This document shows positions 1 through 64,000 of a stretch of 64,000 nt of DNA, in pieces. The first letter of the stretch is position 1. Every line of letters begins with the position of its first letter. Below the pieces are notes generated by a model. That model made no database searches and was not told the origin of the DNA. It saw only the letters and a list, made by a program, of their open reading frames with translations. Where the stretch lies: positions 84,811-148,810 of the forward strand of contig JAJZDX010000009.1 of assembly GCA_021805865.1 (NCBI GenBank), given 5' to 3'. The position numbers and the translations under genes are program-made. This DNA comes from Pseudomonadota bacterium. Its GTDB lineage: Bacteria; Pseudomonadota; Gammaproteobacteria; Steroidobacterales; Steroidobacteraceae.

Positions 1-8690: not shown

Positions 8691-9293
8691 ATGGCCGAAA
8701 AGCACGAAATCCGGAAGGTCGCGGCCTATGTCCGCGTGAGCACTGGCGGACAGGATACCGCCATGCAGATGGCCGATATCCACAAGCTGGCGGACCTGCG
8801 GGGCTGGGAAATTGCCGCTGTCGTCGAGGAGAAAGCCTCCGGTGCCAAGACCCGGCCGGCCCGGGAGCGCCTGATAGCCGAGGCGAAGGGCGGCGCATAC
8901 GACGCTGTATGCGTCTGGAAGCTCGACCGCTGGGGCCGCTCGACCGTGGACGTACTGACGACGGTCATGGATCTAGACGCGGCTGGCGTGGCGTTTGTGA
9001 GTGTGCAGGACAGTATCGACATGACGACGGCCCAGGGGCGGCTCATGGTGCAGCTCCTCGCGGCCTTCGCCGAGTTCGAGCGGGCACAGATTCGCGAGCG
9101 CGTCACGGCTGGATTGAAACACGCCAAGCGGGCCGGTACGCGATCTGGCAAGGCTATCGGCAGGCCACGGACGGCGGAGGAGCGCCGGCCGCGTATCGAG
9201 GCTTTGGTGGCTCAGGGAGTGCCGTTGCCGGAGATTGCCATGCGCCTCGAGATGCCCTACAGCTCCGTGCATCGGATCGCGCGCCACAAGTAA
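8691..9293 (+). CDS. Serine recombinase of the resolvase/invertase family
   Basis: AAYVRVSTGGQDTAMQ catalytic motif; WKLDRWGRS; GRLMVQLLAAFAEFERAQIRERV; C-terminal HTH. Confidence 0.95.
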   Translation: MAEKHEIRKVAAYVRVSTGGQDTAMQMADIHKLADLRGWEIAAVVEEKASGAKTRPARERLIAEAKGGAYDAVCVWKLDRWGRSTVDVLTTVMDLDAAGVAFVSVQDSIDMTTAQGRLMVQLLAAFAEFERAQIRERVTAGLKHAKRAGTRSGKAIGRPRTAEERRPRIEALVAQGVPLPEIAMRLEMPYSSVHRIARHK

Positions 9294-9399
9294 CTCTCGC
9301 CTCGCCGCCGGCCTTCAGCGCCGCGATCATTCCTTGTCGGCATCCTGACACTCTCGAAGCGATCGCCGCTCCTACGCCATCCTGCGCGGCCCTGCAGGG

Positions 9400-9823
9400 T
9401 GTCATTGCTCTCGCGCGGCTGACGGAGGAGACGGAGTCTCAATCGGCGCAATCTGCGCCAATTGAAAGCAAGCGCAAAGACGGTAAGGGCCACCGGAAAG
9501 AATCCGGGGTACGGAAAGCCGCTCGCGAGCTTGGCGTCGAAAAGGAGGACGCCCGCCGTGCCGATGAGTCAGTTTCGGCGCAGATTGCGCCAAAACTCAG
9601 GGAGGGAAAACCGGGTCAAAATGGCCCAGTTTCAAAACCCAAAGGCGGAAGAGATAAGACATCTGGAATCCGGACGCCATCTCGCGAGTGGATCGGATTT
9701 ACAAAGCAGGCGGATCAATCGACACAATCTGTGTCAATTGAAAGCAAGCGCGCGGATAGACGCAGCCATAGGAAAGTGGGGCAATCTGCCCCACTAAAGC
9801 CCCGCCTGCGGGGTGCCGCATGA
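9400..9823 (+). pseudogene. Fragment resembling a ParB/RepB-family C-terminal region, interrupted by palindromic repeats
   Basis: APIESKRKDGKGHRKESGVRKAARELGVEKEDARRAD resembles phage/plasmid ParB-family proteins; no N-terminal ParB domain in frame; second degenerate copy STQSVSIESKRADRRSHRK. Confidence 0.45.
9439..9795. repeat. Palindromic repeat family 3, four hairpins with ATC/GAT loops
   Basis: TCAATcGGCGCA-ATC-TGCGCCaATTGA (9439), AGTTTcGGCGCA-GAT-TGCGCCaAAACT (9571), TCAATcGACACA-ATC-TGTGTCaATTGA (9715), AGTGGGGCA-ATC-TGCCCCACT (9775). Confidence 0.85.
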
Positions 9824-9978
9824 GCGTCTCTGCCGACCGCCCCGAGCCGCCCGACTATCAGCACGCTCTAGCCGCTGCCATCGAGTTGGCCAAGCTCGGT
9901 TTATCCAGTACTGACATCGCCGAACTACTGGGTATGAACGAGCTGGCCGTGGCGGCACTCCTTGAGGTGCCTACATGA
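9820..9978 (+). CDS. 52-aa HTH-like small protein (below the ORF-track size cutoff)
   Basis: MSVSADRPEPPDYQHALAAAIELAKLGLSSTDIAELLGMNELAVAALLEVPT*; ATGA overlap with next ORF. Confidence 0.55.
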   Translation: MSVSADRPEPPDYQHALAAAIELAKLGLSSTDIAELLGMNELAVAALLEVPT

Positions 9979-10226
9979 GCGGCCCTCGCAACAAAGCAGC
10001 CTTCCGGAAAGGCCAGCGCAATCGGGCGATCTTGCGGGAGATTCTGTCGAGTCGCAATCCGCTGTTGCCGCCCATGACGCTCGGCGACCTGCAGGTGCTC
10101 CTCGCCCGGCATGGAGTTTTCTTAGCGCGAAGCTCCATCGCCTATCACCGTGGAAAAATTCACGAGGCCGAGGCCCTAAAAGACTGTAACGGCAACTATT
10201 CATCTTCCAACAATGAGGCCGCATGA
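9975..10226 (+). CDS. Hypothetical protein, possible HTH
   Basis: Overlapping start with previous ORF, same strand as operon. Confidence 0.5.
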   Translation: MSGPRNKAAFRKGQRNRAILREILSSRNPLLPPMTLGDLQVLLARHGVFLARSSIAYHRGKIHEAEALKDCNGNYSSSNNEAA

Positions 10227-10271
10227 TGACATTCATGAGCACACCAGTTTTGCGCGGACATAGGAGTTGAC

Positions 10272-10874
10272 GTGAGCGCAACAAAGGGCCGGAGAACCGG
10301 CCGCTGCACAATCTGCCAGCATCCTGAACGGTTCCGGATGGAGCTTCTGCTCGTGTCCGGCGCCGGCCGGCGGGCGATTGCCCGTAAGTTCCACGTGAGC
10401 GCCGACGCTGTTTGGCGACACGGCAAGAGTCATATCACCGACGAGCAGCGAGCACAGATGCTCTGCGGCCCGGTGAAGCTCCGCGAGCTGGCCGAGAAGG
10501 CCGCCGACGAGGGGTTGAGCCTGCTCGAATACTTGAATCTTTTGCGATCGTCTGCCTTGACGCATTACTTGGCCGCTGGCGAGGCGCACGACATGCAGAC
10601 GGTCAGCGTCCTGCTCGGACGCTTGACAGACCTCCTGCGGCTCCAGGGCCAATTCACGGGCGACCTCGGGCGGGCGACGGCGAACGTCACGAACAACACC
10701 CTGGTCCTGGCATCCCCGGCCATGGCCGACTTCGAAGACCGGCTTATCGGCTGGCTCAAGCCGTACCCCGACGCGCTACGGAGCGTGCTGGCCGGCCTGC
10801 AGGAATGGCGCACCGCCAAGCTCGGACTGCCCGCACCGGGCCGTGACCCGGCCATCTTGGAGCACTGCCCATGA
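10272..10874 (+). CDS. HTH protein, putative terminase small subunit
   Basis: CTICQHPERFRMELLLVSGAGRRAIARKFHVSADAVWRHGKSHI; overlaps start of large terminase. Confidence 0.6.
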   Translation: MSATKGRRTGRCTICQHPERFRMELLLVSGAGRRAIARKFHVSADAVWRHGKSHITDEQRAQMLCGPVKLRELAEKAADEGLSLLEYLNLLRSSALTHYLAAGEAHDMQTVSVLLGRLTDLLRLQGQFTGDLGRATANVTNNTLVLASPAMADFEDRLIGWLKPYPDALRSVLAGLQEWRTAKLGLPAPGRDPAILEHCP

Positions 10875-13039
10875 CCCACGAAGATGATGATTTTCTGCGG
10901 CGCCTCGAGCGGCGGCTCTCAGGTGAGCTGACGCGCGATCGCGCGACCCTGGTTCCCGAAGCGTTTCGGGTGCTTTGGGAAACCGTCCGGTTCATCGTGC
11001 TATATGGCGGTCGCGCCGCTGCCAAGAGCTGGTCGATTGCCCGCGTGCTGCTCGTGCAGGCTCACGATGCGCCGCTGCGCGTGCTCTGCTGCCGCGAGAT
11101 CCAAGGCAGTATTCGCGAGTCCGCATATCGACTTCTCGCCGATCAGATTGTGATGCTTGGTTTGGATGACTTTTACGAAGTGCAGGCCGACCGCATCATC
11201 GGCAAGAACGGGACCGTGTTTTACTTCGAGGGCTTGCGCTACAACGCTTCTAAAATTCGCAGCTATGAAGGCGTTGACATTGTTTGGGTCGAGGAGGCGC
11301 AGTCGGTTTCTGAGTTGAGTTGGGAGACGCTGCTCCCGACGATCCGCAAGCCGGGCAGTCGATTCTTCATCTCGTTCAACCCGATGACGAAGACCGACCC
11401 CGTACTGCTGCGGTTCGTCGAGAATCCGCCGCCCGGCTGTCTTGTCAAAAAAGTCAGCTATCGCGATAACCCGTATCTGTCCCCCGAGGCGGAGGCCGAG
11501 CGCCAATGGCTCGAAAAGACCGACCCCGATGGCTACCGGCACGTTTGGGAAGGTTTCCCGCGCGAGGTATCGGATGCGCTGATTTTGCGAGGCAAGTACG
11601 TCGCAGAATCCTTCGAGGTATCGCCAGCCTGGGCCGGTCCATATCACGGGCTTGATTACGGCTTCGCCCGCGACCCCTCCGCTGGGGTCCGCTGTTACGT
11701 TGCCGATGTAACTCGCACGCTCTATGTCGATCGGGAATTTTGGGCACTCGGGGCGGATATCGACGCATTGCCGGGATCACTTGAGAACTCGATTCCCGGT
11801 ATCTCTCGCCATGTTGTCTACGCCGACAGCGCGCGGCCCGAGTCAACGTCCTACATCGCGCGCAATGGGATACCGGGCTGCCGCTCGGCCGACAAGTGGC
11901 CGGGGTCCATCGATGATGGAATCGCATACTTGCGATCATTCGAGCGCATCGTTATCGATCCGTCATGCCGACATCTTTTGGACGAATGCGGGGCATACTC
12001 ATTCAAGCAGGATCGGCTAACCGGCGCGCCGCTCCCCGAGGTGCTCGACGCCAACAATCATTGCATCGATGCACTGCGGTATGCGTTGAGTCCGCTCATT
12101 CGGAACAAGGCAGCGGGGGCTGGTTCTTACTTCGCTCGTTCCGCCTTGCTGGTCAATGGCGAGGCCCTGGCGATTCCGCGACCGTATGCGGAAGGCAAGC
12201 CCCGTTATGTTGCCGTCATCGCCGCAGTCACGCCCGAGCCCGGAAGCGCCATCGGATTTGTGCACATCGGCTGGTCTGTCGGCGTTGGTTGGCCGCTGCT
12301 GATTCTCGATTGGAGCGTCATCGAGTACGCCGACCTGCGCGAGGAGACGCTGGTTGATGTATTCGTGCGCGCGCAGGAACTCAGCGAGATCACCGGCGCT
12401 GCCGATCCGGTCACGACGATCTTTGCCGAGGAGCCGTTGTGCTCGGCGCTCAAGACGGTCTCATGGCGAATTCTCGGAAACCGGGCCGGTCCGCCGTGGG
12501 ACCTGCGCCTGCTTGTTTCAACGGAGTTGCCGGCAACGCTCGATGAGCGCGCCGCTCAAGTGCGCGAGATGGTCAATTTGGGGCTGAGCACCAAGATTGC
12601 GCACCCCGCCTACGCGCGGCAAACGCCATTCCGCGCGGTTACGGGCAATCACTTGATGAGCCAAGTTCTGGGTTACAAGCCCGGAAACACTGACACCGAG
12701 CGTTCATTGCTGGCGGCCTTCGTCACTGCCGCGTGTGGTTGCCTCCTCAATTCGCCGCGATCGGCTAACACGGCAGCCGTGCCTCCCGTCATCACTCCTT
12801 CAACGCATGACTCGGAAGTGAGGACGCATCGCGTTATGCAGTATGAGAGCGACCTGGCGGCGTACCGCGAAAAGGAAAAAGCCGCGATTGCCGCGATTCA
12901 AAAAAAACTCGGCGATCCGACTTGGCGCCCGCTTTCGCGGCTCGCACTGGGGCTCGGGCCGCCGCCGATCAATCCCGCGTATGGCGCGCGGCTCCCTGGC
13001 GAAGTGGTGCAACACATGATCGATGAGGGCTGGTCATGA
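10871..13039 (+). CDS. Terminase large subunit with ~290-aa extra C-terminal region
   Basis: Walker A VLYGGRAAAKSWSIAR, VWVEEAQSVSELSWETLLPTIRKPGSRFFISFNPM, GLDYGFARDPSA nuclease motif. Confidence 0.85.
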   Translation: MTHEDDDFLRRLERRLSGELTRDRATLVPEAFRVLWETVRFIVLYGGRAAAKSWSIARVLLVQAHDAPLRVLCCREIQGSIRESAYRLLADQIVMLGLDDFYEVQADRIIGKNGTVFYFEGLRYNASKIRSYEGVDIVWVEEAQSVSELSWETLLPTIRKPGSRFFISFNPMTKTDPVLLRFVENPPPGCLVKKVSYRDNPYLSPEAEAERQWLEKTDPDGYRHVWEGFPREVSDALILRGKYVAESFEVSPAWAGPYHGLDYGFARDPSAGVRCYVADVTRTLYVDREFWALGADIDALPGSLENSIPGISRHVVYADSARPESTSYIARNGIPGCRSADKWPGSIDDGIAYLRSFERIVIDPSCRHLLDECGAYSFKQDRLTGAPLPEVLDANNHCIDALRYALSPLIRNKAAGAGSYFARSALLVNGEALAIPRPYAEGKPRYVAVIAAVTPEPGSAIGFVHIGWSVGVGWPLLILDWSVIEYADLREETLVDVFVRAQELSEITGAADPVTTIFAEEPLCSALKTVSWRILGNRAGPPWDLRLLVSTELPATLDERAAQVREMVNLGLSTKIAHPAYARQTPFRAVTGNHLMSQVLGYKPGNTDTERSLLAAFVTAACGCLLNSPRSANTAAVPPVITPSTHDSEVRTHRVMQYESDLAAYREKEKAAIAAIQKKLGDPTWRPLSRLALGLGPPPINPAYGARLPGEVVQHMIDEGWS

Positions 13040-13374
13040 AGCGCACACTGTCCGACGTGATCGAGCGCTTGGCTCGTGTTCCAGATCCTCAAAGTCCCGA
13101 CGTGCTCGCGACGCTCGCGGCACTGCGGGCGGCAGTCATTGAAATGGCGGTTCGCGGCCTCAATGTTGCATCCGTCATTGAGCTGACGGGACTGCGCGCC
13201 GTTTTTGTGCGGCGCGTGCTTCACAGCGAGGCCATCCGGCTCATTGATGTCGTTATGTCCACCCTTGATTCCGAGCGCTCGCAGGCGGCGCTCGATGCGT
13301 TGGGCCGAGCCCGGCGCTTGCTTGATTCGCCTGCTCATCCTGACTCCCCTGCTCATCCTGACTCCCTGGAGTAA
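13036..13374 (+). CDS. Hypothetical protein
   Basis: ATGA overlap with terminase; C-terminal PAHPDS repeat. Confidence 0.5.
   Translation: MKRTLSDVIERLARVPDPQSPDVLATLAALRAAVIEMAVRGLNVASVIELTGLRAVFVRRVLHSEAIRLIDVVMSTLDSERSQAALDALGRARRLLDSPAHPDSPAHPDSLE
13330..13365 (+). repeat. Exact 18-bp tandem repeat x2
   Basis: CCTGCTCATCCTGACTCC twice. Confidence 0.95.
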
Positions 13375-13377
13375 CAC

Positions 13378-13653
13378 ATGTCTGACGATACCCCCCGAAA
13401 GAAAATCCCCGCTGCGCCGAGTAAGCGCGAACTTGCGGTGCAGGCAATCGCCGCCTACCGCGACGAGCTGACGGAAAACTACAAAACCGATCTCGCGACC
13501 TGGAAGGCTCGCCGCGCAGCCGAAATCGAGCGAATCCGCACGAAGCTCAATCGCCCCGGCTGGGCCCCAACAACCCAGCAGGCGCTCGCGCACATCGGCA
13601 CCCCGCCACTGAACCCGCTAACACTGCCCTTTTGGAGTTTCAAGCTGCCATGA
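13378..13653 (+). CDS. Hypothetical protein sharing a module with the terminase C-terminus
   Basis: YKTDLATWKARRAAEIERIRTKLNRPGWAPTTQQALAHIGTPPLNP. Confidence 0.6.
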   Translation: MSDDTPRKKIPAAPSKRELAVQAIAAYRDELTENYKTDLATWKARRAAEIERIRTKLNRPGWAPTTQQALAHIGTPPLNPLTLPFWSFKLP

Positions 13654-13737
13654 ACCTGGATAACTGGATGACCGCGATTGGCGAGCCCGCACCCTTCAGG
13701 GCGTGCGGTAATTTTCAACACCCATAGGTAATTGCAA

Positions 13738-14520
13738 ATGGCTAACACAAACTTGAGAGAGATTTCGGAAGACGGCCCGGCTTGGGCAACGACGTTGCGG
13801 CGCTCCATTGCGGACCTGGAGCGACGAATCAAACAAGCCGAGCGAGACATGCCCGGTAGCGAGCATGATTCTATTCCGAGTGAGTCCGCATCGGCAACGA
13901 CTCGCATGTCCGGCGCCCGCCAACGTGGCGTCGATCGCGACCTGGAAAACGGGATTGTGCATCTCACGACCTCGGGCCAGCGTCGCCAGCCGACCGAGGC
14001 GGACCGGGATTTTCAGTCCGGCCGCATGCAGCTAAACAGCTCGGGGCAACGGCGCATGGAAGCAGAGGTGCGTGAGTTGCGTGCGATGTTGGCCCGACTT
14101 CAGCGACAGGCCACGCCCGAAGAGAGGAATCAGCTCGCGGATGCCTATCACCGCGCGGATGCCATCTTTATGAAGTTTGGTTATCAGACCCCAGCGCCCA
14201 TGCCGGGGGAAAGTCCGACGGCCTACCGGCATCGGCTGGCGGACGGGCTTAAGCGTCACTCACCGATGCTGAGTCGGACTAACATGGACGCATTGCGGGA
14301 TGATGCGTTCGGTGCGGTCGAGGCTCGGATCTATCAGGATGCAACACGGGCCGCAAAAACGGGGATCGGATCTGCGCCGATGACCTTACACCCGCACGAG
14401 CACAGCGAGGGTGGTCATGTCGTTACCGAATATTTCGGTGATAACCGCGCCTGGATGGCGCCCTTCATGACAGGCGGAACCAAGTTGAAAATCAACCGGA
14501 CACCGGGAAAGGTGGCGTGA
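13738..14520 (+). CDS. Hypothetical protein with internal repeat
   Basis: Long ORF in operon order; DRDLENGIVHLTTSGQRR / DRDFQSGRMQLNSSGQRR. Confidence 0.65.
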   Translation: MANTNLREISEDGPAWATTLRRSIADLERRIKQAERDMPGSEHDSIPSESASATTRMSGARQRGVDRDLENGIVHLTTSGQRRQPTEADRDFQSGRMQLNSSGQRRMEAEVRELRAMLARLQRQATPEERNQLADAYHRADAIFMKFGYQTPAPMPGESPTAYRHRLADGLKRHSPMLSRTNMDALRDDAFGAVEARIYQDATRAAKTGIGSAPMTLHPHEHSEGGHVVTEYFGDNRAWMAPFMTGGTKLKINRTPGKVA

Positions 14521-14521
14521 C

Positions 14522-15265
14522 ATGTTAAGTGCAATCAGCGAAACGATGCGCAATCTATTCGGTCCGCAGGCTATCAACGGCGCCCTTGCTTCGACCGTTG
14601 ATGAGACGTGCGAGGCTCGTGCGATCATTTCTGAGGCAACGGCGCAAATCAGACAGTGGCTCGCCGAGCGCCAGAGTCTGGAGCGCGAACTGGAAGTTGC
14701 GAAGGAGCGGCAGCAGTCCATCCGGGCACAACTTGACCTCGTGGCTCCAGCGGCCGAGCGTGCGGCCAAGGCTCGTGAAGCGGACGCGGCGGACCGCAAG
14801 AAACGGATGGAAGCCGGCAATCCTTGCGCGGACACGAAACTGACCGATGCAGTCGAGACGGCGGAGCGGGAGCTGCGGGAGGCCGAGCGCAATGCCACGG
14901 CGGCCGAGGCAGCATTACCGGCGCTGGAGGAGCTAACGAGGGAGGCGCAGGCGGCGCTCGCGCAAAACATCGATGCGGTCGATTTAGCGATCTGGCGCCG
15001 CCGCCTCGCCGAGCTGTCTTTGCAGCTCCCCGAGGTGCGTTCCGCAGCGGCCATCGTCGCTGAGTTTGCGACCCGTGTTGCGACGCTGAAGGATATCGGC
15101 ATTCGGCACAGACTGTACAACACTCCTCGCGGATCGGTTCCCGCCGAGTGGTCCGAAGTTTGTACGATCGAGCCTCCGACCGTCGAGCCGTGGTCGAACG
15201 GCATTCTGGCGGAAATAGATTATTTGCGCCGTCTGCGCGAGGACCCCGAGGCAACATTTGATTGA
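14522..15265 (+). CDS. Hypothetical coiled-coil protein
   Basis: Long Glu/Ala/Arg-rich heptad region; operon spacing. Confidence 0.6.
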   Translation: MLSAISETMRNLFGPQAINGALASTVDETCEARAIISEATAQIRQWLAERQSLERELEVAKERQQSIRAQLDLVAPAAERAAKAREADAADRKKRMEAGNPCADTKLTDAVETAERELREAERNATAAEAALPALEELTREAQAALAQNIDAVDLAIWRRRLAELSLQLPEVRSAAAIVAEFATRVATLKDIGIRHRLYNTPRGSVPAEWSEVCTIEPPTVEPWSNGILAEIDYLRRLREDPEATFD

Positions 15266-15276
15266 ATGTTAGCCAT

Positions 15277-15302
15277 CCCGCCGTTTTGCGTTTCGCGGCG
15301 GG
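15277..15302 (+). terminator. Hairpin after the coiled-coil CDS, possible terminator
   Basis: CCCGCCG ... CGGCGGG; no downstream T-tract. Confidence 0.3.
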
Positions 15303-15788
15303 CGTGACCAGCCGGAGGTGTCATGTCCAAACAACACCGGCTACCCAAGCGTTCGGTTTCGCGGTGGCATGCCACCTCATCCTCCTCGGGCGGCTTGGGT
15401 CGCTACCTTGAGCGCAGAGCAAGAGCCGGCGCGGTCTGTTTGACCGGCGGCCGGCACTCCATCATCACTGAGAGTTTCCATGAGCAGGCCATCATCGAAG
15501 TGGGCGCGTCGGCTGGTGCGCCGCCTTCGGACGGAGCTTGATCGATCAAACTGCCGCCCTCGCAGCCGGTCGGCGAAATTCTGGCGTTCCCGGCCAGAAC
15601 CCGGATGGGCGCCACGACGTGGAGAAATCACGCAAGTACGGCAGATAGCCGACTCGGCGGCCGGATTTCCGGGGGTGCCAAGGTAGCGACCCCCCTGCCG
15701 ATCGCCGCTCTTATCGCATTACAGGCGGTCGATTTTAGCGGTATCGGGAGCTGTGCAATGGAGCGCCGCCCCTATACCCGCCGAAACG

Positions 15789-15811
15789 AAAACCCCGGCG
15801 CGTGGCCGGGG
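15789..15811 (-). terminator. Rho-independent terminator for the minus-strand gene pair
   Basis: Minus strand: CCCCGGC-CACGC-GCCGGGG-TTTT. Confidence 0.7.
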
Positions 15812-15842
15812 CTTCGTGGTTCCATTTCAGGCTCGCAAGCCG

Positions 15843-16175
15843 TCAATCGGGGTGCGCGTCGCCTCCGGCCTTGAATGCCGCCCAGGCATCGGCCGGGATC
15901 GCGCTCCTTGCGACCGCGTGCCACTGCCGGCGCTCTGCGGGATTGAGCCCGTTGTACCAGGCTATGCCCAGCTCGGCGTCCTGCGGGATGACCGGCTGGC
16001 TGGCCGGCTCAATGACGAGCACGCCGCGATCCCGATCGAAGCGCCCGACGATGCCGGCCCGCGCGAGCGCTTCTGAAAAGGCCATTAAATTGACCGAGCC
16101 AGCGATTACAGCCGGCACCTCACTTGTGTCCGTGCGCATGGTGCCGGGCCGCAGTTCCACGATGACAGCGCTCAC
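15843..16175 (-). CDS. Hypothetical phage-type protein (GTG start overlapping upstream stop)
   Basis: VSAVIVELRPGTMRTDTSEVPAVIAGSVNLMAFSEALARAG...IAWYNGLNPAERRQWH. Confidence 0.6.
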   Translation of the reverse strand: MSAVIVELRPGTMRTDTSEVPAVIAGSVNLMAFSEALARAGIVGRFDRDRGVLVIEPASQPVIPQDAELGIAWYNGLNPAERRQWHAVARSAIPADAWAAFKAGGDAHPD

Positions 16176-16543
16176 GGCTGCTCCCCCATGCCTCCAACGA
16201 TCACCGCTGTCTGCGCCCGGATTTCCTCGTCCGTGAGCGGCCGCTTTGGTGCGTGAACGTGGCGGGTATGCCAAGCGTCGATTTCATCATAGAGGCTGTC
16301 CAGGACTTCGGTAGCGTCATGCAGGACGACCCCGGCTGGCTCCAGGTCCCGCGAGACGTTCTGGAAGTCGTAGAGACGTTGATCGACGAGCCGGAGATGC
16401 TGGAGCACCCCGAGCAGCCGGCGCTGCAGCTCGTCGAACTCGGACGGCCCCTGCGCCGCATCCAGGATGCGGGCATCGGTGCGATCGTTCGGGTGGACGT
16501 GAGACGGTGCGCCGGCTGGCGCGGTAGACTTGAACGTAGCCAT
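16172..16543 (-). CDS. Hypothetical protein
   Basis: MATFKSTAPAG...; overlapping translational coupling with downstream gene. Confidence 0.6.
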   Translation of the reverse strand: MATFKSTAPAGAPSHVHPNDRTDARILDAAQGPSEFDELQRRLLGVLQHLRLVDQRLYDFQNVSRDLEPAGVVLHDATEVLDSLYDEIDAWHTRHVHAPKRPLTDEEIRAQTAVIVGGMGEQP

Positions 16544-16638
16544 GACTGAACCTCACTCGTTCGGTTGCGGTGAGCCGCTCGGCCGTGAGAGACGCGGCCG
16601 GGCGGCGCTTGCGGCGCGGAGGGGCAGTGCTGAATCCT

Positions 16639-16659
16639 GTCGGTATCCAAGACGGTATC
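16639..16659 (+). repeat. Putative integrase arm-type sites, right end
   Basis: GTCGGTATC (16639) and GACGGTATC (16651), 12-bp pitch, as at left end. Confidence 0.6.
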
Positions 16660-16720
16660 TGCGCCAAGTAAGCGCGAATCATCCGTTGAAAATCATCTGG
16701 TTACAGCGTTCTTCAATCTA

Positions 16721-16771
16721 GTGGCGCGATATGCCGAGCGGCTGCTGACTGCGCAGCCGGATATCCCGTAA
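16721..16771 (+). pseudogene. Displaced native ribE 3' end
   Basis: gtg gcg cga tat gcc gag cgg ctg ctg ... taa = (V)ARYAERLLTAQPDIP*, homologous to ribE C-terminus ARYAERIL. Confidence 0.85.
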
Positions 16772-16866
16772 CGCTGAGGGCGGCGGCGCTCGTGCGCAAG
16801 CCCGGGCCGCTGTGTCCGGGCAAGCCCCGGTATACTCATAGGCCCTACGCACCAGGCGCCCCGCCC

Positions 16867-18039
16867 ATGTCCCAAGTGCTTCCCCTTTCCGGCCAGGCTT
16901 CGCTGGAATGTTCCACGGGCCTGAATTCCATCGAAGACATTCTCCAGGATCTCAAAGCCGGCCGGATGGTGGTCATCATGGATGATGAGGATCGCGAGAA
17001 CGAGGGCGACCTGATCATGGCCGCCGAGCTCGCCACGCCCGAGGCCGTGGCCTTCATGATTCGTCATGCCAGCGGCATCATTTGTGTGCCCATGGAAGAA
17101 GATCGGCTTTTGAAGCTTGATCTGCCGCAAATGGTCGCGAACAATAGCGAATCGCATCGAACAGCATTTACGGTATCGGTCGATCTCATCGCCGGAACGA
17201 CGACGGGCGTGTCTTCGCAGGATCGGGCTGCCACCATCCGGGCATTGGCCCACCCGAACGCCGGGTCTGCCGATTTCGCGCGCCCGGGACACATCTTTCC
17301 GCTGCGCTCGCGCTCCGGTGGAGTACTGGTGCGCACGGGCCACACCGAGGCTGCCGTGGACCTGTGCCGGCTCGCCGGGCTGGCCCCGGCCGGGGTGATC
17401 TGCGAGGTGATGAACGATGACGGGACGATGGCCCGCCGGACGGAGCTGCAGACCTTCGCTGCCCGGCACGGGCTGAAGATCGGAACCATCGCCGACCTGA
17501 TCCGCTATCGCTTGCGCAATGAGCGGTCGGTCGAGCGCATCAGCGAGCAGCTCGTGCACACCGAGCTCGGCGAGTTCCGTCTCTATTCCTACCAGGACCG
17601 GGTCAGCCAGGAGGTGCATCTGGCGCTCGTCAAGGGGAGCCTCGCCGGAGGCGAGCCGCCACTGGTCCGGGTGCATGTGGCCGATGCCCTGCGCGACCTG
17701 CTCGGTATCCGGGCTGACCCCCTCGCCTGGACGCTGCGTGCCGCGATGGAGCGGGTCGCCAGCGCCGGCAGCGGCGTGATCGTGCTGCTGCGCGACCGGG
17801 ATTCGCCGGAGGACCTGCTCGAGGCTGTGCGGGGGCTGTCGCTGCCGGCGGAACCGGACGCCGGCTCCCCCCGGCTGGCGCGGCGCGATGGCGAGGTGCT
17901 CAAGACCTTCGGTATCGGCGCCCAGATCCTGAAGGACTTGGGCGTCCACCGCATGCGCGTACTGTCCGCACCCAAGCAGATTCACGGGATCGCCGCATTC
18001 GGTCTGGAGATCCACAGCTACGTTGGAGAAAACGCTTGA
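16867..18039 (+). CDS. ribB: 3,4-dihydroxy-2-butanone 4-phosphate synthase with degenerate RibA-like C-terminal domain
   Basis: [31 protein letters not shown]-terminal half lacks the Cys zinc motif of GTP cyclohydrolase II. Confidence 0.9.
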
Positions 18040-18512
18040 GCGCAGTGCGCATGGTGGAAGGGGAGATTGCCGCCGGTGGTCGCAAAGTCGCGATCGTCGC
18101 GGCGAGGTTCAACGATTTCATCGTCGCGAGCCTCCTCAAGGGCGCCACGAGCGCTTGGCTGGAGCGGGGCGGGGCGGCGGAGGACCTGCTGGTCGCCCGC
18201 GTTCCGGGTGCTTTCGAGCTGCCCGTGGCCGCCCGCAAGCTCGCCGCCGCCGGCCGCTACGATGCGGTGGTCGCGCTCGGCTGCGTGATCCGCGGCGGCA
18301 CGCCTCATTTCGAGTACGTCGCGGGCGAGTGTGCGCGGGGACTGCAGCAGGCGGCCCTCGAGAGCGGCGTTCCGGTGATTTTCGGTGTGCTCACCGTGGA
18401 CACGGTGGAGCAGGCGATCGAGCGTGCGGCGGTGGGCGCCGGCAACAAAGGCGGCGAGGCGATGGAGGCAGCGCTCGAAATGGCCGCTCTCCTGGCGCGG
18501 CTCGGGACCTGA
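18036..18512 (+). CDS. ribH: 6,7-dimethyl-8-ribityllumazine synthase (TTG start)
   Basis: [39 protein letters not shown]. Confidence 0.95.
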
Positions 18513-18955
18513 TGACCGCGCACCCCTCGCTCCGACAGCTCTCGCGCCAGAGATCCGTGGCGCGCAAGCTCGCGCTGCAGGCACTGTATCGGTGGCAGAT
18601 CAACGAGTGCCCGTGGCAGGACCTGGTACAGGAGTTCGCCGGCGCCGAGGACATGGCGCGCGCCGACCCGGAGTATTTTCGCGAGCTGGTCGAGGCCATC
18701 TCGCACTCGCACACGGCGCTCGATGCGCGGCTTGCGGCCTGGATCGACCGCCCCCCCGCGCAGCTCGATCCGATCGAGCACGCCATCCTGCTGATCGGCC
18801 TGTACGAGCTTTCGGCCCGCCCCGAAGTGCCGTATCGCGTCGCCATCAACGAAGCGGTGGCGCTGACCAAGCGATTTGGAGCGACCGACGGCCATAAGTA
18901 CGTCAACGCGGTATTGGACCGGGCGGCGCGCGAGCTGCGGTCCGGCGAGGGCTGA
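18512..18955 (+). CDS. nusB: Transcription antitermination factor NusB
   Basis: RSVARKLALQALYRWQ; VPYRVAINEAVALTKRFGATDGHKYVNAVLD. Confidence 0.95.
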   Translation: MTAHPSLRQLSRQRSVARKLALQALYRWQINECPWQDLVQEFAGAEDMARADPEYFRELVEAISHSHTALDARLAAWIDRPPAQLDPIEHAILLIGLYELSARPEVPYRVAINEAVALTKRFGATDGHKYVNAVLDRAARELRSGEG

Positions 18956-18992
18956 GGATGCGAGGCCGCTCGAAGTCTGGAGGCACGCTGGC

Positions 18993-19961
18993 ATGCCGCT
19001 GTCGGAATTCGGCCTGATCGAACGGTATTTCCGCCACTGCGGCGTCACGCGGGAAGATGTGCGCCTCGGTGTGGGCGATGATGCCGCCCTGCTCGAGTGT
19101 CCGCCCGGACAGCACCTGGTCGCGGCCATGGATACCCTGGTCGACGGGGTGCATTTCCCGCACGGCGCGCCGCCGGCCTCCATCGGCTACCGCGCGCTCG
19201 CCGTCAACCTGAGCGATCTGGCCGCCATGGGGGCGCGGGCCGCCTGGGCCCTGCTCGCCCTGACCTTGCCCGAAGCCGATGAGGCGTGGCTGTCGCAGTT
19301 CACCGCTGGTTTCGCCCGGTTGGCCCGCCTTCACCGCGTAGCCCTGGTGGGCGGGGACACGACGCGCGGGCCGCTCTCCGTCACGGTGCAGGTTCTGGGC
19401 CATGTGTCGGGCCCGGCCATGCTGCGGTCGGGCGGCAGACCCGGGCATGCCTTGTTCGTCTCGGGGACCCCCGGCGATGCGGCGGCGGGCCTCGCCCTCG
19501 AGCAGGGGCGCTGGCCCGAATCCCAGGGGGCGCAGTACCTGCGCGAGCGGTTTCTGTTTCCCACTCCCCGGATGGAGCTCGGCGAGCGGCTGCGGGAGTA
19601 CGCGAGCGCGTGCATCGACGTATCGGACGGCCTGCTCGGGGATGCCGGTAAGCTCGCCGCGGCGAGCGGCTGCGGCGCGCAGATCGCCTATGCCGATCTG
19701 CCGCTCTCGGAGCCGTTGGTGCGGGTGGCGGGTGCCGAGCGCGCCCATGAGCTCGCGTTGACGGGCGGCGATGATTACGAGCTGTGCTTCAGCGTCGGCC
19801 CGGGGCAGCTCGAGAGCCTGTTGGCGAAAATGCCGCCGCAGCGCTGGGGCTACACACGCATCGGCACCCTGCGGGAGGCGCCGGGCACCGAGGTCGTGCG
19901 CGATGGCGTGGCGGTGAAACTCGCCCATTCGGGATACGATCACTTCTCAGAGCCGGCCTGA
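18993..19961 (+). CDS. thiL: Thiamine-monophosphate kinase
   Basis: MPLSEFGLIERYF; GVGDDAALL; VNLSDLAAMGA. Confidence 0.95.
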   Translation: MPLSEFGLIERYFRHCGVTREDVRLGVGDDAALLECPPGQHLVAAMDTLVDGVHFPHGAPPASIGYRALAVNLSDLAAMGARAAWALLALTLPEADEAWLSQFTAGFARLARLHRVALVGGDTTRGPLSVTVQVLGHVSGPAMLRSGGRPGHALFVSGTPGDAAAGLALEQGRWPESQGAQYLRERFLFPTPRMELGERLREYASACIDVSDGLLGDAGKLAAASGCGAQIAYADLPLSEPLVRVAGAERAHELALTGGDDYELCFSVGPGQLESLLAKMPPQRWGYTRIGTLREAPGTEVVRDGVAVKLAHSGYDHFSEPA

Positions 19962-20079
19962 GTCGGCGTTATGTGAAATCTCGGCGCGCGCCGGGCCCGG
20001 CCAATCCTAGGGGCGTATCACAGCCCCGCTGAGCGGGCGAAGCGTATGCTGCGACACACCCTCTCATTCCCCCTGAGAC

Positions 20080-21384
20080 ATGTCCCAAGCCTCTCGATCC
20101 GCCGTCTCTCCCGAGGCCGCCGCGCGCAGCGTCCCTGCACGAATCGGCAAGTACGAGGTGATCAAGGAAGTCGGCCGCGGCAGCACCGGCGTGGTCTATC
20201 TGTCGCACGACACCTATTACGGGCGCGACGTCGCGATCAAGGTCTACAACATGGACGCTGGCGCGGACGCTCAGCGCCTGCGCTCCGCACGCAAGATGTT
20301 CCTTTCCGAGGCGCACCTCGTCGGCATGTTGCAGCATCCCTATGTGCTGCCCATCTTCGACGCTGGCGAGGAGAACGGCCGCTGCTACATCGTCACCGAG
20401 TATGTGCATCACGCGCGGACGCTGTCGACGTACTGCCGCCCGGACAACCTGCTGCCTCTCGATGACATCATCGAGATCGTCTTCAAGTGCGCCAAGGCAT
20501 TGCATTACGCGCACACGCGCGGTGTGATCCACCGGGACATCAAACCCTCGAACATCCTGCTGACCCAGGACGGGGAGGTGCGCATCATCGACTTCGGCAT
20601 CGCGCTGGTCTCGGATGCCGATATCTCGCGGATTGAAGGCATCGCCGGCAGCCCGTCCTACATGTCCCCGGAGCAGGTGCAGAGCCTGGAGCTGACCCCC
20701 CGCTCGGACATCTACTCCCTCGGCGCGGTCATGTACGAGCTGCTCACCGGCGCCCGTCCCTTCCGCGCCGGCAACCTGCAGAAGCTCCTGCACCAGATCG
20801 TCTACGCCACGCCGCCGCCCGTGCACAAGCTGCGCCGGGAGGTGTCCGAGGAGCTGGAGAACGTGGTCGTCACGGCGCTGCAGAAAGATCCGGCCAAGCG
20901 CCAGAGGAGCGGCCTCGAGCTCGCCGCCGAGCTCGCCCGGGTGCACCAGCGGCTGCGCCAGAGCAATACCCGCATCGACCTTCAGGAGCAGTTCGGTGTG
21001 CTGCGGCGCCTGAAATTCTTCCACGAGTTCTCGCACGTCGAGGTCCGCGAGGTGTTGCAGGCAAGCGCCTGGCAGCACTACGCCGAAGGCGAGGAGATCG
21101 TGCGGGAAGGCGATCTCGACGATCGGTTCTACATCCAGGTGTCGGGCCACTGTGTCGTCGAGCGCCACGGGCGGCGGATCGCCGTGCTCGGCACGGGTGA
21201 CTGCTTCGGTGAGGCGAGCTACGTCCCGGGGGCCAAGCGCACCGCCACGGTCCGCGCCGCCAGCGCGGTGACGGTGCTCAAGGTGAGCGCCACGCAGCTC
21301 GAGCAGGTCTCGATATCCTGCCAGCTGCGCTTCATCCGCGTGTTTCTGCGCACCCTGATCGGCCGGCTGCAAAGCGCCGAATGA
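20080..21384 (+). CDS. Ser/Thr protein kinase fused to C-terminal cyclic-nucleotide-binding domain
   Basis: GRGSTGVVYL, HRDIKPSNILL, IDFGIA, then EEIVREGDLDDRFYIQVSGHCVV...GDCFGEASYV. Confidence 0.9.
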   Translation: MSQASRSAVSPEAAARSVPARIGKYEVIKEVGRGSTGVVYLSHDTYYGRDVAIKVYNMDAGADAQRLRSARKMFLSEAHLVGMLQHPYVLPIFDAGEENGRCYIVTEYVHHARTLSTYCRPDNLLPLDDIIEIVFKCAKALHYAHTRGVIHRDIKPSNILLTQDGEVRIIDFGIALVSDADISRIEGIAGSPSYMSPEQVQSLELTPRSDIYSLGAVMYELLTGARPFRAGNLQKLLHQIVYATPPPVHKLRREVSEELENVVVTALQKDPAKRQRSGLELAAELARVHQRLRQSNTRIDLQEQFGVLRRLKFFHEFSHVEVREVLQASAWQHYAEGEEIVREGDLDDRFYIQVSGHCVVERHGRRIAVLGTGDCFGEASYVPGAKRTATVRAASAVTVLKVSATQLEQVSISCQLRFIRVFLRTLIGRLQSAE

Positions 21385-21523
21385 GCCGCGGTCGGGAGCG
21401 GCCGGGCAGGCCCCTGCCCCGGACGCAGCGCGCAGCGGGCCGAGGGTAGCGAGCGGTGCGGCGCGATGGCCGCCGCGGCTCGCCCCCTGCGTGTGCGCTG
21501 CGGCTGCTGTACCCTTGGCCGCC

Positions 21524-22201
21524 GTGCACATCCTTCTCATAGAGGACGACATCGAAGCCGCCAGGTTTCTCGTGAAGGGACTGCGCGAGAGCGGCTATTC
21601 CGTCGACCACGCCGCCACCGGTCGCGACGGGCTCGCGCGCGCCCTCGCCGGCAGATTCGACCTGATCGTCACCGACCGCATGCTGCCGTACATGGACGGC
21701 CTCACGATCATTCAACACCTGCGCGAGGCGGGCCTCACCACCCCGGTGCTGGTGCTGAGCGCCCTCGGCACGGTCGATGATCGCATCCGGGGCTTGAAGG
21801 GCGGCGGCGATGACTACCTCACCAAGCCCTTCGCTTTCGATGAGCTGCTGGCGCGCATCGAGGCGCTGCTGCGCCGCCATGCCAGCGGCGCCGGGGGGGC
21901 CTGTCTGAAGGTGGGGGACCTGGAATTCGATCTGCTCAAGCGGCGCGTGACCCGCGGCGGGCGGGAGATCGTGCTCACCTCGCGCGAGCAGAAGCTGCTC
22001 GAGTTCCTGATGCGTCGAGCCGGGCAGGTGATCACCCGCACCATGCTGCTCGAGGGGGTGTGGGATCTGCATTTCGACCCACAGAGCAACCTGGTCGATG
22101 TGCACATCAGCCGGCTGCGCCAGGCGATCGACCGCGGCTCGGACCGTCCGCTCATTCACACGGTGCGCGGCTCGGGGTACGTGCTCGGGGAGGAGCCATG
22201 A
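21524..22201 (+). CDS. OmpR-family response regulator (GTG start)
   Basis: MHILLIEDDIEAARF; winged-helix C-terminus. Confidence 0.9.
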   Translation: MHILLIEDDIEAARFLVKGLRESGYSVDHAATGRDGLARALAGRFDLIVTDRMLPYMDGLTIIQHLREAGLTTPVLVLSALGTVDDRIRGLKGGGDDYLTKPFAFDELLARIEALLRRHASGAGGACLKVGDLEFDLLKRRVTRGGREIVLTSREQKLLEFLMRRAGQVITRTMLLEGVWDLHFDPQSNLVDVHISRLRQAIDRGSDRPLIHTVRGSGYVLGEEP

Positions 22202-23616
22202 GCAAGGCGTGGGGGAGGGATCTCCTTCACACCACCGCATTTCGCATGTCGATGGGCTACACGTTGCTGGTCACCCTGGCCGTGGGATTGACACTGGCCA
22301 GCACCTACCTCCTGACTCAGCGCATCATCCGGGGCAACACCGACCTGATCATCGACACCGAGCTCAACAGCCTGGAGAACCAGTACGTCCGCAGAGGCCT
22401 GCCGGGGGTGACCCGGGAGATCAACGTGCGCATCGACAGCTGGGGCCGGATCGGCGCGGTGTACATGCTGGCGAGCCCCACGTTCGATCGCCTTGCCGGC
22501 AATGTCACCAACTGGCCGTTCGACGGAGCGCCGGCCGAGCGCTGGAGCGAGTTTCGCATCGAGTCCATCGAGTCCGGCCCGCGCTCGGTGCATCCGGTGC
22601 GGGCCGCGGTGCGCCGGCTCCCGAACGGCGATTGGCTGCTGGTCGGCACCGACATGTCGCAGGACCGGCGCTACTCGCGGACGTTCCGGACCGCTACGCT
22701 CTGGGGAATCGGCCTTTCGGTCCTGGTGGCTGCCGTGGCCGGTTTCGCCTTCAGCTTTCGTCTGACGAGACGGGTGAGCGACGTCACGGACACCTGCGTG
22801 CGGATCATGGCGGGGGAGCTGGGGCACCGCCTGCCGGTCGGCGGGGCCAGCGACGAGTTCGATGCGCTGGCCGTGTCGGTCAACCGCGTGCTCGACAGGC
22901 TGGAGGAGCAGACACGCACGCTGCGTGCGACCTTCGACAGCGTGGCGCACGACCTGCGTGCGCCCCTGCACCGGCTGCGGGCACGCATGGATGCGGCGCT
23001 GCGCCTGCCGGGCCTCGAGCCGGCCGTGCGCGAGCCGGTGGAGGCCTCGCTGAAGGAAGTGGATCGCCTGCAGCGTACGCTCGCGACCCTGTTGCAGATC
23101 GCGCTCGCCGAGTCCGGTGCGCCGCTCGCTGCGGTGGTGCCCGTGGACCTCTCGGAGCTGGCCGGTGAGCTCGTGGAGCTGTTCGAGCCGGTGGCGCGCG
23201 AGCAGGGTCAGACCCTCGCCGGGCGCACCGACCCCGGTGTGACCGTCGAGGGCAATCGGCAGCTGCTCGCTCAGCTCATCACCAACCTGGTGGAGAATGC
23301 CTTGAAGTTCGCGCCGGCGGGCGGGCGGATCGAGGTCGATGTGCACCGGCGGGACGGACTGGCGCGATTGATCGTCAGCGACAATGGACCGGGCATGGCG
23401 CTTGCGGAGCGCATGCGGGCCGGCCAGCCGTTCGTGCGTGTCGGTCACAGGGCCGGTGGGGATGGCGGCGGGCTCGGGCTGTCGCTCGTATCGGCCATCG
23501 CACGGCTGCACCGCGCCGAGCTCAGGCTCGAGAGCAATGAGCCGGGCTTGCGCGCGGTGGTGGACTTTCCGTTGGCCGCCGGTCAGGCGGTCTTGTCGCG
23601 CTCGATGAGCGCGTAG
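22198..23616 (+). CDS. Sensor histidine kinase
   Basis: HAMP region, [19 protein letters not shown]-box, [17 protein letters not shown]. Confidence 0.9.
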
Positions 23617-24407
23617 GCGGAATGGTTGTGAATGGACTCGAAGTTTTCCGATTCCACCACGTACGCATCGATCCGCTCATCGGCATTGAGCCGAGTCGCG
23701 ACGTCGCGCACCATGTCCTCGACGAACTTCGGGTTGTCGTAGGCACGCTCGGTGACGTATTTCTCGTCGGGGCGCTTGAGGATGCCGTACAGCTCGCAGG
23801 AGGCCTCGCTCTCGGCGACCTCGATGAGCTCCTCGATCCAGATGTGGTGGCGGAGCCTGGCGGTGATCGTCACGTGCGAGCGCTGGTTGTGGGCCCCGTA
23901 GGAGGAGATTTTCTTCGAGCAGGGGCAAAGGCTGGTCACCGGCACGACGATCCGGATCCACATGTCCGTATGACCGTCGCGCCGCTCGCCGATCAGGCTC
24001 GCCTGGTAGTCCATCAGGCTTTCCACCCCCGAGACCGGAGCGCGCTTCATGATGAAGAACGGAAAGGTCATCTCGATGTGGCCGGCGTCCGCCTCGAGCC
24101 GCTCGGTCATGCTCTCGAGCATGCCGCGGAACGACTCGACGGAGATCTCACGCTCGGCGTGAAGGATCTCCACGAAGCGCGACATGTGCGTTCCCTTGAA
24201 GTTGTGGGGAAGGCTGACGTACATGTTGAACGTCGCGATGGTGTGCTGCTCGCCCGCCGAGCGGTCTTTCACCCGCACGGGGTGGCTGATGTCCTTGATG
24301 CCGACCCGATTGATCGGCAGGTGGCGGGTGTCGGCGCGCGCCTGGACGTCCTCGACTTCGGCGAGAACCGTGCGCGCCGTCTTGGCCGTGCTGCAAGGGG
24401 GGTTCAT
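23583..24407 (-). CDS. folE2: GTP cyclohydrolase FolE2
   Basis: [53 protein letters not shown]. Confidence 0.93.
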
Positions 24408-24500
24408 GAGGCCAAGCCTACAGGATTGCAGGGCTTTCCACCTATACCAAACGGGGGATCGGCGTGGTGTGCTCTGCGAGCCCCCGGGTTGGGCGGGCTC

Positions 24501-26402
24501 CTAAGCGCTGCCGACCGAGCGGATGCGATCGCGCACCTGCAGGGCCCACCAGTGCTCGACCGTTGCGGTGAGACTGGCGGGGTCGAGCCCTGCGGCGGCA
24601 AGGCAGGACTCGCGCGAGCCGTGCTCGATGAAGCGGTCGGGAATGCCGATCTGCAGCAGCGAGGGCGTCAAGCCCTCGGCGCAGAGCACCTCGGCGATGG
24701 CCGAGCCGGCCCCGCCCGCGACGGCGTTCTCCTCCAGCGTGACGAGGGCGCGATGCCGGGTGGCCAGCTCGATCACGAGCGCCTCGTCGAGGGGCTTCAC
24801 GAAGCGCATGTTGACCACCGTGGCGTCCAGCCGCTCGCCGATGCTCAGCGCGCTCTCCAGCATGGGCCCGAAGGCGAGCAGCGCGAGGCCGCTGCGGCCC
24901 TCGCGCCGGATCTGCGCCTTGCCGATGGGCAGCGCCTGGAATTCCTTCTCGAGCGCCACGCCCGGCCCGCTGCCTCGCGGATATCGTACCGCGGTGGGTC
25001 CGTCCACCGTGGTGGCGGTATAGAGCATCTGACGGCACTCGTTTTCGTCGGCCGGCGCCAGGATGACCATATTCGGGATGCAGCGCAGATACGATAGATC
25101 GTAGCTGCCCTGGTGAGTCGCGCCGTCGGAGCCGACCAGTCCCGCCCGGTCGATGGCGAACACGACCGGCAGGTTCTGCAGCGCCACGTCGTGGATCAGC
25201 TGATCGTAGGCGCGCTGCAGGAAGGTCGAGTAGATCGCGATGACCGGCTTCAGCCCATCGGCCGCGAGGCCTGCGGCAAGCGTGACGGCGTGCTGCTCGG
25301 CGATGGCGACATCGAAATAGCGGTCCGGGAAGCGCTTGGAGAACTCGACCAGGTCCGAGCCCTCGCGCATGGCCGGCGTGATGCCGATGATGCGCGGGTC
25401 CTGCTCGGCGATGTCGCACAGCCACTGTCCGAAGATCTTCGAATACGCCGGACCGGAGGGGGCGCCCTTGAAGATGGTACCGCTCGCCGGATCGAAGGGG
25501 CCGGGACCGTGCCACTTGATGGGATCGGCCTCGGCCGGGGCGTATCCCTTGCCCTTGCGGGTCACCACGTGCAGGAATTGCGGGCCGCGGAGCTTGCGCA
25601 CGTTGCGCAATGTGCCGACGAGCGCACGCACGTCGTGGCCGTCCAGGGGCCCGATGTAGTTGAAGCCGAGCTCTTCGAACAGCGTTCCGGGCAGCACCAT
25701 GCCCTTGAGGTGCTCCTCGGAGCGGCGCGCCAGCTCCCACACGGTGGGCATCTGCCGCAGGACCTTCTTGCCGCCCTCGCGCAAATGCGCGTACAGCCGT
25801 CCGGAGAGCGCCGAGGCGAAGTAGTTTGAGAGCGCGCCGACGTTCTCCGAGATCGACATGTCGTTGTCGTTGAGGATCACGAGCAGATCCGTCGGCAGCG
25901 AGCCGGCGTGATTCAGCGCCTCAAACGCCATGCCGGCCGTCATGGCGCCGTCGCCGATGACGGCCACCACGCGGCGTTGTGAGCCTTGACGCGCCGCGGC
26001 GATGGCCATTCCCAGCGCGGCGCTGATGGAGGTGCTGGAGTGGCCGACGCCGAAGGTGTCGTACTCGCTCTCGGCGCGGTTGGGAAACGGCGCGAGGCCG
26101 CCGTGCTGCTTGATGGTGTGCAGCTGCTCGCGCCGGCCCGTGAGCACCTTGTGGGGGTAGGCTTGGTGGCCGACGTCCCAGACCAGCCGGTCATGGGGCG
26201 TGTCGAACACATAGTGAAGGGCGATCGTGAGCTCCACCGTGCCCAGCCCGGCGGCGAAATGCCCGCCCCGCGTGCTGACGGTATGGATGAGGAACTGCCG
26301 CAGCTCCTTCGCCAGGGCCGGCAGCCGCGTCTCCGGGAGCTTGCGCAGGTCGGCCGGGGAGTCGATCTTCTCGAGGAGGGGGTGAATATGCGAGTCGCTC
26401 AT
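24501..26402 (-). CDS. dxs: 1-deoxy-D-xylulose-5-phosphate synthase
   Basis: [55 protein letters not shown]. Confidence 0.97.
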
Positions 26403-26407
26403 CGGAG

Positions 26408-26421
26408 GCAGTGTACACTGC
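26408..26421. repeat. 14-bp perfect palindrome just upstream of dxs ATG
   Basis: GCAGTGTACACTGC. Confidence 0.8.
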
Positions 26422-26432
26422 AAGTAGAGTTA

Positions 26433-26469
26433 TGATCCTTTCTGTTGTGTATCGGCAACAAAAGGATCA
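26433..26469. repeat. Hairpin between xseB and dxs
   Basis: TGATCCTTTcTGTTG ... CAACAAAAGGATCA, near-perfect 14-bp stem. Confidence 0.8.
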
Positions 26470-26475
26470 GGTCTG

Positions 26476-26754
26476 TTACCTGGGAATAGGGGAGGAAGGC
26501 TCGGGTCCTTCCGGTACGGCGAATGGCTCGGTTTCCTGACGCCCATTGCGTTTCAGCAGGATTTCCACCCGCTGCTGCGCCGCTTTGAGCGAATTCTGGC
26601 AGAGCCGCGTGAGCTCGACGCCCCGCTCGAAAGTGCTCAGGGCCTCCTCGAGGGGCAGATCGCCACGCTCGAGCCGCTCGACCAGGGACTCGAGCTCTGC
26701 GAGCGCTTGTTCGAATTCGGGGGGCTGTGGGTCTTGCGCCAAGATATTTCTCAC
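26476..26754 (-). CDS. xseB: Exodeoxyribonuclease VII small subunit
   Basis: FEQALAELESLVERLERGDLPLEEALSTFERGVEL. Confidence 0.95.
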   Translation of the reverse strand: MRNILAQDPQPPEFEQALAELESLVERLERGDLPLEEALSTFERGVELTRLCQNSLKAAQQRVEILLKRNGRQETEPFAVPEGPEPSSPIPR

Positions 26755-26922
26755 CGCCTGTGGCCGGGACTTGTGGGACTCGACTCGCGCCGCGGGTCCA
26801 TCCCTATACTGGCGCGCGAAGCGCCGGCAAAGAGCTTAAGTCTGAGGCCTCGTACGAGAGCGCGCAATACGCTCAATTGCCGTTGACGGGTCGCGAGCAT
26901 GCGCTTAAAGTCTTGTACTCGG

Positions 26923-26937
26923 TTAGAACCAGTCTAA
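26923..26937. promoter_or_regulatory. Candidate operator upstream of rubrerythrin
   Basis: TTAGA-ACCAG-TCTAA inverted repeat 13 bp before the start codon. Confidence 0.35.
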
Positions 26938-26950
26938 ATCGGAGAGCGGC

Positions 26951-27364
26951 ATGAATCTCAAAGGCAGCAAGACCGAGCAGAACCTGAAGGACGCGTTCGC
27001 GGGTGAGTCCCAGGCCAATCGCCGGTATCTGTATTTCGCATCCAAGGCGGACGTAGAAGGCTTCAACGATGTGTCGGCGGTGTTTCGCTCCACGGCGGAA
27101 GGCGAGACGGGCCACGCGCATGGCCACCTCGAGTACCTCGAAGCCGTGGGCGATCCGGCTACGGGCCTGCCGATCGGCGACACCAAGCTCAATCTGAAGG
27201 CGGCGATCGCCGGTGAGACCCACGAGTACACCGACATGTACCCCGGCATGGCCAAGATGGCGCGCGAGGAGGGGTTTGCCGAGATTGCCGATTGGTTCGA
27301 GACGCTCGCCAAGGCCGAGCGCTCTCACGCCAATCGCTTCCAGAAAGCCCTCGACGCGATTTGA
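26951..27364 (+). CDS. Rubrerythrin (ferritin-like domain only)
   Basis: NLKDAFAGESQANRRYLYFASKAD; EGETGHAHGH; AKAERSHANRF; no rubredoxin Cys motifs. Confidence 0.92.
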   Translation: MNLKGSKTEQNLKDAFAGESQANRRYLYFASKADVEGFNDVSAVFRSTAEGETGHAHGHLEYLEAVGDPATGLPIGDTKLNLKAAIAGETHEYTDMYPGMAKMAREEGFAEIADWFETLAKAERSHANRFQKALDAI

Positions 27365-27401
27365 GCGCATGGCTCCTGCGGCGCGCATTGCCGCATTGCG
27401 A

Positions 27402-27429
27402 ACGGGGTTCGCGTCCGCGCGAACCCCGT
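27402..27429. terminator. Strong hairpin after rubrerythrin
   Basis: ACGGGGTTCGCG-TCCG-CGCGAACCCCGT, 12-bp perfect stem, no T-tract. Confidence 0.4.
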
Positions 27430-27651
27430 GACCTGCGTGACGGCGCATGTGAAGATCGGCGGTCCCGCAGGTATGGAGGCCCAGGGGAGTTCTCCGAGAC
27501 CCGCCTGAGCGGCACGGAGGGTCCCAGTGAGAGGCCGAGTGATCCCGCGGCGGCTGCGTGACAGCGCATGAGCCGGCGGGCGGCCCCCCCTTGAGGGGGT
27601 GGGAGCGGCTGGTCCCAAGGCCGCCTGGCACCTTCGGAATGTGACCTCGCC

Positions 27652-29031
27652 ATGAGCACCCCTTCAGACTCGAGCGGCCCCGGCTCCTTCGCCCGTGAGG
27701 GCAGTCTCGAGGCGCCCACGCGCCATCCCATCGATTGGCGTGCAGCGGCCTTCTACGACGAGGCGGCGCTCGAGCAGGAGCTCACGCGCGTGTTCGACAT
27801 CTGCCAGGGCTGCCGGCGCTGCTTCAGCCTCTGCAACGCCTTCCCGACGTTGTTCGACGCGATTGACGCCACGGAGACCGGCGAGCTCGAGGCGGTGCAG
27901 AAGAAGGTCTTCTGGCAGGTCGTCGACCACTGCTACCTCTGCGACATGTGCTTCATGACGAAGTGCCCCTACGTTCCCCCTCACCCGTGGAGCGTGGATT
28001 TCCCGCACCTGATGCTGCGCGCCAAGGCGGTGCGGGCCCGAAAGGAGGGCATCAGCTTGCGCAACCGCGCTCTCGCTGCCACGGACATGGTCGGCAGCAT
28101 CGCGGGCATACCTGTGGTCGCGCAGATCGTCAACGCAGTCAACCGCTCCGCTCCGGGCCGCGCGGTGCTGGAAAAAGCGCTGGGCGTGGACGCCACGGCC
28201 CCTTTGCCGAAATACCATTCGCGCACGGCGCGCAGGCGCTTGCGCCGGCTGGGAACCGTCGAGACCCCGCGGGCTGGCGCGGGCGTGACCGCGACGCCGG
28301 AGACGACAGGCCGGGTCGCGCTGTTCACCACCTGCTACGGCAATCGCAACGAGCCGGATCTCGCTGAGGATCTGGCGGCCGTGCTCGAGCACAACGGCAT
28401 CCCGCTCGTCCTGCTCCGGCAGGAGCGCTGCTGCGGCATGCCCCGGCTCGAGCTCGGCGACCTGGAGGGAGTGGGCCGGCTGAAGGAGCACAATATTCCG
28501 CAACTGATCGGCGCGATCGATGCCGGCTACGATATCGTGGCGCCGATCCCGTCCTGCGTGCTGATGTTCAAGCAGGAGCTGCCGCTGCTGTTTGCCGATG
28601 AGCCCGATGTGCGGCGCGTCGCCCGGGGGATCTTCGACCCGTTCGAGTACCTGATGCTGCGCCATCGCGCAGGGCTGCTGCGCACCGACTTCAAGACATC
28701 GCTCGGCAAGGTGAGCTACCACGTGCCCTGTCATCTGCGGGTTCAGAACATCGGCCTGAAGACGCGCGAGGTGCTGCGGCTGATCCCCGACACCACGGTC
28801 GAGGCCATCGAGCGCTGCTCGGGGCACGATGGCACCTATGGCGTGAAGAGGGAATTTCGCGACGCCTCGGTGAAGATCGGCCGCCCGGTGGTCGAGCGCA
28901 TCGGAAGCGGTGGCGCCGATCACTACAGCAGCGATTGCCCGATGGCCGGACACCAGATCGAAAGCGGCCTCCCGGCCGGCCGCGAGCCCGAGCATCCTCT
29001 GCGGCTGCTGCGGCTCGCCTACGGGCTGTGA
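27652..29031 (+). CDS. GlpC/HdrD-like Fe-S oxidoreductase
   Basis: CQGCRRCFSLCNAFP, CYLCDMCFMTKCPYVPP, Cys-rich domain with CCGMP. Confidence 0.88.
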   Translation: MSTPSDSSGPGSFAREGSLEAPTRHPIDWRAAAFYDEAALEQELTRVFDICQGCRRCFSLCNAFPTLFDAIDATETGELEAVQKKVFWQVVDHCYLCDMCFMTKCPYVPPHPWSVDFPHLMLRAKAVRARKEGISLRNRALAATDMVGSIAGIPVVAQIVNAVNRSAPGRAVLEKALGVDATAPLPKYHSRTARRRLRRLGTVETPRAGAGVTATPETTGRVALFTTCYGNRNEPDLAEDLAAVLEHNGIPLVLLRQERCCGMPRLELGDLEGVGRLKEHNIPQLIGAIDAGYDIVAPIPSCVLMFKQELPLLFADEPDVRRVARGIFDPFEYLMLRHRAGLLRTDFKTSLGKVSYHVPCHLRVQNIGLKTREVLRLIPDTTVEAIERCSGHDGTYGVKREFRDASVKIGRPVVERIGSGGADHYSSDCPMAGHQIESGLPAGREPEHPLRLLRLAYGL

Positions 29032-29064
29032 GCGCCGCCGGATTGGGATGGTAAGGAGAGCGCC

Positions 29065-31630
<2,566 letters not shown>

Positions 31631-31807
31631 CCTGAACGATTCACGAAACGCTGCATCTCGGCGCCGGAACGCGACCGCGGAGTCGATTTTTCGGGGCGCT
31701 CGAAAACACGGATGTTTTTGCGCGAGTCCCCGGGGAGGGGTTTGCGACGTCCCGGGTAAATCGACTCAAGGGAACGGTCCGGTCCGGCAGCAGACGAAGG
31801 GTTCTTA

Positions 31808-34066
31808 ATGCAAGATCAGGAACTGAATTTCGAGGGCGTCGAGCGCCAGCCGCTGCGCACCTTCACCGAGAAGGCCTACCTCGATTACTCGATGTACGTC
31901 ATCCTCGATCGCGCGCTGCCCTCGATCGGCGACGGGCTGAAGCCCGTGCAGCGGCGCATCATCTATGCGATGAGCGAGCTCGGCCTCTCGGCCGCCTCCA
32001 AGCACAAGAAGTCCGCGCGCACCGTGGGCGATGTCATCGGCAAGTTCCATCCGCACGGCGACTCGGCCTGTTACGAGGCGATGGTGCTGATGGCGCAGCC
32101 GTTCGCATACCGCTACCCCATCGTCGATGGTCAGGGCAACTGGGGCTCGCAGGACGATCCGAAGTCCTTTGCCGCCATGCGCTACACCGAGGCGAAGCTC
32201 ACCCCCTATGCGGAAGTGCTGCTCGGGGAGCTGGCGCACGGCACGGCCGACTGGACGGCAAACTTCGACGGCACGCTCGAGGAGCCGGTGATCCTGCCCG
32301 CGCGGCTGCCTAACCTGCTGCTCAACGGTACTTCCGGCATCGCCGTCGGGATGGCCACCGACATCCCGCCGCACAATCTGCGGGAAGTGGCGAGCGCCTG
32401 CATCCAGCTGCTGGAGGACCCGCAATCGGGCACGGCGGCGCTGATGAGGCACGTCAAGGGGCCGGATCTGCCCACCGGCGCCGAGATCATCTCGCCGCGC
32501 TCGGAGCTCAAGGAAATCTACGAGACGGGCGTCGGATCCTTCAAGGCGCGCGCGACCTACGAGGTCGAGGACGGCAGCCTGGTCATCACCGCTTTCCCGT
32601 ACCAGGTCTCGCCGACCAAGGTCCAGGAGCAGATCGCCGAGCAGATGCGCGCCAAGAAGCTGCCGATGATCGAGGACGTGCGCGACGAGTCCGATCACGA
32701 GCACCCGGTGCGCCTGGTGCTCGTGCCGCGCTCGAGCCGAGTGGATCTCAAGGAGGTGATGAATCACTTGTTCGCCACCACCGATCTCGAGCGCAACTAC
32801 CGGGTCAATCTCAACATCATCGGCCTCGACGGCCGGCCGCGGGTGCTCGGACTGAAGAGCATCCTCGGGGACTGGCTGCAGTTCCGCGTGCACACCGTCA
32901 GGCGCCGCCTGCAGCACCGTCTGCAGAAGGTGAGCCGGCGGCTGCACATTCTCGAGGGGCTGCTCATCGTCTATCTCAACCTCGATGAGGTGATCCGCAT
33001 CATCCGGCGCGAGGACGAGCCGAAGCCGGCGCTCATGAAGCGCTTCAAGCTCTCGGAGGAGCAGGTCGAGGAGATCCTCAACACCCGGCTGCGCCACCTG
33101 GCGCGGCTCGAGGAGATGAAGATCCGCGAGGAGCAGAAAGCGCTCGATGCCGAGCGGCGGGGCCTCGAGGCGGTGCTTGCGAGCGAGGCGAAGCTCAAGG
33201 GGCTGGTGGCGAGCGAAATTCGCGCCGACGCGGACAAGTACGGCGATGCCCGCCGCACCCGCATCATCGAGCGGGAAGCGGCCCAGGCCATCGATGAGAC
33301 GACGCTCATCCCCAACGAGCCGGTGACCGTCGTGCTCTCGACCGGAGGCTGGGTGCGCGCGGCCAAGGGGCACGAGATCGATCCGCGTACGCTCTCTTAC
33401 AAAGCCGGTGATGCCTTCTGGGCGATGGCGCACGGGCGGAGTCTGCAGCCGGCGGTGTTCCTCGACAGCACCGGGCGCACCTACGCGCTGCCGGCGCATT
33501 CGCTGTCCTCGGCGCGAGGGCAGGGCGAGCCGCTTTCCGGCCGGCTGAATCCTCCGGACGGCGCCAGATTCGCCGGGGTCATGATGGGGGAGCCCGAGGA
33601 CCTGTGGCTGCTCGCGAGCGATGCGGGCTACGGCTTCACGGTACGCCTGAAGGAGTTGATCACGGACCGGCGCGCGGGCAAGACGGTGCTCAACGTGCCG
33701 GAGAATTCTCTGGCGTTGCCGCCGGCGCAGGTGACATCGCCCGATGCCCTGGTGGTGGTGGTGAGCAGCGAGGGCAAGCTCCTTGCCTTCCCGGTGGCAG
33801 AGGTGCCGGAGATGCCTCGCGGCAAGGGCAACAAGCTATACGACATTCCGGGCGGCAAGGCCGCCGCGCGCGCGGAGCTGCTCGCGGGTGTCGCCGTGGT
33901 TGCGCCGAAGGGGAGCCTGGTGCTGTGGTCGGGCGAGAAGCAGAAGATCCTCGAGTGGAGCGAGCTCAAGCCCTACCTCGGTGAGCGCGCCCGGCGCGGC
34001 GCGGTGCTGCCGCGAGGCTGGCCGCGCAGCATCGATCGGCTCGAGGCGCAGCGGCCCGGCTCTTGA
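31808..34066 (+). CDS. parC: DNA topoisomerase IV subunit A
   Basis: [47 protein letters not shown]. Confidence 0.97.
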
Positions 34067-34072
34067 GCGCGC

Positions 34073-35845
34073 TTACCGCGAGCGCGGCTCCCCGAGGCTG
34101 CGCACTTGCGCCGTTTCGCTCAAGGAGCGCAGCCGGGCGGAGCCTTCGTCGGCTTTCAGCACGACTTCCTCCGGGGCGTTGACGAAATAGCCCTGGATGT
34201 ACTCGATGCCGAGCTGCCACAGCACCGCCATGGTGTTTGCGTCCTCGACCCGCTCGGCGATGGTGCGGATGCCGCGCCCGGCGGCCCCCTCGGCCAGCGC
34301 CCGCACGCGCTGCTGAATCTCCTTGTCGCGCGAGAGCGCCTGCACGAGCGAGCCGTCGATTTTCACGAAGTCGAGCGGCATCGACTCGAGCAGAAGCGGC
34401 GAGTCGGCACCCGAGCCGAAGCTCTCGAGCGCGAAGCGGAATCCCCACTGGCGCAGCTTCTCCGCCAGGGCCCTCGCCTGCGGCTGGGCGGCGCCGACCG
34501 CCTCGGTCACCTGGAAGCATACGCGTTGGGGGTCGGCGCGCGTCGAGCGCACGTGCCCGTCGAGCCAGGCGAGGAATGAGGCGTCCTGCACCGTTTCCTT
34601 CGAGAGCCGCACGAACAGGCAGGCGGGCCGGTGCTGCGCGGCAAAGGACAGCGAGGCGGCGACCACCCAGCGGTCGATGTTCTTCAGCAGACCGTTGCGC
34701 TCGGCCGCGGGCAGAAACTCCCCCGGGAGCACCTCCTTGCCCTGGTTGTCGAGCATGCGCAGCAGCACGTCGAACATCCGCGGGTCGCCGCCGCCCAGGC
34801 TCGCCACGGGTTGTTTCACCAGCCGGAAGCGGTTCTCGAGCAGGGCGCTCTTGATCCGCTTGATCCAGATCTCCTCGTGCGCGCCGCCGGCGCCGCCACC
34901 TGCGTCCCACGCGGCGAGCGCCTGGTTGCCGCCGCGCTGCATCGCTCTGGCACAAACCTCGGCCGCCGCGGCGATACCCGAGTCGATGTTCGTCGACCCG
35001 GGTGGCAGGATGGCGAGGCCGATCGTACACATGGCCGTGACAGTCTTGTCTCGCACGCGCAGCGAGCGCCTGGCGGCTTGCGCCACCAGCAGCTGCGCCC
35101 AGGCCGTAAGGTCGCGCTCGTTGCCGCGCTGCAGTAATAAGAGAAATCGCACGCCGCCGAAGCGGCCGGCAATCTCGCTCGGGTGAAGCGTCTCCTTCAG
35201 CAGGGTGGCGAAGTGGGCGAGCACCTCTTCGCTTGCCGTGGCGCCGACCTCACGCTCGATCGCCGCGAAGCCGTCGAGCCTCACGAGGGCGAGGCATCGC
35301 ACCCCGCCCTGCAGGGCAACCGCGAGACGGCTGCGCAGCGTTTCCAGCAGCTCCCGCCGGTGCAGCAGGCCCGTGGTGCGGTCGATGCACGCGGCCTGCT
35401 CGAGCTTCTCGATGCGCCTGTGCTCATCGGGCGGCTCGTGCCGGGCGGCCGGTACCGTAAGCTGTATGCACAGTCCGTACGGCGCGTATTCGGCGAGCCC
35501 GAGCACGACCTCGGTGCTCACCGCGGGCCGATCCGTACGCAGCACACCCGCCTTGAGCGCATGGCCGCTCCAGCGGCCCTGAAGGCAGGCGGACAGCGCT
35601 CCTTTCAGGGCCGGCCGGCAGGTCTCCTCGAACAAATCCATGACGGGCTGGCCGATCAGCTCGCTGCCGGCACCGAAGAGGCGGACCCATGTGGAGTTGG
35701 CATCGACCACGATGCCCTCCTGGACCTGGATGATCGCATCGGCCGGGCGGCTCGAAGCGTCAGGCACTTCATGCGGCTCGGTGGAAGGTGCAGGCTCGGA
35801 CAAGCTGGCTCCTGAAGGTCTCTCATCCTTGACGATCGGTCCCAT
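34073..35845 (-). CDS. PAS-GGDEF-EAL protein with degenerate catalytic motifs
   Basis: RFGGVRF in place of RYGGDEF; FDVLLRM in place of the EAL motif; EAL-like C-terminal fold motifs. Confidence 0.85.
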   Translation of the reverse strand: MGPIVKDERPSGASLSEPAPSTEPHEVPDASSRPADAIIQVQEGIVVDANSTWVRLFGAGSELIGQPVMDLFEETCRPALKGALSACLQGRWSGHALKAGVLRTDRPAVSTEVVLGLAEYAPYGLCIQLTVPAARHEPPDEHRRIEKLEQAACIDRTTGLLHRRELLETLRSRLAVALQGGVRCLALVRLDGFAAIEREVGATASEEVLAHFATLLKETLHPSEIAGRFGGVRFLLLLQRGNERDLTAWAQLLVAQAARRSLRVRDKTVTAMCTIGLAILPPGSTNIDSGIAAAAEVCARAMQRGGNQALAAWDAGGGAGGAHEEIWIKRIKSALLENRFRLVKQPVASLGGGDPRMFDVLLRMLDNQGKEVLPGEFLPAAERNGLLKNIDRWVVAASLSFAAQHRPACLFVRLSKETVQDASFLAWLDGHVRSTRADPQRVCFQVTEAVGAAQPQARALAEKLRQWGFRFALESFGSGADSPLLLESMPLDFVKIDGSLVQALSRDKEIQQRVRALAEGAAGRGIRTIAERVEDANTMAVLWQLGIEYIQGYFVNAPEEVVLKADEGSARLRSLSETAQVRSLGEPRSR

Positions 35846-35947
35846 TCTAGCGGGCCGCGGGGAGCCGGTCGGCCCGGACTCTCATTTATGTGCAATTCCG
35901 CACACCGGTTTGGCGAGGGAACGGGCTGGGGGATGGCGCGGCGCGCC

Positions 35948-36970
35948 TCATAATTGCGGCGAAAGCGCGACCTTCGCCGCCGCCCCGGGCGTTTCGCGCA
36001 CCAGACGCGGGACGAGGTAGCCGGGCAACCGCGCGGCGAGCGCGCCGGCAAGCGTGCGGGCGCGCTCATCCGGCACCGCGAAATGCGCCGCCCCGCGCAC
36101 CGCGTCGAGCGTGTGCAGGTAGTAGGGAAGCACTCCAGCCCGGAACAACTGCTGCGACAGCTCCTCGAGCACATCGGCGTCGTCATTGACCCCGGCGAGC
36201 AGCACCGACTGATTGAGCAGAGTGATTCCCGTGGCGCGCAGGGCCGCGCACGCCTCTGCCACCGCTTCGTCCATCTCACGCGGATGGTTGATGTGCAGCA
36301 CGAAGACGATCGGAAGCGATGCCGAGCGCAGCCACTGCAGCAGTCCCTCATCGACCCGCGAGGGCAGCACCACGGGCTGACGTGTGTGCACGCGGAGGCG
36401 GCGCACGTGGGAGATCGCCGCCAGCGAGCGGCTGAGGCTCGCAAGGCGGGCATTGCTCAGCGACAGCGGATCCCCGCCGCTCAGGATGATCTCCTCGAGC
36501 GAGGCGTCCCGCGCGATCTGCGCGAGCGCCTCGCTCCAGCGCGGGCCATCACCGATCTGCTCCGTGTACGGGAACTCCCGCCTGAAGCAGTACCGGCAGT
36601 GCACGGCACACGTGGAAGTGGTGATGAGCAGCGCTCGGCCCCGGTATTTCTGCAGGAGACCCGGGGTGCGCACAGCCCCATGCTCGCCGAGCGGGTCGGC
36701 GCCGAATCCGGGATGCTCGGCCAGCTCTTCGGCCACGGGCAGGATCTGGCGCAGCAGCGGGTCGTCGGGATCGCCCCGGCGGATGCGGGCCAGGAAGCTG
36801 CGCGGCACGCGCAGCGGAAAGAGGCGGGCCGCCGAGGCTGCCGCGGCGAGGCGCTCGGGCGGCAGGTCGAGCGCCTGCGCGAGCTCCTCGGGTCGGGTGA
36901 GGGCCTCGGCGAGCTCCTGCTGCCAGGCGGAGGCGGAATGCTGGCGGGGCTTACCCGATGCCGTTATCAT
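35948..36970 (-). CDS. epmB: EF-P beta-lysylation protein EpmB (lysine 2,3-aminomutase)
   Basis: [18 protein letters not shown] radical [18 protein letters not shown]; adjacent to efp. Confidence 0.95.
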
Positions 36971-37027
36971 ACGCGGCCCTTTGATCGGAGCGGGCGCGCA
37001 TTCTGCCGCTCCGCGTGTGAGAAAGAA

Positions 37028-37597
37028 ATGGCCAGCTACACCACCGCCGAGATCCGCTCGGGTCTCAAAGTTCTGCTCGATGGCGATCCGTACTCCGTGG
37101 TCGAGAACGAATTCGTCAAGCCCGGCAAGGGCCAGGCGTTCAACCGCATCAAGGTCCGCAACCTCAAGACCGGCCGGACCATCGAGAAGACCTTCAAATC
37201 CGGCGACTCGCTGGAAGCGGCGGACGTGGTCGACTGCGAGATGCAGTACCTCTACCAGGACGGGGATTTCTGGCACTTCATGGTGCCGGACAATTTCGAG
37301 CAGTACACGGCGAGCAAGTCCGCCGTGGGCGAGAACGCGCAGTGGCTGAAGGAAGGGATCGTCTGCATCGTGACACTGTGGAACGGCGAGCCGCTGGTGA
37401 TCAACCCGCCTGCGCACGTGGAGCTCAAGATCATCGAGACCGACCCCGGCCTGCGCGGGGATACGGCCACAGGCGGCCAGAAGCCGGCCAAGGTGGAGAC
37501 CGGCGCGGTGGTGCGCGTGCCGCTTTTCATCGACCAGGGCGAGGTCATCCGCATCGACACGCGCACCGGCCAGTACGTCTCGCGCGCCAAGCAGTAA
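37028..37597 (+). CDS. efp: Elongation factor P
   Basis: [49 protein letters not shown]. Confidence 0.97.
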
Positions 37598-37600
37598 GCG

Positions 37601-38101
37601 TCACGCGAAGTCGCGGACGGCGCTGGCGGCGAGGAACAGGGCCGCCAGCTGCGAAAGTCCGCGCGCATCCTCATCGTCGAAGCGCGCGGGCTCGGGGCTG
37701 TCGATGTCGAGCACGCCCAACAGCCGCGCACCGATCAGCGGCACCACGATCTCGGAGCGTGACGCGGAATCGCACGCGATGTGCCCGGGGAACTCGTGCA
37801 CGTCCGGCACGAGGATCGTGGCGCGCTGCGCGGCTGCCGTCCCACACACGCCCCGGCCCAGGGCGATGCGCACGCAGGCCGGTTTGCCCTGGAAAGGGCC
37901 CACCACCAGCTCCTCGCCGCGCAGAAAGTAAAAGCCGGCCCAGTTGATCGCGGGCAGCGCATCGAACAGCAGCGCCGCGGTGTTGGCGGCGTTGGCGATG
38001 AGGTCGGACTCTCCGGCGAGCAGCGCCTTGAGGTCCGCCGCCAGCTGCCCGTAGCCGCGGCTCTTGTCCTGGAAATCGTACCGTTTGGCGGTGTATGTCA
38101 T
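37601..38101 (-). CDS. msrC: GAF-domain free methionine-(R)-sulfoxide reductase
   Basis: WAGFYFLRGEELVVGPFQGKPACVRIALGRGVCGTAA; SEIVVPL; LGVLDIDSP. Confidence 0.88.
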   Translation of the reverse strand: MTYTAKRYDFQDKSRGYGQLAADLKALLAGESDLIANAANTAALLFDALPAINWAGFYFLRGEELVVGPFQGKPACVRIALGRGVCGTAAAQRATILVPDVHEFPGHIACDSASRSEIVVPLIGARLLGVLDIDSPEPARFDDEDARGLSQLAALFLAASAVRDFA

Positions 38102-38114
38102 CCGGGAACCTCCG

Positions 38115-39086
38115 CTAGGCCCGCTCGATGGGGAAGGGCAGGACCTCGTCGATGCACTCGGCGCCCGCCGCGAGCATGACCGTGCGGTCGAAGCCGAGCG
38201 CTACCCCGCAGCAATCCGGCAGGCCCGCCTGCAGGGCCCCGAGCAGCCGCTCGTCGAGTCTTTCCGCGGAAAGGCCGAGGCGCCGGCGCTCGGCGAGGTC
38301 GCCTTCGAAGCGCGAGCGTTGCTCTGCGGCATCCGCAAGCTCGTGAAAGCCGTTGGCGAGCTCCACGCCGTCGCAATACAGCTCGAAGCGCTCGGCGGCG
38401 CGCGGGTCGGCCGCATCCAGGCGGGCGAGCGCCGCCTGGCTCGCCGGGTACCCATATACGAACGTCAGCTTCCCGCGTCCGAGGCGCGGCCCGATCCGCG
38501 TGCCCATCAGGAACTCCAGCAACTCGTCGCGATCCGCGGTCGCAGCGGCGAGCCCCGCCTCCCGCGCCGCTTGCGCGAGCGCTTCCAGGCACACCGAGAA
38601 CGGGTCGATTGCGAGCTCCCGAAGGAAGACGTCGCGATAGCTGATCCGCTCCGTGGGCCGTTGCGCGCCCGCGGGCGCGAGCAGCCGGCGCAGCAGCGCA
38701 TCGACTTCCTCCATGAGCGCATCGAGCGAGATCCCCCGACGATACCACTCGATCAGCGTGAACTCGGCATTGTGCAGCCGTCCGCGCTCGAGCGAGCGGA
38801 TCACGTGACAGATTTGATAGATGTCCCCGGCGCCCGCCGCGAGCAGTCGCTTCATGGCGTATTCCGGCGAGGTGTGCAGGAAGTACGCCCGGGAGGAGCT
38901 TCCGCAGTCCTCAAAGAGCACGCGCGCCGAGTGAATGTGCACATCCGTCACCGGCGCATTGATCACGAGCGGGGTGTCCACCTCGAGCACGCCGCGCGCA
39001 AAGAAGAACTCCCGTGCCCGGGAAAGAAGGTCCGCGCGGCGCTTCAGCATGGCCGCCGAGGCGGTGGGTCGCCAGTCTGCCGTCAT
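38115..39086 (-). CDS. epmA: EF-P--(R)-beta-lysine ligase EpmA
   Basis: ADLLSRAREFFFARGVLEVDTPL; LHTSPEYAMKRLLAAGAGDIYQICHVIR. Confidence 0.93.
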   Translation of the reverse strand: MTADWRPTASAAMLKRRADLLSRAREFFFARGVLEVDTPLVINAPVTDVHIHSARVLFEDCGSSSRAYFLHTSPEYAMKRLLAAGAGDIYQICHVIRSLERGRLHNAEFTLIEWYRRGISLDALMEEVDALLRRLLAPAGAQRPTERISYRDVFLRELAIDPFSVCLEALAQAAREAGLAAATADRDELLEFLMGTRIGPRLGRGKLTFVYGYPASQAALARLDAADPRAAERFELYCDGVELANGFHELADAAEQRSRFEGDLAERRRLGLSAERLDERLLGALQAGLPDCCGVALGFDRTVMLAAGAECIDEVLPFPIERA

Positions 39087-39988
39087 CGCGCGGCGCCCGC
39101 GGTGCCGGCCTCGAGCCAGCCGAGCGTCTGACCGACCTTGACGGAGCCGCCGGGCGCAAGCTCGGGCCGCCATCCGACCGCCCCGCCCGCCAGCAGCACG
39201 ATGACCGTCGAGCCCATGTTGAACCGACCGAGCTCGGCGCCCTTCTCGAGCCGCGCCGCAGCGGCCTCCGGCGGCGCGAGCCGGGTCGGAACCCGAGGAC
39301 CGCCCGGGTCGATCTCTCCGTGCCAGACCGTGCTCATGCTCCCGACGAACAACGCACCGACCAACACCACGGCAAAGGCGAGCGGCCCGGACTCGAATAT
39401 CAGGACCACCCGCTCGTTTCGCGCGAACAATCCGGGCACCGCCGCCGCCGTGGTGGCGTTGACGCTGAAGAGCGTGCCGGGGATGAACCAGGCCTCGCGC
39501 AGGGCGGCCGAAGCGGGCATGTGGATGCGGTGGTAGTTGTAAGGAGCCAGGTACAGCGTGGCGAAGGAGCCGCCCGAGAAGCGCTCGGACCATCTCGATG
39601 GGCCCCCAAGCAGCGCCTCCACGGTGTACTCATGCCCCTTTGCCTGCAGGATCCTCGCGCCCTCGAGCCGGCCGATCCGGCTCACCGTTCCGTCGACCGG
39701 GGAGGCGAACACGCGCGCATCCGGGTCGCAGGGGCGGGCGCCGGGCTTCAGCGCCCGGGTGAAGAAAGCGTTGAACGTGGGGTAGCTCAGTGGGTCGGGA
39801 TCGGCCGCCTCGCTCATCTCGGGCTGGAAATGGCGCATGAAGGCGCCGATCAGCGCGTTCTTCAAGGGCCGCAGGCGCACACGCGTCAGCCGGCGCACCG
39901 CCCGCGACAGCAGATGCTGCGGTAAAAGGTACTGCATGGCGACGAACGCGCGTGCGCGCAGCGTCGGCGATCCCGTGGCGCCTTTCAT
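39083..39988 (-). CDS. psd: Phosphatidylserine decarboxylase
   Basis: FNAFFTRALKPGARP; YNYHRIHMP; FNMGSTVI processing motif. Confidence 0.95.
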   Translation of the reverse strand: MKGATGSPTLRARAFVAMQYLLPQHLLSRAVRRLTRVRLRPLKNALIGAFMRHFQPEMSEAADPDPLSYPTFNAFFTRALKPGARPCDPDARVFASPVDGTVSRIGRLEGARILQAKGHEYTVEALLGGPSRWSERFSGGSFATLYLAPYNYHRIHMPASAALREAWFIPGTLFSVNATTAAAVPGLFARNERVVLIFESGPLAFAVVLVGALFVGSMSTVWHGEIDPGGPRVPTRLAPPEAAAARLEKGAELGRFNMGSTVIVLLAGGAVGWRPELAPGGSVKVGQTLGWLEAGTAGAAR

Positions 39989-40009
39989 TCTGGCTCGAGT
40001 CTCCGGATC

Positions 40010-40630
40010 TCAGGTCGGGGCGAGCAACCGCGGCTCCATGCGCCGCAGCACCGCGGCGAGCCGCCGGGGGTGGAAAGGCGGCAGGAACACCGCGGCCTCC
40101 CGCGCGTGCGCATCGAACAGGAACACCGCCACGGTATGCTCGAAAGTATAGCCGCCGCCGGGCAGTGTGACCTTGCCGAGCGCGACTCCGAGGCCGCGCG
40201 CGAGGCGCCGCAGCCCGGTTGCCGAGCCCGTCAGCCCGATGAAGTCAGGGTCGAAGCGGCGCAGGTAGCGGGCCAGTACGGCCGGGGTGTCACGGCGCGG
40301 ATCGATGGTGACGAACAGCACCTGCAGGCGCGAGAGCCCGAGGGAGCGCTGCACGCGCGCCAGCATGGCAAGCGTGTCGGGACACTCGTGCGAGCAATGA
40401 CTGTAACCGAAGTACACCAGGCTCACCCGGCCCTCGAGATCGGCGCGGGTGAACGGCCGCCCGTGGCTGTCGGTGAGGCGGAAGCGCTCGAGGGGCTGCG
40501 GCTGCGGCAGCCAGGTGCCGTAGCCGGGAGCCGGCTGCCGGTTGTCCGGTGCGCCGGCCAGCCGGTACCCTGCGAGGGCGGCGGCGAGACACAGCAGTCC
40601 GACCAGGGGCCAGAAGAGACGAGAGGACAT
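40010..40630 (-). CDS. SCO1/SenC-family protein
   Basis: VYFGYSHCSHECPDTLAML; VTIDPRRDTP; FEHTVAVFL. Confidence 0.9.
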   Translation of the reverse strand: MSSRLFWPLVGLLCLAAALAGYRLAGAPDNRQPAPGYGTWLPQPQPLERFRLTDSHGRPFTRADLEGRVSLVYFGYSHCSHECPDTLAMLARVQRSLGLSRLQVLFVTIDPRRDTPAVLARYLRRFDPDFIGLTGSATGLRRLARGLGVALGKVTLPGGGYTFEHTVAVFLFDAHAREAAVFLPPFHPRRLAAVLRRMEPRLLAPT

Positions 40631-41609
40631 GACCGGATTATTTCATACTGACCGCGCGCGCAGCGCCCGGGGGCGTGCCGGCCGAAAGCTCGGTGCCGGG
40701 GAGCACGACCGGCCCTCTGCGCCGCGGCGTCCGGCGCCGTCGGTGCGAGCGCTCATCGAGCGGGGCGCGCGCCGGCTGCAGCGCGCCCGCGTTTTTTTCG
40801 GCCATGGCACCGACAACGCCTGGGACGAGTCGGCGGCGCTGGTGCTGCATGCGCTCGGCCTGCCGCACTTCGACGCCACCGTCTACGGCCGGCGCGTGAG
40901 CGCAAGCGAGGAGCGGCGCGCCCGGGAGCTCATCACCCGGCGCATCCGCGAGCGGGTCCCGGCGGTCTACCTCACCGGGCAGACCTGGTTCGCCGGGCTT
41001 TCCTTTCAGGTCGATCGCCGGGTGCTGATTCCCCGCTCCCCGCTCGCCGAGCTCATCGAGCGCCGGTTCGCGCCCTGGATCGATCCGCCCCGGGTGCGCC
41101 GGATCCTCGATGTAGGCACCGGCTCGGGCTGCCTCGCCATCGCCTGCGCCAAGGCATTCCCGCGCGCACGCGTGGACGCCGTGGACATCTCGGCCGATGC
41201 CCTCGAGGTTGCCGCGCTCAACGTGCGCCGCCACCGCCTCGGCAGGCGGGTGCGCCTCATCCGCTGCGATCATTTCAGCGCCCTGGGCGCCGAGCGCTAC
41301 GATATCATCGTGTCGAACCCGCCCTACGTGGGCAAGGGGGAGTTGGCGAGCCTGCCGCCCGAGTACCGTCACGAGCCGCGGCTTGCGCTGGCCGCCGGCC
41401 GCGCGGGCCTCGATTCCGTGCGGATCATCCTGGGGCAGTCGGCCGCTCACCTGCTGCCGAAGGGGCTGCTCGTCGTGGAGGTCGGCAATACCGAGCGGGC
41501 CGTGCGCCGCGCCTTCAAACAGCTTCCCTTCCTGTGGCTCGAGTTCGAGCGCGGCGGCGGCGGAGTGTTTCTTCTCAGCGCCGAGCAGCTGCGCGCTGAG
41601 GGACAGTGA
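40629..41609 (+). CDS. prmB: N5-glutamine methyltransferase PrmB
   Basis: Rossmann VGTGSGCLAI; NPPY motif; N-terminal helix region typical of PrmB; next to aroC. Confidence 0.9.
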   Translation: MTGLFHTDRARSARGRAGRKLGAGEHDRPSAPRRPAPSVRALIERGARRLQRARVFFGHGTDNAWDESAALVLHALGLPHFDATVYGRRVSASEERRARELITRRIRERVPAVYLTGQTWFAGLSFQVDRRVLIPRSPLAELIERRFAPWIDPPRVRRILDVGTGSGCLAIACAKAFPRARVDAVDISADALEVAALNVRRHRLGRRVRLIRCDHFSALGAERYDIIVSNPPYVGKGELASLPPEYRHEPRLALAAGRAGLDSVRIILGQSAAHLLPKGLLVVEVGNTERAVRRAFKQLPFLWLEFERGGGGVFLLSAEQLRAEGQ

Positions 41610-41682
41610 AGCCCCCATGATTGCAGATCCGGCCGAACAGATCGGCGGAGCGGCATCGGGTGCGGGGTTGGAGGCCTCTTAA

Positions 41683-42780
41683 ATGTCCGGCAACACCATC
41701 GGCAAGCTGTTCACGGTGACCACCTTCGGGGAGAGCCACGGTCCGGCGCTCGGCTGCATCGTGGACGGCTGTCCTCCGGGGCTGGCGCTCGAGGAGGCCG
41801 ATCTGCAGCAGGACATCGACCGGCGCCGCACGGGCACCTCGCGCTTCGTCAGCCAGCGTCGCGAGAGCGATCAGGTACGCATTCTCTCGGGGGTGTTCGA
41901 GGGGCGAACGACCGGCACTCCGATCGGGCTGCTGATCGAGAACACCGATGCGCGCTCGCGCGACTACGAGAAGATCAAGGACCGCTTCCGTCCGGGACAC
42001 GCCGATTACACCTACCAGCAGAAATACGGCCTGCGCGATTACCGCGGCGGGGGGCGCTCCTCGGCACGCGAGACGGTGATGCGCGTGGCGGCCGGAGCGA
42101 TTGCCCGAAAGTATCTGGCGGGCCGCCTGGGGGTGCGCATTCACGGGTACCTCAGCCGGATCGGCTCACTCGTGCTCGAGCCGCGGGAGGTGGAAGCGGC
42201 GTACCGGAACCCGTTTTTCTGCCCCGACCCGGCGCGTCTCGAGGAGCTCGAGGCGCTGATCTGGCAGCTGCGCGAGGCGGGTGACTCGATCGGAGCGCGG
42301 ATCACCGTGATCGCCGCGGGGGTGCCGCCCGGTCTCGGGGAGCCGGTCTTCGGCCGGCTGGATGCGGATATCGCCGCGGCGTTGATGGGCATCAACGCGG
42401 TGAAGGCGGTCGAGATCGGCGCCGGGACCCTGGCCGCCGCCCAGCGAGGCAGCGAGCATCGCGATGAGCTCACCCCCGAGGGGTTCGCCAGCAACAACGC
42501 CGGGGGCATCCTCGGGGGCATCTCTTCGGGGCAGGACGTGGTGGCGCATCTGACCTTGAAGCCGACCTCCAGCATCCAGCTGCCGGGCCGGACCATCGAT
42601 ACCGAGGGCCGGGCGGTGCAGGTCGTCACGACGGGCCGGCACGACCCCTGCGTCGGCCTGCGTGCCACACCCATTGCCGAGGCCATGCTCGCGCTCGTAC
42701 TGATGGACCATTACCTGCGGCATCGGGCGCAGAATGCGGAGGTGCGCTCGGTGACCCCGGACATCGCGCGGCGCCGCTGA
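41683..42780 (+). CDS. aroC: Chorismate synthase
   Basis: [36 protein letters not shown]. Confidence 0.97.
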
Positions 42781-43178
42781 GTAGTGCTCGTGAAGAGCCG
42801 CTCGCACAGGGCCTTGATCAGAGCGCCGCACGCACATTGCGCTGTCGCCGCCGCGGGCAAGACCCAGTCTGGACTGCCTCTGCGCCCGATCCGCGACGCA
42901 TGGCTCGCAGCGCCGGACCACGACTCATTTCCGGGGGCGGTCCCTGCGCCTCGGGGCGCTCAAATAGGCCAGTCTACGAAGCACGACACAGTTTGCCGTG
43001 CCAGAATGAGTAAAGATCGGCGGGCCGGCGGGGGAATTTGACTTAGGACCGCCGGTGGCTTTGGTATGTCAGCCAATATTAAGTTATATTGCGGGCCGCG
43101 CACGATGAGCCGCCAGGTTCGGCCATCTATTTGTTTTCATAAAGGGTTTTGCCCACCTATGCCTTGCGGGGAGTGGTA

Positions 43179-45995
43179 ATGGTCGCCAAACGCTCAAGCC
43201 TGGCAGTGCTGCCGCTGCTGGCCGTGCCAGGGGCGGCGCTCGCTCTGGGTCTCGGGAACATCCACGTACGGTCCCATCTCGATCAGCCTCTCGATGCGCG
43301 GATTGCGTTGATCGGTCCGACCCCGGGCGCTCTCCAGAGCCTCACGGTGGGGGTCGCCTCGAGTGCCACTTTTGCCCGGTATGGACTGAACCGCCCGATC
43401 TACCTGAACGGCGCGCAGGCCAAGGTCGTGCGAGCCGCAGGCGGCCGGACGATCGTGCACATCACCTCGGACCACCCGGTCACGGATCCCATTCTGACCC
43501 TGCTGGTGAAGGCCAGCTGGGATCGCGGAGTCATGATCCGCGAGTACACACTGCTCCTCAATCCTCCCGTGTACCTGCCTCACCACGGACAGGCCACTCG
43601 GGCGATCGCAGCGCCGGTCGTGGGCGCCGGGAAGCGGGTGGGGGAGATCCGGGGGCCGGCCGCTGTCGCGCAACCCCCGGCTTCGCCCGCCCCCGCGGCT
43701 GCGGCACCGTCAGTGGAAGGATCGACCGCGAGCTCCCCGCACTCGGTGCCGGTACGGCAGGGCGATACGCTCTCCGGAATCGCGAGCCGCATCAGTGGCG
43801 CCGGCTTGGATGCCGCCCGCACGCGCCAGTGGATGGTGGCCATCTATCAGGCCAATCCTCAGGCCTTCGATCACAACATGAACCTGCTGCGCTCGGGCAC
43901 GGTGCTCACCATCCCGGCCCGCTCCTCGATGCAGCAGATCTCCCCGGCGGCGGCCTGGGGCGAGATCCGCCACCAGACCGAGACGTGGGACAACGGCCTA
44001 CAGGCTCACAACGCCGGTCCCGGAAGGCTGCGCCTGGTGGCCCCGAAGAGGGGCGCCGGTGCGCACAGCGGCGCAGGCACTGCGGCTGCGACGGGCGAGG
44101 TGCAGGCGCTCAAGGCACAGCTGCAGACGCTGCAGGGCGAGCTCGCCAAGGAAAAGCGGCTGCTACAGGTCAAGAGCGTTGCGCTGGCGCAGCTTCAGGC
44201 GCTGGCGGGGCGTAAGCCCGCCTCTGCGGCGGCCCGCCCCGTGGCCGGTAAGGCCGCCGGTGCGGCGGCGGTCCCGCGCCTTGCGCGCGCGGCTGCGACC
44301 GCCTCCGGCGCGGCGAGCACGCCGCTGCGCAAGCCGGTCAAGGCCGCGGTGCTCCGCCCGCAACCGCAGCCGGTGGCGCAGCCCTCTGCGTTGAATTTCC
44401 TGCTCGGCACGCTGCAGCGCTACTGGTGGGCGGCGGTGGGGTTGGTTGTCCTGCTGGCGGCATTTCTCGCCTCCCGCCGCCTGCGTACGCGCCGCGAGGC
44501 GGCGGGCGATGAGCTGCTCGAATCGGCCTCGGCCGAAAGTGCGATGGAGTTGCCGGTCGCGCCGGGCCATGCCCGCGCGGAAAGCGGTTTTGACGTGGGG
44601 GAGACGACCCTCGAGCACCCGCGCTTTGCCGCCGAGGGGGGCGTCGCTCCTCTGGTGGCCAGGCATGTCACCACGGACGAGACGATGAGCAGCGAGACCG
44701 CGCTCAACCTCGAGCAGGGCGACCCGCTCGCCGAAGCGGATTTCCACATGGCCTACGGCCTGTATGACCAGGCCGCCGACCTGATCCGTCTCGCCATCGG
44801 CCGCGAGCCGCAGCGGCGGGATCTGAAGCTCAAGCTTCTGGAGGTGTTCTTCGTCTGGGGGAACAAGGAGCAGTTCGTGCAGACCGCGCACGAGCTGGCC
44901 GAGTCGCGCGCCGAGGCAGCCCCGGGAGAGTGGGAAAAGGTCATCATCATGGGCCGCCAGCTGGCGCCCGAGGACCCGCTGTTTGCCGACGCCGGGGTGA
45001 GCGGCGCGGCATCGGGCGGCGTGGACCTCGACCTCGAGGGCGGTCAGGCCCGGGTGGATTTCGATCCCGTCGGCACCGCGGTCCCGATTGTCGCAGCGGG
45101 CGCTGCCGGCTCGCTCGACCTGGATTTCGATGCCGCGCTCGGGGAGGCCGACATCGACGGGCTGAGCAGTGCTCACTCCGATACCGCCACCGTCACGGAT
45201 ATCAACGCCGCGCTGGCCGATCTGGACTCCACCGCCTCCGAGACGGGCCTGACACGCGAGATGCCCGATCGCCTGGTGCCCACGGCCGACGTCCCGGACG
45301 GAGCCGAGCCGACGGTCGAGCAGCCCGCGTTGCCGTTGGCGGAGCACGCGGCCCTTCGCCAGAAGGTCGAGGCGCTCAGCCAGGGCTCGGATCGCACCGC
45401 GGAGCTCGCGATCGATGACCTCGGGCTGGATCTCGGCACCTTCGAGACGGCGATTCATCCGGGTGCCGAGGCCGATGCTCCAACCCTGGTGGCCGGATTG
45501 GACGAGCACTCGCGCAGGACCCTGGCCCTGGCCGATGCCGCCGGTGAGGCAAGTCCCGCGCCCGAGCCGACCGGCACGACGAGCTCCTGGCAGATCGACG
45601 AGAGCGAGCTCGAGTCGATCCTTTCCGGCGAATCGCCCAACGGTCACGACGCCGCGGCCACGTCCCGCCTGAGCGCCCTGGACACTCCCGATGTCGACTT
45701 CGATGTCGGTGCCGAACCGGTCCGGGCCGCGGGCGGGATCGACTTCGACGTGGGCACCGTGACCGTGCCGCACGCCGATCTCACCCAGCATCACGAGATC
45801 TCGGTCGATCCGGAGATGGCGGACCTTGAGCCCGTCACGCCGAGCGAGGTCGGCACCAAGCTCGATCTGGCCCGAGCCTACATGGACATGGGCGATCCGG
45901 AGGGTGCGCGCAGCATTCTCGAGGAGGTGATGCACGAGGGCTCGGCCGGGCAGCGCCAGGAGGCCGGCCGCCTGTTGGAGTCCTTGCCCGGTTGA
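43179..45995 (+). CDS. fimV: FimV/HubP-like protein
   Basis: Signal peptide, LGLGNIHVRSHLDQPLDARI, LysM region, single TM, acidic C-terminal half, C-terminal KLDLARAYMDMGDPEGARSILEEV. Confidence 0.92.
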   Translation: MVAKRSSLAVLPLLAVPGAALALGLGNIHVRSHLDQPLDARIALIGPTPGALQSLTVGVASSATFARYGLNRPIYLNGAQAKVVRAAGGRTIVHITSDHPVTDPILTLLVKASWDRGVMIREYTLLLNPPVYLPHHGQATRAIAAPVVGAGKRVGEIRGPAAVAQPPASPAPAAAAPSVEGSTASSPHSVPVRQGDTLSGIASRISGAGLDAARTRQWMVAIYQANPQAFDHNMNLLRSGTVLTIPARSSMQQISPAAAWGEIRHQTETWDNGLQAHNAGPGRLRLVAPKRGAGAHSGAGTAAATGEVQALKAQLQTLQGELAKEKRLLQVKSVALAQLQALAGRKPASAAARPVAGKAAGAAAVPRLARAAATASGAASTPLRKPVKAAVLRPQPQPVAQPSALNFLLGTLQRYWWAAVGLVVLLAAFLASRRLRTRREAAGDELLESASAESAMELPVAPGHARAESGFDVGETTLEHPRFAAEGGVAPLVARHVTTDETMSSETALNLEQGDPLAEADFHMAYGLYDQAADLIRLAIGREPQRRDLKLKLLEVFFVWGNKEQFVQTAHELAESRAEAAPGEWEKVIIMGRQLAPEDPLFADAGVSGAASGGVDLDLEGGQARVDFDPVGTAVPIVAAGAAGSLDLDFDAALGEADIDGLSSAHSDTATVTDINAALADLDSTASETGLTREMPDRLVPTADVPDGAEPTVEQPALPLAEHAALRQKVEALSQGSDRTAELAIDDLGLDLGTFETAIHPGAEADAPTLVAGLDEHSRRTLALADAAGEASPAPEPTGTTSSWQIDESELESILSGESPNGHDAAATSRLSALDTPDVDFDVGAEPVRAAGGIDFDVGTVTVPHADLTQHHEISVDPEMADLEPVTPSEVGTKLDLARAYMDMGDPEGARSILEEVMHEGSAGQRQEAGRLLESLPG

Positions 45996-46047
45996 GGCTT
46001 GGGCGCGCACTGCGGCAGGCGCGGGCGCCGGTGATCGCCTCGATGCC

Positions 46048-46842
46048 ATGACGCGCATCGCCGTAGGCTTGGAATATCAGGGAAGCGGTTATGTCGGATG
46101 GCAGGCTCAGCCCACGCGCGCGAGCGTGCAGAGCCTGACCGAGGCGGCATTTTCGGAGGTGGCCGCCGAGCCGGTGAGCCTCGTGTGCGCCGGACGGACC
46201 GATGCCGGCGTGCATGCCCGCGCTCAGGTGGCTCACTTCGATACCCGCGCCGAGCGCACCCTGCGCGCCTGGGTGCTCGGCGCCAACTCACAGCTGCCGC
46301 GGGACATCAGCGTCTCGTGGGCACGGCCGGTGCCGGCGCACTTTCACGCGCGCTACTCGGCCGAGGCGAGAACGTACCGCTACCTCATCCTCAATCGCCA
46401 GGTCCGCTCGGCGCTTGCCGCGCGCCGGGTGACCTGGGTCCATCGGCCGCTCGATGAGCGCGCGATGGCGCAGGCCGCCTCGCTGCTGATGGGCGAGCAT
46501 GATTTCAGCGCATTTCGCGCCGCGGAGTGTCAGGCGAAGTCCCCGATCCGGCGCCTGGAGCGTCTCACGGTGTGGCGGGAGCAGGACTCGCTCACGATCG
46601 AGGCCACGGCGAACGCCTTTCTGCATCACATGGTGCGCAACATCGCCGGGCTTCTGATCGTCATCGGCAAGGGGCAAGCGCGGCCGCAGTGGGCGGCAGA
46701 GGTGCTGGCCGGGAGGGATCGGCGGCTCGCCGCGCCGACGGCGCCGGCCGATGGGCTGTACCTGTGGACGGTCCACTACCCCGAGGCGTTCGCGCTGCCC
46801 GGTGGGCCGGCACAGGAGCGATCGGCTATCATCGCGCGCTAG
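46048..46842 (+). CDS. truA: tRNA pseudouridine synthase A
   Basis: [30 protein letters not shown]. Confidence 0.96.
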
Positions 46843-46861
46843 AGGAAACAGCGGAAAGCCT

Positions 46862-47725
46862 ATGTCCTGGTTCGAGAAGATCATGCCCTCGCGCATCAAG
46901 ACCGAGCGGCGCACTCGCTCGGTACCCGAGGGGTTGTGGATCAAATGCCCCTCCTGCGATGCGGTGCTCTATCGCGCAGAGCTCGAGCGTAATTTATATG
47001 TGTGTCCCAAGTGCTCGCACCACATGCGTATCGGAGCACGGGAGCGTCTCGATGCTTTTCTCGACCCGGACTCGGCCGAGGAGCTCGGTGCGCAGATCAG
47101 CCCCGAGGATCCGCTGAAGTTCCGGGACAGCAAGCGCTACAAGGATCGTCTCGCGCAGGCACAGAAGGCCACCGGCGAGGCCGATGCGCTCATCGTGCTC
47201 GCCGGCGCGCTCCAGGGACTGGCGGTCGTCGCCTGCGCGTTCGAATTCCAGTTCCTCGGCGGCTCGATGGGATCGGTGGTCGGGGAGCGCTTCAAGCGCG
47301 CCGTGGACCACTGCATCGAGCACCGCAAACCGCTCGTGTGCTTCACGGCAAGCGGCGGAGCGCGCATGCAGGAGGCGCTGTACTCGCTCTTGCAGATGGC
47401 GAAGACTTCGGCGGCGCTCGCGCAGCTCAAGGAGGCGCACCTGCCGTTCGTCTCCGTGATGACCGATCCGACCACCGGGGGGGTGTCGGCAAGCCTCGCC
47501 ATGCTCGGGGATCTGAACATCGCGGAGCCGCTCGCGCTCATCGGTTTTGCGGGTCCGCGCGTGATCCAGCAGACGGTTCGTGAGACGTTGCCGGAGGGCT
47601 TTCAGCGCAGCGAGTTCCTGCTCGAGCACGGGGCTCTTGACATGATCGTCGATCGGCGCCAGCTGCGCGAGCGCATCGCCGCGATGCTGCGGCTGCTCAT
47701 GAGGCTTCCGCAGGCGCCAGCCTGA
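46862..47725 (+). CDS. accD: Acetyl-CoA carboxylase carboxyltransferase subunit beta
   Basis: [44 protein letters not shown]. Confidence 0.97.
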
Positions 47726-47769
47726 GCCGGCAGAGCGGGCGCGAGGCGCCCGCGGGAGATGCTCCTCGC

Positions 47770-49065
47770 ATGAGTGCTTCGCTCGAGCAGTGGCTCTCGC
47801 GCCAGGAAGCGGCGCATCCGAAGGCGATCGACCTCGGCCTCGAGCGCGTCTCACGGGTCGCGAGGCGGCTCGGGCTGATGCGGCCGGCCGCCACGGTCAT
47901 CACCGTCGCCGGCACCAACGGCAAGGGCTCGACGGCGGCGCACCTCGAGGCGCTGCTGCTCGCGGCGGGCTGCTCCACGGGCCTGTTCACCTCGCCGCAT
48001 TTCATCCGCTACAACGAGCGTATCCGCATCGAGGGCAGAGAGGCGGATGATGCGCAGCTCGTGGCGGCGTTCGAGCACATCGAGGCGGCGCGCGAGGGCA
48101 TCTCGCTCACCTTCTTCGAATACAACACGCTGGCGGCGTTGTGGCTGTTCGCCGAGCGGTCGGTGCGGTTCGCGGTGCTCGAGGTCGGCCTCGGCGGCCG
48201 GCTCGATGCCGTCAATCTGGTGGATGCCGATGCGGCGGTGCTGTGCTCGGTGGGCTTCGATCACCGCGACTGGCTCGGAGACACGCTCGATGAGATCGGC
48301 GCGGAGAAAGCCGGCGTCTTTCGGACGGGCCGGCCCGCAGTGCTCGGCACGCCCCGCATGCCCGAGAGCGTGTACTCGAGCATCGAGCGCCTCGGGGCGG
48401 TGCCTCTCGTGGCCGAACGGGACTTCTCCTGGCGCATCGAGGAGAGCGGGCGCTGGGGCTACCAGGGGCCGAGGCTGCACCTGCGCGACCTGCCTCCCTC
48501 GAGTCTCGAGGGGCCGATCCAGTATCGCAACGCGGCCACCGCGCTCGCGGCGCTCGAGGCGCTCACGGGGCGCCAGGCGCCCGGGGCGAGCGGTCCCTTG
48601 CCGCTCGAGCAGGCGACGGTCGCCGCGGCGCTCGGCCGGGTGCGCCTCGCGGGCCGCTTTCACGTCGTGCCGGGCCCCGTCGAGTGGATTCTCGACATTG
48701 CGCACAATCCGCCCGCCGCCGAGGTGTTGTGTGCACAGTTGCGCGAGCGGCCCTGTCGGGGGCGCACGCTGGCGGTGATCGGAGTCCTCGGCGACAAGGA
48801 CGCGGCGGCCATCGGGGCGGCGCTCGCACCGGCGGTCGACGGCTGGTTCCTGTGCGGCCTGCCGCCGCCGCGGGGCATCGATGCCGCGGAGCTGGCGAGG
48901 CGGCTCGCGGCCGTGGCGGTTGATCCCAGTCTCTCGGGCTCGGTGCGCGAGGCCCTCGAGGCGGCACGCCGCGCGGCTCGCCCGGGCGACCGGGTCATCG
49001 TCTGCGGCTCGGTGCTCACCGTCGGACCGGCGCTCGAGTGGCTTGGGGTATACTCCATCCGGTGA
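47770..49065 (+). CDS. folC: Dihydrofolate synthase/folylpolyglutamate synthase
   Basis: TVAGTNGKGSTAAHLE; TSPHFIRYNERIRI. Confidence 0.95.
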   Translation: MSASLEQWLSRQEAAHPKAIDLGLERVSRVARRLGLMRPAATVITVAGTNGKGSTAAHLEALLLAAGCSTGLFTSPHFIRYNERIRIEGREADDAQLVAAFEHIEAAREGISLTFFEYNTLAALWLFAERSVRFAVLEVGLGGRLDAVNLVDADAAVLCSVGFDHRDWLGDTLDEIGAEKAGVFRTGRPAVLGTPRMPESVYSSIERLGAVPLVAERDFSWRIEESGRWGYQGPRLHLRDLPPSSLEGPIQYRNAATALAALEALTGRQAPGASGPLPLEQATVAAALGRVRLAGRFHVVPGPVEWILDIAHNPPAAEVLCAQLRERPCRGRTLAVIGVLGDKDAAAIGAALAPAVDGWFLCGLPPPRGIDAAELARRLAAVAVDPSLSGSVREALEAARRAARPGDRVIVCGSVLTVGPALEWLGVYSIR

Positions 49066-49871
49066 AAGAGCGACTGACGGGCGCCATCATCCTGGTGGCG
49101 TTGATCGTGCTGTTGGTGCCGGAGCTGTTGAGCGGACCGCTTCGGACCAAGACGGCAGGGGCAATGCCAGGGTCGTCTCTGGAACGCCGACCTGCCCGGC
49201 CCTCCGTGGGCAATCGCTCGGTGCTGCACAGCTCGCCCGCGCTCCCGTTTCTCTTCGCCCCGCATGGCCCCCCTTCCTCTTCTTCTTCTCCCAATCCTTC
49301 TCCCAATCCTTCTCCCAAGCCTTCTCCCAAGCCCAAGGCACGGCCTCCGATTCGCTCCTACACGCTGACGCTCCGTCCATCCGACCCGACGCGCGGCATC
49401 GACCCGATCGGCGACGAGGGGGCATTGCCGGACTCGTCTGCGCAAGGCTCCCCATCACCCATGGCCGGGCGAGCGCTGCTGCACCGCTCTCCCTCGAGCG
49501 TCTCGCCGCGGGCTCCTGCACCGATCGCTCCGGCGCCCCAGCCGGCGCGCGCCGCCTCGCCGGGCGGAGCGCGAGCGCTGTCTCGGCGAGCAGGTCCGGC
49601 CCCCCTCGCCAGGGGCCGGGCACCGAGCCGGGGCAAGCCGCAGGCTTCGGCCCGATGGGTCGTGCAGCTTGCCAGCTTCACCGACCACACCAACGCGCTG
49701 CGCCTCGCCCACCGGCTGCGCCTGAAACACCTTCCCGTGGCGATCGCCCCGCTGCGCTTGAGGGGACGGATGTGGTGGCGCGTATGGGTCGGTCCGGTCA
49801 GCCGGGCGGCGGCGGGGCGGCTGGCGCAACGGTTGCGACCGATCGCCCAAGGCGAAGTGCTGCGGGAGTGA
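49062..49871 (+). CDS. dedD: SPOR-domain protein (DedD-like, GTG start)
   Basis: KERLTGAIILVALIVLLVPELLSG TM segment; C-terminal WVVQLASFTDHTNALRLAHRL SPOR. Confidence 0.85.
   Translation: MKERLTGAIILVALIVLLVPELLSGPLRTKTAGAMPGSSLERRPARPSVGNRSVLHSSPALPFLFAPHGPPSSSSSPNPSPNPSPKPSPKPKARPPIRSYTLTLRPSDPTRGIDPIGDEGALPDSSAQGSPSPMAGRALLHRSPSSVSPRAPAPIAPAPQPARAASPGGARALSRRAGPAPLARGRAPSRGKPQASARWVVQLASFTDHTNALRLAHRLRLKHLPVAIAPLRLRGRMWWRVWVGPVSRAAAGRLAQRLRPIAQGEVLRE
49287..49334 (+). repeat. 12-bp tandem repeat x4 in dedD linker
   Basis: TCTCCCAA(T/G)CC(T/C), encoding SPNPSPNPSPKPSPKP. Confidence 0.95.
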
Positions 49872-49986
49872 CACGGTGCCGAGCGGCATATTCCGCCCTC
49901 TTGTACAATCCGCGCCGTCTCCTTTTCCGGGTGCTTCGTACTTGCGATCACGGATCTGAGAAGGCTCCCTGGCAAAACACCGCTCC

Positions 49987-50538
49987 ATGAACACAGCCGA
50001 TTACGTGGTGATCGCCGGGATCGTCTTGTCGGCCATCGGCGGGGCGGTCAGGGGGTTTCTGCGTGAGGCGATCGCGCTTGCCACCTGGTTCGTCGCACTG
50101 TTCGTCGCCTGGCATTTCTCCGGCCTGGTCGAGCCGCATCTCGGCGGGCTGCTCGCGGGCTCCGCGGTCAGGCCGTGGGCGGCGCGCGTCATCATCGTGA
50201 CGCTGATCCTGCTCGCCGGCATGGTGATCGGGGCGATCGTGGCCCACTTCGTGCGGCTGTCACTGTTCAGCGGCACGGACCGCTTTCTCGGCTTTCTGTT
50301 CGGCGCCGCCCGCGGTGCGGTGCTGCTCGGCGTGTTTGTGATCCTGGGGCAGCTGCTGCATCTCGATACGGAGGGGTGGTGGCGGCGTTCCTCGTTGATC
50401 CCCTATGGCCAGTCGATTGCCAACGGGCTGCGCGCTCTGGCAGGGGCTGGGGGGGTGGGCGGCGAGAGCCGCGAGCGACCGCACTTGGACGGGCGGGCCG
50501 GGCCGAAGATCCAGGGACGGGTGCTCGGGGTGAGGTAG
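49987..50538 (+). CDS. cvpA: CvpA family membrane protein
   Basis: NTADYVVIAGIVLSAIGGAVRGFLREAIAL; upstream of purF. Confidence 0.92.
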   Translation: MNTADYVVIAGIVLSAIGGAVRGFLREAIALATWFVALFVAWHFSGLVEPHLGGLLAGSAVRPWAARVIIVTLILLAGMVIGAIVAHFVRLSLFSGTDRFLGFLFGAARGAVLLGVFVILGQLLHLDTEGWWRRSSLIPYGQSIANGLRALAGAGGVGGESRERPHLDGRAGPKIQGRVLGVR

Positions 50539-50541
50539 CGC

Positions 50542-52047
50542 ATGTGTGGAATCGTCGGACTCGTCGGCACCGGTGCGGTCAATCAGCGGCTCTATGATGC
50601 GCTGACGGTGCTGCAGCATCGCGGCCAGGATGCCGCCGGCATCGTCACCAGCGGGGAGGCGGGCCTGTGCGTGCGCAAGGGCAGCGGCCTGGTGCGCGAT
50701 GTGTTTCAACAGCAGCACATGCTCGGCCTCAGGGGCAATATCGGCATCGGCCACGTCCGCTACCCGACCGCCGGCCGCGACGGCGCCTCCGAGGCTCAGC
50801 CCTTCTACGTCAACTCGCCCTACGGCATCTGTCTCGCCCACAACGGCAATCTGACCAACGCCGCGGAGCTCGCCGAAGTGCTGACCGGCGAGGACCGGAG
50901 GCATCTCAACACCAGCTCCGACTCCGAGGTGCTGCTGAACGTGTTTGCCTCCGAGCTGCAGCGCATCGGCATCCAGCGGGTGGCCTCCGCCGATGTGTTC
51001 ACGGCGCTCGAGGCGGTGTACCGGCGCTGCCGAGGCGGCTACGCGGTGATCGCCATGATCATCGGCCACGGCATCGTGGGTTTCCGTGATCCCAACGGCA
51101 TCCGACCGCTCGTGCTCGGCCGGCGCGACACCCCCGGGGGACCGGAGTGGATGCTCGCCTCCGAGAGCGTGGCGCTCGACAGTCTCTCGTTCCACCTGGT
51201 GCGCGACATCGCCCCGGGCGAGGCGGTGCTGATCGATGAGGCCGGGCGGCTGCATTCGCACCAGTGCGTGACGGGTGCGCGTCACACCCCGTGCATCTTC
51301 GAGTACGTCTACTTCGCACGCCCCGACTCGAAGATCGACAACATCTCGGTCTACAGGGCCCGCATGCGCATGGGGGACCGCCTGGCCGAGAAGATCCTGC
51401 GGGAGCGCCCCAACCACGGCATCGACGTGGTGATTCCCATTCCGGACACCAGCCGCACCAGCGCGCTGCAGCTGGCGCAGCGGCTCAACCTGAAGTACCG
51501 CGAAGGGTTCATCAAGAACCGCTACATCGGCCGCACCTTCATCATGCCCGGCCAGGAGCAGCGCCAGAAATCGGTGCGCAGCAAGTTAAACGCCATCGAT
51601 CTCGAGTTCCGCGGCAAGAACGTGCTGCTGGTCGATGACTCGATCGTGCGCGGCACGACTTCCGCGCAGATCATCGAGCTGGCTCGCGAGGCGGGCGCCC
51701 GCAAGGTCTACTTCGCCTCGGCCGCTCCCCCGGTGCGCTACCCCAACGTCTACGGCATAGATATGCCGGCGGCGCGCGAGCTGGTCGCGAGCGGGCGCCG
51801 GGTGGACGAGGTGGCGCGCCTGATCGGCACCGATTGGCTCATCTACCAGGACCTCGAGGATCTCATCGCCGCCTGCCGGCACGAGGACTCGTGTGTGGAG
51901 GAGTTCGATACCTCCTGCTTTTCCGGAGAGTATGTGACCGGCGACGTCACGCCGCAGTACCTGAAGCGGCTGCAGATGGAGCGCTCGGATGAGGCGAGGA
52001 TGCTCGGCCGCGAGGGACGCGAGCCGCTCAAGGTCATCCACGCCTGA
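50542..52047 (+). CDS. purF: Amidophosphoribosyltransferase
   Basis: [35 protein letters not shown]. Confidence 0.97.
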
Positions 52048-52075
52048 GCTGCGCCGCGGCGAGACACCCCACCCG

Positions 52076-53272
52076 ATGGGCCGCGTCGAGCGTCGCGAGC
52101 TGCTGCTCGAGCTCTATCAGGCGGGTCTGGCCCGCGTCGATGGACGGCCCTGTGTGCGAGAGGCCCTGAGCCGTCCGCCCGGGCGCCCCGAGGGCAAGGT
52201 GTGGGTGGCGGCAATCGGCAAGGCGGCCAGCGCAATGGTGCTGGGCGCGCACGAGGTGCTGGGCGAGGCTCTCGGGGAGGCGCTGCTCGTGACCAAGCCG
52301 GGGCACGTGGCGCAGGAACTGCGCGAGATGCCGGGGGTGGAGATTCACGAAAGCGGCCACCCGGTGCCGGATGAGCGTTCGCTGCGCGCCGGGCAGCGGC
52401 TGCTCAACTGGCTCGAGATGCTGCCGCCGGCGGTCACGCCGCTGTTTCTGATCTCGGGCGGGGCGTCGGCGCTGGTGGAGGTGCCCAAAGCCGGGGTCAA
52501 GCTCGAGGATCTCGTGCGCGTCTCGCAGCAGGGGCTGGCCACGGACCTGACGATCGCGGAGATCAACAGCCAGCGCACGCGCCTCTCGCAGATCAAGGGC
52601 GGGCGGCTCGCCGCGCGGCTCGGGGACCGGGAGGGAAGGGCGCTGCTCATATCGGATGTGCCCGGCGACGATCCGGGCTTGATCGGTTCCGGGATACTGG
52701 CGCCCGCGCCCGGCGGAGACCGCATTCAGCGTCAGGTGATCGCCTCGGTGGACGATGCGATCGAGGCCATCCTCGCCGGCGCGACCAGGCGGGGGCTCAC
52801 CGCGCGGCGCGCGGCGCGGCGCTTTGCGGGAGACGCATCCCGGCTCTCGGTGCAATTCACTCATGAGCTGGCGTTGGGTCAGGTGCAGGTGCGTGTCTGG
52901 GGCGGGGAGTCGACCGTGCGCCTGCCCGAGCATCCCGGCCGCGGCGGGCGCAACCAACATCTGGCGCTCACGGCCGCCAGGCTGATCGCGGGCTATCCGG
53001 AGCTGATGCTGCTCGCGGCCGGCACGGACGGCAGCGACGGGCCCACGGAGGATGCCGGTGCGGTGGTCGATGCCGATACCTGCGGGCGGATCGCCCTGAT
53101 GGGGCTCGACCCGGACGATTGCCTGCGCCGCGCCGACTCCGGCACCGCGCTGGAGGCCGCCGGCGCACTCGTGCGCACCGGTCCGACCGGCACCAATGTC
53201 GCCGATCTGGTGATCGGCCTGAAGTTGTCGCCCTCCTGGGACGGGCGTGAGCCGTCCGATAACGATTCGTAA
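52076..53272 (+). CDS. Glycerate 2-kinase (DUF4147/MOFRL)
   Basis: AAIGKAASAM; LISGGASALVEVP; GTDGSDGPTEDAGAVVD. Confidence 0.9.
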   Translation: MGRVERRELLLELYQAGLARVDGRPCVREALSRPPGRPEGKVWVAAIGKAASAMVLGAHEVLGEALGEALLVTKPGHVAQELREMPGVEIHESGHPVPDERSLRAGQRLLNWLEMLPPAVTPLFLISGGASALVEVPKAGVKLEDLVRVSQQGLATDLTIAEINSQRTRLSQIKGGRLAARLGDREGRALLISDVPGDDPGLIGSGILAPAPGGDRIQRQVIASVDDAIEAILAGATRRGLTARRAARRFAGDASRLSVQFTHELALGQVQVRVWGGESTVRLPEHPGRGGRNQHLALTAARLIAGYPELMLLAAGTDGSDGPTEDAGAVVDADTCGRIALMGLDPDDCLRRADSGTALEAAGALVRTGPTGTNVADLVIGLKLSPSWDGREPSDNDS

Positions 53273-53435
53273 CAATCGTCCGCGCCTCGTGGAGCGGATG
53301 CGGCCTTCCCGGGGAGTCGAAGCCCGTTTTTTCCCACGATTCGGTACATTGCGCATGCCCGATCGCGCAAGTCGCACGATCCTCTGGCGCGGCGGGCGCA
53401 GGGTCCGGTATCTTTTACCATCACGAGGCGAGGCA

Positions 53436-64000: not shown

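Follow-up and report, generated by a model that had tools for sequence, protein, structure and literature searches.

The window, a 64,000-nucleotide stretch of DNA, includes a prophage in which a cluster of palindromes lies in an open frame between the genes for a serine recombinase and the terminase large subunit (Table 1). The TGA of this frame (9296–9823) overlaps the ATG of a small ORF at 9820. On its own the frame had neither a Pfam nor a PHROG match, and upstream of its HTH both an N-domain and a plausible start codon are missing. It is counted as ParB-like because its homologues identify it. The sequence-only reading, an earlier note made from the letters alone, had spoken of a ParB-like reading frame; the ParB nature holds through the homologues, but only a fragment is present, and the frame is best seen as the remnant of a phage ParB-like gene.

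Table 1. Coordinates of the features discussed, in window positions
Feature	Position	Strand	Sequence or remark
Second ParB-like ORF	4360–5223	−	Matches PHROG ParB-like families
Even palindrome in linker of second ORF	4953–4982		CAACCTTAGAACCA-TG-TGGTTCTAAGGTTG
Serine recombinase (resolvase/invertase type)	8691–9293	+	PF00239, E 3e-43; phrog_125; adjoins the frame upstream
Open frame with linker/HTH remnant	9296–9823	+	N-domain absent
Palindromic site 1	9439–9465		TCAATcGGCGCA-ATC-TGCGCCaATTGA; linker type QSxQxxPIESKR
HTH remnant of ParB-like protein	9506–9562	+	GVRKAARELGVEKEDARRA; immediately 3′ of site 1; from translation and homologues
Palindromic site 2	9571–9597		AGTTTcGGCGCA-GAT-TGCGCCaAAACT; linker type VSxQxxPKL
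Degenerate site	9608–9632		AAACCGGGTCA-AAA-TGGCCCAGTTT; linker type KPxQxxxVSKGG
Palindromic site	9715–9741		TCAATcGACACA-ATC-TGTGTCaATTGA
Palindromic site	9775–9795		AGTGGGGCA-ATC-TGCCCCACT
Phage terminase large subunit	10871–13039	+	Prophage context

Palindromes in the broken ParB-like frame

Four hairpins had been reported in this frame, and all are present with the loops, the mismatch and the compensated changes described, save that the third ends at 9597 and not at 9596. A fifth copy at 9608–9632 had been overlooked; it is imperfect and weaker than the other four, with an RNA-fold z-score of −2.8. Translated from 9296, the frame does give the peptides quoted for the hairpins, and amino acids do differ (A>T, A>V and P>S) through the two compensated changes that set the copy at 9439 apart from that at 9715. 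Four palindromes with a score of at least 9 fall within 9430–9800, compared with a mean of 0.017 and a maximum of 1 in 300 dinucleotide shuffles, and with a mean of 0.03 after synonymous codon shuffling of the frame.

An intact phage ParB-like gene (L186/L238) carries a perfect version of the site 1 palindrome in its linker, and the VSxQxxPKL linker type of site 2 was also found in L019, L027, L032 and L041. The best explanation for the window is that the protein is broken and that the five sites left are a decayed cluster, putative relics of several linker types. The adjoining recombinase gene and 15-nt inverted copies at 9445–9459 and 9577–9591 might suggest instead that the palindromes are crossover sites (res or invertase) of this recombinase. 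We regard this as hardly credible: homologous palindromes occur at loci without an annotated adjacent recombinase (e.g. RcapMu and StopSmel), and their odd 3-nt centre is unlike the 2-bp core that Hin/Gin-type sites have. Elsewhere in the window, a strong 16-bp hairpin at 56574–56609 (GCCCGGCCAGGCGCGA-GGCC-TCGCGCCTGGCCGGGC) is a possible terminator.

Linker palindromes in phage ParB-like genes

Searches with the window fragment gave next to nothing (by tblastn, no match in plasmids and one weak match in phages; no relatives in the viral-contig scan), and intact homologues were therefore taken as queries. Intact relatives were gathered from viral contigs, GTDB genomes and annotated phages, with fragments included among the IMG/VR loci; a Mu-like single-protein search led to four loci. 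In the alignment (A1), a ParB N-domain (WEIAENLHRAELT) comes first, followed by a variable linker and then an HTH (GINAASRELGIERTDAQRA), and this order of N-domain and HTH is also seen in the model (helices 137–145 and 149–159). The N-domain resembles Noc (7ol9, E 2e-13) and ParB (6t1f, E 9e-12); the best fold match of a phage homologue was Noc 7nfu, and the KorB fold was also matched. The phage homologues belong to the ParB/Noc CTPase-HTH family, with a Noc/ParB/KorB fold, and the evidence relating to CTP consists of the sequence motifs G-x-H-R and ENLHR. The ParB-like gene belongs to the early genes and has a divergent repressor nearby in StopSmel, Aussie, POA1180, phage EW and the Mycobacterium prophage GD57-2.

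The genes fall into four groups. Most genes have one linker palindrome, which in group I takes the form ...CA-NNN-TG..., and group II, which is distant and from another class, has longer palindromes with arms of up to 18 bp (L147) and compensated changes that are synonymous, for example GAG/TTC to GAA/TTT (L146 compared with L151 and L152). Group III consists of Mu-like phages, with linker palindromes in RcapMu, StopSmel, Aussie, POA1180 and RR1-B. Even-length palindromes (group IV) are found in Vibrio phage eugene, Staphylococcus phages EW and IMEP5, and phiAH14a. A clear linker palindrome was absent from the ParB-like genes of Staphylococcus phage 85, Rhodovulum, Gordonia, Leptospira, Lactobacillus and Enterococcus.

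An even-length linker palindrome is also present in the second ParB-like ORF of the window. Searches for relatives of this ORF in viral contigs, in plasmids and in 340 genomes from the class gave none, and we tie it to the even palindromes because phiAH14a, Vibrio phage eugene and the Staphylococcus phages have them. Around it, at 4320–5260, are five repeats akin to AATTCCCATGCGATTCTG; a short palindrome precedes each one and differs between them (TTATCCGGATAA, TTGTGTTCACAA, TTATTCGAATAA, TTGTTCGAACAA and TTGTTTTAACAA), and these may be arrays of symmetric sites. Three direct repeats at 4040–4240 likewise follow even palindromes that differ from repeat to repeat (TTTGAATTGCAATTCAAA, TTTGATGCCGGCATCTAAA and TTTGATTCCGGAATCTAAA), and the changes are again symmetric.

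For comparison with chance we used 120 distinct genes, comprising 90 phage or prophage ParB-like genes (groups I–III) and 30 chromosomal parB controls. A linker palindrome with a score of at least 8 was found in 43 of 55 group I, 21 of 23 group II and 10 of 12 group III genes, or 74/90 overall as against 4/30 for chromosomal parB (Fisher p 1e-11). Mean scores were 9.4, 11.2 and 9.9 for groups I, II and III and 6.3 for the chromosomal controls, and synonymous-codon shuffles gave about 5.8 in all groups. Odd-length palindromes accounted for 70 of the 74. Loss of the stems in homologues had been named beforehand as the observation that would count against the sequence-only reading; a clear palindrome (score at least 8) was missing in only 16/90 genes.

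These comparisons support the earlier suggestion that constraint lies more on the nucleic acid than on the peptide: palindromes stay while peptides vary, they exceed the synonymous-codon shuffles, and group I occasionally uses another codon phase. In groups I and II the palindrome centre lies mostly in one codon position, with the exceptions in group I, and therefore the peptide is also not free; a Gln codon can account for the purine that comes first in the group I loop. Near-palindrome symmetry, as in parS, is present in the linker sites, and covariation suggests recognition by the HTH. The chromosomal 16-bp parS consensus, TGTTNCACGTGAAACA, is not matched, as the linker sites are variable, mostly odd and, in group I, CA-NNN-TG centred. 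Searches of the flanking DNA for extra copies of each group I site gave one weak site (L054), and an iteron-like, many-copy origin is unsupported in the intact genes. Symmetric compensated changes and perfect long arms are also what quasipalindrome correction yields, in which replication slippage on imperfect palindromes perfects them without selection. Templated mutation of this kind is a very improbable account, as it leaves unexplained the confinement to one linker of phage ParB-like genes, the rarity in chromosomal parB and the correlation with the recognition helix.

Outer arms go with the type of linker peptide (VSxQxxPKL, KPxQxxxVSKGG, QSxQxxPIESKR and others, as sorted by eye), and the inner half-site goes with the HTH. 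Linkers come in discrete types that differ in outer arms and peptide, as might be expected of mobile or recombinogenic palindromic cassettes (compare the Rickettsia palindromic elements and hairpin recombination sites) that enter or shuffle linker and HTH, with binding secondary. Such cassettes could also account for one linker type being shared by unrelated ParB-like proteins (the QSxQxxPIESKR linker is found in L231, which has a different HTH type), for the inverted loop orientation between copies, and for the arrays in remnants without an intact protein (five copies in the window, five in L015 and two in L234). The five palindromes of L015, from Ancylobacter crimeensis (2735–3027), are mostly near-perfect, with inner arms GGTCA or GGGTCA, and lie in differing frames; no intact ParB-like gene was seen in this 6-kb locus.

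We nevertheless doubt strongly that mobility is the primary explanation. A protein-blind scan of IMG/VR with one outer-arm type plus three downstream bases returned 11 stretches, of which seven were palindromes in ParB-like linkers, tandem pairs among them; the other four were two near-identical weak palindromes elsewhere and two non-palindromes. In this test of dispersal, with one outer-arm type and in viral contigs only, clear palindromes were thus confined to ParB-like linkers. A search of the window's own genome for the palindrome gave copies in the window only, and inner half-sites go with the HTH. Cassettes may be compatible with the palindromes being DNA sites, as the route by which site and helix are exchanged jointly.

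Covariation of the half-site with the recognition helix

We numbered half-site positions from the centre, with TG at k2–k3, and measured covariation by mutual information with a max-statistic permutation and the N-domain as internal control; the statistics ignore kinship, as no explicit tree was used. Outside the linker, the strongest mutual information with half-site bases was found for HTH columns 128, 129, 139, 140 and 143. Bases k4–k6 covaried with columns 139, 140 and 143, and k6–k8 with columns 128 and 129. No covariation with the half-site was detected in 82 N-domain columns, and 0 of 410 N-domain pairs passed the permutation compared with 5 to 7 HTH pairs. Among 36 group I proteins with the main HTH type, His143 went with A at k6 (6/6 versus 0/30, p 5e-7) and Arg139 with C at k6 (18/20 versus 4/16); TGACG was the usual partner of Ser-Glu-Pro, and TGCGCC that of Arg-Thr...Gln.

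In an AF2 model of L019 (pLDDT 94.4), columns 139, 140 and 143 correspond to residues 149, 150 and 153, where the recognition helix makes its first turns, and columns 128 and 129 to residues 138 and 139 at the start of the HTH. Caulobacter ParB contacts DNA through Q162, and its R173, which is Q in Noc (Q158), touches base 1 of parS and sets specificity (PMC7383237). By ungapped alignment on the LG-x-x-R motif, column 139 would be the equivalent of R173 and column 128 that of Q162. A natural swap is provided by the Rhodobacter capsulatus phages RcapMu and RcWaterboi, whose ParB-like proteins, gp13 and gp11, are 88% identical and differ mainly in a single block, consisting of the linker palindrome and the HTH helix. 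Site and HTH are adjacent and could be inherited jointly, yet non-contact HTH columns and flanking helices give little signal. The outer arms (k8–k13) track the linker type and not the HTH, and they exceed the length that a parS half-site requires.

The sequence-only reading had favoured a folded nucleic acid as the constrained structure, and this part of it was not supported. A hairpin of RNA (or single-strand DNA), in which pairing is what is kept and the folded linker controls how the mRNA is translated or decays, or how the protein folds, has several observations in its favour: all copies give good RNA folds (z −2.8 to −4.6), stem covariation is widespread, many group I palindromes have an unpaired 3-nt centre, and the 18-bp arms of L147 exceed the requirement of an HTH dimer. 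However, we consider it unlikely. Pairing is maintained while base identity, above all in the inner stem near the centre, tracks recognition-helix residues of the protein that the gene encodes, something not expected from pairing alone. Positions flanking the centre, where a hairpin loop cannot pair, were complementary in 33/58 cases versus 25% expected under constraint on the stem alone, a figure somewhat inflated by choosing the best palindrome. Sense-strand mismatches showed no excess of G-U (6 G-U type, 15 A-C type and 19 others), some group IV sites are even palindromes without a loop, and there was no Rfam match at E ≤ 1.

A candidate self-encoded site and its precedents

It is probable, on the sequence evidence, that every palindrome serves the ParB-family protein of its own gene as a double-stranded DNA site, a reading favoured because of the helix covariation, the mismatches without G-U bias and the complementary centre. 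The sequences themselves display the linker position, the symmetry and the excess of the palindromes, the covariation of inner half-site with helix, and the joint replacement of site and helix in close phages. The palindrome is best read as a putative self-encoded parS-like site, and its compensated changes as co-evolution with its own protein. With the ParB N-domain (CTPase fold) encoded on one side of it and the HTH on the other, this linker site would be bound by a protein dimer through both HTHs. It could then serve as the nucleation point of the protein, possibly as a CTP clamp, in the phage early operon, following the precedent of ParB, Noc and KorB; by extrapolation from these, the nucleated protein may regulate this operon or organise phage DNA. 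A parS-like loading site and simple autorepression are about equally likely. Points against a DNA site are the genes without a clear palindrome, the window's lack of an intact cognate protein, and arrays such as L234 with sites of differing inner sequence beside one HTH.

To our knowledge, no KorB operator lies within the korB linker. KorB of plasmid RK2 is otherwise similar in being a ParB-family clamp and repressor with an odd palindrome and a matching fold (PMC11790492; PDB 8qa8/8qa9). In Bacillus subtilis, the ParB site parS-359 lies within the parB (spo0J) gene (PMC4442127) and is likewise a palindromic ParB-family site inside the gene of its binding protein, which in the phages is predicted. 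However, parS-359 belongs to a set of several conserved 16-bp parS sites, whereas the phage linker sites vary between phages, covary with the HTH and lie between N-domain and HTH, usually with no second copy seen in the flanking DNA searched. Phage lambda gene O contains the ori-lambda iterons (PMC6022878), which are also inverted-repeat sites embedded in the gene of the protein that binds them (here, is predicted to); lambda O initiates replication, has a different fold and has its four iterons in a cluster, in contrast to a ParB-family protein with usually one site per intact gene. The Noc/ParB fold and the alignment of covarying column 139 with R173 (Q158 in Noc) are shared with the ParB/Noc pair and its parS and NBS sites, but those sites are near-constant and two bases apart, whereas the phage sites are hypervariable and gene-borne (PMC7383237).

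ParB/parS and a parS inside B. subtilis parB are already known; new is the routine embedding in the linker together with a co-diversifying helix. The literature searched, a scope that excludes preprints and most subscription papers, gave no account of palindromes in the linkers of phage ParB. We tentatively propose, as a long shot, that phage ParB-like genes are lock-and-key cassettes in which site and helix are swapped jointly to give private addressing, and that remnant arrays are decoys or sinks. If this is true, the private addressing would amount to incompatibility or immunity groups, and chromosomal remnant arrays with several specificities would trap the ParB-like proteins of incoming phages. 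The ParB recognition code becomes directly testable, and orthogonal ParB/site pairs are on offer as tools. Temperate phages have many orphan ParB-like proteins, and the linker palindromes give a concrete handle on the binding targets of these.
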